DNA of 64,000 bases from an uncultured Clostridia bacterium. GTDB lineage: Bacteria; Bacillota; Clostridia; Oscillospirales; Ruminococcaceae. Shown here piece by piece: positions 1-64,000 of this stretch (the stretch's first letter is position 1; the number at the start of each line of letters is the position of its first letter). A program made the position numbers and the translations under genes. A model generated the notes under the pieces. The model saw only the letters and a program-made list of their open reading frames with translations. It was not told where the DNA came from and did not search any database. The stretch is from NCBI GenBank assembly GCA_945829235.1, contig CALZUA010000010.1:1-64000 (forward strand), given 5' to 3'.

Positions 1-1103
1 TCGATATCCTGTCTGTGGTTGGAGTGCATCTGGAGAATACGTCCCATACGCTCGTTCTTGTCCTTGGTGGAGTTGAGAACGGTTGTACCTGCCTCAACAT
101 AACCCGAGTAAACTCTGAAGAAGCAGAGCTTACCAACGAACGGGTCGGTGGCAATCTTGAACGCGAGAGCCGAGAACGGCTGATCGTCGCCTGCGTGACG
201 CTCTTCCTCCTCGCCGGTTTCGGGGTTTACACCCTTGATAGCGGGGATATCGAGAGGAGAAGGCATAAAGTCAACAATTGCGTCGAGAAGCTTCTGAACG
301 CCCTTGTTTCTGTACGAAGTACCGCAGGTTACGGGCACGAACTTGTTGTCGATAGTACCCTTTCTGATTGCCTTTTTGATTTCCTCAACGGTGAAATCTG
401 CGCCTTCGTTCTCGAAGTAACGGTCCATAAGGTCATCATCAAGCTCAGCTACTGCTTCGAGAAGCGCCGCTCTGTACTCGTTTGCCTTATCAACCATATC
501 AGCGGGGATATCCTCAACGCGCATATCCTTACCGAGGTCATCGTAGTAAATGTCGGCCTTCATTTCAATAAGGTCAATAATGCCCTTGAAATCAGCCTCA
601 GCGCCGATAGGAAGCTGAATCGGAACAGCGTTACATTTAAGTCTGTCCTTCATCATTGCTACGACGTTGTAAAAGTCTGCGCCCATAATGTCCATCTTAT
701 TTACATAAGCCATTCTGGGTACATGATAGTTATCAGCCTGACGCCATACCGTTTCAGACTGCGGCTCAACGCCGCCCTTTGCGCAGAAAACGGTAACGGA
801 GCCGTCAAGTACTCTCAGCGAACGCTGAACCTCAACGGTGAAGTCAACGTGTCCGGGAGTATCGATAATATTGATACGGTGCTCTTTCCAGAACGCGGTG
901 GTAGCGGCGGAAGTGATGGTGATACCTCTCTCCTTCTCCTGCTCCATCCAGTCCATCGTGGAAGCGCCCTCGTGGGTTTCACCAAGCTTGTGGTTGATAC
1001 CCGTGTAGAACAGGATACGCTCCGTCGTGGTGGTTTTACCAGCGTCGATATGAGCCATAATACCAATATTACGGGTCATTTCAAGAGTTACGTCTCTTTT
1101 CAT
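1..1103 (-). CDS. fusA: Elongation factor G, N-terminal part (runs off window start)
   Basis: Reverse-strand translation begins [63 protein letters not shown]; directly downstream of rpsG. Confidence 0.97.
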
Positions 1104-1127
1104 TTATTCCTCCGTAATTACCGTTTA

Positions 1128-1598
1128 TTACCACTTAAAGTGAGCGAACGCCTTGTTAGCCTCAGCCATCTTGTGCGTATCGTCACGCTTTTTGCACGCG
1201 CCGCCCTGATTGTTGAGTGCGTCGCAAATCTCGTTTGCAAGTCTTTCCTTCATGGTCTTTTCAGAACGAGCGCGGCTGTATGTTGTAATCCAACGCAAAC
1301 CGAGTGTTCTTCTTCTCTCGGGGCGAACCTCCATAGGAACCTGATAGGTTGCACCGCCGACGCGTCTTGCCTTAACCTCGAGCTGGGGCATAATGTTTTC
1401 CATAGCCTCCTCGAAAGCCTCAAGAGCGTCCTTTCCCGTTTTCTCGGCTACGATTTCAAACGCGCCGTAAACGATTTTCTGGGCTACGCCCTTCTTTCCG
1501 TCAAGCATGATGTTGTTGATGAGTCTGCTCACCAGCTCAGAACCGTAAAGCGGATCCGGCAGAACCTCACGCTTGGGAACATTACCTCTTCTTGGCAC
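1128..1598 (-). CDS. rpsG: 30S ribosomal protein S7
   Basis: [44 protein letters not shown]; str operon order. Confidence 0.98.
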
Positions 1599-1732
1599 TT
1601 TACTTCCCTCCTTACATAAAAATGAAAATCATAGGTACTCGAAAGCAATCCAATCACTCCCGCCGCCAAGAAGTCATTTTTCTTAATTTATATAAGAAAT
1701 AACGCCATTCTTGTCAGCTAACAGTCTTGAAA

Positions 1733-2158
1733 TTACGCTTTCTTTCCTGCCTTCGGACGCTTAGCACCATACTTTGAGCGTCCCTGCATTCTCTTGTCTA
1801 CACCCTGTGCGTCGAGCGTACCTCTGATGATGTGGTAACGCACGCCGGGGAGATCCTTTACACGTCCGCCTCTGATGAGAACAACGGAGTGCTCCTGCAG
1901 TTTGTGTCCGATGCCGGGAATGTACGCTGTAACTTCATAACCGTTGGAAATCTTTACTCTGGCAACCTTTCTCATAGCGGAGTTAGGCTTTTTCGGAGTC
2001 TGGGTTCTGACAGCCGTGCAAACGCCGCGCTTCTGCGGGGAGTGCTGGTCTATCTGTGCCTTCTTGAGGGTGTTCATACCCTTCTGAAGAGCAGGAGCCT
2101 TCGACTTCTTAACGGATACCTCGCGTCCCTTACGGACAAGCTGATTGAACGTAGGCAT
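1733..2158 (-). CDS. rpsL: 30S ribosomal protein S12 (start trimmed from ORF start 2263 to [12 protein letters not shown])
   Basis: [25 protein letters not shown]...[55 protein letters not shown]. Confidence 0.98.
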
Positions 2159-2234
2159 TATTTCACCTCCATAAAATTTAATCTGTATGTTATTATTTCC
2201 CACGATTGAAAAATATACTAACACACAATTATAT

Positions 2235-2263
2235 ATTTTAAAGCAAAAAGCCCTTTTTGTCAA
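2235..2263 (-). promoter_or_regulatory. Predicted sigma-A promoter of rpsL-rpsG-fusA
   Basis: Minus strand TTGACA (2263-2258), 17-nt spacer, TAAAAT (2240-2235). Confidence 0.75.
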
Positions 2264-2272
2264 GGGCTTTTT
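2245..2272 (-). terminator. Predicted pnp terminator
   Basis: AAAAAGCCCTT-TTTGTC-AAGGGCTTTTT perfect 11-bp inverted repeat downstream of pnp. Confidence 0.7.
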
Positions 2273-2342
2273 ATAAATTTTGTTGCAAATAATCTGATTT
2301 TCTGTCTAACAGAGCCGATTTTTAGGCATTTTTCACAACCGA

Positions 2343-4475
2343 TTACTGCTGTTCAGCCTGCTTAGCTTTCTTCTTTGCCTCAATATCAGCGAGCGCGTCT
2401 TTTCTCGACAGGTTAATTCTGCCCTGATTGTCGATTTCCATTACCTTAACGATAATCTCATCGCCAACCGAAACCACGTCCTCAACCTTTTCAACGCGGC
2501 GGTTTTCAAGCTTGGAGATATGAACCATTCCGTCCTTGCCGGGCGCAATTTCAACAAACGCGCCGAAGCTCATAATCTTCACAACCTTGCCCTTGTAAAT
2601 CGCGCCGATTTCCGGAGGATTTACGATAGTCGAGATAACCTGTACGCAAGCGTTCGCCTTCTCCAAATCCGTGCCGCAGATGAAAACGTTTCCGTCCTCG
2701 TCCACGTCGATTTTGACCTCGAAGTCCGCGCAGAGCTTCTGGATAACCTTTCCGCCCTTGCCGATAACATCGCTGATTTTGTCCACGGGAACCTTTGTCG
2801 TGAGCATCTTGGGCGCGTACTTGCCGACAGTGGGGCGCGGCTTGTCGATTGCCTTGAGCATAACTTCATCGAGAATATAATCACGAGCCTTGTGAGTGGT
2901 TTCAAATGCCTGCTTGATGATTTCGGGAGTAAGACCGTCAATCTTGAGGTCCATCTGAATTGCCGTGATACCGTCGTGAGTACCCGCAACCTTGAAGTCC
3001 ATATCGCCGAAGAAGTCCTCGACACCCTGAATGTCAACCATTGTCATCCAGCGCTCGCCCTCGGTGATAAGACCGCAGGAAATGCCCGCAACCGGCTTTT
3101 TAATCGGAACACCTGCGTCCATAAGCGCAAGCGTTGAACCGCAGACAGAACCCTGAGATGTCGAACCGTTCGAGGAAAGAACCTCGGAAACAAGTCTGAT
3201 TGCGTAGGGGAACTCCTCAACGGACGGAATAACAGGGAGCAGAGCTCTTTCGGCGAGCGCACCGTGACCGATTTCACGTCTGCCGGGGCCTCTGGAAGCC
3301 TTGGTTTCGCCGACGGAGTAGGACGGGAAGTTGTAGTGGTGCATATAGCGCTTGCCGTCTTCCTCGTCAAGACCTTCGAGCTTTTGGCTGTCGGAAACGG
3401 GGCCGAGCGTGCAGATTGTCATAACCTGCGTCTGACCGCGGGTGAAGATGCCGGAGCCGTGAACTCTCGGAAGAACCGCAACCTCAGCCGCAAGCGGACG
3501 GATTTCATCAAGCTTTCTTCCGTCAACGCGCTTTCCGTCATCAAGCAGCCAGCGTCTTACAACAAACTTCTGGAGCTTGTACATACACTCGTCAATCATC
3601 GGAATCTGCTCGGGATAAACCTCATCAAACTTCTCGTGAACCTCGGCATAGATGGGCTGAAGACGCTCCTCGCGGATATTTTTGTCATCGGTATCCATAG
3701 CGTAGCGAACCTTTTCGATAGCAAACTCGGAGATTGCCTCATACATATCGTGGTCAACCTCTTGGCTTTCGAAGGTGAACTTCTTCTTGCCGATTTGTGC
3801 CTGAATGTCCTTGATGAACGGGATAATGCTCTTCACGATTTCCTCGTGACCAGCCATAATTGCCTTGAACATAGTATCATCGTCAACCTCGTTCGCGCCC
3901 GCCTCAATCATAACAACCTTCTTCTCGGAGGAAGCAACGGTGAGGTTGAGGTCGCTCTTTGCGCGCTGGTCGGCGTTCGGCATAAGCACGATTTCACCGT
4001 CAACAAGACCTACGGAAATACCGCCGATAGGGCCGTTCCACGGAACATCGGAGATGGAAACCGCGATAGACGCGCCAATCATACCCATAATCTCGGGCGA
4101 GCAGTCGGGGTCAACCGCGAGCACGGTCATTGTGATAGCCACGTCGTTTCTCATATCCTTCGGGAACAGAGGACGCATAGGACGGTCAACAACACGCGAA
4201 GTCAGGATAGCCTTTTCGCTCGGTCTGCCTTCTCTTTTGAGGAAGCCGCCGGGGATTTTGCCCACGGAGTAGAGCTTCTCCTCGTAATCCACGGAAAGCG
4301 GGAAGAAATCCACGCCCTCGCGGGGCTTGGGAGAAGCGGTTACGTTAACCATAACAACGGTTTCGCCGTATTTTACCCAGCAGGAGCCGTTTGCAAGACC
4401 GCAGACCTTGCCGGTTTCAACGGTAAGCTCACGTCCTGCGAACATTGTTTTAAATACTCTGTAATTTTCAAACAT
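2343..4475 (-). CDS. pnp: Polynucleotide phosphorylase (start at MFENYRVFKT)
   Basis: RNase PH domains, KH (DVIGKGGKVIQKL) and S1 (GAIYKGKVVKIMSFGAFVEIAPGKDGMVHISKL) motifs. Confidence 0.97.
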   Translation of the reverse strand: MFENYRVFKTMFAGRELTVETGKVCGLANGSCWVKYGETVVMVNVTASPKPREGVDFFPLSVDYEEKLYSVGKIPGGFLKREGRPSEKAILTSRVVDRPMRPLFPKDMRNDVAITMTVLAVDPDCSPEIMGMIGASIAVSISDVPWNGPIGGISVGLVDGEIVLMPNADQRAKSDLNLTVASSEKKVVMIEAGANEVDDDTMFKAIMAGHEEIVKSIIPFIKDIQAQIGKKKFTFESQEVDHDMYEAISEFAIEKVRYAMDTDDKNIREERLQPIYAEVHEKFDEVYPEQIPMIDECMYKLQKFVVRRWLLDDGKRVDGRKLDEIRPLAAEVAVLPRVHGSGIFTRGQTQVMTICTLGPVSDSQKLEGLDEEDGKRYMHHYNFPSYSVGETKASRGPGRREIGHGALAERALLPVIPSVEEFPYAIRLVSEVLSSNGSTSQGSVCGSTLALMDAGVPIKKPVAGISCGLITEGERWMTMVDIQGVEDFFGDMDFKVAGTHDGITAIQMDLKIDGLTPEIIKQAFETTHKARDYILDEVMLKAIDKPRPTVGKYAPKMLTTKVPVDKISDVIGKGGKVIQKLCADFEVKIDVDEDGNVFICGTDLEKANACVQVISTIVNPPEIGAIYKGKVVKIMSFGAFVEIAPGKDGMVHISKLENRRVEKVEDVVSVGDEIIVKVMEIDNQGRINLSRKDALADIEAKKKAKQAEQQ

Positions 4476-4523
4476 TGCCCAAAAATTCCTTTCGTTAATT
4501 TCACTTCTCGGGCGCGGCGTTTG

Positions 4524-4573
4524 CAATAAATTCAACCGGCGCGTTTTAATCTGTTCACCGGCTCAATTTATTG
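4524..4573 (-). other. Hairpin in the rpsO-pnp intergenic region
   Basis: CAATAAATT / AATTTATTG 9-bp stem, 3x3 internal loop, then CCGG/CCGG. Confidence 0.6.
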
Positions 4574-4597
4574 CCCGACACACCCGAATAAAGCAGA

Positions 4598-4648
4598 GGT
4601 TGACCGTATGCGGCTGAGGGCTTTTCGCCGACAGCCGCGCAGTCAACC
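4598..4648 (-). other. Second, larger hairpin in the rpsO-pnp intergenic region
   Basis: GGTTGAC...GTCAACC and GCGGCTG...CAGCCGC stems with a nested GGC-GAAAA-GCC; no U-tract. Confidence 0.65.
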
Positions 4649-4654
4649 GCTTGC

Positions 4655-4921
4655 TTACTTTCTGAGTCCGAGCTTTGCTACGATTGCACGGTAGCGCTCG
4701 ATATCCTTCTTCTGAAGGTAGTTGAGCAGGTTTCTTCTGTGACCTACCATCTTGAGCAGACCGCGAGTGGAGTGGTGGTCCTTCTTGTGAACCTTGATGT
4801 GTTCGGTCAGCTCGTTAATTCTCTTGGTGAGAATTGCAATCTGAACCTCGGGAGAACCCGTGTCGTGGTCGTGCAGGCGGTTAGCTTCAATAACCGCAGT
4901 TTTTTCTTCTTTTCTCAGCAT
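4655..4921 (-). CDS. rpsO: 30S ribosomal protein S15
   Basis: [69 protein letters not shown]. Confidence 0.98.
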
Positions 4922-5056
4922 TTTTTTACACCTCTTTTAAAATATTTCCCGCGTTCACAGCAAAGGGATACGGTGCTTCTCGAAACGAGCGAAATCCGCA
5001 GTCCGTGAATGGGGTGTTTTTCTGTTACGCAAATGCTTAATGCGTACACAAGCTAT

Positions 5057-5085
5057 ATTATAGCACATTATTTTTCGTTTGTAAA
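5057..5085 (-). promoter_or_regulatory. Predicted promoter of rpsO-pnp
   Basis: Minus strand TTTACA, 17-nt spacer ending TGC, TATAAT. Confidence 0.7.
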
Positions 5086-5236
5086 GAGGTTTTTGCAAAT
5101 TTTCTGAAATATTCATCGGGAATTTGGTGAAATTTTTGGAATTTTGGGGTTTTCCGGCAATTTTTGTCGGGGAACTTTTGGGTTTTGCGCGGCTTCGCCG
5201 CGAGTAGTCGCGCTTCGCGCGGAGTGCCTCCGGCGG

Positions 5237-5270
5237 CAAGGAACCTTTTTCTGAAGAAAAAGGTTCCTTG
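5237..5270. repeat. Perfect palindromic hairpin in a GC-rich intergenic repeat-like element
   Basis: CAAGGAACCTTTTTC-TGAA-GAAAAAGGTTCCTTG, 15-bp perfect stem, flanked by GCGCGGCTTCGCCGCG and CGCGCTTCGCGCG palindromes. Confidence 0.7.
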
Positions 5271-5371
5271 ACCTCCAAAAAGACTTTAAGCGCTTCGCGG
5301 TGCTCGAGTACTAATTTGCGATAAATCCGACAAAACCAAGCGCGGCGAAATCCCCGCCGCGCTCGTTATTC

Positions 5372-6799
5372 TCACTTATTCTTCGCCATCTTCAACATAT
5401 CGCCGATTTTCAGCCTGCTTCCGTTATGCAGAATAATCGCCTCGTAAACCTTGCTCACCAGCATCGCCACCAGTACCGTGAACACCGCCAGTATCGCCAC
5501 CGCAATCACACTCTGCATCGTATCAAGCTGCCCGAGTATAACCGCGCTCGGCAACGAAAACGGACTGCTTATCGGGAAATAATACGAGAATATCTGCACG
5601 CTGTTCGTTCCCGCGCTTCCGTCTGCGAGCGATTCCGCATTGAAAATTATCGGGTAATACGCGAGGAAAAATCCGACAACGCCGACAAGTGAATACGGCT
5701 GCATAGCCGCCTGCAAATCTTCCATTCTCGAAACCGACGCGCCGACAAGTGCCGCCAGCAACGCGAAAAACAGAAATCCGATAATAAATGTAAGGACAAT
5801 GAGAATGATATTTACGGGAGTGAATTTTTCGAGAATGCCGCCTATTGCCTGAGCAATCGAGAACTGATCGATGTCAACTCCCGCAGCAGCCGCATTCGCC
5901 ATTCCGCCGGCAAGCAGCTCGGAGTTTGAAAGCAGCGGCGCAATCTGTCCCATTATGCCGAAAGGCGCGGTTATCGCCATACTTCCGGCACCAACAACGA
6001 TGATGAGCACAAACTGTGCAAGGCTCACCAATCCCATTGCCAGAACCTTGCCAATAACCACGGCAAGCGGTCTGACGCTCGTCAGGAGCAGTTCCATAAC
6101 ACGGCTTGTTTTCTCAATTGCAATCGACTGTGCTATGGTGTTTCCGTACACGAAGATAAGCATAAACAGCATCAGCGACAACACCATCGGAATAATGTAG
6201 TGAAGCATTCCCGCGAAAACGTTAAGCTCCTCCTGTCCCGCTTCAACGGTTCTTGTGTTAATCGTAATCTGCGACTGAGCGTAAGCTTCGAGGTCAATTC
6301 CAAGCCGCTTTACATTGCAGGTTCTGAAAAATTCCGTCATTGCCGCGGAAAGCGCAGACGCCATCTTATTGCCGTTCGGGGAGTAGAAAGTTCTTTCCGT
6401 GTAGGAAACAATGTTCCCGTTCGCGTTCTTGTCAGCCGAGAAAACAACAGCCGCCTGAACTCCCTCGGTTTTGGCAACCATCGCGACCGTGTCGTCCGCA
6501 GATTTATCCGAGCGCTCTGCTTTTATGCCGTTATTAACAAGCTCGGTGATGTTTTCATCGGTGACAATTCCCGTTTCATCAACGATATATACCTTTTCAA
6601 AATCAAAAATATCCCTGACAGACGAAGAATCGCCGTCGCCGCTGTCCTTGCTTGAAAGCGCAACGGGAAGAATATTCACAAGTGCGAACATTGCCGCCAC
6701 AAGAATAGCCATTATAATAGTACTTATAATAAAAGATTTGGTTTTCACATACTGCTTGAACGTAAACGCAAAAACCTTCTTCCAGCCTTTAGTTCTCAT
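5372..6799 (-). CDS. ABC transporter permease, NatB-like (ABC-2 type)
   Basis: MRTKGWKKVFAFTFKQYVKTKSFIISTIIMAILVAAMF...; multiple TM segments; coupled to the ATPase gene. Confidence 0.85.
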   Translation of the reverse strand: MRTKGWKKVFAFTFKQYVKTKSFIISTIIMAILVAAMFALVNILPVALSSKDSGDGDSSSVRDIFDFEKVYIVDETGIVTDENITELVNNGIKAERSDKSADDTVAMVAKTEGVQAAVVFSADKNANGNIVSYTERTFYSPNGNKMASALSAAMTEFFRTCNVKRLGIDLEAYAQSQITINTRTVEAGQEELNVFAGMLHYIIPMVLSLMLFMLIFVYGNTIAQSIAIEKTSRVMELLLTSVRPLAVVIGKVLAMGLVSLAQFVLIIVVGAGSMAITAPFGIMGQIAPLLSNSELLAGGMANAAAAGVDIDQFSIAQAIGGILEKFTPVNIILIVLTFIIGFLFFALLAALVGASVSRMEDLQAAMQPYSLVGVVGFFLAYYPIIFNAESLADGSAGTNSVQIFSYYFPISSPFSLPSAVILGQLDTMQSVIAVAILAVFTVLVAMLVSKVYEAIILHNGSRLKIGDMLKMAKNK

Positions 6800-7691
6800 T
6801 CTTCGCACCTGCCTTTTCAATAAAGAGTTCGTTCAGATTGGGTTCACGAAGCTCGTACTTTATCAGCGGGATATCGCTCGTGATAATCATATTGAGCAGT
6901 TTGTGAGCCTGCTCCTCGCTCTGAACGTTGAACGAGCAGCCGTTCGGAGTTTCCTCGGTAATGGTAAGACCGCACTGCTGAGCCATTCCCGTGATATCGC
7001 CCTCGGCTTTTACCGTGAGCTTAACTCTGCCGTAGCTCTTCTTGATTGCATTCAGGTTGCCCTGAAGAACAGCCTCTCCGTGATTGAGGATAACGATATC
7101 GCGGCAGAACTCCTCAATTGTGGTCATCTGGTGAGATGACATTATAATGTACTTGTTGTTCTTGATTTCCTCGCGGATAACGCTCTTGAAAAGCTCCGCG
7201 TTAACCGGGTCAAGTCCCGAGAGCGGCTCGTCGAGAATTATCAGCTCGGGGTTGGGCGCAAGCGCCGCGATAAGCTGGATTTTCTGCTGATTACCCTTGG
7301 AAAGCTGTTCGGCTCTCTTGTTTCGGTGTTCGTTTACCTCAAGCCGGTCAAACCAGTAATCGATAGCCTTTTTCGCCGCGTCAGGTGTCATTCCTTTCAG
7401 CGTCATAAAGTACATCAGCTGGTCCATTACCTTGAATTTCGGATAAAGCCCGCGCTCCTCCGCGAGATAGCCTATCGGTTTATCACACGCAAGAAAAGGC
7501 TTGCCGTCCCAAAGAACCTCACCCTTGTCCGCGGCAAGCATACCGAGAATTATACGAATTGAGGTTGTCTTTCCTGCGCCGTTCGTTCCGAGCAACGCAA
7601 AAACGCCCGGCTCTTTCAGCTCAAAGGAAAGCCCGTTTACAGCTGTATATTCGCCGTATTTTTTGACAATATTGTTTACGGAAATTGCCAT
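6789..7691 (-). CDS. ABC transporter ATP-binding protein, NatA-like
   Basis: GTNGAGKTTSIR Walker A, LSKGNQQKIQLIAAL signature, LIILDEPLSGLDPVN Walker B. Confidence 0.92.
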   Translation of the reverse strand: MAISVNNIVKKYGEYTAVNGLSFELKEPGVFALLGTNGAGKTTSIRIILGMLAADKGEVLWDGKPFLACDKPIGYLAEERGLYPKFKVMDQLMYFMTLKGMTPDAAKKAIDYWFDRLEVNEHRNKRAEQLSKGNQQKIQLIAALAPNPELIILDEPLSGLDPVNAELFKSVIREEIKNNKYIIMSSHQMTTIEEFCRDIVILNHGEAVLQGNLNAIKKSYGRVKLTVKAEGDITGMAQQCGLTITEETPNGCSFNVQSEEQAHKLLNMIITSDIPLIKYELREPNLNELFIEKAGAKNEN

Positions 7692-7767
7692 TGTTCTGTT
7701 CCTTTCTTTGATTTATTTGATTTGCTAACCGATATTATACCACAAAATTCCTTCCGTTGTCAAGTGC

Positions 7768-7789
7768 AAACGTACGAATTTGTACGTTT
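7768..7789. promoter_or_regulatory. Candidate operator between the NatAB-like operon and rpoB
   Basis: AAACGTAC-GAATTT-GTACGTTT perfect 8-bp inverted repeat next to the ABC operon -35 (TTGACA, minus, 7763-7758). Confidence 0.45.
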
Positions 7790-7862
7790 TTCGTGCAACA
7801 TATCGACATTTGGTGCATTTTATCGAAAAAAACGGGCGATAAAAATTTTTTCAAAAAATAGC

Positions 7863-7891
7863 TTGACAAATTGAAAAAATTGTGGTAAAAT
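7863..7891 (+). promoter_or_regulatory. Predicted rpoBC promoter
   Basis: TTGACA, 17-nt spacer ending TGG, TAAAAT; ~130 nt upstream of the rpoB start. Confidence 0.75.
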
Positions 7892-8023
7892 ATTAAAATG
7901 TATCATAATGGAGAATTATCTCGGATTGCAGAAAACGGTGTACGAAAAAGCGCGCGTAAAAGCACGCCGAAAGCCGCGTTTTTTTGCGAAACCGAGTGAG
8001 CAAAAGCAGGAGGAAAAAAGCCG

Positions 8024-11000
8024 ATGGTGAACACAAAGCCCCTCAAGTTAGGAAAAACCACACGACAGAGTTTTTCAAAGATTAACGAAGTCATCGATAT
8101 GCCGAACCTTATCAGCATTCAGAAGGACTCGTACGAGTGGTTCTTATCCGACGGCATCAAAGAGGTTTTCAAGGATGTTTCTCCGATTGTGGACTCAAAC
8201 GGAAAGTTCGAGCTTTCGTTTGTGGATTTCCGACTTGACGAGAACACGAAGTACTCCATTGAGGAGTGCAAGGAGCGCGACGCAACCTATGCCGCACCTT
8301 TGCGAGTGACAGCGCGCCTTCTCAACAAGGAAACCGGCGAGCTTATGGACAACGAGATTTATATGGGCGACCTGCCGCTTATGACCGACAGCGGAACCTT
8401 TGTTATCAACGGTTCGGAGCGCGTTGTGGTATCTCAGCTCGTTCGTTCGCCGGGCGTTTACTACGGTTTCGACTACGATAAAACGGGAAAGAAGCTGTTC
8501 AAGGCGACCGTTATCCCGAACAGAGGCGCGTGGCTGGAGCTTGAGATGGACTCCAACGATGTGTTCTATGTCCGTATCGACAAGAACAGAAAGTTCCCCT
8601 GCACCACGTTTTTGAGAGCAATCGGCGTTTCCGGCGACAAGGATTTGACCGATAAATTCGGCAATGACCCGAGAATTACCGTTTCCATCGAAAACGGCAA
8701 GGACAACACCAAAAACGAAGAAGAAGCGTTGCTCGAGGTGTACAGAAAGCTCCGTCCGGGCGAGCCTGCAACCATCGAGTCCGCGAGAACCGCTCTCGAT
8801 AACCTTTTCTTCGATGCAAAAAGATACGACTTGGCGCGTTTCGGACGCTACAAGTACAACAAAAAGCTCGGCATTTCCTCAAGACTTTTCGGGCAGAAGG
8901 TTGCCGAAAACGTTTCCTCGCCCTTTACAGGTGAGCTTCTGGCGGTTGAGGGCGATGTGATTACCCGCGAAAAGGCTCTCGAAATCCAGAACGCAGGCGT
9001 TATTTCGGTTGATATCTACAAGCCCGAGGGTGAGGGCACAATCAGAATTGTCGGCAACGGAATGGTTGACGCGCACCTCTATACGGGTGACCTCGACATC
9101 GAAGCGCTCGGCGTAAACGAGCAGGTTTCGTTCGGCGTTCTCACCGAAATTCTCGAAGAAGCCGACGGTGACGAGAAGAAGCTCAAGGAGCTCATTTCCG
9201 CGAGAATTGAGGAGCTTATCCCCAAGCACATCACACTTGAGGATATCTTCGCTTCCGTAAGCTATTTCATCAACCTGAACGAGGGTGTCGGCGAAATCGA
9301 CGATATCGACCACCTCGGCAACAGACGTATCCGTTGCGTTGGCGAGCTTCTCCAGAACCATTTCAGAATGGGCTTCTCCCGTATGGAAAAGACAATCCGC
9401 GAGAGAATGGGACTTCAGGCAAATGACAACGAAAAGGTTTCGCCTTCTTCGCTGATTAACGCTAGACAGGTTATCGCGACAATGAAGGAGTTCTTCGGTT
9501 CTTCGCCGCTGTCGCAGTTTATGGACCAGAACAACCCCCTCGCTGAGCTTACCCACAAGCGCCGTCTTTCTTCGCTCGGTCCGGGCGGTTTGTCGCGTGA
9601 CAGAGCGGGATTTGAGGTTCGTGACGTTCACTACTCGCACTACGGAAGAATGTGCCCGATTGAAACGCCCGAAGGTCCGAACATCGGTCTTATCTCCTAC
9701 CTCGCTACCTTCGCGAAAATCAACGTTTACGGCTTCATTGAAGCGCCTTACCGCAAGGTTGACAAGCAAACCGGTCGTGTTCTCGACGAGGTTGTTTATA
9801 TGACCGCGGACGTTGAGGATAACTACGTTATCGCGCAGGCAAACGAGCCGCTCGATGAAAACGGTTGCTTTGCAAGACCGCGTGTAAACGCGCGTTGCCG
9901 TGACGCTATCCTTGAAATCGAGCGCGAAAAGGTTGACTTCATGGACGTTTCGCCGAAGATGGTTGTATCCGTTGCAACGGCGATGATTCCGTTCCTCGAA
10001 AACGATGACGCGAACCGTGCGCTGATGGGCGCGAATATGCAACGTCAGGCTGTTCCGCTTATGGTTACGCAGACGCCCATTGTCGGCACCGGTATGGAAT
10101 ACAAAGCGGCGGTTGACTCGGGAGTTGTTGTGTGCGCGAAAGAGGACGGCACGGTTACCGACGTTTCCGCAGACAGAATTGTCATCACCGACAAGGACGG
10201 TCACGAGCACTGCTACCGCCTCATCAAGTTCAAGCGCTCCAACCAAGGCAACTGCGTAAATCAGCGCCCGATTGTCAGCAAGGGTGACGAGGTTAAGGCA
10301 GGCGAGGTTATCGCAGACGGTCCCGCAACCAAAAACGGTGAAATCGCACTCGGCAAGAACGCTCTCATCGGCTTTATGACGTGGGAGGGCTACAACTACG
10401 AGGACGCGGTTCTCATCAACGAAAAACTTGTCTACAACGATGTTTACACATCAATTCATATAGAAGAATACGAGCTTGAGTGCCGTGAAACAAAGCTCGG
10501 TCCCGAGGAAATTACCCGCGATATCCCGAACCTTTCACCCGAAGCGCTCACAAATCTCGATGACAGAGGTATCGTGTGCATAGGCGCAGAGGTTCACTCG
10601 GGTGATATTCTTGTCGGCAAGGTTTCTCCGAAGGGCGAAACCGAGCTTACCGCCGAAGAAAAGTTGCTCAGAGCAATTTTCGGTGAAAAGGCACGCGAGG
10701 TTCGCGACAACTCCTTGCGCGTTGCTCACGGCGAGAGCGGAATTGTGGTTGACGTAAAGGTGTTCAACCGCGATAACTGCGATGATTTGTCGCCGGGTGT
10801 CAACGAAAAGGTTCGCGTTTATATCGCGCAGAAGAGAAAAATCTCTGTCGGCGATAAGATGGCGGGCCGTCACGGAAACAAGGGTGTCGTTTCGCGCATT
10901 CTGAAGCAGGAGGATATGCCCTTCCTGCCCGACGGAACTCCGCTCGATATCGTCCTCAACCCGCTCGGCGTTCCTTCTCGTATGAACATCGGACAGGTTC

Positions 11001-11875
11001 TCGAGGTTCACCTCGGTTATGTCGCAAGAGCGCTCGGCTGGAAGATTGCTACGCCCGTTTTCGACGGCGCACACGAGCAGGATATCCGCGAGCTTTACGA
11101 CATCGCCCGCGAGAAGAGAAACGAGCTTGACGGCGAGGATTCCGCAGGTCTTGACTTCACAAAGCTCCCGTGGACAAGCGACTGCAAAACTCAGCTCATC
11201 GACGGCAGAACAGGCGAGAAATTCGACAGCCCCGTTACCGTTGGTTATATGTACTACCTCAAGCTTCACCACCTGGTTGACGATAAAATCCACGCGCGTT
11301 CAACCGGTCCTTACTCACTCGTTACTCAACAGCCGCTCGGCGGTAAAGCGCAGTTCGGCGGACAGCGTTTCGGTGAGATGGAAGTCTGGGCGCTGGAGGC
11401 TTACGGCGCGGCTTATACACTGCAGGAGATTTTGACAGTCAAGTCCGATGACCTTATGGGCCGTCAGAAAACCTACGAGGCTATCGTCAAGGGCGAGTCT
11501 GTTCCGAAGCCGGGTGTTCCCGAGTCGTTCAAGGTTATGGTGAATGAGCTTCAGGGCTTGGGACTTGATATCAAGATTCTCGATGAAAACGGCGCGGAAA
11601 TCAACCTCACGGAAGATCCCGACGATGACGATAATTCAACCTTCAAGAATGGCTTCGAGAACGATTTCCGCTCGGACGACGCTGATTTCAACGCCGCAGG
11701 CTTTGAGGTTGAAGGCGGGGACAGCGATTTCGGAATGGTTGCCGATGACGATGATGAAGAGTTCGGCGATGATGACGATTTCGACGACGATTTCGATGAC
11801 GGACTTGACGATGAAGATGATGATTTCGACGAGTCGGACGATAACGACGATTTCGGTGACGAAGACGACAAGTGA
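8024..11875 (+). CDS. rpoB: RNA polymerase beta subunit with Asp-rich C-terminal tail
   Basis: [41 protein letters not shown]...; conserved core ([30 protein letters not shown]). Confidence 0.99.
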
Positions 11876-11945
11876 GCGGTTCGGCGAGGTGTTTAACGCG
11901 CGGCAACAAGCGCGTTAAACTGCGAATCAGATAGAGAGGTATATA

Positions 11946-14900
11946 ATGGGTTTTAGTGTATTCGAGTCTATGAAAATAGGACTTGCTTCCCCCGAGCAGA
12001 TTAGAGCGTGGTCGCACGGCGAGGTTTCACGCCCCGAAACTATAAACTACCGCAGCCAAAAGCCCGAGAAAAACGGACTTTTCTGCGAGAGAATTTTCGG
12101 CCCGCAGAAGGACTGGGAGTGCAACTGCGGAAAATACAAGCGAATTCGTTATAAAGGCAAAATCTGCGAAAGATGCGGCGTTGAGGTTACGCGGAGCAAG
12201 GTTCGCCGTGAGAGAATGGGTCACATCGAGCTTGCGGCTCCCGTTTCGCATATTTGGTACTACAAGGGCACTCCGTCAAGAATCGGTCAAATTCTCGACC
12301 TTTCTCCGAAGGTTCTTGAACAGGTGCTGTATTTCACGAGCTATATCGTAATCGACCCCGGCGAGAACACCGGCTATGTCAAAAAGCAAATTCTCGATGA
12401 AAGAGAATACAATCAGGCGGTTATGAAATACTCGGGCAAGGACTTTCATTTCCGTGCGGGAATGGGTGCCGAGGCTATCAAGGAGTTGCTCAAGGAAATC
12501 GACCTTGAAGCGCTTTCCAACGAGCTGAGAGAGGAACTCGAAACTACGTCCGCGGGACAAAAGCAGATTAAGCTTTTGCGCCGACTTGACGTTGTTGAGG
12601 CGTTCCGCCAGAGCGGAAATCGCCCCGAGTGGATGATTCTGGATGTAATTCCCGTAATTCCTCCGGACATTCGCCCGATGGTTCAGCTTGACGGCGGCCG
12701 TTACGCAACGTCCGATTTGAACGAGCTTTACCGCAAGGTTGTTATGAGAAACAACCGTCTGAAAGAGTTGCTCGATAAGAAGTCCCCCGATTTGATTATC
12801 AGAAACGAAAAGCGTATGCTTCAGGAAGCTGTTGACGCGCTTATCGACAACGGCAGACACGGCAGAGCTTACACCGGCTCTAACAACCGCGCGCTCAAGT
12901 CGCTTTCCGATATGCTTAAAGGTAAGCAGGGACGTTTCCGTCAGAACCTGCTCGGCAAGCGTGTTGACTACTCGGGACGTTCGGTTATCGTTGTCGGACC
13001 GGAGCTTAAGATGGACCAGTGCGGTCTGCCGAAGGAAATGGCGCTCGAGCTGTTCAAGCCGTTCGTGCTCAACGACCTCGTAAAGAAGGGCGTTTCCCCG
13101 AACATCAAGCAGGCGAAAAAGCTGGTTGAGCGTTCGGACGACAAGGTTTGGGACTCACTCGAAAATGTAATTCAGAACCACCCTGTTCTGCTGAACCGTG
13201 CGCCTACGCTGCACAGACTCGGTATTCAGGCGTTCCAGCCCGTGCTTGTTGAGGGCAGAGCAATCAAGCTCCACCCGCTTTGCTGTACCGCATTCAACGC
13301 AGACTTCGATGGCGACCAGATGGCTGTTCACCTCCCGCTCTCCGATGAGGCGCAGGAAGAGGCAAGAAACCTTATGCTTGCCGCGAAAAACCTGCTCAAG
13401 CCGTCTGACGGAAAGCCTGTTACCGTTCCTACGCAGGATATGGTTCTCGGCTCGTACTACCTCACAATCGACAAGGCAGGCGAAAAGGGCGAGGGCAAGG
13501 TGTTCCGTGATGCCGCTGAAGCGATTATGGCTTATCAGGACGGCGTTATCACAATTCACGCGGCAATCAAGGTTCGCGTCACAAAGGAAATCGGTGACAT
13601 CACCATTTCCAGAATTGTCCCGACAACCGCCGGTAAAATTATCTTCAACGAGCACATTCCGCAGGATTTGGGCTATGTTGACAGAACAGACCCCGACCAC
13701 CAGCTCGATTATGAGATTGGCTTCAAGGTTGGTAAAAAACAACTCGGTCAGATTATCGACCGTTGCCTGAAAATCCACGGCACGAGCACAACCGCTCAGG
13801 TTCTCGATAAAATCAAGGCAATGGGCTACAAATACTCGACTCGTTCGGGTATAACGGTTGCTGTTTGCGATGCGGAAATTCCTCCGCAGAAGGCAGAAAT
13901 TCTCGCAGAAGCGGACAAGGCAATCGAAAAAATCACCAAGCAGTACAGACGCGGCTTCATCTCCAACGCCGAGCGCAAGGAGAGCTTCATCAATATCTGG
14001 AACAAGGCAACCGATGACGTTTCTGCGGCTCTTACCAACAACCTCGACCAGTACAACAACATCTTTATGATGGCTGATTCGGGAGCGCGTGGTTCTACGG
14101 CGCAAATCAGACAGCTTGCCGGAATGCGCGGACTTATCGCCAACACCTCCGGTGCAACCATCGAGATGCCTATCAGAGCGAATTACCGTGAAGGTCTGAA
14201 TGTCCTCGAGTACTTCATTTCTTCGCGTGGTGCGCGTAAGGGACTTGCCGATACAGCGCTTCGTACAGCCGACTCGGGTTATTTGACAAGACGTCTTGTC
14301 GATGTATCGCAGGAAGTTATCATCAGAGGCGATGACTGCGGTACCGAAAACGGTATCGAGGTTTACGAAATCCGCGAGGGCAACGAGCTTGTCGAAAAGC
14401 TCCACGAGCGTCTTGTCGGACGTTTCCTCACCAAGGATTTCACAGCGCCCGACGGTTCGTTCACCATCAGCAAGAACAAGCTCCTCGATGACGCGGACGC
14501 GGCGAAGATTGTTAAATCGGGTGTTCAGAGAATTGAGGTTCGCTCGGTTCTCACCTGCGAGATGAGAAACGGCGTTTGCGCGAAGTGCTACGGTGCATCG
14601 CTTGCAAACGGTCAGCTTATCAACCGCGGCGAAGCGGTTGGAGTTATCGCGGCGCAGTCAATCGGCGAGCCGGGTACTCAGCTCACGATGAGAACGTTCC
14701 ACACGGGCGGTATCGCATCTGCCGAGGATATCACGCAAGGTCTTCCGCGTGTTGAAGAGCTTTTCGAGAGCCGTCACCCGAAAAATGCGGCAATTATCAC
14801 AAGAATTGCGGGTACGGTTCGCTTTGAGGAAATCAAGAAAACCCGTCACGCAATCATCACCGCCGATGACGGTACCGAGGAAATGTACGCTGTTCCTTAC

Positions 14901-15554
14901 GGATATCGTCCGAAGGTTCAGACGGGCGACAGAGTTGAGGTCGGCGACGCGTTGACCGAGGGTTCTGTAAATCCGCCCGATATTCTCGCGGTTAAGGGTG
15001 AAAAGGAAGTTCAGAACTACATCATCAGCGAGGTTCAGAAGGTTTACCGTCTGCAAGGTGTTGACATCAACGATAAGCACATTGAGGTTATCGTTCGTCA
15101 GATGATGAGAAAGGTTCGCATCACCGACTCGGGTAGCACATATATGCTCGCGGGAACGGTTCTTGGCAAGAACGAGTACGCACAGCTTATCGATGAGCTG
15201 AAACAGCGTGAGGAAAACGGCGAGGCGGTTGTTTATCCTACCTGCGAGCCGGTTCTGCTCGGTATCACCAAGGCATCGTTGGCAACCGACAGCTTTATGT
15301 CGGCGGCTTCGTTCCAGGAAACCACGAGAGTGCTCACAGAAGCGGCAATTCGCGGCAAGGTTGACCCGCTCACCGGTCTTAAGGAGAACATCATCATAGG
15401 CAAGCTCATTCCTGCGGGCACGGGACTTATCGCCGCAGAAAAGGCTGCCAAGGAAGCGGAAGAGGAGAAGGAAAAGGCGGCTCTCGAAGCGGCTGCTCAA
15501 GAAGCGGCGGCTGAGGAAGGCTCGTCCGATTCAACCGAAAATCCCGCTGAATAA
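11946..15554 (+). CDS. rpoC: RNA polymerase beta' subunit
   Basis: Zn site [22 protein letters not shown]; catalytic [12 protein letters not shown]. Confidence 0.99.
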
Positions 15555-15560
15555 TAATCG

Positions 15561-15595
15561 ACAGGCGTTTGTTAAAGCAAGCGCCTGTTTTTTGC
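15561..15595 (+). terminator. Predicted rpoC terminator
   Basis: ACAGGCGTTTGTTAAAGCAAGCGCCTGTTTTTT. Confidence 0.8.
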
Positions 15596-15760
15596 GCAAA
15601 GGGTTTCGCGTGCAAAATATTTGTTGATAACAAAAACAACGAGCCGCAATACTATACAGCTCGTTATTTTTGTCGAATTTTATACAAAGGGCAATCAATA
15701 CAGCCCGAACAATCGCAACAGCTTCTGCCCGAAATTCAGCTTCTCCGCGGGTTGTTCGGC
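15573..15760. repeat. Left copy of the ~188-bp direct repeat flanking the accessory island
   Basis: Aligns by eye to 21308-21494 with about 12 mismatches and 1 indel; contains AACGAGC...GCTCGTT terminator and the last codons (EQPAEKLNFGQKLLRLFGLY*) of the YhgE-like gene in reverse. Confidence 0.9.
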
Positions 15761-15984
15761 ACTTTTTCTGTCTGACACGGAAACCAATTTTCTTTGCTTT
15801 TTTAGCAGTACAAAGAAGAAAACTCCACAAAAGATTATCTGAAAAAGAGAGAACTCGGGTATGGCTAAACAATGTGGAACAGTGACGCTTCTGCCTGCTC
15901 ATCAGCCACGACTCACCCCAAATGCACCTATTGTTTCTGAACCAACTAATATGTCCAAACTGTATTCGTTGCTACACATACAAG

Positions 15985-16013
15985 TTGAGCATTTCCATAA
16001 AATGTGGTATAAT
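15985..16013 (+). promoter_or_regulatory. Predicted sigma-A promoter inside the island
   Basis: TTGAGC, 17-nt spacer ending TGG, TATAAT (extended -10). Confidence 0.6.
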
Positions 16014-16232
16014 TGTATTGTAGAGGTATGCTTTGAGAAATGTCGTGGCAAATATCATAAATCTGAATATCAATTATCCTCACGCAAGTGAACGTCTGAA
16101 GGTCAAAGCAGTTTGGATTATGTGATAAAACAAAGCTTATCTATAATCTTCTGTCATTGGCAGGCTTCTTTTAGGCAAATGAGTGGTTTTATTTCGGGTT
16201 CCTTGAAATTGAATTTAAAGTTTGCGTTTATT

Positions 16233-16262
16233 TTTGAAATTTGCTGTATTACAAATTTCAAA
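16233..16262. repeat. Perfect 11-bp inverted repeat upstream of the recombinase remnant
   Basis: TTTGAAATTTG-CTGTATTA-CAAATTTCAAA. Confidence 0.6.
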
Positions 16263-16295
16263 TTTTTAGTACAATGATTTGCATCGGAGGTAAAA

Positions 16296-16487
16296 ATGAA
16301 AGAAAGAAGAATTACAAATCAAATGTTGATGAAATTTGACGCGAAACTTCATAACGATGAAAAAAGCAAAATGACAATCGAGAAATATTTGCGAGATGTC
16401 AAATTTTTCATAAGTTTTTTGTCGGGAAAACTGATTGAAAAAAGTATAGTGCTTGCATATAAAGCACAACTTGAAAAGAAAGGTTAG
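16296..16487 (+). pseudogene. Tyrosine recombinase/integrase, N-terminal SAM-like domain only (truncated)
   Basis: MKERRITNQMLMKFDAKLHNDEKSKMTIEKYLRDVKFFISFLSGKLIEKSIVLAYKAQLEKKG*; no catalytic R..HxxR..Y domain follows. Confidence 0.8.
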
Positions 16488-16489
16488 CA

Positions 16490-17576
16490 GAACACATTCG
16501 TCAAAAACAATATCATTTGAAACAGCAAAAAAAGCCATAGATTTTCTTTTTAGCAAATCTGCCGATGCTGATTGGATAAATATAGGCTTTTATGGGGGAG
16601 AACCATTGATTGCGTTTGACTTGATAAAAGACTGTGTGAAGTATGCAAAAGAAATATTCGATGGAAAAAGAATTAGTTTTTTTATTACTACAAATGCAAC
16701 ATTGATGAGCGACTCGATTATCAATTTTTTGCACGAAAACAAATTCATAATTACATTTAGCGTTGATGGACCTGAAGTTATTCACAATAGGCATAGACTG
16801 CGTGCAGATGGTTCTCCGACATATAAAACAGTTCTCGACAACCTCAAAAAACAATCTCAAAGTATGGGGAAGAATCAAAAAGCTATCTTTCTATAAATAT
16901 GGTTATTAACCCGTCAGATAATTTGGATGAAATATTAGATTGGTTACATAGCCCTATTTTAAGTCAAATAAGAGTTGATTCCACTTTGGTCGAAAACTCA
17001 ATGTTAGAAAAAAACTTCAGTGCAAGCGACGATTTCATCATGAAGATGGAATATCAGAAAGCTATTGAATGTTTGAGATTGCTTTGTCTTGTTCGTAACG
17101 TTAACCAAAACAGATTGTTTATCAAAGAAATGTCAACATTGCTATCTGACTATGGGAACTTAAAAAATGATTCGATAATGCTTCCGGATAACAATCCCCC
17201 GAGTGGACCTTGCGTTCCCGGATACGTCAAGTTGTTTGTGAACACAGATGGAACTTTTTACCCATGCGAAAGAGTAAATGAAGTATCTAAATGCATGGTA
17301 ATAGGCAATGTTGAAGACGGCTATGATTATAAACAAATACAGTCACAAATAAATATAGCACAGTTAACGGCTGATTCATGTATCAATTGCTTCGCTCAAA
17401 GCCACTGTAAAATTTGCCAAAGACAAGCTGATGGTGGCGATAAACTATCGGGAGAAGACAGAATGAAAAACTGTAAAGGTTCAAAAGAGGATTTTTTCGA
17501 TACCCTTTTATCTTGTGCCATGATATATGAATGTAAAACCCAATATAAGATGAAATCCAAGAACAGGATGTGATAT
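16490..17576 (+). pseudogene. SPASM radical-SAM Cys-rich peptide maturase (CcpM-like), N-terminally truncated and frameshifted
   Basis: GFYGGEPLIAFDLIKDCVKYAKEIFDGKRISFFITTNATLMSD...FSVDGPEVIHNRHR then, in another frame, GPCVPGYVKLFVNTDGTFYPCERV...SCINCFAQSHCKICQRQADG SPASM region; radical-SAM CxxxCxxC segment absent. Confidence 0.85.
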
Positions 17577-17600
17577 TTTGAAGAGAAAAAATTCAATAAT

Positions 17601-17960
17601 TTGGCATTAAGTAACAATGTGAATTTTAATTGTTTTAATGATAGAGCAACTTTAGAAGCAATTGCTAAAAGAAATGAGCCATACCAATCTCCGGAAAGTA
17701 TTGTGATTGCAGTTGGTGCGATAACAACAAATTTGGACACTTCTTTTATAGCTTTAGCACTTAAAAATCAGTTAACAAAGATTGGATATCGTGCGACATT
17801 GATTGCTTCAGATCCAACTTTACGAGTTCTTGGAAACCCTTTTTTGCCGCTGGATTTGATGATATCTCCGCAATTGGAAAGAACAATAGTTTGTATAAAT
17901 CAATTTATAAATTATGTTCAGCTTTTATATCATTCAGATATCATCATAATTCAGTTGCCT
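17601..17960 (+). pseudogene. Peptide maturation system protein fragment (resembles the TIGR04066-type family, from memory)
   Basis: ESIVIAVGAITTNLDTSFIALALKNQLTKIGYRATLIASDPTLRVLG...YHSDIIIIQLPNEA; reading frame lost near 17955 where exporter sequence begins. Confidence 0.5.
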
Positions 17961-17961
17961 A

Positions 17962-19134
17962 ATGAAGCTGACATTGGTGACCTTTGCTTGTATTCCGTTT
18001 TATTTAGCTATGACTTATGTGTTTTCAAAGCTTGGATACAAGTATTCTAAAATAAAAATTGAAGCGGAAAACGATTATAGTATTTGCGTAGATGATACTG
18101 TATCAGGTATGCAAACAATACGCTTATTTGGTCTGAAGAAATATTTTTTTGAACAGTTTTTGAAAAAGCAACATACAATAAATGCTTCAACATACAAATT
18201 AGGAATGTTTCAGAATATCAATATCCAAAGTGAAGGAGCTTTTACCAATATCATTGGTTTTGTAATATATGTCATTGGCGGTTGGCTTATTGCAGGAAAA
18301 GAGCTGTCTTTGGGTGAGTTTGTTTCTTTTGAAACATATAGCATAAGCGTTTTGTCATTTGTTCGACAGGTTCTTTCATTGATATCCGGATATTTTTCAC
18401 TAAAACCATCTATTGACAGGTTGAGTTCTTTTTTCAATGAACCTAATGAAAGCCAAGATGGAATACCGTTATCGGGAGAAAGAATAAATATAAAATTTGA
18501 TATTAAATCATTCGGATACACCAAATCTTCAGAACTATTAAAAAAGGTATATCTCACCATTCCACAAGGCAAACATATTGCCTTTATAGGAGAGAACGGG
18601 TGTGGAAAAACAACACTGATCAATCTGTTATTACGGTTCTACCCTGTTAATGAAGGCAAAATATTTATTAACGAGCAAGATGTGTGTTCGTACAATCTTG
18701 ATTCATACAGAAGCGTTTTTGTGGTTTTGCCTCAAGAACCATATTTATTTTGCGATACAATAAAAAACAATATATGTTTATACAAGGATGTCCCGGAAGA
18801 TAAGCTGTATGAAGCTGTTAAATTGTCAGGGCTTAATAAATTGATAGAAGAAAAATCCTTGAATTATTGTATCGGCAGAAATGGATGCGAATTATCCGGC
18901 GGTCAGCGTCAGAGAATTTCAATCGCGAGAAGCATTGTATTAGATGCTCCGGTAGTAATTTTTGACGAACCGGAGGTTAATATGGATGCGGATTTCAAGA
19001 ATATCTTAGCTTCTTTGCTGAATGGATGTTTTAAAGATAAAACCGTTATTATGATTACCCACAATACGACTGTTATTGACCTATTTGATGAAACGTATCA
19101 ATTTGAGCATCAGACGGTTCATCGAATACAGTGA
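17962..19134 (+). pseudogene. ABC exporter (TMD-NBD fusion), N-terminally truncated
   Basis: Starts mid-TMD (MKLTLVTFACIPFYLAMTYVF); NBD intact: GENGCGKTT, LSGGQRQRISIARS, VVIFDEPEVNMD, ITHN. Confidence 0.75.
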
Positions 19135-19146
19135 GGTTCAATTTCT

Positions 19147-20460
19147 ATGAGAATAGCAATAATAGATGATGGCGTTTCAAAAGACGCAGTATATTCAAAC
19201 CTTGAACAATATGCTGTTTGTAATGATTGTGTATGTGAGGCAAAAGAGCCATGTAACTCTTTGTCCCACGGTTCAATATGTGCTAAGATAATTGAAAAGT
19301 ATATTGAGAATGATGATATCACCTTTATTAGTATTCAGGTTTTAAACGAAGATGACATTGGCGAAATCTCGGATTTAATTGCCGCGCTTAATTGGTGCGT
19401 TGACCAAAAAATTGATATTATAAATTTGAGCCTGGGAACTCCCCCATGTCCCAAGGCAAATGAGCTGAACGAAATATGTCAGTTTTTGTGCAATTCCGGA
19501 ACCAAAATAGTAGCAGCATCCAATAATAACGGTGACCTATCATATCCTGCAGGATTTCCATGTGTTACATCTGTCGAACAAAAGAGTTTTCAAACAGATT
19601 ATAAATTTTGGTATCGTGTTTCCGATGTTATTTCCGAGGGGGAACACGAACTATTCCAAGGGGATAAACTGTTTTATTCGGAAAAATGTAATAGCTTTGC
19701 TTGTGCATACGTTACTGCCCAAATTGCAAACACAAAAATGGGAAATGAAAAAACAAAAGGACGCCATTTACTCGTTTTACCGTTTAAGCAAATCTATGAT
19801 TTTTCTATGCTGTCCAATGTAGTTGCACTTACTCACAACGATTATGATGAGCGGTTTTGCTTTAAATACTCACTCTTTCCGCATAATGTTCAATCACCTC
19901 ACACTTTATTGATCAACTCTGATAAGAAATTGTCCAGAAAAGAAATTCTTAATTGGCTTAATCGCTACGGTTCCTCTTTGACATTTATCGTATGGTGCGG
20001 ACATAGAATTCCAAGATTTTTATTAAGATGGTGTAAACAGCACTCTGTAAAGTTCTGGGATGAAAGCGTTAATTCGTCAATTGTTTTATCAGAACCATCG
20101 GAGATTCCTATAGTAGAATTTGTTGGAGAAAATAATCTTGTTTTAGAAACCATCGATAAGGTAAAAAACTTGCTTGTCAGAGATGGATATAACCCAATGC
20201 AAAGCTCGGATGCCGACAAGTCTTATCTTTATGGAATGAAAAAAATATATAATAATAAAAGCATGGCTTTATACGCTCGACATTTTAAACCTGATATTAT
20301 TCTCCACTATAATTGTAATAAATCGTTTAATTGTTATGATATTAGAATTTCATGCAGGGCAACAAATCATCTTGAAATAATAACACCAAATGAAGTTGCT
20401 GATTACAGTAGCATTGGTGAACTTTACAGTACTATGATTAAACTATTGGGCGGTGATTAA
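19147..20460 (+). CDS. Subtilisin-like (S8) serine protease with ~200-aa unassigned C-terminal region
   Basis: Asp box MRIAIIDDGV, His box SLSHGSICAKII, oxyanion AASNNNG, Ser box NSFACAYVTAQIA. Confidence 0.8.
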   Translation: MRIAIIDDGVSKDAVYSNLEQYAVCNDCVCEAKEPCNSLSHGSICAKIIEKYIENDDITFISIQVLNEDDIGEISDLIAALNWCVDQKIDIINLSLGTPPCPKANELNEICQFLCNSGTKIVAASNNNGDLSYPAGFPCVTSVEQKSFQTDYKFWYRVSDVISEGEHELFQGDKLFYSEKCNSFACAYVTAQIANTKMGNEKTKGRHLLVLPFKQIYDFSMLSNVVALTHNDYDERFCFKYSLFPHNVQSPHTLLINSDKKLSRKEILNWLNRYGSSLTFIVWCGHRIPRFLLRWCKQHSVKFWDESVNSSIVLSEPSEIPIVEFVGENNLVLETIDKVKNLLVRDGYNPMQSSDADKSYLYGMKKIYNNKSMALYARHFKPDIILHYNCNKSFNCYDIRISCRATNHLEIITPNEVADYSSIGELYSTMIKLLGGD

Positions 20461-20465
20461 ACGAT

Positions 20466-21023
20466 ATGCGGTATTGTTTATTAAAAATTAAGATGTTTTT
20501 CATCGTTCTTAGAAAGTACTGGAAGAACCATATTCTTGAATTGCTTCTATGCTGGTATTTGAGGCATAAAAGAAGTCCAAAAGACTTCATTACTCAAATA
20601 GACCTTGATAATATCAAGCACATAGATTCTGGTGCCTTTCCCGAAAAACTACAGATGTTTAATGATTGTGAAACTGTTCAGGATTTGGTTAGCAGTTGTG
20701 ATTGCATCGGTATTGAGCAAATATATTTTTTACAAAAAAATAATTGGTATATTATTGCTACCAGACATCCGGGTTTTATAACAATCAAAAGTTTTGCGGC
20801 TTATAGCGGCCGCTGTAAAGAGTTAACGACCGTTGTGTCGTGGCTTTTTAAGAATTTTAAATATGACAAAGTTAAGGTGATTGCACGAGAAAGCACATCA
20901 TATCAAATTTTATTATCGTTTTGCAAACGAAATAAGATTGTCTTGTTAAGAGATAAACGGATAGTTCTAGAAAATGAATTTTTTCACGATATCATCTTAA
21001 AAGCAATCAATAAGTGCAACTAA
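20466..21023 (+). CDS. Hypothetical protein at end of the island
   Basis: 185-aa ORF 5 nt after the protease gene, same strand and composition; no recognised motif. Confidence 0.5.
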   Translation: MRYCLLKIKMFFIVLRKYWKNHILELLLCWYLRHKRSPKDFITQIDLDNIKHIDSGAFPEKLQMFNDCETVQDLVSSCDCIGIEQIYFLQKNNWYIIATRHPGFITIKSFAAYSGRCKELTTVVSWLFKNFKYDKVKVIARESTSYQILLSFCKRNKIVLLRDKRIVLENEFFHDIILKAINKCN

Positions 21024-21307
21024 TTTTATCATAAATCAAGAAAACGAGATAAATTGCATGATGTTAATTTACGGCGAATTGCAAAATCACCGTTTGTGAA
21101 CTTGTTTTTTATCGTAGAAGAAATATTAGATTGACACTGTTGATGAAATATCTTAAATTTTGATTTATCGCCGTGCTGACAACGTTGGTTACTGCAACAA
21201 GTACCGGGGAATTGTCGTTGCGGCAGAAGGACTGGAGATTGAGTGATAGTTGCGACGCCTGTTTATCATATCACGCCGTTTATCATTTTTTTGTTGTAGC
21301 TCTCATA

Positions 21308-21494
21308 TAAAGCAAGTGCCTGTTTTTTCGCGAAGGGTTTCGCGTGCAAGGTATTTGTTCATAACAAAAACAACGAGCCGCAATAATATACAGCTCGTTA
21401 TTTTTTTCGAATTTTATACAATCAGCAATCAGCACAGCCCGAACAATCGCAACAGCTTCTGCCCGAAATTCAGCTTCTCCGCGGGTTGTTCGGC
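21308..21494. repeat. Right copy of the flanking direct repeat
   Basis: Matches 15573-15760; spans 3' end and terminator of the YhgE-like gene and an orphan half of the rpoC terminator stem (AGCAAGTGCCTGTTTTTT). Confidence 0.9.
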
Positions 21495-23244
21495 GGGCTT
21501 TTCCGGCTCGGGAAGCGAAACCACCGCGGTTTTTATGACAAACTGCACCGAAGAAACCTCGGTGTTTTGCTCGGAAACAAAGGAAACTGCATTGTATTGC
21601 TTGGTCAAATTGTCGAGCATTTCGGTGAGCTTGTCGGTGGAATTTCCGCCGAAAACCGCAGTCTTTCGGCGAAGCTCAGCAGTTCCCCGAACAAGCTCCG
21701 TTGCGCCGTCCGAAAGGGCAATCCCACCCTCGGCAAGCTCTCGCGCACCGCCACAAATTTCCGAAAAACCGTCATACAGCTTGTCAACGCCGTCCGTGTA
21801 CTCGCCGATACCGCTGTCCAACCTTTGGTACTCGGCAAGAAGCGCGTTAATCCCGCTCGAAAGTTGCGTGATATTACCGAGCATTTCGCCGAGAGAAGCC
21901 GCAAGCTCGTTTATTGCCCTGTCAAACTCGCCGTCCTTTGCCTTTAACTCGTTCGCGCCCGCTTCAAGCTGACCAACCGCGTCCGATACCGAGTTCAGGT
22001 ACATTTCCGTTCCGTTTATCAACGCGTTGTTGCCCGACAACAGCTGAACAACCGTTTCAAGCTGCGCGATTTGAGCGGAAAGCTCCGCCGCCTGCTCAGC
22101 GTACTGCGGTACATTTTGCACCTGCGAGAGCGACTTTTTAAGCTCGTTAATCTGCGCCGAAAGCTGTTTTACAGCCTGCTAGTTGCCCGATTTCAGCGCG
22201 TCCACATCAAGCACGTTTGCACCCAAAGCCGCTTTATAACTCGCTGCTTTTCAGCTCGGAAATTCCCGTGCAAATGCTCTCGATGCCCGATTTAATCTGC
22301 GCGGAAGCGGCGGTTAGTTTCTCAAGTTTATCGGTGTTTGCGGAAACCGCGGTTAGCGACGACTGAATGGTTATCAGCGCGTTCTTGACCTCGGCTGAGC
22401 CGTTTTTCAGCTCATCGGATTTGCTGTTCAACGCGCAAATCCCGTCATTTGCCGTGTCAATTCCGTCACAGAGCTTTTGTATTCCCTCGTTCATCTCGGA
22501 AACACCGTCGTTCAGCTCGTTTGTACCGTCATCAAGCCGCTTTGCACCATCGGTCAAATAGGACAAATTCCCGTCCACATCAACGTCCAGACCAAGATTC
22601 ATTCGGATACCGTTAATCTGCGCGGCGGGCATCTCGAAATTCACGACATCGGCGGCAATGCTTCGCTCAAGACCGTTCCCCGCAAGCGCCGTGAAGGTAA
22701 TCTGCTTTTTCGCGCCGACATTTGCAACGGTTTCACCCTCGGCGGCGATATTTTTGCAGATTTTCGTATCAAGAGTAAAACTGCACTGCAAAGCGAAATT
22801 ATCGTAAAAATCCGTCTTGTTGTTCTCGTTTTCGGAAACCTTAATCTTTATCTCAAGCCTGCCGCTTTTGCCCGCAATTTCCTCAGCCGAAAGCTCCTTT
22901 CCGTCAAGATAAAAGCGGATTGAGATATCCCACGGAATTTCGGTGTTTTTCAGCGTTCCCTGATAGTACACCTTTTGGTTGTCGGGCGAAGAAAAGCTGA
23001 TTTTATCGCCGTTTTGGGTGATTGCACCGTCAATGTTCAACAGCTTAACACTCGATTATTCGCCGTAATCCGTGATATCGCCGCCGTCAAAGCTGTTCAC
23101 CGCGTACACCTTGTCGATACTCCCGTCCGCACCCGCAAGAACGTAGATAACCTCTTCCTTTGCCACAGCAAACGCAGGAATGTTGATTGCACCGAGTGTT
23201 GATACCGCAAGCACCGCGGCGATGATTTTCTTTTTCATAATCAA
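21429..23244 (-). pseudogene. YhgE/Pip-like heptad-repeat secreted/membrane-associated protein, broken into three ORFs
   Basis: ORFs 23056-23244 (signal peptide), 22234-23040 and 21429-22121 join into one protein if TAA near 23056, a frameshift near 22235 and TAG near 22181 are repaired; repeated L.DG...L.DG coiled-coil pattern. Confidence 0.8.
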
Positions 23245-25259
23245 ATCTCCTCGTTATTGGGAACAAAATTTGATTTATGCGTAGTTTTTCGGATTGCACC
23301 GTCGAAGATGTACAACAGCCCCGGAAGCACGAAAAACACGATTACAAGCGAGCAAATCGCGCCTATTCCGATGAACATTCCGAGTTGCGCGAGCAGTCCG
23401 TGCGTGGAGAGGTTTCCGAGAAGCAGTCCCACAACAGTCAGCACGCTTCCCGAGGTTAAAACAGAAACCGAAACAGCAGAAACGGTTTTCGGGATTGACT
23501 GCTTTTTGGGCATCTGTCGGCGGAACTCAATGTATCTGTCGGTCATTAGGATTGCGTAGTCAACGGTGGCTCCCAGCTGAACCAAACTGATTATCAGATA
23601 CGCGATGTAGAACACCGCGCTGTCGTTGAAATACGGGAACGCGAGGTTGAGCCAAATCGCCGTTTCGATTGCCAGCACAAGTATAACGGGCAACGAAACC
23701 GACTTCATAGTGAGCAAAAGCACCACAAAAACCGCCGCGATTGCGATAAGGTTTACCAGAACCATATCGCTTTTCACCGTTTTCATAAGGTCGTAGGTGC
23801 TCACGCCCTCGCCCGCGAGATGGTAACTGTCGGGGTAGTATTTTTGGGCAATTTCCCGAATTTGTTCCACAAGCGCAAAGGTTTTTTCGCCCTCGTAAGC
23901 GGTGTCGAGCGAAATAACCAGCCTGCTGTAATTCTTTGAGCAAAGAAGCGACAGCGTTTCTTTGTCGAGATATTCCTCGGGAATTTCCGCGCCAACCGTG
24001 TCAACATAGGAGATAATATCCGTTACCTGCGGCAATGTGTGAAGTTCATCGGAAAGCGCGCTCTCGGTCTGTCGGCTACCGTTCGGAACAAGCAGAACGT
24101 AGGTGTCCTGTTGACCGAAAATTTCCGATGAGCCGTAGAGGAAAGAGTTGCTGTTCGATGCGAGATAGGACGGCGCGATTACGATTGCGAAAACAACCGC
24201 CAGCGATATCATAATCTTGCTGACAACGCGTCCGAATTTGTCGAATTTCGGCAACAGCGGGCGGTGCTTCGTTTTGACGAGCAACTTGTGTGTTAGCAAA
24301 ATCAAACACGGCATAAACATATAAATGCAGATTATGCTGATGGCAACGCCCTTTGCGAGCGCGAAACCCAAGTCCTGTCCCAGCCGAAAGCGCATAAGTC
24401 CAAGCGAGAGAAACCCGATTACCGTGGTAAGACCGCTGGACAAAATCGAGCTTGCGGACTTGCACAGCGCGTCAACCATCGCCTCTTTCGGCTCGGAGAT
24501 TTCGCGGCGGCTCTCCTCAAATCGGTGAAGGAGAAACACCGAGTAATCCAACGACACGGCAAGCTGTAAAATCATACCGGCGGCGTTGGTGACAAAGCTG
24601 ATTTCGCCGAAAACGACGTTACTCCCCGCGTTTATCATCAGCGCAACGCCCATTCCCAGCATTATGACGAGCGGCTCGAGCCACGATGACGTGGTGAAAA
24701 CCAGCACGATGATGACGAAAATCACCGCAAACATCGCAATAACCGCGATTTCGCTCACGGTGCGCTCGGTAGCGACCGCTGTTGAAACCGCCGAGCCGAT
24801 CATCGCGTTTTCATCGCCGATGATATCGCGGATTTCGTTCACCGCCGCCAAAAGCTTGTTCTCGGAAATCGTGACGGAAAGAAGCGCGTTCCCGTCCTTC
24901 AGATAGGTTTCAACCGCTTTTGTGTCGGCAAATTCAAGCTGTTGCGCGAGGTCAAGGCTGTTGTCGAGCCACATCACCTCGGTTACTCCGTCAACCGCGT
25001 CGATTTTTTCCCTAAACTCGAGTGCTCGCGGAACGGACACGTTTTTCAGCATAACGCGCGCGTTCGGGATATCGCCGTCAAACTCGCGCTCCATAACCTC
25101 AAGGGCAACCGTGGACTTGCTGTCCTCGGGGAGATAATCGTTCATATCGTAGTTCACGCCCACAATCTGCTTGCAGACCGCCGAAAACGCAAGCAAAACC
25201 GCGAAAATCACGGTTATGACAATCGGGTGCGCGAAAACTTTTTCGTAGAATTTTTTCAT
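23241..25259 (-). CDS. MMPL/RND-family exporter
   Basis: 672 aa, two RND-like TM clusters (LDYSVFLLHRFEE... and VDYAILMTDRYIEFR...). Confidence 0.88.
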   Translation of the reverse strand: MKKFYEKVFAHPIVITVIFAVLLAFSAVCKQIVGVNYDMNDYLPEDSKSTVALEVMEREFDGDIPNARVMLKNVSVPRALEFREKIDAVDGVTEVMWLDNSLDLAQQLEFADTKAVETYLKDGNALLSVTISENKLLAAVNEIRDIIGDENAMIGSAVSTAVATERTVSEIAVIAMFAVIFVIIVLVFTTSSWLEPLVIMLGMGVALMINAGSNVVFGEISFVTNAAGMILQLAVSLDYSVFLLHRFEESRREISEPKEAMVDALCKSASSILSSGLTTVIGFLSLGLMRFRLGQDLGFALAKGVAISIICIYMFMPCLILLTHKLLVKTKHRPLLPKFDKFGRVVSKIMISLAVVFAIVIAPSYLASNSNSFLYGSSEIFGQQDTYVLLVPNGSRQTESALSDELHTLPQVTDIISYVDTVGAEIPEEYLDKETLSLLCSKNYSRLVISLDTAYEGEKTFALVEQIREIAQKYYPDSYHLAGEGVSTYDLMKTVKSDMVLVNLIAIAAVFVVLLLTMKSVSLPVILVLAIETAIWLNLAFPYFNDSAVFYIAYLIISLVQLGATVDYAILMTDRYIEFRRQMPKKQSIPKTVSAVSVSVLTSGSVLTVVGLLLGNLSTHGLLAQLGMFIGIGAICSLVIVFFVLPGLLYIFDGAIRKTTHKSNFVPNNEEI

Positions 25260-25319
25260 ACAAACCCGCCTTTCAAAATGTACCTCTATTTTATCAAAAC
25301 GGGCGAAAATTTAATACAG

Positions 25320-25366
25320 TCAATTTCGGATATATGTGTAATTTTAGGATAAATGTCCGAATTTGA
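25320..25366. promoter_or_regulatory. Candidate operator between MMPL exporter and TetR-type regulator genes
   Basis: TCAATTTCGGA-(25 nt)-TCCGAATTTGA, 11-bp arms with one mismatch. Confidence 0.35.
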
Positions 25367-25438
25367 TGGTCAAATGGGTAAAAAAGTGGTTGAAAAATTT
25401 TACTAAATGTAATATAACAGTTGAAAGGAGCTGATGAA

Positions 25439-26020
25439 ATGAAATACGAGGTCACGAGTATGTACACAAAAACGGCTTTGTCCAACGCTCTGAAAAAGCT
25501 GATGGAAACAAAGCCGTTTTCAAAAATTACGGTGAGCGAGATTATCGCAGACTGCGGTTTGAACCGCAAAACTTTTTACTATCATTTCGAGGATACGCGC
25601 GATTTGTTGCGCTAGACGTTGCGTCACGAAACGATAAACGTTGTCGAGAGCTTCGATTTTGCGACCGATAACAAGGAGGCAATTCTGTTCGTTGTCGATT
25701 ATCTTGAGCAAAATCAGCATATGCTCAACTGCGTTTATGACGCGGTTGGAAGCGGAGAGCTGAGAATGTTCTTGTACGAGGATTTCAAGAAAATTGCACG
25801 AAAAATCATCACAACCGCCGAAAATCAGCTTGGGAAAAGGATTTCCAAGGAGTACCGCGATTTGCTCGCGAGTTTTTATACAGACGGTATAGTTGGGATA
25901 ATCATCGCATGGCTCAACGGCAAATTCAAGCTCGACAAGTCCTCGGCGGTGAAATACGTCACGGAGATTTTCAAGGGGAGCCTGACGGGGCTGATTGAAC
26001 ACGCCGATGTGAGCGTTTAA
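25439..26020 (+). pseudogene. TetR/AcrR-family regulator with in-frame TAG after the HTH
   Basis: MKYEVTSMYTKTALSNALKKLMETKPFSKITVSEIIADCGLNRKTFYYHFEDTRDLLR*TLRHETINVVESFDF...; both halves in one frame. Confidence 0.75.
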
Positions 26021-26430
26021 GCCAAATCCGAGCGCTTCATCACAATCGCGTCATCGTCCGGATAATAGCGCCGCCGGAGCGCGATTTGCTCAAATCCCAT
26101 TTTTTGGTAAAGAGAAATAGCCGGCGAGTTTTTGCTCCGCACCTCGAGAAAGCACGCAACAGCGCCGTTTTCGCGCATTTTTTTGAGCAACTTGCCGAGC
26201 AATTTTTCGGCAATTCCCTGCTTGCGATAATCGCTGAGCACGCAGATTTTCAACAACTCCGCCTCGTCCGCAACCACCCGCCCAAGCGCGTAGCCGACAA
26301 TTTTCCCGTCCCGCTCCTCGGTTTCGAGAATTGAGAGCGGGCTATTTATTTCACATTCGAGCATTTTCTTTGTCCAAGGGTTGCCGAAACAGCATTGCTC
26401 AATGTAATATAATTCGTCAATTATACTCAA
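26017..26430 (-). CDS. rimI: Ribosomal-protein-alanine N-acetyltransferase (RimI-like GNAT)
   Basis: ELLKICVLSDYRKQGIAEKLLGKLL...FLEVRSKNSPAISLYQKMGFEQIALRRRYY. Confidence 0.85.
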   Translation of the reverse strand: MSIIDELYYIEQCCFGNPWTKKMLECEINSPLSILETEERDGKIVGYALGRVVADEAELLKICVLSDYRKQGIAEKLLGKLLKKMRENGAVACFLEVRSKNSPAISLYQKMGFEQIALRRRYYPDDDAIVMKRSDLA

Positions 26431-26446
26431 AGTTTTTCAAATACAC

Positions 26447-27703
26447 TCACTTTTCAACAGAAATTTTCCGCGCCTCGCAGTAAAAACGCTTGTCATTCGC
26501 ATGACCCATCGAGAAGGTTTTCCGCGGGAGCGCGCCGTCCTTGACAACCGTCGGAAACAGCTCGCTTTTTTGCATCGACGGGAGCAGAAAGCCCATTGCA
26601 CCGCCGTTTGCGCAGATTTTCCGCACAACGTCCTCGCCGTGAATGTAATCGACCTCGCCGCCGTTTTTGGCGAGAAAATCATCGATAAAGCGCTGAAGCG
26701 AGCCTACTGTAAGGTTTGAATTTGGCTTTGTTATGCCGAATTTCTCGATTTTCCCGCCAAATACAACCGAAAATTCCTGCGCGGCTTTTTCTGTCGTAAG
26801 ACCAAGATAGTCGGTCATTTCTTTATACAATTTGTCAAAATCTGCGTTATATATTACTCTATGTATAGCTTCAAACTCAAGCGCATCGCAATGCAAGTTC
26901 ACGACCTCAACCAAAGCAAACCGCGCTAAAGCCGCATCAGGACTGCCCTCACGCTTTTTGCGCTCGTAGCACTCCTTGGCGGTTGCAAGCGAGTGGTTGC
27001 CGTCACCCATCGCGTACAGGAGGACCTCCTCGTTGTTCAAACCGTACCGCTCGTTGAACAAAGGCTTGTCGGAGAGCCTGTCAAGCGCCGCGAGAACACC
27101 TTCCGCGGCTTCCCCGCTCACCTCGTAGCCAGCGAGATGACCGCCGTTTTGCATCAGCTCGAAGTTGTACAGCTCGGGCAAATCCCGCTCCAGAAGCGGC
27201 TCGATGACGGTTTTCTGCGGGTCGTCGATGAGTATCATAATGTGTGGCAACTCGAGCGGCGCGTTCAGGCGGATTTTCACCCGCGGCGGAATGCGCTCGG
27301 CAACAGTCGCCTCGGTCGCGCGAACCTGCGACCTGCTCCCCTTGTTGTAATCGTACATTTCGAGGTCGATTGCGCCGATAAGCCCGGGGAGAAGCCGTCC
27401 GTCAGCCTGCGTTCTCTTGGTTAGAACGAAGCAGTTTTTGTGCAATTCAAACAAATTAGAATGCAAATATTCGTTCATTGTGCCGTTAATCTCGGTAACT
27501 CGCTGTTCCTCATCACCGTCACCCAAGAACACCTCGGGCAAAATTAACTTCAGCGTTGACGGTGAATTTCCGACGATTTCGGCGGTCTGTTGCCAATAAT
27601 CGCGTTCACCCGTGTACTGGTCGCACGCGACAACCGACCATTTCGTCATTTCCTCGCTCGTGAGCTTGGGGAGAAGAATATCCGCTGTTGAAAAAGCTGT
27701 CAT
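26447..27703 (-). CDS. DUF1015-family protein
   Basis: MTAFSTADILLPKLTSEEMTKWSVVACDQYTGERDYWQQTAEIVG...YAMGDGNHSLATAK. Confidence 0.85.
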   Translation of the reverse strand: MTAFSTADILLPKLTSEEMTKWSVVACDQYTGERDYWQQTAEIVGNSPSTLKLILPEVFLGDGDEEQRVTEINGTMNEYLHSNLFELHKNCFVLTKRTQADGRLLPGLIGAIDLEMYDYNKGSRSQVRATEATVAERIPPRVKIRLNAPLELPHIMILIDDPQKTVIEPLLERDLPELYNFELMQNGGHLAGYEVSGEAAEGVLAALDRLSDKPLFNERYGLNNEEVLLYAMGDGNHSLATAKECYERKKREGSPDAALARFALVEVVNLHCDALEFEAIHRVIYNADFDKLYKEMTDYLGLTTEKAAQEFSVVFGGKIEKFGITKPNSNLTVGSLQRFIDDFLAKNGGEVDYIHGEDVVRKICANGGAMGFLLPSMQKSELFPTVVKDGALPRKTFSMGHANDKRFYCEARKISVEK

Positions 27704-27817
27704 AAAAACCTTCCTTTTTATACAATTTGAAATAATTACAAGCAATTCTACAAATTGCAACAATACAATTCGTAAAATAATTGCAAAATATTATGTTTCA
27801 TCATCAATTTCGACAAG

Positions 27818-28195
27818 TTAACCAATATCGTAAAGCTTCATTGTTTCGGGATTTCGGAACTCGTGCTTCTCGTAATAACCGATTAGCTCGCCGTTTTCAC
27901 CGCGCAGAGCGACCATATAAACGTCCTTGTTTTCCCTATCATTGTGGTAGGTAAACACGAGATTGTTGTCGGGGCTTTTGGCGAACCACTCGACAACCTC
28001 GCGGATTTTCGCGTTGGACTCGGCGTTGTGACAGTCGAAAATGCTCTTCCCGACCAGCTCGCCGTGCTTTTTGTAACGCTCGCGCGCGGCTTTGTTCATA
28101 TAGATAATCTCATGGTGCAAATCGCAGATAACCACCGCGCACCTATCCTGCTCCACGATACTTTTAAAATAGGGAGCCAAGTTGTCAATTTCCAT
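27818..28195 (-). CDS. PAS-domain protein
   Basis: MEIDNLAPYFKSIVEQDRCAVVICDLHHEIIYMNKAARERYKKHGELVGKSIFDCHN. Confidence 0.7.
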   Translation of the reverse strand: MEIDNLAPYFKSIVEQDRCAVVICDLHHEIIYMNKAARERYKKHGELVGKSIFDCHNAESNAKIREVVEWFAKSPDNNLVFTYHNDRENKDVYMVALRGENGELIGYYEKHEFRNPETMKLYDIG

Positions 28196-28205
28196 AAATT
28201 TCCTC

Positions 28206-30698
28206 TTAATGCACATCAAACCAAGTTTTTCCAATTTTTGCGTCACACGGGAGCGGAACACCGAGTTTTACAGCATTTTCCATTTCCTCGCGCAGAATTT
28301 TGGCGGCGTTCTCTGCGAGATTTTTGGGTGCTTCGACAATCAGCTCATCGTGAACCTGCAAAATCAGCCGCGCCTCGGGAAGCTCCTTTTTGAGCCGGTT
28401 GTACACCCTAATCATCGCGATTTTGATGATATCGGCGGCGGTACCCTGAATGGGCGTGTTCATCGCAATCCGCTTCCCGAGCGCCTTGACGGTCTTGTTG
28501 GTCGCGAGAATTTCGGGGATAAACCGCCTTCTTCCAAAAAATGTCACCGCGTAGCCTGTCGCCTCGGCGGATTTTACAACATTTTCCATATACTGCTTAA
28601 CGCCCGAAAAATGCTCGAGATAATCCTCGATGTACTTTTTCGCCTCGGCAACGCTCGAACCGATGTCCTTAGCGAGCGAAAACGCGCCGATGCCGTACAC
28701 GATGCCGAAATTCACGGCTTTCGCCTTGCGGCGGGTATCCGCGTCAATCCACTCCTCGGGCAGTCCAAACACGCTCGCGGCGGTTTCCGTGTGGATATCG
28801 CGCCCCTCCTCAAACGTTTTCGTCATCACCTCATCGTGGGCGAGCGCCGCAAGAACGCGAAGCTCGATTTGGCTGTAATCCGCGTCACAGAGCAGTTTCC
28901 CGTCACCCGCGGTGAAAAATTTGCGGAAATTCCGACCGATTTCCGTGCGAACCGGTATATTCTGAATATTCGGCTCAGCTGAACTTATTCGACCGGTACG
29001 AGTTTCGGTCTGCTTGAAGGTCGTGTACATTCGCCCGTCCTCGGAAACCGCGCCGAGAAGCCCCTTGACGTAGGTGTTGTAGAGCTTCGAGAGCTTGCGC
29101 CAGTCGAGGATTTTCCGGACAATCGGGTGATATTTTTCGATTTCTTCGAGGGTGTCACTGTCGGTTGACCAACCGGTTTTGCGCTTTTTGCCCGCGGGCA
29201 AACCGAGCTCCTCGAACAGCACCGTGCCGATTTGCTTCGGGCTTCCGACGTTGAATTTATGCCCTGCGAGGTCGAAAATTTCGCTCTCGATTTCGGCGAT
29301 TTTCGGGAGAATTTCCTCGCCAAATGCAGTCAAACTGTCGGCATCGGCGGCAATTCCTACTATTTCCATCGATGAAAGAACTTCGGCAAGCGGGATTTCG
29401 ATTTCGCGCAGGACCTTGAGCATTCCATTAGCGCAAATATCGGCAAAAAGCGCGTTGCAGAGCCGTTTCAAGCGCACGTTCGGTTCACCGTCAACGCCGT
29501 ATTTCTCGTAAAGCCGCGCCAGCTCGTAATCCTTCGCGTTCACGTCCAGCAAATACGCCGCCAAAGTCGCGTCAAAAGTGACGTTTTTCATCTCGACATT
29601 CTGCTTCAGACAGCGATAAAACAGTGCTTTTGCGTTGTCGGTGTGCTTTGGCTCGTCGTTTTTGAGAACATCAAGCGGGTTTTCAAGACGCTCGTTTCCT
29701 CTGTAAACAAAAATTTCGTCATTTTCCACAAAAACCGTGAGCGCGTCCTCATCGAAAACTGCGTCATCGGCAACAATCGGCGGTATATCAAGCTTTTCTG
29801 CGGTTTTGGGTGCGGCGATTTCAACCTTTTTCGCGGCTGTTCCGTCAAGACCGAGCTTTTTGACCGCGCTGTTCATTTCCAGTTCCTGTAAAATGCCTTT
29901 AGCAGTTTCCTTGTCACCCTCGCCGATAGCGTAATCGTCCAAGTTCTCCGAAATCGGCGCTGTTAAGCAAATCTCTCCGAGTTTTCTCGATAATTCGGCG
30001 CTGTCTTTTCCGGATTCCAGCTTTTTTCTTATACTCGGAGTAATCTCAATTTCGTCAATATGCTGATAGATATAATCAACAGCATGGTACTTTTGCACAA
30101 GAGAAAGCGCGGTTTTTTCACCAATACCGGCAACTCCGGGGATATTGTCGGAGCTGTCGCCCATCAGCGCCTTGACCTCGAGCATCTCTCGCGGTTCAAC
30201 TCCGTACACCTCGCGAATTTTTTCCGGTGTGTAAAAAACGTCCTCCTTGTTGGCGGCAAGCCGCACTGTTACTCGTTCTCCGACAAGCTGGAAGCTGTCG
30301 CGGTCGCCTGTGCTGATTAGGCACTCACCGCCCTTTTCCGAGCAAACGCGCGAAAGCGTGCCGATGATATCGTCCGCCTCGTAGCCCTCGCACTCCACGA
30401 TTTTCACGCCGAGCGCGCGCAAAATATCCTTGATAATCGGCATCTGCATCGCCAGCTCGTCGGGCATTTTGTGTCGCCCCGCCTTGTAATCGGTGTACAT
30501 TTTGTGGCGGAATGTCGGCGATTTCAGGTCAAACGCCGCGGCAATTCTGTCGGGATTTTCCTCCTTAACCAGCTTCATATAGATGTTCAAAAAGCCCGTG
30601 AGCGCGTTTGTGAACACACCTTTCTTGTTGGACAGGAGCCTTATCCCGTAAAACGCGCGGTTCATTATACTGTTGCCGTCAATCAAAAGAAGCTTCAT
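28206..30698 (-). CDS. polA: DNA polymerase I
   Basis: 5'-nuclease N-terminus MKLLLIDGNSIMNRAFYG; polymerase motifs DADYSQIELRVLAALAHDE, QVHDELIVEAP. Confidence 0.97.
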   Translation of the reverse strand: MKLLLIDGNSIMNRAFYGIRLLSNKKGVFTNALTGFLNIYMKLVKEENPDRIAAAFDLKSPTFRHKMYTDYKAGRHKMPDELAMQMPIIKDILRALGVKIVECEGYEADDIIGTLSRVCSEKGGECLISTGDRDSFQLVGERVTVRLAANKEDVFYTPEKIREVYGVEPREMLEVKALMGDSSDNIPGVAGIGEKTALSLVQKYHAVDYIYQHIDEIEITPSIRKKLESGKDSAELSRKLGEICLTAPISENLDDYAIGEGDKETAKGILQELEMNSAVKKLGLDGTAAKKVEIAAPKTAEKLDIPPIVADDAVFDEDALTVFVENDEIFVYRGNERLENPLDVLKNDEPKHTDNAKALFYRCLKQNVEMKNVTFDATLAAYLLDVNAKDYELARLYEKYGVDGEPNVRLKRLCNALFADICANGMLKVLREIEIPLAEVLSSMEIVGIAADADSLTAFGEEILPKIAEIESEIFDLAGHKFNVGSPKQIGTVLFEELGLPAGKKRKTGWSTDSDTLEEIEKYHPIVRKILDWRKLSKLYNTYVKGLLGAVSEDGRMYTTFKQTETRTGRISSAEPNIQNIPVRTEIGRNFRKFFTAGDGKLLCDADYSQIELRVLAALAHDEVMTKTFEEGRDIHTETAASVFGLPEEWIDADTRRKAKAVNFGIVYGIGAFSLAKDIGSSVAEAKKYIEDYLEHFSGVKQYMENVVKSAEATGYAVTFFGRRRFIPEILATNKTVKALGKRIAMNTPIQGTAADIIKIAMIRVYNRLKKELPEARLILQVHDELIVEAPKNLAENAAKILREEMENAVKLGVPLPCDAKIGKTWFDVH

Positions 30699-30731
30699 TA
30701 TTATACTCCTTGTAATCAATTTTGTGCAAAA

Positions 30732-31289
30732 TCACGATAGTCTGATGTTCTTAATAAATTTTCTCGGCAATTTCTTCAACAAAAGCATTGTGAGAAACCC
30801 CGTGAAAATCCCGCCGATAACCGCCGAAGCAAGTAGCACCGGCGTATACGCAAGCACGAATTTTGAGCCGTAAAACAGCACTGCGACAAGCATTTGCCCC
30901 GCGATGTGAAAAATCGCGCCGCAAACTGCGGTGAACGGGAGAAATTGCAAGTCAAACAGGAACTCCGCTTTGCCTTTCGGGAACAGGCTTCGCGCCGCGA
31001 ACATCGCCGTACACGCGAGCACTCCCCCGGCAAGCCCGTAAGCCGCGCTCAGAAGCGAACCCGTGACCAGCGCCGCCAGAAAACAGCGCAAAACTGCGAT
31101 TATGTACGCGTCCCAAATCCGCCACGCGCCACCGATGTACAACACGAAAAGCGTGACGATGTTGCCCAGTCCCACGCGTATTCCCGGTATTGGCACGAAC
31201 GGCGGCAAAAGCGTTTCCAGCGCGGAAAGCGCCGCCGCGATGCAGATAAAAAGCGCTTCGATACAAAGTTTTTTTACGGTAATTTTCAC
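30732..31289 (-). CDS. Gx-transporter / heptaprenyl diphosphate synthase component I-like membrane protein
   Basis: LETLLPPFVPIPGIRVGLGNIVTLFVLYIGG... Confidence 0.7.
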   Translation of the reverse strand: MKITVKKLCIEALFICIAAALSALETLLPPFVPIPGIRVGLGNIVTLFVLYIGGAWRIWDAYIIAVLRCFLAALVTGSLLSAAYGLAGGVLACTAMFAARSLFPKGKAEFLFDLQFLPFTAVCGAIFHIAGQMLVAVLFYGSKFVLAYTPVLLASAVIGGIFTGFLTMLLLKKLPRKFIKNIRLS

Positions 31290-31292
31290 GGG

Positions 31293-31904
31293 TTAATTCC
31301 TCAAAATATCGGAAAGCCTGTTCGCAAGCTCGCGCATTTCGCTCGTGAGTTGCGGCAACTTAGGCGGCTCCTCGTCACCCGTGAAATTCTCGATAAGCGG
31401 TGCGTCGGACGGCTGTTCATCGGCAATCGCGCGCAAAAGCGTGTAGTCCTCGCGCTTGATAAGCCGTGCCGAGTAGCCCGCCAAAAACTCCCTGCAAAAC
31501 CAACACCAAAGGCTCACGCACGCCGCCGCAAATCCGATTAGCATAATCCCGCCGCAAACGCCGTAGGCAGGCTCTCGAGTGAGGATACAAGCCACAATTC
31601 CCGCCGCCGTGACAAGAAAATTCAGTATGCACGAAAGCGTTTTCACCGCGGTTGTTCCCCCAACGGCAAAGAACGCGGCAATCATCAAAATCCCCGTGCA
31701 AATCGCTACGGGTACAGCTCCCGAAAAGCCCGTTATAAAGCCAACCGCCGCGCATATCACGCAGACGCTGAGTTGAACGTAAAAACACGCTCTGATGATT
31801 TTGCGGAACTTCGCGAGCTTTCGCTTTTTTGACGCGGCAAAATCCTCGGCAACAGCTCCCGTTGAGTAAAAATGAATGAGCTTTTTCTTCGTTTTGTAAG
31901 TCAT
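31293..31904 (-). CDS. Hypothetical membrane protein
   Basis: MTYKTKKKLIHFYSTGAVAEDFAAS..., 4 predicted TM segments. Confidence 0.6.
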   Translation of the reverse strand: MTYKTKKKLIHFYSTGAVAEDFAASKKRKLAKFRKIIRACFYVQLSVCVICAAVGFITGFSGAVPVAICTGILMIAAFFAVGGTTAVKTLSCILNFLVTAAGIVACILTREPAYGVCGGIMLIGFAAACVSLWCWFCREFLAGYSARLIKREDYTLLRAIADEQPSDAPLIENFTGDEEPPKLPQLTSEMRELANRLSDILRN

Positions 31905-31923
31905 CTGAAACGCCCTATCCCGT

Positions 31924-33825
31924 TTATCCGTCAATGTTTTCCAACCAAAGCGCAACCTCAGCGTCACTCGGCATCCTGAGGTCACCTCTCGGTGAAACCG
32001 CCGCAGAACCGATTTTCACGCCATCCGGCAAGCAACTCCGCTTGAACTGTTGAGCGAAAAAGCGCTTGTAGAAAACTTTTTCCCACTTGAGAATTATTTC
32101 ATCGGAATAAGCGCCCTTAAACGCGTACTTCGCGAGGCGATAAACCTTACTCGGCGTGAAGCCGTACCTGATGCCGTAGTACAGGAAGAAATCGTGCAAC
32201 TCATACGGTCCTACAAGGTCCTCGGTTTTCTGAGAAATCTCGCCGTTTTCCGCGGGCAACAGCTCGGGGCTTACCGGCGTGTCCAGAATATCGCCGAGAG
32301 CCGTTTTCAGGCGCTCGTCCGCGGCGCTGTCCATACAATACCTCACGATGTGCCGAACCAGCGTTTTCGGCACGGACGAATTTACGCCGTACATACTTAT
32401 GTGGTCGCCGTTGTAGGTTGCCCAGCCGAGCGCAAGCTCCGACAAATCGCCCGTTCCCACAACCAATCCGTTCAAATCGTTCGCCAAATCCATAAGAACC
32501 TGCGTTCTCTCGCGCGCCTGAGCGTTTTCATATGCAACATTAAAGTTGTTTTCATCGTGCGCGATATCCTTGAGGTGCGACTTTACGGTTGCTGTAATAT
32601 CAATCAGCCGAAAATCCACGCCAAGCGCCGTGCAGAGCAGTTCCGCGTTGGATTTTGTGCGGGTTGTTGTGCCGAAACAAGGCATTGAAACGGCGGTGAT
32701 ATCGGTCATCGGTCTGCCCAAAACTTTCAGCGCCTCAACGCTTGCCAGCAGTGCCAAACAAGAGTCCAAGCCGCCCGAAATGCCGATGAGCAACTTTTGG
32801 CAATGCGTGTGTTTAACCCGCTTTGCGAGAGCGTGCGCCTGCATTTCGAGAATTTTCGAGCAACGCGAGTTGTTTGCGCTTCCCTCTGCGGGAACAAACG
32901 GCAACGGCGCGATTATTCGCGTGAGCTTGGTCTGCTCGGTGAACAGAACAAACTGCGCATCGCTCTCGGAGCAATGTCCGCGGAAGGTGGTGTTGCGCAT
33001 TCTCTCGGCGGAGAGCATCGAAACATCGATTTCGGTTATCGTTAAACCGTTGGTGTAGAGCTGTCCCTCGGCGAGGAGCTTTCCGTTCTCGGCGATAATT
33101 CTCGCGCCGCCGAAAACAAGGTCTGTCGTGGATTCGCCCTCGCCTGCTCCCGCGAAAATATACCCGCAGATAAGCCGCGCGGATTGCCCTTTTACAAGGC
33201 TTTCGCGGTACTCAGCCTTGCCGACAAGCTCGTTTGACGCGGAGAGGTTGAGGATAATTATCGCGCCGTCAAGCGCGGCTTTTATGGACGGCGGCTCGGG
33301 TGACCACAAGTCCTCGCAAACCTCAACGGCAAGCGAAAGCTCGGGCAAATTCTCGCATGAGAAAACCAACCCCGAGCCGAACGGCACAACCGCGCCAAAC
33401 AGCTTTATATCGCGCTTTTGGCTGTCGGCGGGAGTAAACCAGCGCATTTCGTAAAATTCGTTGTAATTCGGCAAAAATTTCTTCGGAACAACGCCGAGCA
33501 CGCGACCGTTTTGCAAGATAACAGCGCAGTTATAAAGCTCACCGCCAACGCGAAGCGGAGCGCCAACCGCGACAACAATATCCTTGCCCATTGAAGCGGC
33601 GAGGATTTTTTCGAGAGCGTTTTCCGCGCCGTCAAGGAGAGTTTTCGACAAGAACAAATCCGCGCAGGTGTAACCCGTGACGCAAAGCTCGGGAAGCGCG
33701 AGGATTTTCACGCCGGCGGCGCTTGCTTCGTTTATAAGCTCGATAATTTTTTCTGCGTTATAGGCGCAGTTTGCGACCTTTAAATCGGGCGTTCCCGCCG
33801 CACATTTTATAAAACCGTCTTTCAT
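31924..33825 (-). CDS. nadE: Glutamine-dependent NAD+ synthetase
   Basis: N-terminal nitrilase domain (LALPELCVTGYTCADLF...) and synthetase SGGLDSCLALL P-loop. Confidence 0.95.
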   Translation of the reverse strand: MKDGFIKCAAGTPDLKVANCAYNAEKIIELINEASAAGVKILALPELCVTGYTCADLFLSKTLLDGAENALEKILAASMGKDIVVAVGAPLRVGGELYNCAVILQNGRVLGVVPKKFLPNYNEFYEMRWFTPADSQKRDIKLFGAVVPFGSGLVFSCENLPELSLAVEVCEDLWSPEPPSIKAALDGAIIILNLSASNELVGKAEYRESLVKGQSARLICGYIFAGAGEGESTTDLVFGGARIIAENGKLLAEGQLYTNGLTITEIDVSMLSAERMRNTTFRGHCSESDAQFVLFTEQTKLTRIIAPLPFVPAEGSANNSRCSKILEMQAHALAKRVKHTHCQKLLIGISGGLDSCLALLASVEALKVLGRPMTDITAVSMPCFGTTTRTKSNAELLCTALGVDFRLIDITATVKSHLKDIAHDENNFNVAYENAQARERTQVLMDLANDLNGLVVGTGDLSELALGWATYNGDHISMYGVNSSVPKTLVRHIVRYCMDSAADERLKTALGDILDTPVSPELLPAENGEISQKTEDLVGPYELHDFFLYYGIRYGFTPSKVYRLAKYAFKGAYSDEIILKWEKVFYKRFFAQQFKRSCLPDGVKIGSAAVSPRGDLRMPSDAEVALWLENIDG

Positions 33826-33896
33826 AAAATCAACCTTCCGAAATTAAATTCAAACATTCCCGTGGCAACTCGCGCGAAGCGAAAAAAGTTTTCGGT

Positions 33897-33941
33897 CAAG
33901 CCTTTTTCAAAAGGCTTGTGGGGCGTGGGGCAAAGCCCCAC
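33897..33941. repeat. Tandem palindromes in an intergenic repeat-like element
   Basis: CAAGCCTTTTTCAAAAGGCTTG followed by GTGGGGC-AAA-GCCCCAC. Confidence 0.65.
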
Positions 33942-34239
33942 ACTAGAGCGCGGAGCGCGACCACTCGGCGCGTAGCGCAAAATCCAAAAAGAACGCTTTA
34001 TCAAAGTAATCTTTGACAAACCAACTTGAAATCCTGTTAGCGACCATTGCCTAATTTTTTTGCGAACGCAAAAAAATTCGCAAATCCCATTCCACAATTC
34101 AAGAACAAGCAAGAAAACTTCAAGCGAGAATTTCCACTTTTTAGTTTTCACATCAAAACAAGTTATAATTATTATACCGCAAAACCGCGATAAAATCAAG
34201 ACTATTTAGTAAAAAAGCGAGTTTTTTTTACAAATCTTA

Positions 34240-34268
34240 TTGCAATTGTGTGATAAAAATTGTATAAT
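34240..34268 (+). promoter_or_regulatory. Predicted promoter of the 34317 ORF
   Basis: TTGCAA, 17-nt spacer, TATAAT. Confidence 0.6.
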
Positions 34269-34316
34269 AAGTATAATGAGGTTTTATGACGTGAAACGAA
34301 AAGGAGATGTTAGGAA

Positions 34317-34943
34317 ATGGAGTTTGTGAGCGAGAGAACCGCGTTTACAATGCTGTCGGAAACCGTCGTAAAGGCGGGAGTTTCGCTGTTCAACGCAGTG
34401 AAGTACATCTATATGATTGCGGACAAGGATTTCTACAACATAAACGTCAAGGACATTTTCAAGATATCGCTGAAAAACATCACCGACACAACCTGCCTGT
34501 ATAACACGGGAATTAAGCTCGACAAGGAGCGCTGCAAGGAGATGAACTCGCCCGAATATGAGAGAGTTTTGTCGCTTATGGTGTACTCGTTTGCGGTGCG
34601 GTTGCCCGAGCTGAAAAACGTGAAGGTAAACAACCAAACCCTCAACGACAAGCAAATTAAGGCGATTTTCGATATGGTTGTCGCAAAGGGCGCGGGGAAT
34701 TATGACAACGTGATTGTCGATGATTTCGAGGAAATCCGGCGAATGGTGAGAACCGGCAGAGCCGTGCCCGCATATGACGCGGAGTGGTTCAAGAGCTACA
34801 TCTACAGCTACGTTCCCGCGCTCACTGCTATCACCAACAAAAATATGTTCCTTCTCGGAAGCTGTGACATTCTGTTCACGCTGTTTTACAGCGGACTTGA
34901 GGAGGAGCTGAAACGGCTGTTGGAGAGCCTTGTCAGCGGTTGA
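34317..34943 (+). CDS. Hypothetical protein
   Basis: 208-aa ORF with promoter and AGGAGATG RBS. Confidence 0.65.
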   Translation: MEFVSERTAFTMLSETVVKAGVSLFNAVKYIYMIADKDFYNINVKDIFKISLKNITDTTCLYNTGIKLDKERCKEMNSPEYERVLSLMVYSFAVRLPELKNVKVNNQTLNDKQIKAIFDMVVAKGAGNYDNVIVDDFEEIRRMVRTGRAVPAYDAEWFKSYIYSYVPALTAITNKNMFLLGSCDILFTLFYSGLEEELKRLLESLVSG

Positions 34944-35005
34944 TTGAATAAAACGCGGGAATTTGTTCAAGCTCATAAGAATATCATCTTTTGAGGTGAT
35001 TTTTT

Positions 35006-35395
35006 ATGAATATGACAAAATTCGCGTTTATCGAACAAGACCGCGCCGTGCTTTACGCTGATATGAACGGTACAAACGGTCACGAGCAAATTAACGGCGG
35101 CGTGTTTGTGTTTAACCTGCCCGAGGGGTTGTATTTTGCGTTGGAGCTGTCGGGGTTGCCGAAAAATCAAGCCCTGCCGTTTCACGTTCACGAGGGCACA
35201 ATCTGCGCGGACGCGGGCGAAAAGGCGATTATCCTCCCCAACGTTAGCTCGGACAGCCGTGGCAACGCGTCAATGCAGTTCTACATCGACAAAACGCGGC
35301 TTTCGGACATCTCGGGCAAAGTCATAATGTTGCACGAGAAAATTGACGGCGATGAACCGAAAATCGCCTGCGGTGTGCTGAAAAGGATACTGTAA
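35006..35395 (+). CDS. Cu/Zn superoxide dismutase-like protein (minimal)
   Basis: LPFHVHEGTICADAGEKAI...DISGKVIMLHEKIDGDEPKIACGVL pattern of SOD_Cu fold. Confidence 0.6.
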   Translation: MNMTKFAFIEQDRAVLYADMNGTNGHEQINGGVFVFNLPEGLYFALELSGLPKNQALPFHVHEGTICADAGEKAIILPNVSSDSRGNASMQFYIDKTRLSDISGKVIMLHEKIDGDEPKIACGVLKRIL

Positions 35396-35419
35396 AAATT
35401 CATAATTAAGGAGAAAAAT

Positions 35420-36670
35420 ATGGGAATTTCCGAAATTAAAAATCCCGACCTTTGGGAATCGGGTAAACGCAAAATTGACTGGGTTAGAAGAAATATGCCG
35501 CTGTTGAACGGCATCGAGCGCGAATTTCGCGAAACAAAGCCGTTTGCGGGGCTGAAAATCGCGCTTTCCGTTCACCTTGAAGCGAAAACGGCGTACCTCT
35601 GCGAGGTGCTGGCGGCGGGCGGCGCGGATATGTATGTAACCGGCTCAAACCCGCTCTCCACGCAGGACGACGTTGCCGCGGCACTCGCGCACGAGGGACT
35701 TTCCGTGTTCGCGTGGCACGGTACAACCGAGGAGGAGTATTTCTCGCATATCGGCAAGGTTATCGGTGCTGAGCCGAATATCATCATCGATGACGGCGGC
35801 GATTTGGTGAACTATATCCACGAAAAGCGCCCCGACCTTATCCCGAACGTTCTCGGCGGGTGCGAGGAAACAACTACCGGTATTCTGCGCCTGAAAGCAA
35901 TGGACAGCGCAAAGGAGCTGAAATTCCCGATGGCGCTGGTTAACGACGCGGACTGCAAGCACCTTTTCGACAACCGCTACGGCACGGGACAATCCGTCTG
36001 GGACGGCATAAACCGCACAACCAACCTTATCGTTGCGGGAAAGGACGTTGTTGTCGCGGGCTACGGCTGGTGCGGAAAAGGCACGGCAATGCGCGCAAAG
36101 GGCTTGGGCGCGCGCGTTATCGTGACCGAGGTTGACCCGATAAAGGCAATGGAAGCGGTTATGGACGGTTTTCGCGTTATGCCGATGAAAGAAGCCGCAA
36201 AAATCGGCGATTTCTTTGTCACGGTTACCGGCTGTGCGGACGTTATCGGCGAAGAAGCGTTTTTGAATATGAAGGACGGCGCGATTTGCTGTAACGCGGG
36301 ACATTTTGACGTTGAAGTAAATATGAAAAAGCTCCGTGAAATCGCGGTTTCGCACTATGAGGCGCGCAACAACATCGAGGGCTACACGCTCCCGAACGGA
36401 AACACGATTTTCGTTATCGCCGAGGGACGACTTGTTAACCTCGCGGCGGGCGACGGTCACCCCGCAGAGATTATGGATATGAGCTTTGCGATACAGGCAC
36501 TTTGCGCGGAGTATATCGCGAAGAATAAGGAAAAGCGCGCGCTCGGCGAGATGACGTTCAATGTACCGAAAGAAATTGACGGAAAGGTTGCCGAGAGAAA
36601 GCTCCTGTCGTGGGGAATTTCGATAGACAAGCTCACCGAGGAGCAGAAAAAATATCTCGGAAGCAAATAA
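35420..36670 (+). CDS. ahcY: Adenosylhomocysteinase
   Basis: MPLLNGIEREFRETKPFAGLKIALSVHLEAKTAYLCEVLAAGGA...VVVAGYGWCGKGTAMRAKGLGA. Confidence 0.96.
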   Translation: MGISEIKNPDLWESGKRKIDWVRRNMPLLNGIEREFRETKPFAGLKIALSVHLEAKTAYLCEVLAAGGADMYVTGSNPLSTQDDVAAALAHEGLSVFAWHGTTEEEYFSHIGKVIGAEPNIIIDDGGDLVNYIHEKRPDLIPNVLGGCEETTTGILRLKAMDSAKELKFPMALVNDADCKHLFDNRYGTGQSVWDGINRTTNLIVAGKDVVVAGYGWCGKGTAMRAKGLGARVIVTEVDPIKAMEAVMDGFRVMPMKEAAKIGDFFVTVTGCADVIGEEAFLNMKDGAICCNAGHFDVEVNMKKLREIAVSHYEARNNIEGYTLPNGNTIFVIAEGRLVNLAAGDGHPAEIMDMSFAIQALCAEYIAKNKEKRALGEMTFNVPKEIDGKVAERKLLSWGISIDKLTEEQKKYLGSK

Positions 36671-36691
36671 CGGGAAAGGAAAAATCCGTTT

Positions 36692-37366
36692 ATGTTCAAT
36701 ATACTTGTTGCCGATGATGTGGCGAACATTCGGCGGCTTTACGAGTACACGCTCGAAAAGAACGGCTTCAAGGTGTTCACCGCGGAAAACGGCGAGGCGG
36801 CACTCGATATCATCGAAAAACAACACATTGATTTGATGATACTTGACGTGATGATGCCGAAAAAAGACGGCTACGAGGTGCTCAAAACCCTGCGCGAGAG
36901 CGGCTCGAATCTGCCCGTGCTCATCATCACCGCGAAAGACGCCGCCGAGGATTTGCGGCGCGGGTTTATTCTCGGCACGGACGATTATATGACAAAGCCC
37001 GTTGACGAGATGGAGATGATTTTGCGAATTAAGGCACTGTTGCGCCGAAGCAAAATCGCCGAGGAGCAGAAAATTGTCGCGGGAAGCACCGAGCTTGTTT
37101 ATGACTCGTTTTCGGTGACGGTTGCGGGAGAGCCCGTTGTTCTGCCGAAAAAGGAGTTTCAGATTTTGTTCAAGCTGTTGTCGTTCCCCGGGAAAACCTT
37201 CACGCGTGCCGCGCTTATGGAGGAATTTTGGGAAATGGACTCGGACAGCGAAGCGAGAACCGTTGACGTACACATAAACCGCCTCCGAGAGCGCTTTCGC
37301 GACAACAAGGACTTTGAAATTGTCACCGTGAGAGGACTCGGCTATAAAGCGGAAATAAAGGCTTGA
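36692..37366 (+). CDS. OmpR-family response regulator
   Basis: Receiver (LMILDVMMPKKDGYEVL) plus winged-helix (EARTVDVHINRLRERF). Confidence 0.95.
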   Translation: MFNILVADDVANIRRLYEYTLEKNGFKVFTAENGEAALDIIEKQHIDLMILDVMMPKKDGYEVLKTLRESGSNLPVLIITAKDAAEDLRRGFILGTDDYMTKPVDEMEMILRIKALLRRSKIAEEQKIVAGSTELVYDSFSVTVAGEPVVLPKKEFQILFKLLSFPGKTFTRAALMEEFWEMDSDSEARTVDVHINRLRERFRDNKDFEIVTVRGLGYKAEIKA

Positions 37367-37369
37367 TGT

Positions 37370-38467
37370 ATGAAAAAGTTGAGCGAAATGTTTAAGAAGC
37401 TGAGGAAGCTGATTGCAAAGCCGTTTTCTCGTGTAAACCGGCTTGGCGTTAAGCTGATGATTTTGACGCTGATTATCATTGTGGCATCGGAAATCCTGAG
37501 CTTTACGGCAACGCTGGTTATCGGCTTTGTCACGGGCGGCACAACCAACACAAATGCGATAATCGGACCGATTATCGCGTCGGCAATTGTCGGCGGACTG
37601 CTGTCGTTTATTATCGGAAACGCTGTCCTGAAGCCGCTTTCCAACCTCACGAAAGCCACAAAGCGCGTGACGGGCGGCGATTACACGGTTAAACTGGAGA
37701 TGGATTTTCTCACGCGGCACACGATAAAGGAGCTGCGAAATCTTATCAAGGACTTCAATCAGATGACCGAGGAGCTGCGCTCAACGGAGCTTTTCCGTAA
37801 GGATTTCATCGGCAACTTTTCCCACGAGTTCAAAACGCCGCTGGTGTCGATAAGAGGCTTTGCGCGGCAGCTCTGCGAGGACGATTTGTCCGAGGAACGC
37901 CGCAAGGAATTTGCGCGGATAATTCTCGAGGAAACCGAGTATCTGACCGAGCTTTCCGCGAACACTCAGCTCTTGACCAACCTCGAAAACCGCGATATAA
38001 TCACGGATAAGACGCGGTTTTCGCTGGACGAGCAGTTGCGGAGCTGTATGCTGAGGTTGGAACCGGTGTGGTCGGCGAAAAACATCGAAATTGATATGAG
38101 CGGGCTTGCGCCGATTGACTATTACTGGAACGAGCAGTTGCTCGCGCATATTTGGAACAACCTCTTTGACAATGCCGTGAAATTCACCGAAAACGGCGGT
38201 GAAATCAAGGTTTGTTGCAAGGAACAGGACGGGTTTGTGGTTGTGACGGTAAAGGACAGCGGCTGCGGTATACCCGAGGACGCTCTCCCGCACATTTTCG
38301 AGAAATTCTATCAGGCGGACGTGTCGCACGCGTCGCGCGGAAACGGCTTGGGACTGCCGCTTGCGCTGAAGATTGCCCAGCTGTGCGGCGGCGGTATTTC
38401 CGCGAAAAGCAAGCTCGGTGAAGGAACGGAATTTACCGTTAAGCTAAAACAGGAGGAACAAAAATGA
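37370..38467 (+). CDS. Sensor histidine kinase (HAMP-HisKA-HATPase)
   Basis: FSHEFKTPLVSIRGFA; LFDNAVKFTENGGEI; GNGLGLPLALKIAQ. Confidence 0.95.
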   Translation: MKKLSEMFKKLRKLIAKPFSRVNRLGVKLMILTLIIIVASEILSFTATLVIGFVTGGTTNTNAIIGPIIASAIVGGLLSFIIGNAVLKPLSNLTKATKRVTGGDYTVKLEMDFLTRHTIKELRNLIKDFNQMTEELRSTELFRKDFIGNFSHEFKTPLVSIRGFARQLCEDDLSEERRKEFARIILEETEYLTELSANTQLLTNLENRDIITDKTRFSLDEQLRSCMLRLEPVWSAKNIEIDMSGLAPIDYYWNEQLLAHIWNNLFDNAVKFTENGGEIKVCCKEQDGFVVVTVKDSGCGIPEDALPHIFEKFYQADVSHASRGNGLGLPLALKIAQLCGGGISAKSKLGEGTEFTVKLKQEEQK

Positions 38468-39297
38468 ACGAGATTTACCAAAAGCTGATGAATTGCTACG
38501 AGCAGGTTGAGAAAAAGATTTCTTTCAAGCCCGAGCTTGCGCTGGTGCTGGGTTCGGGGCTGGGGGATTTCTGCGACACGCTTGACATAAAGGAAACGTT
38601 GGAGTACGCGGAAATAGACGGTTTCCCGAAAAGCACGGTTGCGGGACACAAGGGAAGATTTGTGTTCGGGTACTGCGGGAGTGCGCCGATTGTTTGTATG
38701 CAGGGACGCGTACATTTTTACGAGGGCTATTCGGTAACCGATGTTGTTCTCCCGACAAGGCTTATGAAGCTGATGGGCGCGAAAACGCTGTTCTTAACCA
38801 ACGCGGCGGGCGGAATAAACCCGACCTTCAAAGCCGGCGATTTTATGCAAATCTGCGACCACATCATCTACAATGTTCCGTCACCGCTTATCGGTGCAAA
38901 CATCGACGAGCTTGGCGTGCGTTTCCCCGATATGAGTGAGGTGTATTCAAAGCGGCTCAGGAAGCTGGTTGAGGAAGCGGCGGCTGAGGTGAACGTGCCT
39001 TTGAAAAGCGGCGTGTACATTCAGACCTCCGGTCCGAACTACGAAACTCCCGCTGAAATCCGCGCGTTCGGGAGAATGGGCGCGGACGCGGTTGGAATGT
39101 CAACAGCGGTTGAGGCTGTCGCGGCGCGGCACTGCGGAATGGAGGTTCTCGGAATTTCCTGCATCTCAAATCTCGCCGCGGGAATTTCCCCCGAAAAACT
39201 CTCTCACAAAGAGGTTCAGGAAACAGCCGACAGGGTTGCTCCGATGTTCAAAAAGCTCGTGGCAAGGGCAATTGAGAGGATTTCGGAGGACGCGTGA
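38464..39297 (+). CDS. Purine nucleoside phosphorylase
   Basis: ALVLGSGLGDF, MQGRVHFYEGY, VYIQTSGPNYETPAEIRAFGRMGADAVGMSTAVEAVAA. Confidence 0.93.
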   Translation: MNEIYQKLMNCYEQVEKKISFKPELALVLGSGLGDFCDTLDIKETLEYAEIDGFPKSTVAGHKGRFVFGYCGSAPIVCMQGRVHFYEGYSVTDVVLPTRLMKLMGAKTLFLTNAAGGINPTFKAGDFMQICDHIIYNVPSPLIGANIDELGVRFPDMSEVYSKRLRKLVEEAAAEVNVPLKSGVYIQTSGPNYETPAEIRAFGRMGADAVGMSTAVEAVAARHCGMEVLGISCISNLAAGISPEKLSHKEVQETADRVAPMFKKLVARAIERISEDA

Positions 39298-39337
39298 GGT
39301 TGGAAAAAGTTTACAGGAAATGCAACAGAGATTTGGC

Positions 39338-39366
39338 TTGACAAAGCGGAAAATTTCTGATAAAAT
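39338..39366 (+). promoter_or_regulatory. Predicted promoter of the dockerin protein gene
   Basis: TTGACA, 17-nt spacer, TAAAAT. Confidence 0.7.
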
Positions 39367-39409
39367 GGTAATCAGAGAAGTTTTTTCAGACATTTAACGA
39401 GGTGTTTTT

Positions 39410-40474
39410 ATGAAAATCAAACAAAGAATAACAAGCGCGCTTCTTGCGATAACAACGGCTTTTTCGCTGATGTCAACGGTTTCCCATGCGAGCAATTTGA
39501 GGTTTGACGTAAACGGCGATGGTCACTTTAACTCGAATGACGCGCTTTACATTATGCAGGAGTGGCTGTTTAATGATAATACAGACAAGCGGCTTGATGT
39601 AAACAATGACGGTCGCGTTAACGCGAATGACTCACTTTATTTATTGCAGGTCTTTTTGGGGTTGGTCGAACCTGAGCCGGAGGTGACCGAACCCGAAACG
39701 CCGGTTGCCGAGAGTATTCTTGACGATTACTCGAAAAAGTGGTGCTACAACTTGCTCACGGATAATCAGAAAGCCGCCTACGAGGCTCTCGTCAAAGGTA
39801 TTCTGAAATGCGAACCGATAATCGACCTGCTCGACTGCAACATAACCAAAACCGATTATGACAAGGCTTTCACGGCAATTTTGGCAGACAATCCACACGC
39901 GATTTCAACAAGAGGTTTGGGAGAATGGATGCCGTCGGGCAACAAGATGTCGTACATAAAATATTCTTACAACCCCACCGCGGCACAGTGTAACGAGATA
40001 ATGAAAAACGTTGAGAAAAACACAGCTTCCGTTATCGCCGAAGCGAAAACGCTTAAGACGGATTACGACAGGATTAAGCTGTTCCACGACTGGATTATCA
40101 ACCGCACCGATTACATAAGCAACAATGAGAAATACACTTGGCGGCTTGACGGGCCGATTGTCTACAAAAAATCGGTCTGCGAGGGCTATTCAAAGGCGTT
40201 CTCGTATCTTTGCCAGTCCGTTGGAATTGAGTGTCTGCTCGTAAGCGGAATAGGCACTACAAGCCTTTCCAGCGGTCCGCATATGTGGAATATGGTGAAG
40301 GTTGACGGCAAGTGGTACCACATAGACGTTACATGGGACGACCCGTTGACAACAAGCGGAAAGCCCACTCTGAGATACGATTATTTCCTGATAAGCGAGG
40401 CAAAAATAAAGGAAGACCACACCATCGATAACACCTTTAAAATTCCTTCTGCACCGTCTAATTATGCGGCATAA
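39410..40474 (+). CDS. Secreted protein: signal peptide, N-terminal type I dockerin, transglutaminase-like domain
   Basis: FDVNGDGHFNSNDALYIMQEWL and LDVNNDGRVNANDSLYLLQVFLG repeats; SVCEGYSKAFSYLCQSVGI and GPHMWNMVKVDGKWYHIDVTWDDP. Confidence 0.88.
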   Translation: MKIKQRITSALLAITTAFSLMSTVSHASNLRFDVNGDGHFNSNDALYIMQEWLFNDNTDKRLDVNNDGRVNANDSLYLLQVFLGLVEPEPEVTEPETPVAESILDDYSKKWCYNLLTDNQKAAYEALVKGILKCEPIIDLLDCNITKTDYDKAFTAILADNPHAISTRGLGEWMPSGNKMSYIKYSYNPTAAQCNEIMKNVEKNTASVIAEAKTLKTDYDRIKLFHDWIINRTDYISNNEKYTWRLDGPIVYKKSVCEGYSKAFSYLCQSVGIECLLVSGIGTTSLSSGPHMWNMVKVDGKWYHIDVTWDDPLTTSGKPTLRYDYFLISEAKIKEDHTIDNTFKIPSAPSNYAA

Positions 40475-40486
40475 TGGGAGCAAATT

Positions 40487-40615
40487 ATGGCGAAACGTTT
40501 CGACAACAAAAAGAACGATAAAAAGCTCGAAAAGCTGATTATGAGGAACTGGATTATTCTGGGAGTAACGGCGGCGCTTATAATAGTGCTGGTGATTATG
40601 TCAAAAACAGCGTGA
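40487..40615 (+). CDS. 42-aa single-TM small protein
   Basis: GGGAG RBS then MAKRFDNKKNDKKLEKLIMRNWIILGVTAALIIVLVIMSKTA*; not in the supplied ORF track. Confidence 0.55.
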   Translation: MAKRFDNKKNDKKLEKLIMRNWIILGVTAALIIVLVIMSKTA

Positions 40616-40689
40616 GCTTGTGAAAAAGGGCGGCGTTACGCAAAAATTTCCGTGTGGTGTTGCCAAAATTATACAATAAGGAGAAAAAT

Positions 40690-41832
40690 ATGGTAGTTGA
40701 ACCAAAGGTGCGCGGATTTATCTGCACGACAGCACACCCTGTCGGTTGTGAGGAAATCGTAAAGCGCGAAATTGAATACGTTAAGTCAAAGGGCGAGCTT
40801 TCGGGCGTGAAAAAGGCGCTGGTTATCGGCTGTTCAATGGGCTACGGGCTTGCCTCGAGAATTTCCCTCGCCTACGGAATGAAAGCGGCTACGCTCGGAG
40901 TTATGTTCGATAAACCCGGCTCAGGCAACAAAACCGGCACATCGGGCTGGTATAACACAAAAGCGTTCGAGAAATTCGCCGCGGCTGACGGGCTTTACGC
41001 GAAAACAATCAACGGCGACGCTTATTCCGATGAGTGCAAGCAGGAGATTATCGAGATAATCAAGCGCGATTTGGGCAAGGTTGACGCGGTTATCTACTCG
41101 CTTGCCGCTCCGAGAAGACAGGTCGGCGAGGAAGTGTACAAGAGTGTTCTCAAGACAACCGGCGAGCCTTACACCAACAAGACGATAGACCTTCGCAACA
41201 ACGCGATTTCCGAGGTTACCATCGAGCCGGCAACTCCCGAGGAGATTGAAGCAACCGTTAAGGTTATGGGCGGCGAGGACTGGGAAGCGTGGATTGACGC
41301 GCTGAAAGCGGCTGATGTTCTCGAGGACAACGCGCTCACAATCGCGTACTCCTACATCGGTCCGACGATAACCTACCCCGTTTATTATGAGGGAAGCATC
41401 GGCAGAGCAAAAGCTCACCTGTTTGAAACCTCGAAAAAGCTCTGCGAAAAGGGACTGCGCGCGTATATTTCGGTGAACAAGGCGCTCGTCACGCAGTCAA
41501 GTGCGGCAATTCCCGTTGTACCGCTCTACATCTCGATTTTGTACAAGGTGATGAAGGAAAACGGCACGCACGAGGGCTGTATCGAGCAAATGCAGAGAAT
41601 GTTCGAGGAGATTTCTTCGGGCAAGCTGAACCTTGACAGCGAGGGACGTATTCGTATGGACGACCTTGAGATGTCACCTGAGGTTCAGGGCAAAGTTTCG
41701 GAAATCTGGAACAGCATAAATCAGGAGAATTTCAAGTCCTGCGCGGACATCGACGGCTATTGGAAGGATTTTTACGAGCTGTTCGGTTTCGGCGTGGACG
41801 GTGTAGATTACACGCAAGACGTTGAAGTTTAA
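40690..41832 (+). CDS. fabV: trans-2-enoyl-CoA/ACP reductase (FabV/TER family)
   Basis: VEPKVRGFICTTAHPVGCEEIVKREIEYVKSKG...VLVIGCSMGYGLASRI-like; VDAVIYSLAAPRR. Confidence 0.93.
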   Translation: MVVEPKVRGFICTTAHPVGCEEIVKREIEYVKSKGELSGVKKALVIGCSMGYGLASRISLAYGMKAATLGVMFDKPGSGNKTGTSGWYNTKAFEKFAAADGLYAKTINGDAYSDECKQEIIEIIKRDLGKVDAVIYSLAAPRRQVGEEVYKSVLKTTGEPYTNKTIDLRNNAISEVTIEPATPEEIEATVKVMGGEDWEAWIDALKAADVLEDNALTIAYSYIGPTITYPVYYEGSIGRAKAHLFETSKKLCEKGLRAYISVNKALVTQSSAAIPVVPLYISILYKVMKENGTHEGCIEQMQRMFEEISSGKLNLDSEGRIRMDDLEMSPEVQGKVSEIWNSINQENFKSCADIDGYWKDFYELFGFGVDGVDYTQDVEV

Positions 41833-41835
41833 CAA

Positions 41836-41867
41836 AAAAGCGCGGTTTTTAAGCCGCGCTCTTTTTT
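41836..41867. terminator. Bidirectional terminator between fabV and flavodoxin gene
   Basis: AAAAAAGCGCGGTTTTTAAGCCGCGCTCTTTTTT. Confidence 0.8.
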
Positions 41868-42327
41868 ATGATTTCAGCCATTCTTCGAGTTTTGCGACAT
41901 CGGCATTGAACGGGTTTCCGTCAACGCAAGTCCGCAAATCCGCTCCCTTACAAGCATTTTTGAGTTCAACGTCAACGTGACCTCTTCCACCGCCGCCGTG
42001 CGTGATGAACGGGAGAACGGTTTTCCCGCTCAAGTCAAGGCTCTCGAGGAATGTAAGTACCGCCATCGGGCAAGTCTTGCACCAGTTCGGGAAGCCGAGA
42101 ATTATCCGGTCAACGTCCGCGAGGTCGGGAAGCGGCTCGGCGAGTTTCGGGCGGGCGTTTGCGGCAACCTCCTTTTTCGCCTCGGCAACAACATCGTTAT
42201 ACTCGGCGGGATACGGCACGGCGGTCTTGATTTCGTACACGGGACAGCCCACGATGCGCGCCGCGTCCTCGGCAATTTTCTTTGTCACGCCCGAAATTGA
42301 AAAATAAGCCACAAGTGATTTTGCCAT
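41866..42327 (-). CDS. Flavodoxin
   Basis: MAKSLVAYFSISGVTKKIAEDAARIVGCPVYEI...ILGFPNWCKTCPMAVLTFLE. Confidence 0.88.
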   Translation of the reverse strand: MAKSLVAYFSISGVTKKIAEDAARIVGCPVYEIKTAVPYPAEYNDVVAEAKKEVAANARPKLAEPLPDLADVDRIILGFPNWCKTCPMAVLTFLESLDLSGKTVLPFITHGGGGRGHVDVELKNACKGADLRTCVDGNPFNADVAKLEEWLKS

Positions 42328-42347
42328 AAAAATCTCTCCTTTTCAAA

Positions 42348-42779
42348 TTATCCTCTGTTGCGCCGCTCAAAAAGCGCATTTTTGAGGAATTGATATCTTT
42401 GGAATTTCTCGGCTTTTTGGAAATGCACCTCGCGGAATTGCTCGGGGTTGTTCTCGTAAACGAGCTTTTCGTCGCCGAATTGCTCGCTTGTGAGGTCGAA
42501 AACGCGCTCCCCGACAACATTGTAGCAGTGAAAATTCCCATCGGCGCGCTCTATCCCGAACACCTTGCCGCCGAAAATATCCTGCACCAAAAACGCGGTA
42601 ATCGAGCACTGACCGAGCGTTTTGTTATCGCTCGTCCACCTTTCCCGCAGTCTCGGCGCACACGTTTCGGCGCACCAAATCTCCGAGAGAGCATCGTACA
42701 AATCGCGCGGGTTGCCCGAAAAATCGGCGCAAATCGACTTGCAATCGGCATTTTTCCAGCCGTAAAATTTGTATTCCAT
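42348..42779 (-). CDS. YunG-family protein
   Basis: AETCAPRLRERWTSDNKTLGQCSITAFLVQDIFGGKV...FDLTSEQFG. Confidence 0.65.
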   Translation of the reverse strand: MEYKFYGWKNADCKSICADFSGNPRDLYDALSEIWCAETCAPRLRERWTSDNKTLGQCSITAFLVQDIFGGKVFGIERADGNFHCYNVVGERVFDLTSEQFGDEKLVYENNPEQFREVHFQKAEKFQRYQFLKNALFERRNRG

Positions 42780-42782
42780 AAT

Positions 42783-43400
42783 TCACCTCAAAAACTCAGT
42801 CAAAGCCTTCGCCAACCCCCGCGGATTATCAACATTAACCTCGTGACCGGATTTTTCGATTGCACCGAATTTGGCATTCGGGAGCATTTCGGCAAGCTTT
42901 TTCGCCGCTTTTATGTTCACATTATCCTTTTCACCGCAAAGGACAAGCACGGGGCAAGTTACCTTATCAAGACCGTTTGTAAAATCGATATTTGCCATTG
43001 AATTGGTGAGCGTGATAAAATCGTTTTTCTTCAAACATATGTCTTTAAACTTGCTTTCCGGCATAAATCTGAACAGCACATTCTGCACCTTGAGAAGAAA
43101 TTTCGGCATATCATACTGCGGTGCAATCAGGATAAGCGAGCTTATTTTCTGCGGAAAATCGACAGCATAATTCAGTGCCAGCACCGCGCCGAGCGAAAGT
43201 CCGCAAAGGTTAAGCGGCTCGGAAAAGCTACCGCAATAATCGCAGAAAGCGGAGTACATTTTGCTGTAACGGCAATCTCCCTCGGTGAAAAATTCGCTCA
43301 AATCGGGGCAAACGGTTTCGGCTTCACTTGGCAGAAACGATATTGTTTTATCCCAGCTTGACGCGCTTTGCCCCATTCCGTGAAGAAGAATGTATTTCAT
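42783..43400 (-). CDS. Alpha/beta hydrolase
   Basis: LLHGMGQSASSWD; LCGLSLGAVLALNYAV; VLCGEKDNVN. Confidence 0.88.
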   Translation of the reverse strand: MKYILLHGMGQSASSWDKTISFLPSEAETVCPDLSEFFTEGDCRYSKMYSAFCDYCGSFSEPLNLCGLSLGAVLALNYAVDFPQKISSLILIAPQYDMPKFLLKVQNVLFRFMPESKFKDICLKKNDFITLTNSMANIDFTNGLDKVTCPVLVLCGEKDNVNIKAAKKLAEMLPNAKFGAIEKSGHEVNVDNPRGLAKALTEFLR

Positions 43401-43522
43401 TGAGGTTCTCCGATTTTACTTCCAAAAAGGCTGCGGTTGTTTTCCGCAGCCCGAGTTTTTTTCTAATGTCAACGATAAGCCGCCGTTATGCGCTCAACTC
43501 AGTCGGTGGATTTCGCCGACTT

Positions 43523-44224
43523 TTATGCAACAATATTCAGAAACTGCCCGACCTCAACTTCCCTGTCGTACAGCCCCACGCCGAACTTTTTCTGCAACTT
43601 GGCGCTAGCGTCGGTGCTTGCACGCTCGCTCTCGTTCTCGCCGTTTTTCTTGTCGTCAACCGATTTCGCGGAAAGCTCCGTGTTGTCATTTTGCTCGGCG
43701 GGTTTAACGGCTTCGGGCTTGGTTTTGGTAACGGTTGTCGTTTCGCCGCCCGCAACATAGCTATCTCCGCACTCGGGGCAAATCGCGGTCTTTATCCGCA
43801 CGCTCTGGTAGACAACCTCTTTCCCCTCGCGCGCCGCCTTCGCCTGATTGCGGTAAACGTGCTCGTATTCGTGACCGCGAACCGCGGCTGCCGCGCCCTC
43901 CGGTCCAACCTTCGCCGCAGATTTGAACGAAACACCCGGGTCGTCCGAAGCGTCCTGATACTTGCGGTTTTTGCAGGTCTGGCACTCGCCGTCCTCGTTC
44001 CCGTTCAGCTTGTCAAGCCGCTCCTGTAAGTTTTTCAGTCGATTGTCCAGCTCGGAGATTTTCTTGTCATCGGCGGCATTTTCAGCGTTTTTCCGATAAT
44101 TTTCACGTTCAAGCTTAACGCGGTTTATCATATTTTCAAGGTCACTTTTGGTGGTTTTGCCAAATTTCCCCTGTTCAACCAACGTTGAACCCGCGCCTAT
44201 TGCGCCAACTCCCATAGCAATCAC
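43523..44224 (-). CDS. SprA-related putative zinc metallopeptidase
   Basis: CQTCKNRKYQDASDDPGVSFK...AAAVRGHEYEHVYRNQAKAAREGKEVVYQSVRIKTAICPECGDSYVAGGETTT. Confidence 0.75.
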   Translation of the reverse strand: MIAMGVGAIGAGSTLVEQGKFGKTTKSDLENMINRVKLERENYRKNAENAADDKKISELDNRLKNLQERLDKLNGNEDGECQTCKNRKYQDASDDPGVSFKSAAKVGPEGAAAAVRGHEYEHVYRNQAKAAREGKEVVYQSVRIKTAICPECGDSYVAGGETTTVTKTKPEAVKPAEQNDNTELSAKSVDDKKNGENESERASTDASAKLQKKFGVGLYDREVEVGQFLNIVA

Positions 44225-44245
44225 TCCTTTCGCTGTTGATTATCA

Positions 44246-45937
44246 TCACGCGTTTTGGGAAGCACCGTTGACAGAAATCAGCCGCTCCTCAAACTCGCTT
44301 GTCGGGATAGGCTTTGAGTAGAAGAAGCCCTGTGCCGCGTCACAGCCGCAATCCTTCAGGAATTGTGCCTGTTCCTTGGTTTCGACGCCCTCTGCGATGA
44401 TATCAAGACCGATATCCTGCGACATCGAGATTGTGTGCTCGATAATTTTTCTGCCGCGGTCGCTATCCATAAACTCCGACAAGAACTCGCGGTCGATTTT
44501 CAGCACGTCAAACTGCGTGGTTTTCAGCATATTCAGCGACGAATAGCCCGAGCCGAAGTCGTCCATAAGCATTGTAAATCCTGCCTGCTTCATTCGCGCA
44601 ACAATGTCCTGTATACCGTTTGTGTCAGCGGTTTCGGTGATTTCAAGTTCCAGCAGATTTATCGGGATATCGTACTTTTTAACCAGATTGAGAATATACG
44701 AAACACAGTCAAACGTCCGAACATATTCGCGCGAGATGTTGACCGAAATCGGCACAACCTCCATTCCCTTGTCGAGAAGCTTTCTGATTTCCTTGCAGGC
44801 GCTTTCCCAGATAAACTGGTCGAGCTTGAGGATAAAGCCGTTTTTCTCGAACACGGGGATAAAGTCTGCGGGAGAAATCATTCCCTTTTCGGGGTGATTC
44901 CAACGTGCAAGCGCCTCCGCGCCGATAATTCTGCCGGTGGAAATGCTGTGCTTTGGCTGGAGGTACATCACAAATTCCTGATTAACGAGCGCCTTGTGCA
45001 TATCGTCCTCGATGCTCTGCATTTTGTGGAGGTCGCTCTTCATTTTGCCGTTGAACCAGCCGATGTTGCAGAGCGCGTTTCCGTGGATTGAGCGTCTTGC
45101 AATCGCGGCATTGTCGCCGTGTCTGCGGGTGTGGAGGGTTCTGTCCTCGGCGATTGCGATGCCGAAAATCAGGCGGTACTCCATTCCCTTGTAGCCCGTG
45201 AGCATACTCTCGATATAGTGGATAAAATCGAGCAAATCGTCCTCGGTATCAAACTTCGTGACAACCATAAAAACGTCTGCTGTGAGGCGGCAAAACGGCG
45301 TGTCCTCGTTGCAGATAAGCCCCAGTCCATCGTTCATAAACTTGAGCAGCTCGTCGCCAACCTCAACGCCGTACTTCTCGTTTATCAGCTTAAAGCGCTC
45401 GACATCGAGCTGGATAAAGGCAACCTTGTCATCGGGGTGACGGTCGAGCATATCCTTGCAGCGCTTTGAGAAGAGCTGCGGAGCTTTGTCGGAGGTGAAA
45501 ACGTTCAAAACCTGCTTGTCTAATTTCTCGCGCACGGAGAATGGACGTATATGGAAATGCACTGCGTTGATTTTCTTATCCTCATCGAGTAGGAAATGTG
45601 CATAAAAATGGTAGGCAACGAACTCTTCCTCCGGTGAAAATTTGATTTTGAGGTCGAGTGACAGACTGTTTTGGTCAATGCCTTTAAGCACGCCCTCCTG
45701 AATACGCGAACAGAACACGTTGAAAGTGGCAATATTCTGTTCAGCAACGAGATTGTTCTCACGGATATACTCAAGCGGGTCAGAAACGTTTTCGGGCAAG
45801 AAAGTCCTGCCCAGTGAGATACAGCCTCCCTCACGGGATTTCCAGATTATGTGATAGGTAAAATCATCATAAGTTAAAATTTCAGTTATTATATCGCGGA
45901 ATTCCTCGGGAACAACCGTCTTTTCCATACGAAACAA
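44246..45937 (-). CDS. Degenerate GGDEF plus EAL-domain protein
   Basis: GGDEF position reads RLTADVF; EAL core EALARW, NIS, ELEITET, DDFGSGYSSLN, LKIDREF, EGVET. Confidence 0.92.
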   Translation of the reverse strand: MFRMEKTVVPEEFRDIITEILTYDDFTYHIIWKSREGGCISLGRTFLPENVSDPLEYIRENNLVAEQNIATFNVFCSRIQEGVLKGIDQNSLSLDLKIKFSPEEEFVAYHFYAHFLLDEDKKINAVHFHIRPFSVREKLDKQVLNVFTSDKAPQLFSKRCKDMLDRHPDDKVAFIQLDVERFKLINEKYGVEVGDELLKFMNDGLGLICNEDTPFCRLTADVFMVVTKFDTEDDLLDFIHYIESMLTGYKGMEYRLIFGIAIAEDRTLHTRRHGDNAAIARRSIHGNALCNIGWFNGKMKSDLHKMQSIEDDMHKALVNQEFVMYLQPKHSISTGRIIGAEALARWNHPEKGMISPADFIPVFEKNGFILKLDQFIWESACKEIRKLLDKGMEVVPISVNISREYVRTFDCVSYILNLVKKYDIPINLLELEITETADTNGIQDIVARMKQAGFTMLMDDFGSGYSSLNMLKTTQFDVLKIDREFLSEFMDSDRGRKIIEHTISMSQDIGLDIIAEGVETKEQAQFLKDCGCDAAQGFFYSKPIPTSEFEERLISVNGASQNA

Positions 45938-45980
45938 GCCCCCTTCTCAACAATTTCAGAGGTATAATACGCTTTATAAC

Positions 45981-46009
45981 ATTATAACATAATTTTTCAA
46001 ATATTGCAA
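45981..46009 (-). promoter_or_regulatory. Predicted promoter of the GGDEF-EAL gene
   Basis: Minus strand TTGCAA, 17-nt spacer, TATAAT. Confidence 0.65.
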
Positions 46010-46080
46010 GGGTATTTGTGGAAATTGACGAACATTTTTGGTATATTTTACAATCGTGAGCAATTGTAAAAAATGCACAA

Positions 46081-46111
46081 AAAACACCCAAAAATTTGAC
46101 TTTTCGGGTGT
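46081..46111 (-). terminator. Predicted terminator of the amino-acid ABC operon
   Basis: Minus strand ACACCCGAAAAGTCAAATTTTTGGGTGTTTTTT. Confidence 0.7.
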
Positions 46112-46138
46112 CTTTTCTTATTAAAACCGAACTCGGTT

Positions 46139-46924
46139 TCAGATATTTTCGAGTGATTTCTCGAGGAACGCTTTGGTTCTCGGGCTTTTCGGGTTTCCGA
46201 AAACCTCGTCGGGAGTACCCTCTTCCTCGATAACGCCGTTTGCCATAAAGATAACCTTGTCCGCAACGCCGCGCGCGAAATTCATCTCGTGCGTCACGAC
46301 AATCATTGTGCGGTCGGTGCTTTTCAGCTCGCGGATAACCCGCAAAACCTCGCCGGTAAGCTCCGGGTCAAGCGCCGAGGTCGGCTCGTCAAAGCAAAGT
46401 ATGTCCGGACTCAGCGCAAGCGCTCTCGCAATCGCAACGCGCTGTTGCTGTCCGCCCGACAGATTGCACGGGTAATCTCCCGCCTTTTCCGCAAGCCCGA
46501 CTGTCGCCAAAAGCTGCCGCGAGTTGTCCTCGATTTCCTTGAAAATGCGCCGTTTCTCGTCTTTCGCCAGCTTCTTCCCGTCCGTTTCAAGCAACTCCCG
46601 CGCAAGCGATACGTTTTTCAGCACCGTGTACTGCGGGAACAAATTGAACTGCTGAAATACCAGCCCGAACCGCAGCCGTTTCTCGCGCTTTTCCTTGTCG
46701 GTGTACGTTTTTTCCGCGTTGAACAGCTCCTCGCCGTCCACGGAGAAGCTGCCGCTGTCCGCTCTTTCGAGGAAGTTCAGACAGCGCAGAAGCGTTGTCT
46801 TGCCGCTGCCCGAAGAGCCGATTATCGCGAGTACCTCGCCCTTTTCCATCGAAAAACCGACGTTTTTCAGAACCTCGTTTTTGCCGAAGCTCTTTTGTAT
46901 TCCGTTGACCTCAAGAAACGCCAA
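46139..46924 (-). CDS. Polar amino-acid ABC transporter ATPase
   Basis: GSSGSGKTTLLRCLNFLE; LSGGQQQRVAIARAL; FDEPTSALDPEL. Confidence 0.93.
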   Translation of the reverse strand: MAFLEVNGIQKSFGKNEVLKNVGFSMEKGEVLAIIGSSGSGKTTLLRCLNFLERADSGSFSVDGEELFNAEKTYTDKEKREKRLRFGLVFQQFNLFPQYTVLKNVSLARELLETDGKKLAKDEKRRIFKEIEDNSRQLLATVGLAEKAGDYPCNLSGGQQQRVAIARALALSPDILCFDEPTSALDPELTGEVLRVIRELKSTDRTMIVVTHEMNFARGVADKVIFMANGVIEEEGTPDEVFGNPKSPRTKAFLEKSLENI

Positions 46925-46935
46925 AGTTCTTCACC

Positions 46936-47583
46936 TCAACTATGATAATAATTCAGCTTCTTCTCAACACGATTGAGCAGTATCGTGAGCAGTCCCGAAA
47001 ACAGCAGGTAAAACGCCCCGATATAGAACATCGGCCAGATTATCGCCTTTTGCGCGACAATCTGCTGAGCCGCCTGAACCAGCTCCACAACCATTATTAC
47101 ACGCGCCAAGGACGTGTCCTTGACGAGCGTTATGATTTCGTTGCCCATCGGCGGCACAATCCGCTTGATAACCTGAAACAGCACGATTTTGAAGAAAATC
47201 TGCTTTTTCGTCATTCCGAGAACCTGTCCCGCTTCGTACTGCCCTTTCGGAATGCTTTCAATTCCGCCGCGGTAAATCTCCGAGAAATAACACGAATAAT
47301 TTATCACAAAGGCAACCAGCACCGCAGCCAGCCTCGGAAGCGAGTCCCAGCCGAAAATAAGCCCCGGCCCGTAGAACACGATGATTATCTGAAGCATAAG
47401 CGGAGTGCCGCGGATTATCCAGACAAACGTTTTCACAAGCCACTTTATCGGCGGGATTTTCGACATTGAGCCGAATGTTATCAAAAGTCCGAGCGGCAAT
47501 GAGCAGACAAGCGTTATTCCAAAAATCAACAGCGTTGTCAAAAAGCCGTTGGCAAGCTGCGCGGTTACTTCCAGAAACGACAT
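46936..47583 (-). CDS. Polar amino-acid ABC transporter permease
   Basis: FVWIIRGTPLMLQIIIVFYG; GMTKKQIFFKIVLFQVIKRIVPPMGNEII. Confidence 0.93.
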   Translation of the reverse strand: MSFLEVTAQLANGFLTTLLIFGITLVCSLPLGLLITFGSMSKIPPIKWLVKTFVWIIRGTPLMLQIIIVFYGPGLIFGWDSLPRLAAVLVAFVINYSCYFSEIYRGGIESIPKGQYEAGQVLGMTKKQIFFKIVLFQVIKRIVPPMGNEIITLVKDTSLARVIMVVELVQAAQQIVAQKAIIWPMFYIGAFYLLFSGLLTILLNRVEKKLNYYHS

Positions 47584-47602
47584 ATTTTCACCCTTATTTC
47601 AA

Positions 47603-48412
47603 TCAGTTGAACGCGTAAACATCGGCAAGGTCGTACTTCTCGCAAAGCGCCTTGAGGCTGCCGTCCTTAACCATCTCGTCAATCGCCGCGTTAATCTTCT
47701 TCTGAAGCTCAACGTCACCCTTGCGGATACCGACAGCGTACTCCTCGGGCGCAAGATTTACGTTTTCAACAATCATCAAATCGGAATAATCCGTGCCGTC
47801 ACCGACAGAAGCCTTCGCCATAACGTAGTCGATAACGCCGATTTCGGTTGTGCCCGCCTTGATTTCCATAAGAACGTCCTTCTGCGCCGCGGAGCCGTTG
47901 TAGTTCTTCTTCAGGTTCTCGTCAGCCTGAACCGCCGTTTCACCCGCAGAGCCGATTTCCGCTGTTACCGAAGCGCCCGCCATAGAAGCCAAATCCTTGT
48001 ACTTGTCGGCGTTTGCCTTCTTGATAATCGCAACCTGTCTGTTTCTGATGTAAGGAGTCGAGAAAATTATCTTCTCGGCAAGGTCAGCCTTGACGGTCAT
48101 TCCGTTCCAAATAACGTCAATCTTCTTTGCGTCAAGCTCGAAAACCTTGTTGTCCCAGTTGATTTCCTGGAATTTCGGCTTTACGCCGAGCTTGTTGCAG
48201 ACAGCCGTGGTGAACTCGGTTTCAAAGCCCGTGAGCTCGCCGGTGTTGTCGTCAAAATAGTTCATCGGCTTGAAGTATGTAATTCCGACAACAAGCTCGC
48301 CCTTGCTCTGAATGTAATCCCAGTCCTTCTTTTCGCCGCCCTTACAGCCGCAAAGTCCGACAGCCGCCGCAACAGCAAGAAAAATCGCCATAATCTTCTT
48401 TTTCATTGTCAT
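47603..48412 (-). CDS. Amino-acid ABC transporter substrate-binding lipoprotein
   Basis: Lipobox VGLCGCKGG; periplasmic binding protein 3 pattern (ELTGFETEFTTAVCNKLG). Confidence 0.93.
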   Translation of the reverse strand: MTMKKKIMAIFLAVAAAVGLCGCKGGEKKDWDYIQSKGELVVGITYFKPMNYFDDNTGELTGFETEFTTAVCNKLGVKPKFQEINWDNKVFELDAKKIDVIWNGMTVKADLAEKIIFSTPYIRNRQVAIIKKANADKYKDLASMAGASVTAEIGSAGETAVQADENLKKNYNGSAAQKDVLMEIKAGTTEIGVIDYVMAKASVGDGTDYSDLMIVENVNLAPEEYAVGIRKGDVELQKKINAAIDEMVKDGSLKALCEKYDLADVYAFN

Positions 48413-48472
48413 TTTCCTTTCTTTTTGTCAAAGTAACACTTTAACATACTATATTGTTTCACAACATCTTTT

Positions 48473-48501
48473 ATTATAACACATTTCGCCGTGTTTGTCA
48501 A
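48473..48501 (-). promoter_or_regulatory. Predicted promoter of the amino-acid ABC operon
   Basis: Minus strand TTGACA, 17-nt spacer, TATAAT. Confidence 0.75.
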
Positions 48502-48669
48502 CCGTTGCTTTTCGCGTGTTGGAGCGAAATCTCGGTTGTTTATGTTGAACAAAACAGCCGACAAAATTTGTCAAAAATCCACATAAATTCCACAAACCCC
48601 TTGTTATTTCGCGAAAAATGTAATACAATAGAAGATGTACAATTTAACAATTTAAAGGAGCACAGAAAA

Positions 48670-50304
48670 ATGCCTATAACCGATTTACTCGAACAAAACG
48701 CCGAGAAATACGCAACGGAGGTCGCGCTGGTTGAGGTCAACCCGCAGATTGTCGAAAAACCCCGTATGCTTTGGAAGGACTACGACCTTATTCAGCCTAC
48801 GTCCTCGCTTTGGTACCGCCGCGAAATCACTTGGAGCGTGTTTAACGAGAAAGCAAACCGCTTCGCTCAGCTTCTCATCAGCCGCGGCGTGAAAAAAGGC
48901 GATAAAGTGGCTATTCTGCTTATGAACTGCCTTGAGTGGCTGCCGATTTACTTTGGTATACTGAAAACGGGTGCGCTTGCCGTGCCGATGAATTTCCGTT
49001 ACAGTGCCGAGGAAATCAAGTACTGCCTTGATTTGGCGGACGCGGACGTGTTGGTTTTCGGTCCCGAGTTTATCGGAAGAATTGAAACCATTGCTGAGGA
49101 AATCGGCAAAAAACGGATTTTGTTCTATGTCGGCGGCGACTGCCCGTCATTTGCCGAGGATTACGACAAGCTCTCGTCAAACTGCGCGAGCGTTTCTCCG
49201 GGGATTGAGCTGTCCGAGGACGATGACGCGGCGATTTACTTCTCATCGGGCACGACAGGTTTCCCGAAGGCGATTTTACATAATCACAGAGCGCTTATGC
49301 ACTCCTGCAAGGTTGAACAAAACCACCACAAGCAGACGCACGATGACGTGTTCCTCTGCATTCCGCCGCTCTATCACACGGGCGCAAAAATGCACTGGTT
49401 CGGCAGTCTTATCACGGGAAGCAAAGCGGTTTTGCTCAAAGGTGTAACGCCGAATGCGGTGCTCAAGACGGTTTCCGAGGAAAAATGCACGATTGTGTGG
49501 TTGCTCGTGCCGTGGGCGCTCGATATCCTCGAGGCGCTCGACAACGGAAGCGAGAAGCTCTCCGACTATAATCTGTCGCAGTGGCGGCTAATGCACATCG
49601 GCGCGCAACCCGTTCCGCAGAGCCTTATCCAGCGCTGGCAGAAGTATTTCCCGAACCAGCAGTACGACACGAACTACGGCTTGTCCGAGTCGATAGGTCC
49701 GGGTTGTGTTCACCTCGGAATTGAGAACATCAACAAAATCGGTGCTATCGGTATCGCGGGCTACGGCTGGGAAACCAAAATCATCAACGACAAGGGTGAG
49801 GAGGTTGCTCAGGGCGAGGTTGGCGAGCTTGCTGTAAAAGGCCCCGGCGTGATGAAGTGCTACTACAAAAATCCCGAAGCAACCGCCGAAGCGCTCCACG
49901 ACGGCTGGCTGTGGACGGGTGATATGGCGCGTATGGACGAGGACGGCTTCATTTTCCTCGTTGACCGCAAAAAAGACGTTGTCATCAGCGGCGGCGAAAA
50001 TCTTTATCCCGTTGAAATCGAGAACTTTATGGCGAAATTCGACAAAATCAAAGACGTTGCCGTTATCGGTCTGCCCGACAAGCGTTTGGGCGAAATCGCC
50101 GCGGCTATTGTCGAACTGAAGGCGGGCGAAACCTGCACGGAGGACGAAATCAACGAGTTCTGCCTCGGAATGCCGCGCTACAAGCGACCGAAGAAGATTA
50201 TCTTCGCGGAGGTTCCGAGAAACGCGACCGGCAAAATTGAGAAGCCTAAGCTCCGCAAAATTTACGCGGGCGAAAATATTGTTGATATGGAAAACAAGAG
50301 TTGA
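48670..50304 (+). CDS. AMP-binding acyl-CoA ligase/synthetase
   Basis: YFSSGTTGFPKAILHNH; GYGWETKIIN; LWTGDMARMDEDGFIFLVDRKKDVVISGGENLYPVEIE. Confidence 0.93.
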   Translation: MPITDLLEQNAEKYATEVALVEVNPQIVEKPRMLWKDYDLIQPTSSLWYRREITWSVFNEKANRFAQLLISRGVKKGDKVAILLMNCLEWLPIYFGILKTGALAVPMNFRYSAEEIKYCLDLADADVLVFGPEFIGRIETIAEEIGKKRILFYVGGDCPSFAEDYDKLSSNCASVSPGIELSEDDDAAIYFSSGTTGFPKAILHNHRALMHSCKVEQNHHKQTHDDVFLCIPPLYHTGAKMHWFGSLITGSKAVLLKGVTPNAVLKTVSEEKCTIVWLLVPWALDILEALDNGSEKLSDYNLSQWRLMHIGAQPVPQSLIQRWQKYFPNQQYDTNYGLSESIGPGCVHLGIENINKIGAIGIAGYGWETKIINDKGEEVAQGEVGELAVKGPGVMKCYYKNPEATAEALHDGWLWTGDMARMDEDGFIFLVDRKKDVVISGGENLYPVEIENFMAKFDKIKDVAVIGLPDKRLGEIAAAIVELKAGETCTEDEINEFCLGMPRYKRPKKIIFAEVPRNATGKIEKPKLRKIYAGENIVDMENKS

Positions 50305-50960
50305 TTTACGCGCTTGAAAATCCCGATTTCCTGAAAATCACCGACAAAAACGGCGCTTTTTACGGCGGCGCGCAAGCGTGGTTTTCGGACAGGTTTTCCG
50401 TAAACGGCGGGTGCGGAGTGGTTTGCGCGGCAAATATTCTCGCGTATCTCGCGGCTTCCGATGAAAAATACGCTCGGCTTTACCCGCAAAATTCGCTCTC
50501 GAAACAGGATTTTACCGCGTTTATGGAGGAGCTTTGCGCGTTCGTCAAAATCAGGAATTTCTTTGGGAAGCCGCTTGGCGTGTGGGGTGAAAAACGCTTT
50601 GAAAAGGGCGTGCTCGGGTACGCGAAAAGCCGCTCGGTTGAGCTTTCGGCGGTTGCGTTTAACGGGAAAATGACACTCGAAAACGCCGCAAATTTCATCA
50701 AAAACGCGCTCTCGGAGAATTTGCCCGTGGCGATGCTCATCGGCTTTAATAGCCGGCTCAAAAACGTGCGGTACGTTTACCCGAGCGGAAACGCGCTGAA
50801 TTACAGCTTCGAGCGGCACTGGGTTACGATAACCGAGCTTTCCGAAAACGACGGAAAATTCACGGTCAAGGTTTCGTCTTGGGGAGCGTTTGCGTTCATC
50901 GATTTGGCGGATTTTATCGAGGGCGAGAAAATCTATTCGGCACTGGTTCACTTTAAATAG
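50301..50960 (+). CDS. Papain/C39-like fold protein (tentative), TTG start overlapping the preceding stop
   Basis: VNGGCGVVCAANILAYLA (Cys) and RHWVTITELSENDGKFTVKVSSWG (His/Asn-like). Confidence 0.5.
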   Translation: MIYALENPDFLKITDKNGAFYGGAQAWFSDRFSVNGGCGVVCAANILAYLAASDEKYARLYPQNSLSKQDFTAFMEELCAFVKIRNFFGKPLGVWGEKRFEKGVLGYAKSRSVELSAVAFNGKMTLENAANFIKNALSENLPVAMLIGFNSRLKNVRYVYPSGNALNYSFERHWVTITELSENDGKFTVKVSSWGAFAFIDLADFIEGEKIYSALVHFK

Positions 50961-50963
50961 CAA

Positions 50964-50991
50964 AAACGGCAGGATTTTTCACCTGCCGTTT
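50964..50991. terminator. Bidirectional terminator between the 50301 ORF and the gatD-like gene
   Basis: AAACGGCAGG-ATTTTTCA-CCTGCCGTTT. Confidence 0.8.
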
Positions 50992-50993
50992 GT

Positions 50994-51611
50994 TTATTTC
51001 AGAAGATTTGCGAAATACTCCGCAACCGCTTTGTTGCGTATCAGAAGCGGTCCGATAATGTGCGTGCCGTAGAAATTCCCGTCGATAATTCCCTCAACGG
51101 CAGTTTCGTTTTTATTGTTGCCCGCGCCCTGCTTTACCGTGAAAAACGGCTTTGTTATGCCGAAAATCTCGCTTGCCTTGTTGACGAAGCCGATAATTTC
51201 CGAGCCGTTAAACTCGCAAAGGCTGTCGGTCACGGTGCGCTTGTCGCTCTCGGTTGTCGTGAAGTCGAAAAAGCCTAAACCCTCGAACTCCCTGCCGTTT
51301 TTGTCGGTGATTTTCTTGCCGAACATCTCGAAAGAATTGCCCGTTGCCAGCACCACAGCGCCGCGCTTCATTGCTTCACGAAGCTCCTCGCGAAGCGGCT
51401 TCAGCGCCTCGAGAGCAACCTTTTGGTTTTTCTCCGTGCCCGAGCCGATGTAGATGAAATCAGCGTCCGAAAGGTCAATTTTGTCGCCCACGGACTGCTT
51501 CTCCAGCGTTACCGAAACGCCGCGGTTTTCAAGCTCGCGCTTGAGGGCAAGCGTGTTCGCATACTCGCCGTACAAATTCATCAGATTGTGGAACAAATGC
51601 AGAATTTTCAT
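50994..51611 (-). CDS. GatD-like glutamine amidotransferase-fold protein lacking catalytic residues
   Basis: Coupled by ATGA overlap to murT; MKILHLFHNLMNLYGEYANTLALKRELENRG...VVLATGNSFEMFGKK...GTHIIGPLLIRN. Confidence 0.8.
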   Translation of the reverse strand: MKILHLFHNLMNLYGEYANTLALKRELENRGVSVTLEKQSVGDKIDLSDADFIYIGSGTEKNQKVALEALKPLREELREAMKRGAVVLATGNSFEMFGKKITDKNGREFEGLGFFDFTTTESDKRTVTDSLCEFNGSEIIGFVNKASEIFGITKPFFTVKQGAGNNKNETAVEGIIDGNFYGTHIIGPLLIRNKAVAEYFANLLK

Positions 51612-52930
51612 TTTTGCACCTCCACTTTCGACAGGAATTTCGCCTTGTCCGAAAAGCACGTCACCGTGTACAGCTTCTCACGGTTTTCCGTCTTGATTTC
51701 ATCGATTGCCGCCTCGATGTCGGGGTTTGTGTACAGCTTTTCGGCGGGGATTTCCGTGAACGAAAAGCGCGTTCTGAGGTCCTCGCAGTGCGCGCCGAGA
51801 AGGTAAATTTTCTCCACGCACGGCGCGTTCAGAAGCTCGAAATCTATGTCCCAGAGCCAGCTTATCTCGCCGGTTGAATAACGTCTGCTCACCGCGTCCA
51901 CGATTATGATAACCCCGCAGGGCTGATTTTGTCCGATAATGTACCGAATCGATTGGTCGTAGGAAATCGAGTTTTCGTGCTTGGAAACGAGGAAAGTGCC
52001 GCTCGAATTTCCGAGCTTGTACTGCACAACTCTGCCGTTTTTCAGCACATAATCGCTCACAGCCGCCGCGATTTTCTCCTCGTCAATCCCCACAAGCGAG
52101 CACACCGCAAAGCACGCCAAAATGTTGTAAACATTGTAAATGCTCTTGAATGCGAGCGTGATTTTCTCCTTGCCGTTTATCGTGACAACGCCGTTTTCGA
52201 GGTCGGCGCTCGTTATCGTGAAATCGGTCGCGTGCTTTTTGTGACCGCAGTTTTCGCAGAAATAATCGCCGATGTGGTTGTAGTGACGGAAATTGTACTT
52301 CATCGGTTTTTTGCAGTTCGGGCAAAACGCGCCGTCATCATAGACGGACTTGTTCTCGGTGAACGAGAAATCCTGCTTGTCCATTCCGAACCAAACGACG
52401 TTTTCCCTGTCCTTGCCGTAGAGCGACACAAGCGGGTCGTCCGCGTTCAGGATAAGCGTGGATTTTTCGGTAACGGACGGCGCAATCGCGTCAAAAACCC
52501 ACTCGGGATGACCGTTTCGCGTGAGCTGGTCGCGGTAGAGGTTGGTGATAACGTAGTGCGTGGGCGAGAAGTGGCTGAACGTGAACTTTGAGTAACGCTC
52601 GTCGCTTTCGAGTAGCAAAACATCGCCCTTGAGCTTTCCGCCGAGCGTGCAGTTGGACAAAATCAGCGTCGTCACGCCCTCAATCTGATTTGAACCCTCG
52701 CGGTTCCAGATAACCTTTTTGCCCTCTTTTTCAAGAATATAGGCAATCATCTCCACGGTTGACGTTTTGCCGTTGCTTCCCGTGACCGCGATAACCTTGT
52801 CAGGCAATTTCACCTTCGACAAAATATTCGGCGACAGCTTCAGCGCAATCTGCCCCGGCATACTCGACCCGCGCCCTATCAGCTTTCCGATAAACCGCAG
52901 AATTTTGCAAACTAAAATCGTGAAAAACAT
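51608..52930 (-). CDS. murT: MurT-like Mur ligase (lipid II isoglutaminyl synthase subunit)
   Basis: VIAVTGSNGKTSTVEMIAYIL; C4 Zn ribbon CPNCKKPMKYNFRHYNHIGDYFCENC; C-terminal DUF1727-like region. Confidence 0.9.
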   Translation of the reverse strand: MFFTILVCKILRFIGKLIGRGSSMPGQIALKLSPNILSKVKLPDKVIAVTGSNGKTSTVEMIAYILEKEGKKVIWNREGSNQIEGVTTLILSNCTLGGKLKGDVLLLESDERYSKFTFSHFSPTHYVITNLYRDQLTRNGHPEWVFDAIAPSVTEKSTLILNADDPLVSLYGKDRENVVWFGMDKQDFSFTENKSVYDDGAFCPNCKKPMKYNFRHYNHIGDYFCENCGHKKHATDFTITSADLENGVVTINGKEKITLAFKSIYNVYNILACFAVCSLVGIDEEKIAAAVSDYVLKNGRVVQYKLGNSSGTFLVSKHENSISYDQSIRYIIGQNQPCGVIIIVDAVSRRYSTGEISWLWDIDFELLNAPCVEKIYLLGAHCEDLRTRFSFTEIPAEKLYTNPDIEAAIDEIKTENREKLYTVTCFSDKAKFLSKVEVQK

Positions 52931-52934
52931 TTCT

Positions 52935-53615
52935 TTACCTCGTTAACTCGTCAATAACCGTCGCCGCCATCAGCAACCCCGCCGCTGACGGAACATACGC
53001 GCAAGAAGCCGGCGTGCGCTCGGTTATCACGGGCTCTTCTGTTGAATAGACAACGCGAAGCCGCTCTACGCCCGCTTTCCGCAAGCGCTGCCGCATAACC
53101 CGTGCCAGCGGGCAAACCGATGTTTCGTAGATATCGGCAACCCGAAATCCCATCGGATTGAGCTTGTTCCCCGCGCCCATTGAGCTGATTATCCGCACGT
53201 TTTTCCGAGTGCAGGTTTCCGCCAAAAGCACCTTTGCGGCTACATCATCAATGCAGTCGAGAACATAATCGTACTCGGTGAAATCGAACTGCCCTGCGGT
53301 TTCCTCGCCGAAAAACAGCGGGAATTTCCGCAAGCTAAGCTCGGGGTTGATGTCGAGAAACCGCTTCTCGCAAACGTCCGTTTTGAGTTGCCCGACTGTG
53401 CTGTGAAGCGCGACAAGCTGGCGGTTGAGATTCGAGAGCGCAACCGTGTCGCCGTCAATGATGTCAAGCGCGCCGACTCCCGTTCTCACAAGAGCCTCTG
53501 CCGCGTGACCGCCGACTCCGCCGAGCCCGAAAACCGCGATTTTCACGCCCGCAAGCCGCTCGACAGCGTTTTCGCCGAGTAGCTTCGCGGTTCTCTGCAA
53601 TTCTTCCCTTACCAC
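52935..53615 (-). CDS. tcdA: tRNA threonylcarbamoyladenosine dehydratase (ThiF/MoeB family), GTG start
   Basis: VKIAVFGLGGVGGHAAEALVRTGVGALDIIDGDTVALSNLNRQ; start trimmed to VVREELQRTAKLLGENAVERL overlapping the pyrD stop. Confidence 0.82.
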   Translation of the reverse strand: MVREELQRTAKLLGENAVERLAGVKIAVFGLGGVGGHAAEALVRTGVGALDIIDGDTVALSNLNRQLVALHSTVGQLKTDVCEKRFLDINPELSLRKFPLFFGEETAGQFDFTEYDYVLDCIDDVAAKVLLAETCTRKNVRIISSMGAGNKLNPMGFRVADIYETSVCPLARVMRQRLRKAGVERLRVVYSTEEPVITERTPASCAYVPSAAGLLMAATVIDELTR

Positions 53616-54520
53616 GGCTTGACCTGTCCGACAATCTCGGAGAGCGATTTTATGCCGTTTTTGTCCATATATTCCTCGATGCCCTCGATAACTTTCAGCG
53701 GCGCGTACGGGTCGGTGAAAATCGCCGTGCCCATCTGAATTGCGGTCGCGCCCGCAAGCATCATCTCGATAGCGTCCTCCCAAGTGGAGATGCCGCCCAT
53801 TCCGATTATCGGGATTTTAACCGCGTTGAAGCACTGCCATACCATTCTCACCGCAACAGGGAACACGGCAGGTCCGCTCATACCGCCCATATTGTTTTTC
53901 AAAATCGGACGGCGGGAGTTGATGTCGATACGCATTCCCAAAAGCGTGTTTATCAGCGAAATGCAGTCCGCGCCCTCTGCTTCAACCGCTTTCGCGATGC
54001 TTGTGATATCGGTAACATTCGGCGTGAGCTTCACGATAAGCGGCTTTTTTGTCGCTCTCCTGACAGCAGACATAACCGCCGCCGCGCCCTCGCAGGAAAC
54101 TCCCCACGAAGCGCCGCCCTGCTTTACGTTCGGACAGGAGATGTTCAACTCAATCATATCGATATCCGAAGCGTCGAGCGCTTCTGCCGCCGCTATATAA
54201 TCGTCAATTGTTGCTCCCGCAACGTTCGCGATGATAACGTTGCCCTCTTCCTTTAACGTGGGAAGATAGTACTCGATAAACCCGTGAACGCCGATGTTCT
54301 GAAGTCCAACCGAGTTCAGAATTCCCGAATAAGTTTCGGCAATTCGAGGCGGAGGATTTCCGAGCTTCGGCTCAATCGTCATTCCCTTGCAGGAAACGCC
54401 GCCCAGCTTTGAAAGCGGGTACAAATCGGTATAGCACTCGCCGTTTCCGTACGTTCCCGAAGCGGCAATCACGGGGTTCGGAAACTCAACTCCCGCTATT
54501 CTTACAGACAAATCAACCAC
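53609..54520 (-). CDS. pyrD: Dihydroorotate dehydrogenase B, catalytic subunit
   Basis: ELNISCPNVKQGG; LSVRIAGVEFPNPVIAASGTYG. Confidence 0.95.
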   Translation of the reverse strand: MVDLSVRIAGVEFPNPVIAASGTYGNGECYTDLYPLSKLGGVSCKGMTIEPKLGNPPPRIAETYSGILNSVGLQNIGVHGFIEYYLPTLKEEGNVIIANVAGATIDDYIAAAEALDASDIDMIELNISCPNVKQGGASWGVSCEGAAAVMSAVRRATKKPLIVKLTPNVTDITSIAKAVEAEGADCISLINTLLGMRIDINSRRPILKNNMGGMSGPAVFPVAVRMVWQCFNAVKIPIIGMGGISTWEDAIEMMLAGATAIQMGTAIFTDPYAPLKVIEGIEEYMDKNGIKSLSEIVGQVKPW

Positions 54521-55286
54521 CGAACTTCACCTCCTCAGCATTGAAAACAGGACCGTCCTTGCAGACTCTCGAATAAAACTCCTGCCCGTTTCTCACGGTC
54601 ATACACGAGCAAACCACGCAAGCTCCCACTCCGCAGCCCATTCGCTGCTCAAGCGAAACTTGGCAAGCAACGCCGTGCTCCTCGCAGGTCTTGATGACCG
54701 CTTTCAGCATCGGCTCCGGTCCACACGCGCACACAAGAGCGTACTCGCCCGTTTTAAGCTCCTCGGCAAGCGGCGTTGTCACAACTCCGTGAACGCCAAC
54801 ACTTCCGTCATCGGTGCAAATCACCGTCTTTGAGCAATATTCCTCGAACTCGTCCTTGAGGATAATCCTCGAGTAATCGCGAAATCCCAAAATCGCCGTG
54901 CAAAGCGAACTTGTTCTCCGAGCGATTTCAAGCAGCGGCGGCGTGCCTATTCCCCCGCCGACAACGATAATTTTCTTGCCCTCGGGAATACGAAAGCCGT
55001 TTCCGAGCGGTCCGAGGATATCAAGGCTCTCGCCCTCGACATAGCGCGAAAGCTCTGCCGTGCCCTTGCCGCGCACCTCGAAAACAAACCGCAGCGTGCC
55101 GTTTTCCTTGTCAATCTCGCAGATTGAAATCGGTCTGCGCAGGGTGAAACCCGCAACGCCGATATTCGCGAATTGTCCCGGCTGCGCTTCGTCGGCAAGC
55201 TCGGGCGCGTCCGCAACCATTGAATAAATTCCCTTTGCGAGTGTTTTTCGTTCAATTATCGGGTATTTTCCGCAAAAAAAGCTCAT
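54513..55286 (-). CDS. pyrK: Dihydroorotate dehydrogenase B, electron transfer subunit
   Basis: FAD/NAD reductase fold and C-terminal 2Fe-2S Cys cluster MGCGVGACVVCSC. Confidence 0.95.
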   Translation of the reverse strand: MSFFCGKYPIIERKTLAKGIYSMVADAPELADEAQPGQFANIGVAGFTLRRPISICEIDKENGTLRFVFEVRGKGTAELSRYVEGESLDILGPLGNGFRIPEGKKIIVVGGGIGTPPLLEIARRTSSLCTAILGFRDYSRIILKDEFEEYCSKTVICTDDGSVGVHGVVTTPLAEELKTGEYALVCACGPEPMLKAVIKTCEEHGVACQVSLEQRMGCGVGACVVCSCMTVRNGQEFYSRVCKDGPVFNAEEVKFGG

Positions 55287-55819
55287 TTCTTCTCCCTTTC
55301 CTCGTTTTCGTCAACAACTGCCGCGCGAACGTGAACAACGTCCGTGCTTTTTTCCTCGTGGGACAGCGTGTTAATTCGGTGAATTGCCATTCTGATTATT
55401 ATCACAATCAGAAAAATATAGAGAAACAGCCGAAAATTCAGCAAATTTACCGCAATTCCAAGCGAAATTTCCTGAAATGTCAGCATACTCTCAAATATTA
55501 TCAGCAACAGCGGCAGTTTTATGAGTGATACCGAAAAAGCGTACCAATCATAGATATCCTGCGCGTTTTTCTTGGTAATATTATACCGTTTAAACGCGTG
55601 ATTTTTCAGCGTGAGCACAGCGTAAACTGCAAGAACTCCCAGCGCAAGCGCGGGAAATATCGCCGAAATTGCCGCTCTTTCGCCGCTGATAGCCTCGCCG
55701 CCGTTTATAAACCGCTCGGTCATATAGACAATAACCGCCGCTCCCGCAAGCGATATTATGTCGCAGATTATCCGCGACAATTTGTAGGAGCGGCGGACTG
55801 TGATTTTGCCGATTTTCAT
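55283..55819 (-). CDS. Hypothetical membrane protein within the pyr operon
   Basis: 178 aa, several TM segments, ATGA-type overlaps with pyrK and carB. Confidence 0.65.
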   Translation of the reverse strand: MKIGKITVRRSYKLSRIICDIISLAGAAVIVYMTERFINGGEAISGERAAISAIFPALALGVLAVYAVLTLKNHAFKRYNITKKNAQDIYDWYAFSVSLIKLPLLLIIFESMLTFQEISLGIAVNLLNFRLFLYIFLIVIIIRMAIHRINTLSHEEKSTDVVHVRAAVVDENEEREKK

Positions 55820-58800
55820 ATCTTCGTTATGTCAACAAGCTCGATATCCGAGATACTGCGCTTCGCTTCAAGGCAGTCGAGAAGCGCGTTCGCGGTATCT
55901 ATCGCAGTCAGGCACACAATCGAGCGCTCAACCGCTTTTCTTCTCATACGAACGCTGTCCAGCGACGGTTTTCTGCCCGTTTCGGAAGTCGAGATAACGT
56001 AGCTTATCTCGCCGCTTTCGAGAAGCGTGATAACGTTCGGCTCTTGCTCCTCGTGAATTCTGTAAACGTGGTTCGCGGCAATCATATTTCTGTTGAGAAC
56101 CGAAGCCGTGCCGCCCGTTGCGTAAATCTTGAAGCCAAGCTCCTCGAAACGCGAAGCAATCTCGATAATCTCGTTTTTGTCGCTGTCGCGAACGGAAATC
56201 AGCACGCCGTAGCTTCCGTCTTTGGAGTTCGGGTTCGGACCGTCCGCGGGGTGAGTGAACTTGTAGCCCGCCGCCATAAGCCCCTTGTAAAGCGCGTCAC
56301 CGAATGTTCTCGCAATGCCGAGGCACTCGCCCGTTGACTTCATCTCGGGACCGAGCTGGTTGTCAACATCGTGGAGCTTCTCAAAGCTGAACACCGGCAC
56401 TTTTACCGCAATATAATCGGCTTCGCGGTAAAGTCCGCTCTTGTAGCCCATATCTTTCAGCTTTTTGCCGAGAATAATTTTTGTCGCGAGGTCAACCATC
56501 GGTACACCCGTAACCTTGCTGATGTAAGGAACTGTTCTCGATGAACGCGGGTTAACCTCGATTACATAAACCTCGTGGTTGTACACAACGTACTGAATGT
56601 TTACAAGACCGATGACGTGGAGCGCTTTCGCAAGCTTTTCCGTGTAATCCACGATAACCTTTTTGATGTGCGCCGATAGATTCTGACACGGATAAATCGA
56701 AATCGAGTCGCCCGAGTGTATTCCCGCGCGCTCAACGTGCTCCATAATGCCGGGAATTACAAAATCCTCGCCGTCACAAATCGCGTCAACCTCGACTTCC
56801 GTTCCCATCATATATTTGTCGATAAGAACGGGATTTTCCAGCTCGTGAGAGGTGATTATCTTCATATATTCCGAAACATCGGAGTCAGCGTGCGCGATAA
56901 TCATATTCTGTCCGCCGAGAACGTAAGACGGACGCAACAAAACGGGATAACCAAGCTCGTTCGCTGCCTTCAGCGCTTCTTCCTCGGTGAAAACGGTTTC
57001 GCCCTTCGGACGCGGGATATTGCACTTTTCAAGCAGCTCGTCAAACAGCTCTCTGTCCTCTGCCGCGTCAATGTCGGCAGCCTGCGTTCCGAGAATGCGA
57101 ACACCCATTTCCGTGAGGTATTTCGTGAGCTTAATCGCGGTCTGTCCGCCAAACTGAACCACGCAACCGTAAGGCTTCTCGGTTGCCACAAGCGCTTCAA
57201 CGTCCTCTTTCGTGAGCGGGTCGAAGTAAAGGCGCGTGCCCGTGTCAAAGTCCGTGGAAACGGTTTCGGGGTTGTTGTTGCAGATAATCGCTTCGCAACC
57301 CTCTTCCTTCAATGTCCAAACGCAGTGAACCGAGCAATAGTCGAACTCAATTCCCTGTCCTATGCGGATAGGTCCCGAACCGAAAACGATAACCTTTTTC
57401 TTGTCGGACGGGTGCTGCTCGATAAACTCGGCAGCTTCGTTCTCCTCGTCAAAATCGTTGTAGAAATAAGGCGTTTCCGCGGAAAATTCAGCCGCGCAGG
57501 TGTCAACCATCTTGTAAACCGCAAGCTTTTTCGCGGGGCATTTTTGTCCGGAAATGCGCTCAATCGTGCTGTCGAGATAGCAATATTTCTTCGCGGTTTC
57601 GTATTTTTCAACCGTGAGCTCGCCCTCGGCAAGCCACTTTTCAAGCTCGACAAGATTGTTCAGCTTTGCGATAAACCACTTGTCAATCTTGGTGATTTCG
57701 TGTATTCTGTCGATGGAAATTCCGCGCTTCAGCGCCTCGAAAACGCAGAACGAGCGGTCAACGTCCACGTCATAGAGCTTCTTCCCAACCTGTTCATCGG
57801 TAAACTCGGTGAAATCGCGCTTTGTGAGCGTGTCCATTCCAAGCTCAATCGAACGCACCGCTTTCATCATTCCCGCTTCAAAGCTCGGCGCAATCGCCAT
57901 AATTTCGCCCGTCGCTTTCATCTGCGTGCCGAGCGTTTTCTTCGCGTAAACGAATTTATCGAAAGGCCATTTCGGGAATTTAACAACAAGATAATCCAGC
58001 GCCGGCTCAAAAGCAGCGTAGGTTTTTCCCGTAACCTGATTTACGATTTCATCGAGCGTGTAGCCGACGGCAATTCTAGCCGCAACCTTTGCTATCGGGT
58101 AGCCGGTTGCCTTAGAAGCAAGCGCCGATGAACGCGAAACACGCGGGTTAACCTCGATAACCGCGTACTCAAAACTGTCTGGTTTCAGCGCGAACTGGCA
58201 GTTGCACCCGCCCTCAACTTTGAGTGCCTGTATGATATCGAGAGCCGCTGTACGGAGCATCTGATATTCCTTATCGGCAAGCGTTACCGCGGGTGCAACG
58301 ACAATCGAGTCGCCCGTGTGAACGCCGACAGGGTCAAAGTTCTCCATCGAGCAGACCGTGATGACGTTGTTTTTGCTGTCGCGGATAACCTCAAACTCGA
58401 TTTCCTTCCAGCCCGAAATGCACTTCTCAACCAAAATCTGCGTTATCGGTGAAAGGCGCAGACCGTTTGTCGCGATTTCGTGGAGTTCTTCACGAGTTTC
58501 CGCGATACCGCCGCCCGTGCCGCCCAAAGTAAACGCAGGGCGCACGATAACGGGATAACCGATTTCCTCCGCGAACGCCATCGCGTCCTCGAGATTTTCC
58601 ACAACCTTTGACGGTATACACGGCTGTCCGATTTCCTCCATCGTGTCCTTGAAAGCCTGTCTGTCCTCGGCTTTGTGGATTGTTTCGGGATTTGAACCGA
58701 GTAATTTCACACCGTGCTCGGCAAGAAATCCGCTCTCGGCGAGCTGCATCGACAGCGTGAGCGCGGTCTGTCCGCCGAGGTTTGAAACAACGCTGTCGGG

Positions 58801-59046
58801 CTTTTCTATCTCGATTACACGTTTAACCACATCAAGCGTGAGCGGCTCGATATAGATTTTGTCCGCCATATGCTTGTCGGTCATAATTGTCGCGGGGTTC
58901 GAGTTTATCAGAACAACCTCCAAGCCCTCCGCCTTGAGCGCGCGGCAAGCCTGCGTTCCCGCATAGTCAAATTCGGCTGCCTGTCCGATAACGATAGGTC
59001 CCGAGCCGATTACAAGAACCTTTTTTATATCACTTCTCAACGGCAT
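55816..59046 (-). CDS. carB: Carbamoyl-phosphate synthase large subunit
   Basis: MPLRSDIKKVLVIGSGPIVIGQAAEFDYAGTQACRALKAEG. Confidence 0.98.
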   Translation of the reverse strand: MPLRSDIKKVLVIGSGPIVIGQAAEFDYAGTQACRALKAEGLEVVLINSNPATIMTDKHMADKIYIEPLTLDVVKRVIEIEKPDSVVSNLGGQTALTLSMQLAESGFLAEHGVKLLGSNPETIHKAEDRQAFKDTMEEIGQPCIPSKVVENLEDAMAFAEEIGYPVIVRPAFTLGGTGGGIAETREELHEIATNGLRLSPITQILVEKCISGWKEIEFEVIRDSKNNVITVCSMENFDPVGVHTGDSIVVAPAVTLADKEYQMLRTAALDIIQALKVEGGCNCQFALKPDSFEYAVIEVNPRVSRSSALASKATGYPIAKVAARIAVGYTLDEIVNQVTGKTYAAFEPALDYLVVKFPKWPFDKFVYAKKTLGTQMKATGEIMAIAPSFEAGMMKAVRSIELGMDTLTKRDFTEFTDEQVGKKLYDVDVDRSFCVFEALKRGISIDRIHEITKIDKWFIAKLNNLVELEKWLAEGELTVEKYETAKKYCYLDSTIERISGQKCPAKKLAVYKMVDTCAAEFSAETPYFYNDFDEENEAAEFIEQHPSDKKKVIVFGSGPIRIGQGIEFDYCSVHCVWTLKEEGCEAIICNNNPETVSTDFDTGTRLYFDPLTKEDVEALVATEKPYGCVVQFGGQTAIKLTKYLTEMGVRILGTQAADIDAAEDRELFDELLEKCNIPRPKGETVFTEEEALKAANELGYPVLLRPSYVLGGQNMIIAHADSDVSEYMKIITSHELENPVLIDKYMMGTEVEVDAICDGEDFVIPGIMEHVERAGIHSGDSISIYPCQNLSAHIKKVIVDYTEKLAKALHVIGLVNIQYVVYNHEVYVIEVNPRSSRTVPYISKVTGVPMVDLATKIILGKKLKDMGYKSGLYREADYIAVKVPVFSFEKLHDVDNQLGPEMKSTGECLGIARTFGDALYKGLMAAGYKFTHPADGPNPNSKDGSYGVLISVRDSDKNEIIEIASRFEELGFKIYATGGTASVLNRNMIAANHVYRIHEEQEPNVITLLESGEISYVISTSETGRKPSLDSVRMRRKAVERSIVCLTAIDTANALLDCLEAKRSISDIELVDITKI

Positions 59047-59047
59047 A

Positions 59048-60139
59048 TCATTTACCCTCCATCAGCTGAATAAACTCATCGAACAAATACGATGTGTCGT
59101 GCGGACCTCCGCACGCTTCGGGGTGGAACTGAACCGTAAAGGCAGGCGCATTTTTATAGCGGATACCTTCGCAGGTGCCGTCGTTGTTGTTAATGTGGCT
59201 GATTTCGCCTGTGCTCTCGGGGAGCGTTTCTGCCACAACCGCATAGCCGTGATTTTGCGACGTGATAAACGTGCGGTCAATCGCCAAATCCTTGACGGGC
59301 TGATTTCCGCCGCGGTGACCGTACTTCATCTTGGTTGTAGAAGCGCCGTTTGCAAGCGCAAGAAGCTGGTGTCCCAGACAAATACCGAACGTGGGAATTT
59401 GCGCGGGAATAAGCTCACGCAGCGTGTTTATCGAAACGGGATTTTGCTGGGGGTCGCCGGGGCCGTTCGAGAGCATAATTCCATCGGGATTAAGCGCTTT
59501 TATCTCCTCTGCCGTTGTGTTGTGCGGAACAACCGTGACGTTGCACCCGCGCTTTATCAGCTCACGTCTGATGTTGAACTTGTAGCCGTAGTCAATCAGC
59601 ACAACATTGTACTTCGCGTTCTCCGCAGAAAAAGTCTGCTTCTCCTTAACGCTGACCTTCGGCACGGGCGGCTCTTCCTTGTAATTTCTGATTTCTTCAA
59701 GGAGCGCGTCACGGTCGAAATCTCCGCAGACAATCGCACCGTTCATAACGCCGAATTCGCGGATAATTCTCGTCAGTTTTCTCGTGTCGATGTCGTAAAT
59801 TCCGACAATTCCGTGCGATTTTATATAATCGTTCAAATTACCCTCGCAACGAAAATTTGACGGGAAATCGCAGTACTCGCGGACGATATATCCCGAAACC
59901 ACGCTCCCGTTGCTCTCGGGGTCGATTTTGTTTACGCCGTAGTTTCCGATAAGCGGGAAGGTCTGCGTGATAATCTGCCCGCAGTAGGACGGGTCGGTGA
60001 GCGTTTCCTGATAGCCCGTCATCGCTGTTGTGAACACGATTTCTCCCAGCACCTTACCCTCAGCGCCGAACGATTTCCCCTCGAAAACCGTTCCGTCCGC
60101 CAGAACCAAGCTCGCTTTCTTTTTGTTCTCAAAAATCAT
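59048..60139 (-). CDS. carA: Carbamoyl-phosphate synthase small subunit
   Basis: GILMLSNGPGDP-type motif and IPTFGICLGHQLLALANG nucleophile elbow. Confidence 0.97.
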   Translation of the reverse strand: MIFENKKKASLVLADGTVFEGKSFGAEGKVLGEIVFTTAMTGYQETLTDPSYCGQIITQTFPLIGNYGVNKIDPESNGSVVSGYIVREYCDFPSNFRCEGNLNDYIKSHGIVGIYDIDTRKLTRIIREFGVMNGAIVCGDFDRDALLEEIRNYKEEPPVPKVSVKEKQTFSAENAKYNVVLIDYGYKFNIRRELIKRGCNVTVVPHNTTAEEIKALNPDGIMLSNGPGDPQQNPVSINTLRELIPAQIPTFGICLGHQLLALANGASTTKMKYGHRGGNQPVKDLAIDRTFITSQNHGYAVVAETLPESTGEISHINNNDGTCEGIRYKNAPAFTVQFHPEACGGPHDTSYLFDEFIQLMEGK

Positions 60140-60150
60140 TTTTTTGCTCC

Positions 60151-61086
60151 TTAACCGTTTACAACGATTTTTCCAACCTGCGCCATAATTTCATCGCGCA
60201 TACGGATTGCTTCTCTGCGCGCTGCCTCAGCAAATTCGTGCTCGCTGACTTTCTGTTTCTGATAAGCGCACATAATTCCTCTCGAGCTGTTTACGATGCC
60301 GCCCAAGCCGTTCTTGTCGAACGCGCCCGCGATATCCGCGGCAGTCGCTCCCTGAGCACCATATCCGGGGATAAGGAAAAACGTTTTCGGCAAAAGCGCG
60401 CGCAAGGTCTTTATCTGCTCGGGATATGTAGCTCCGACAACCGCTCCCACACCGCTGTAACCGTACACTCCCGGAAGCTCCTCGCCCCACTTTTCGCACA
60501 TTTTTCCCATAACCTCGTACACGGGCTCGCCGTCAATCAGCCTGTCCTGAAGCTCGCCGCTCGATGGATTTGACGTTTTTACAAGCACGAAAATGCCCTT
60601 GTCATTCTCCGAGCAAATCTTCAAAAGCGGTTTAATTCCGTCACTTCCGAGGTAACCGTTCACCGTCAGCGCGTCGCCCAGAAACGGCTCAATCTCGGTT
60701 GAACCAACCTTAACTTTCCCGAGATGCGCCGCCGCATACGCTTCCATTGTCGTGCCGATATCGTTGCGCTTGCCGTCCGTGATGACGTACATTCCCTTTG
60801 AACGCGCGTATTCCTGCGTTTTGTAAAGCGTTTTCATACCCGCCGCGCCGTACATCTCGTAATAAGCCGCCTGCGGCTTTACCGCGGGAACAATGTCGTA
60901 AAGCGCATCGATAAGCCCTTTGTTGAACTCGAGAAGCGCCTTTGCCGCACCTTTGAGCGTTTCGCCGTACTTCTCAAAGCAACGCCTTTTGATGTACTCG
61001 GGGACGTAATCCAGCTTCGGGTCAAGTCCCGCTACGGTGGGGTTTTGCATCTGTTCAATTTTCTCAATCAATCGGTCAAGTGACAT
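60151..61086 (-). CDS. pyrF: Orotidine 5'-phosphate decarboxylase
   Basis: MSLDRLIEKIEQMQNPTVAGLDPKLDYVP...KGMYVITDGKRNDIGTT. Confidence 0.96.
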   Translation of the reverse strand: MSLDRLIEKIEQMQNPTVAGLDPKLDYVPEYIKRRCFEKYGETLKGAAKALLEFNKGLIDALYDIVPAVKPQAAYYEMYGAAGMKTLYKTQEYARSKGMYVITDGKRNDIGTTMEAYAAAHLGKVKVGSTEIEPFLGDALTVNGYLGSDGIKPLLKICSENDKGIFVLVKTSNPSSGELQDRLIDGEPVYEVMGKMCEKWGEELPGVYGYSGVGAVVGATYPEQIKTLRALLPKTFFLIPGYGAQGATAADIAGAFDKNGLGGIVNSSRGIMCAYQKQKVSEHEFAEAARREAIRMRDEIMAQVGKIVVNG

Positions 61087-61098
61087 ATTTTCTTCTCC

Positions 61099-62370
61099 TT
61101 ACTTATCTTCATAGACGATTTTCCCGTCTACAATAGTCTTTTTAACTCTGCCTTTGAGCGTCATTCCCTTGAAGCAGGTGTTGTGGGATTTGCCGTGGAG
61201 CTTCTCGGGAACAACCGTCCACTCCTCGTTCAGGTCAACAATCGCGATATCGGCGGGTTCACCCTCGCTGAAATTGCCGCCCGCGATGTTAAGGATTTTG
61301 CGCGGGTTCACGCACATCATTCTCACTATCTTAGAGAGCGTAAGCTTGCCGGTGTGATAAAGCTGGGTGAGGGTAACCGCAAGCGAGGTTTCCAGCCCGA
61401 CAACACCGTTCGGTGCTTTCTCAAAATCGGCTTTTTCCTCGGGAGAATGGGGCGCGTGGTCGGTTACAATGCAGTCAATCGAGCCATCGCAGACGCCCTC
61501 GGTTATCGCCTCAACATCTTCAGCCGTGCGAAGCGGTGGGTTCATTCGGTAGTCCGCGTCACGCGCGCGAAGCTTTTCATCGGTTAACGTGAAATAGTGC
61601 GGACAGGTTTCCGAGGTTACCATAACTCCGTACCGCGCCGCCATTCTCAACAACAGCATACTAGTTGCCGTAGAAACGTGCGCGATGTGAATAGGCATCT
61701 CCAAGTCACCCGCAAGCACGATTTCCCGCGCTGTCGAGATATCCTCGGAAATGCGGTGCATTCCCTTAACGCCAAGCTCCTTTGAAACCGCGCCGCTGTT
61801 GATAATTCCTCCCGCGACAACATCTTGGTCCTCGCAGTGCGAAATCACTTTCAGTCCCGCGTAGTGCGCCTTGACAAGCGCCTGAGCCATAATTTTCGCG
61901 TTCTTCACGGGCTTTCCGTCATCGGATACCGCCACGCAACCCGCTTTCCTCAGCTCCTCAAAATCGCAAAGCTCATCGCCTTTCAGCCCTTTTGTTATAC
62001 AACCGACAGGGTAAACCTTGACCTTGGACTGCTTCGCTTTATCGAGAATATATTTCACGGTTTCGGCGTTATCCACAACCGGAGTTGTGTTCGGCATACA
62101 AGCAACAGCGGTTACTCCACCCGCAACTGCGGCATCTCCGCCCGTGATGATGTCCTCCTTGTGAGTTTGACCGGGGTCGCGCAGGTGAACGTGCATATCG
62201 CAAATTCCCGGTATAACCGCAAGCCCCGTGCAGTCGATAACCTCGTCCGCATTCTCGTCAATTTTTGGCGCAAGTTTCACGATAACGCCGTCCTCCGCGA
62301 GAATATCCGCCGTTCCCTCAAACCCGTTCGCGCTATCCACAACATACCCTTTTTTCAGCAAAAGCCTCAT
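61099..62370 (-). CDS. pyrC: Dihydroorotase
   Basis: GICDMHVHLRDPGQTHKEDI; SHCEDQDV; CIVTDHAPHSPEEK. Confidence 0.96.
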   Translation of the reverse strand: MRLLLKKGYVVDSANGFEGTADILAEDGVIVKLAPKIDENADEVIDCTGLAVIPGICDMHVHLRDPGQTHKEDIITGGDAAVAGGVTAVACMPNTTPVVDNAETVKYILDKAKQSKVKVYPVGCITKGLKGDELCDFEELRKAGCVAVSDDGKPVKNAKIMAQALVKAHYAGLKVISHCEDQDVVAGGIINSGAVSKELGVKGMHRISEDISTAREIVLAGDLEMPIHIAHVSTATSMLLLRMAARYGVMVTSETCPHYFTLTDEKLRARDADYRMNPPLRTAEDVEAITEGVCDGSIDCIVTDHAPHSPEEKADFEKAPNGVVGLETSLAVTLTQLYHTGKLTLSKIVRMMCVNPRKILNIAGGNFSEGEPADIAIVDLNEEWTVVPEKLHGKSHNTCFKGMTLKGRVKKTIVDGKIVYEDK

Positions 62371-62384
62371 ATTTTCTCCTATCT

Positions 62385-62936
62385 TCAACCCGAAGCGCCG
62401 TCCGCTTCGCATATTACAACCTTGTCCGCTCCGTCAATCTCCTTGACCATAACCCGCACTTTCTCGCTATGAGAAGTCGGCAAGTTTTTCCCGATATAAT
62501 CGGCTCTTATCGGCAGTTCTCGGTGACCTCGATCAATCAGCACGGCAAGCTGTATCACCTTTGGTCTGCCCCGTGACACAAGCGCGTCCATTGCCGCTCT
62601 CGCCGAGCGCCCCGTGAAAATCACGTCATCGATTATCACAACGTGCTTTCCCGTGATGTCAAAATCAATCTTGCTCGCGTCGTCCGCGCCGTGTCTGCGT
62701 TCATCGTCGCGAAACGGCGTTATATCAAGCAGTCCCGTGGGGATTTCCCTGCCCTCGTTTTCGGCAATCTTCGCCGCAATCCGCTTCGCAAGCACCGCGC
62801 CCCGCGAATAAATCCCGATTAAACACAGATTATCCGCGCCCTTACTGCGCTCGATTATCTCAAAGGAAATCCGTGTTATCGCACGCGAAACGGCGTTTTC
62901 ATCAAGAATTTCCGCTTTAACCGCAAGTTCCTCCAC
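62385..62936 (-). CDS. pyrR: PyrR bifunctional regulator/UPRTase (likely GTG start at 62936; ORF track starts 62963)
   Basis: VEELAVKAEILDENAVSRAITRISFEIIERS...HVVIIDDVIFTGRSARAAMDAL; GGGAGG RBS 9 nt upstream of GTG. Confidence 0.93.
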   Translation of the reverse strand: MEELAVKAEILDENAVSRAITRISFEIIERSKGADNLCLIGIYSRGAVLAKRIAAKIAENEGREIPTGLLDITPFRDDERRHGADDASKIDFDITGKHVVIIDDVIFTGRSARAAMDALVSRGRPKVIQLAVLIDRGHRELPIRADYIGKNLPTSHSEKVRVMVKEIDGADKVVICEADGASG

Positions 62937-62963
62937 CCGCGCATTCCTCCCAAAATTTTCCAT

Positions 62964-62986
62964 AAAAAAACCGCGTATAAACGCGG
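62964..62986 (-). terminator. Attenuator terminator upstream of pyrR
   Basis: Minus strand CCGCG-TTTATA-CGCGG-TTTTTTT. Confidence 0.75.
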
Positions 62987-63096
62987 CAAAAGGCTAGATT
63001 TATTCCCAAAACGCGGATTTTCCGCGCGGAATTACCACAAAATCCAAACCTTGTCGGCGTCGCCGCACCGACTTAAAAGCCGCTGATTTCGTATCT

Positions 63097-63606
63097 CTAT
63101 ACATTATAATAGAAAATCGCGGTTTTGTCAAGGGGGAAACCGTTTTTTCGGCAAAATTTTATAAAAAATCTACTTTGCCAAAAGCCACTCTTTCGCGTCC
63201 TCAAGCCCTTTAAAAAGCCTGTCTCAAAGCCATTTCCCGCTAAATCTTTCTTGAATTTACGAACTTTCTGCCTGTCAAGACCGACAAACGCGATTTTCAG
63301 AAAACGTTTCCCGCGCCCGCAAACCGCGGTTTTTACTGCTTCGATGATTTTCTCGGTAACCTCGGTTTCATCAAAAACAAAGCAAACATACGCGTAAGCC
63401 GACGGCTTTGTGAAATGCTCCACGTCACGGCTGAGCTTTTCGAGCACAAGCTCCTCGAAGCCGAAAATCCCGTCAAGGTGCTCAAACCAGATTTCCCCGC
63501 CGTTATACGGGAGCGCGAAGGATTTCTTTTGGTAACCCGCAAGCTCCTTGCCGTTTATCTTTTCGGGCAAAACTCTCACCTCAAATTGAGAAAAACCCGA
63601 GCGCAA
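63097..63606 (-). pseudogene. SpoIIAA-like (STAS) protein with 3'-end frameshift (apparent 1-nt loss in a T run)
   Basis: KIAFVGLDRQKVRKFKKDLAGNGFETGFLKGL...; adding one T at 63212-63216 gives GFFKGLEDAKEWLLAK* ending at 63170. Confidence 0.7.
63103..63131 (-). promoter_or_regulatory. Predicted consensus promoter of the pyr operon
   Basis: Minus strand TTGACA, 17-nt spacer, TATAAT. Confidence 0.85.
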
Positions 63607-63626
63607 AACTCGGGTTTTCGTGTATT

Positions 63627-64000
63627 TTACTGCATAAGCTCCTTAACAAGCGCGTCAAGCTGAGCGTCATTCTCGGGAGCGAGCGCGGATTTCAGCGTAA
63701 CAGTTGTTTCGGTGAACGTGATGTTCTTAGAGTTCTCGAAAAGCTTCTTGATAACCTTTGCCGCGGTCGGTGCCCACGAGCCGTTCTCGATGATGCCGAT
63801 AAGACGGTTCTGATAGTTTCTCTCAACAAGGTGAGCGATGAACTCACGCATTGTCGGGAAAGCGTCCGCGTTGTAGGTTGTCGTGGCAAGAACGAGCTTC
63901 CCGTAGCGGAAAGCGTCCTCGACAGCCTCAGCCCAGTCATCGCGCGCCAAATCCGTTACCGCAACCTTCGGGCAACCCGCTGCTTTCAGCTTCTCCGCAA
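63627..64000 (-). CDS. FprA-family A-type flavoprotein, C-terminal flavodoxin domain (partial, runs off window end)
   Basis: AVEDAFRYGKLVLATTTYNADAFPTMREFIAHLVERNYQNRLIGIIENGSWAPTAAKVIKKLFENSKNI. Confidence 0.82.
   Translation of the reverse strand, partial: AEKLKAAGCPKVAVTDLARDDWAEAVEDAFRYGKLVLATTTYNADAFPTMREFIAHLVERNYQNRLIGIIENGSWAPTAAKVIKKLFENSKNITFTETTVTLKSALAPENDAQLDALVKELMQ

Follow-up and report, generated by a model that had tools for sequence, protein, structure and literature searches.

A GatD-like protein without the catalytic cysteine and histidine, and a candidate family of MurT-type ligases in Clostridia

In a 64,000-nucleotide stretch of DNA from an uncultured Clostridia bacterium (hereafter the window), two genes related to murT and gatD lie next to each other on the reverse strand. 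The first encodes a MurT-like Mur ligase subunit of 440 aa (51608..52930, -) and the second a GatD-like subunit of 205 aa (50994..51611, -; 78.7 bits to GATase_3). The murT stop and the gatD start share an ATGA overlap at 51608..51611 (-), as stated in the original prediction. The listed open reading frame of gatD runs further, to a GTG at 51659, but we chose the ATG at 51611 because it overlaps the MurT stop. The pair lies in pyrimidine surroundings (window 46000-59046) together with carB, pyrK- and pyrD-like open reading frames and a gene for a ThiF/TcdA-like protein; carB is also located shortly upstream of murT at four other loci (L051, L073, L323, and L324). Convergent with gatD is an open reading frame of 219 aa (50301-50957, +) that has no Pfam or NCBIfam match and whose segment FSVNGGCGVVCAANIL points to a cysteine peptidase fold of the papain type.

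The GatD-like protein is predicted to adopt the class I glutaminase fold with high confidence (AlphaFold pLDDT 97; TM 0.91 to the S. aureus and S. pyogenes GatDs in 6gs2/9sq9). We aligned it to four solved GatDs from the PDB and found both catalytic motifs to be ungapped. The S. aureus segment TICGGYQFLGKK aligns with LATGNSFEMFGKK of the window, and GTYLHGP aligns with GTHIIGP. Accordingly, Cys94 of S. aureus is replaced by Gly91 (codon 51339-51341) in the former nucleophile elbow TGNS (T90-S93; 51333..51344, -), and the catalytic His189 is replaced by Ile186 (codon 51054..51056, -), as had been read from the sequence before. An alternative alignment that supplies a Cys nucleophile was excluded, since the sole cysteine of the protein is in SLCEF, distant from the elbow, and no gap interrupts either motif. 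Moreover, the oxyanion-loop Gly60 as well as Gln98, Glu147, and His149 are all replaced, and neither the Cys-His pair nor the oxyanion loop expected of a class I glutaminase is found. A second, active GatD, which might have served MurT instead, was not detected in the genome: it has a single MurT_C match, and its other GATase_3 matches read as PdxT and HisH from their sequences and neighbours. The predicted loss of glutamine hydrolysis is therefore well supported and agrees with the published S. aureus GatD C94G mutant, which carries the identical Cys-to-Gly change and in which glutamine-dependent amidation is abolished (PMC3266927, PMC6085368).

In gene order and in the folds of both subunits, the pair resembles the MurT/GatD lipid II isoglutaminyl synthase (6gs2/6h5e from S. 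aureus, 6fqb from S. pneumoniae, and 9sq9 from S. pyogenes), and the model of the window MurT matches streptococcal MurT with a TM of 0.75 by query length. The features of the Mur ligase superfamily, i.e. the P-loop GxNGKT, a magnesium-binding Glu, and the middle and C-terminal domains, are all present. In detail, the ATP P-loop TGSNGKT (T50-T56; 52763..52783, -), the magnesium/ATP-hydrolysis residue Glu108 (52607..52609, -), the Cys4 zinc ribbon (C203-C228; 52247..52324, -), and the RDQxxR loop are conserved, and Asn81 (52688..52690, -), the equivalent of S. pneumoniae MurT Asn85, is invariant in alignment A4. The counterparts of the S. pneumoniae residues N85, D136, R140, R304, and K321 are conserved as well; of these, N85, D136, and R140 are essential and N85 contacts the acceptor carboxylate. 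D139 and E143, whose mutation has minor effects in S. pneumoniae, are replaced by Thr and His. From these conserved residues we infer that the ATP and acceptor functions of MurT are kept. In contrast, the canonical NDNxADGxD loop is replaced by DAVSRRYSTGE (D345-E355; 51866..51898, -), so that DAVSRRYSTG stands in place of the DNAAD motif and Glu355 aligns with S. aureus D349. This aspartate, the last one of NDNxADGxD, completes the catalytic triad with GatD in S. aureus, and the DNAAD region has been likened to the amino-acid-binding motif of MurE. The original prediction of an intact-looking MurT thus stands for the ATP and acceptor sites but not for the GatD-facing loop. The window pair remains below the NCBIfam equivalog cut-offs (NF045636, 99.3 of 400 bits; NF045635, 206.5 of 800 bits).

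The window MurT shares its middle and C-terminal domains, and the predicted joining of an amine to an ATP-activated carboxyl, with MurC, MurD, MurE, MurF, and the archaeal pMurC/pMurE. It differs from these enzymes in lacking a UDP-binding N-terminal domain, in having a zinc ribbon, and in being paired with a GatD-like subunit. A further parallel is found in pseudomurein-making archaea, whose MurT-like ligases are presumed to work without a glutaminase (PMC11915815). These archaea lack GatD entirely, whereas the GatD-like subunit is kept here.

An alignment of 273 GatDs, mostly of Clostridia, revealed that the double loss is general and not the mutation of one gene. Both residues are missing in 197 of them and present in 75, and a single Cys-carrying GatD (L222) has Gln in place of His. 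The nucleophile position of the 197 Cys-less proteins is occupied by Gly (195) or Asn (2), and none of them has His at the His position. The coupling to MurT is all-or-none: Cys, His, and the canonical loop occur together in 74 pairs (plus one with a truncated MurT), and the absence of both residues goes with another loop in all 197. Likewise, the MurT_C scores in our family survey are bimodal, and the two score groups match the GatD type exactly. A scan of named genomes yielded 80 close MurT relatives, including those of Ruminococcus bromii, Oscillibacter valericigenes, Flavonifractor, Pseudoflavonifractor, Massiliimalia, and Erysipelotrichaceae MAGs. The partner GatD could be read for 79 of them, and Cys and His are both missing in every case. 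Between close relatives, gatD has a pN/pS of about 0.13 and is under purifying selection. That value, the open frames, the high-confidence fold, and a replacement shared by 197 sequences from both complete genomes and MAGs make it highly improbable that we are looking at a dying gene, a sequencing error, or a Cys missed through misalignment.

Some variation was seen around the catalytic positions. GatDs of the Oscillibacter group (L091-L124) have AGTA or CGTA instead of TGN[SA] at the elbow, which again places Gly where the Cys would be, and tend towards FASxLTGP. More than half of the sampled canonical clostridial GatDs carry HGS instead of HGP, which the literature calls well conserved. One MurT_C-like stretch with two in-frame stops (L253; G757:C1:1715314-1715505) is a probable pseudogene; its genome carries a canonical pair besides.

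The replacement loops of MurT fall into distinct conserved types, namely A (VDAxSRKYxT, as in the window), B (NNVxYTxxKD or NNINHTxxRDT), C (DDxYDxxxSTEN), and D (xDFVPHYxNTFYAFDCDF). Each is accompanied by its own GatD pocket: E98 (34/35) and K149 (32/35) in class A, R149 and W187 (14/14 each) in class B, K147 (15/18) and Q149 (16/18) in class C, and Q147 (30/30), N187 (28/30), and L189 (29/30) in class D. Because these class-specific residues are nearly invariant and the pN/pS is low, the pocket has been remade rather than eroded. The pairs would also offer a natural series of conversions from glutaminase to scaffold with at least four outcomes. We calculated a MurT tree without the loop columns by a quick search, in which the deep branching order is unsupported. 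Canonical MurTs nevertheless form one clade (SH-aLRT 97), as do class A with most of A2 (99), class B (100), class D (100), and class C together with two odd members (97). Several genomes carry two types, i.e. canonical and C (G155, G234), canonical and D (G928, G967), B and C (G158), A2 and C (G277), or C and D (G879). A genome would have little need for the same enzyme twice, and coexisting types therefore probably make different products.

In group B murein, whose architecture was already known in the 1970s, the bridge begins at the alpha-carboxyl of D-Glu, which is the group amidated by MurT, and Acetobacterium woodii has murein of this group. We know of no gene assigned to the bridge-starting enzyme. 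One of our genomes (G698; 4,044,777 bases) is A. woodii, since its CarE and LctC match the PDB entries 6fah and 7qh2 with 100% identity; its family is therefore Eubacteriaceae. A. woodii has a class D pair only. The same holds for the tested genera of this family with acetogen-like genomes and for genus g456, which is E. limosum-like and which we take as Eubacterium limosum and kin; two genera have the canonical pair, and one has both. In the literature, Eubacterium is listed with murein of type B2alpha and Erysipelothrix and Holdemania with B1delta, and the wall of E. limosum contains Orn, Lys, and Ser.

We found that class D pairs co-occur with a gene resembling the ornithine racemase Orr. 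In Eubacteriaceae, this gene (profile NF040742; matches of 398-447 bits against a curated cut-off of 480 bits) is present in 28 of 28 genomes with class D only, in none of the 6 with the canonical pair, and in neither of the 2 with both. Outside this family it occurs in 5/6 class D genomes and 2/53 others (Fisher p = 2e-5, with kinship accounted for only by counting lineages), and the co-occurrence spans at least four further lineages. The association is partly phylogenetic, with few independent lineages, and ornithine is a putative substrate, most matches being below the Orr cut-off. In one exception (G129), the Orr-like gene adjoins a gene that we assign to an ornithine/glutamate mutase cluster, and in G928 a class D pair occurs without an Orr-like gene. 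At locus L301, the racemase reading frame overlaps the class D gatD. Based on these sequence associations, a D-diamino acid such as D-ornithine, needed for group B bridges, is the best candidate for the class D amine. A gene for a PFL/DUF711-like protein (L302:3248-4606, L363:6528-7883) adjoins the class D pair of G845 and, in G911, an Orr-like gene; the class D system may thus have a third component. In Acetobacterium and relatives, the pair is located upstream of glmM and glmS, in some cases with mnmA in between; the adjoining MnmA was considered as a candidate partner and rejected as a standard MnmA.

The original prediction had left open whether the pair amidates with free ammonia, has a structural role only, or performs a different reaction. 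Our data speak for a nucleophile other than simple ammonia, because the loss in GatD is accompanied by a change of the MurT loop close to where the amine enters, and because there are several conserved loop types, coexisting pairs, and one type that tracks the ornithine-racemase-like gene. The main rival explanation is nevertheless an ammonia-dependent isoglutaminyl synthase, in which GatD would be only a scaffold and D-isoglutamine would be made from free NH4+/NH3, of which gut and rumen anaerobes have an ample supply. Gut anaerobes are indeed the main hosts of class A, the ATP and acceptor residues are conserved, and at pH 8.5 lipid II is amidated with NH3/NH4Cl when S. aureus MurT is combined with GatD C94G, with GatD still required (PMC3266927, PMC6085368). 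The natural pairs differ from this mutant in that the His, MurT D349, and the loop are changed too, and in that the change is fixed across many families. However, the C94G enzyme has no ammonia-dependent activity at pH 7.5. Using ammonia would not require the replacement of the whole NDNxADGxD loop in four distinct conserved ways, and it leaves both the canonical and Cys-less pairs of one genome and the link of class D with the racemase unexplained. We regard ammonia use as rather unlikely.

Instead, the pair may be a two-subunit, ATP-dependent Mur-type ligase of MurT/GatD ancestry that has lost glutamine-derived ammonia and attaches another amine, a proposal to which we give about an even chance. 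MurT would bind ATP and a D-Glu-containing wall precursor and, judging from its conserved residues, activate the alpha-carboxyl of D-Glu to an acyl phosphate. In place of ammonia, a different small amine would attack, in all likelihood an amino acid, and it would be chosen by the remade C-terminal loop of MurT and the former glutamine pocket of GatD. GatD itself would remain an obligate subunit that has a structural role and gates the substrate. As each of the at least four classes has its own conserved loop and pocket, each probably uses its own amine. In its wider form, which we put slightly below even, the hypothesis is that the Cys-less pairs constitute an undescribed ligase family aminoacylating the D-Glu alpha-carboxyl of peptidoglycan precursors, with the amino acid depending on the class, with GatD as selecting or scaffolding subunit, and with class D building the group B bridge together with the ornithine-racemase-like enzyme. 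If class D is the group B murein ligase, a gene could be assigned to that wall architecture. Our literature search, which covered few subscription journals, returned no account of a GatD lacking the Cys or of a ligase for group B murein.

Alternatively, the MurT-like subunit might ligate another carboxylate, for example of a glycopolymer or peptide, or the pair might be regulatory, with GatD in a structural role. The neighbouring genes, mostly housekeeping and varying by lineage (pyr, mnmG, recD2, mreB), fit such a function, as does the patchy distribution in the window's genus, where 17/43 genomes have any MurT_C match and the product is thus not essential everywhere. On the other hand, the acceptor-side MurT residues tested in S. 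pneumoniae are conserved, the Eubacteriaceae pair sits with the wall precursor genes glmM and glmS, and we found no sign of another acceptor. A role away from the D-Glu carboxyl of peptidoglycan therefore seems improbable to us, even more so than the use of ammonia.

If class A, to which the window pair belongs, aminoacylates as well, its amine should not come from an Orr-type racemase, because an Orr-like gene is absent from the window genome; it is also absent from G000, G031, G003, and the other class A genomes tested. The gene neighbourhood of class A provides no clue, consisting of lineage-specific housekeeping genes. Few class A organisms have published murein chemistry, and the entries for Ruminococcus and Oscillibacter in a review table on murein types are blank. 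D-isoglutamine is part of the muramyl dipeptide-type signals that are sensed by the host. Cys-less pairs are liable to be annotated as relatives of cobyric acid synthase or as lipid II isoglutaminyl synthase. A wall with D-isoglutamine could therefore be ascribed to many gut Oscillospiraceae, among them Ruminococcus bromii, Oscillibacter, and Flavonifractor, although their walls may not contain it. Within the window's genus, one genome (G007; L005) has a class B pair in place of class A, pointing to gain, loss, and exchange of these pairs inside a single genus.
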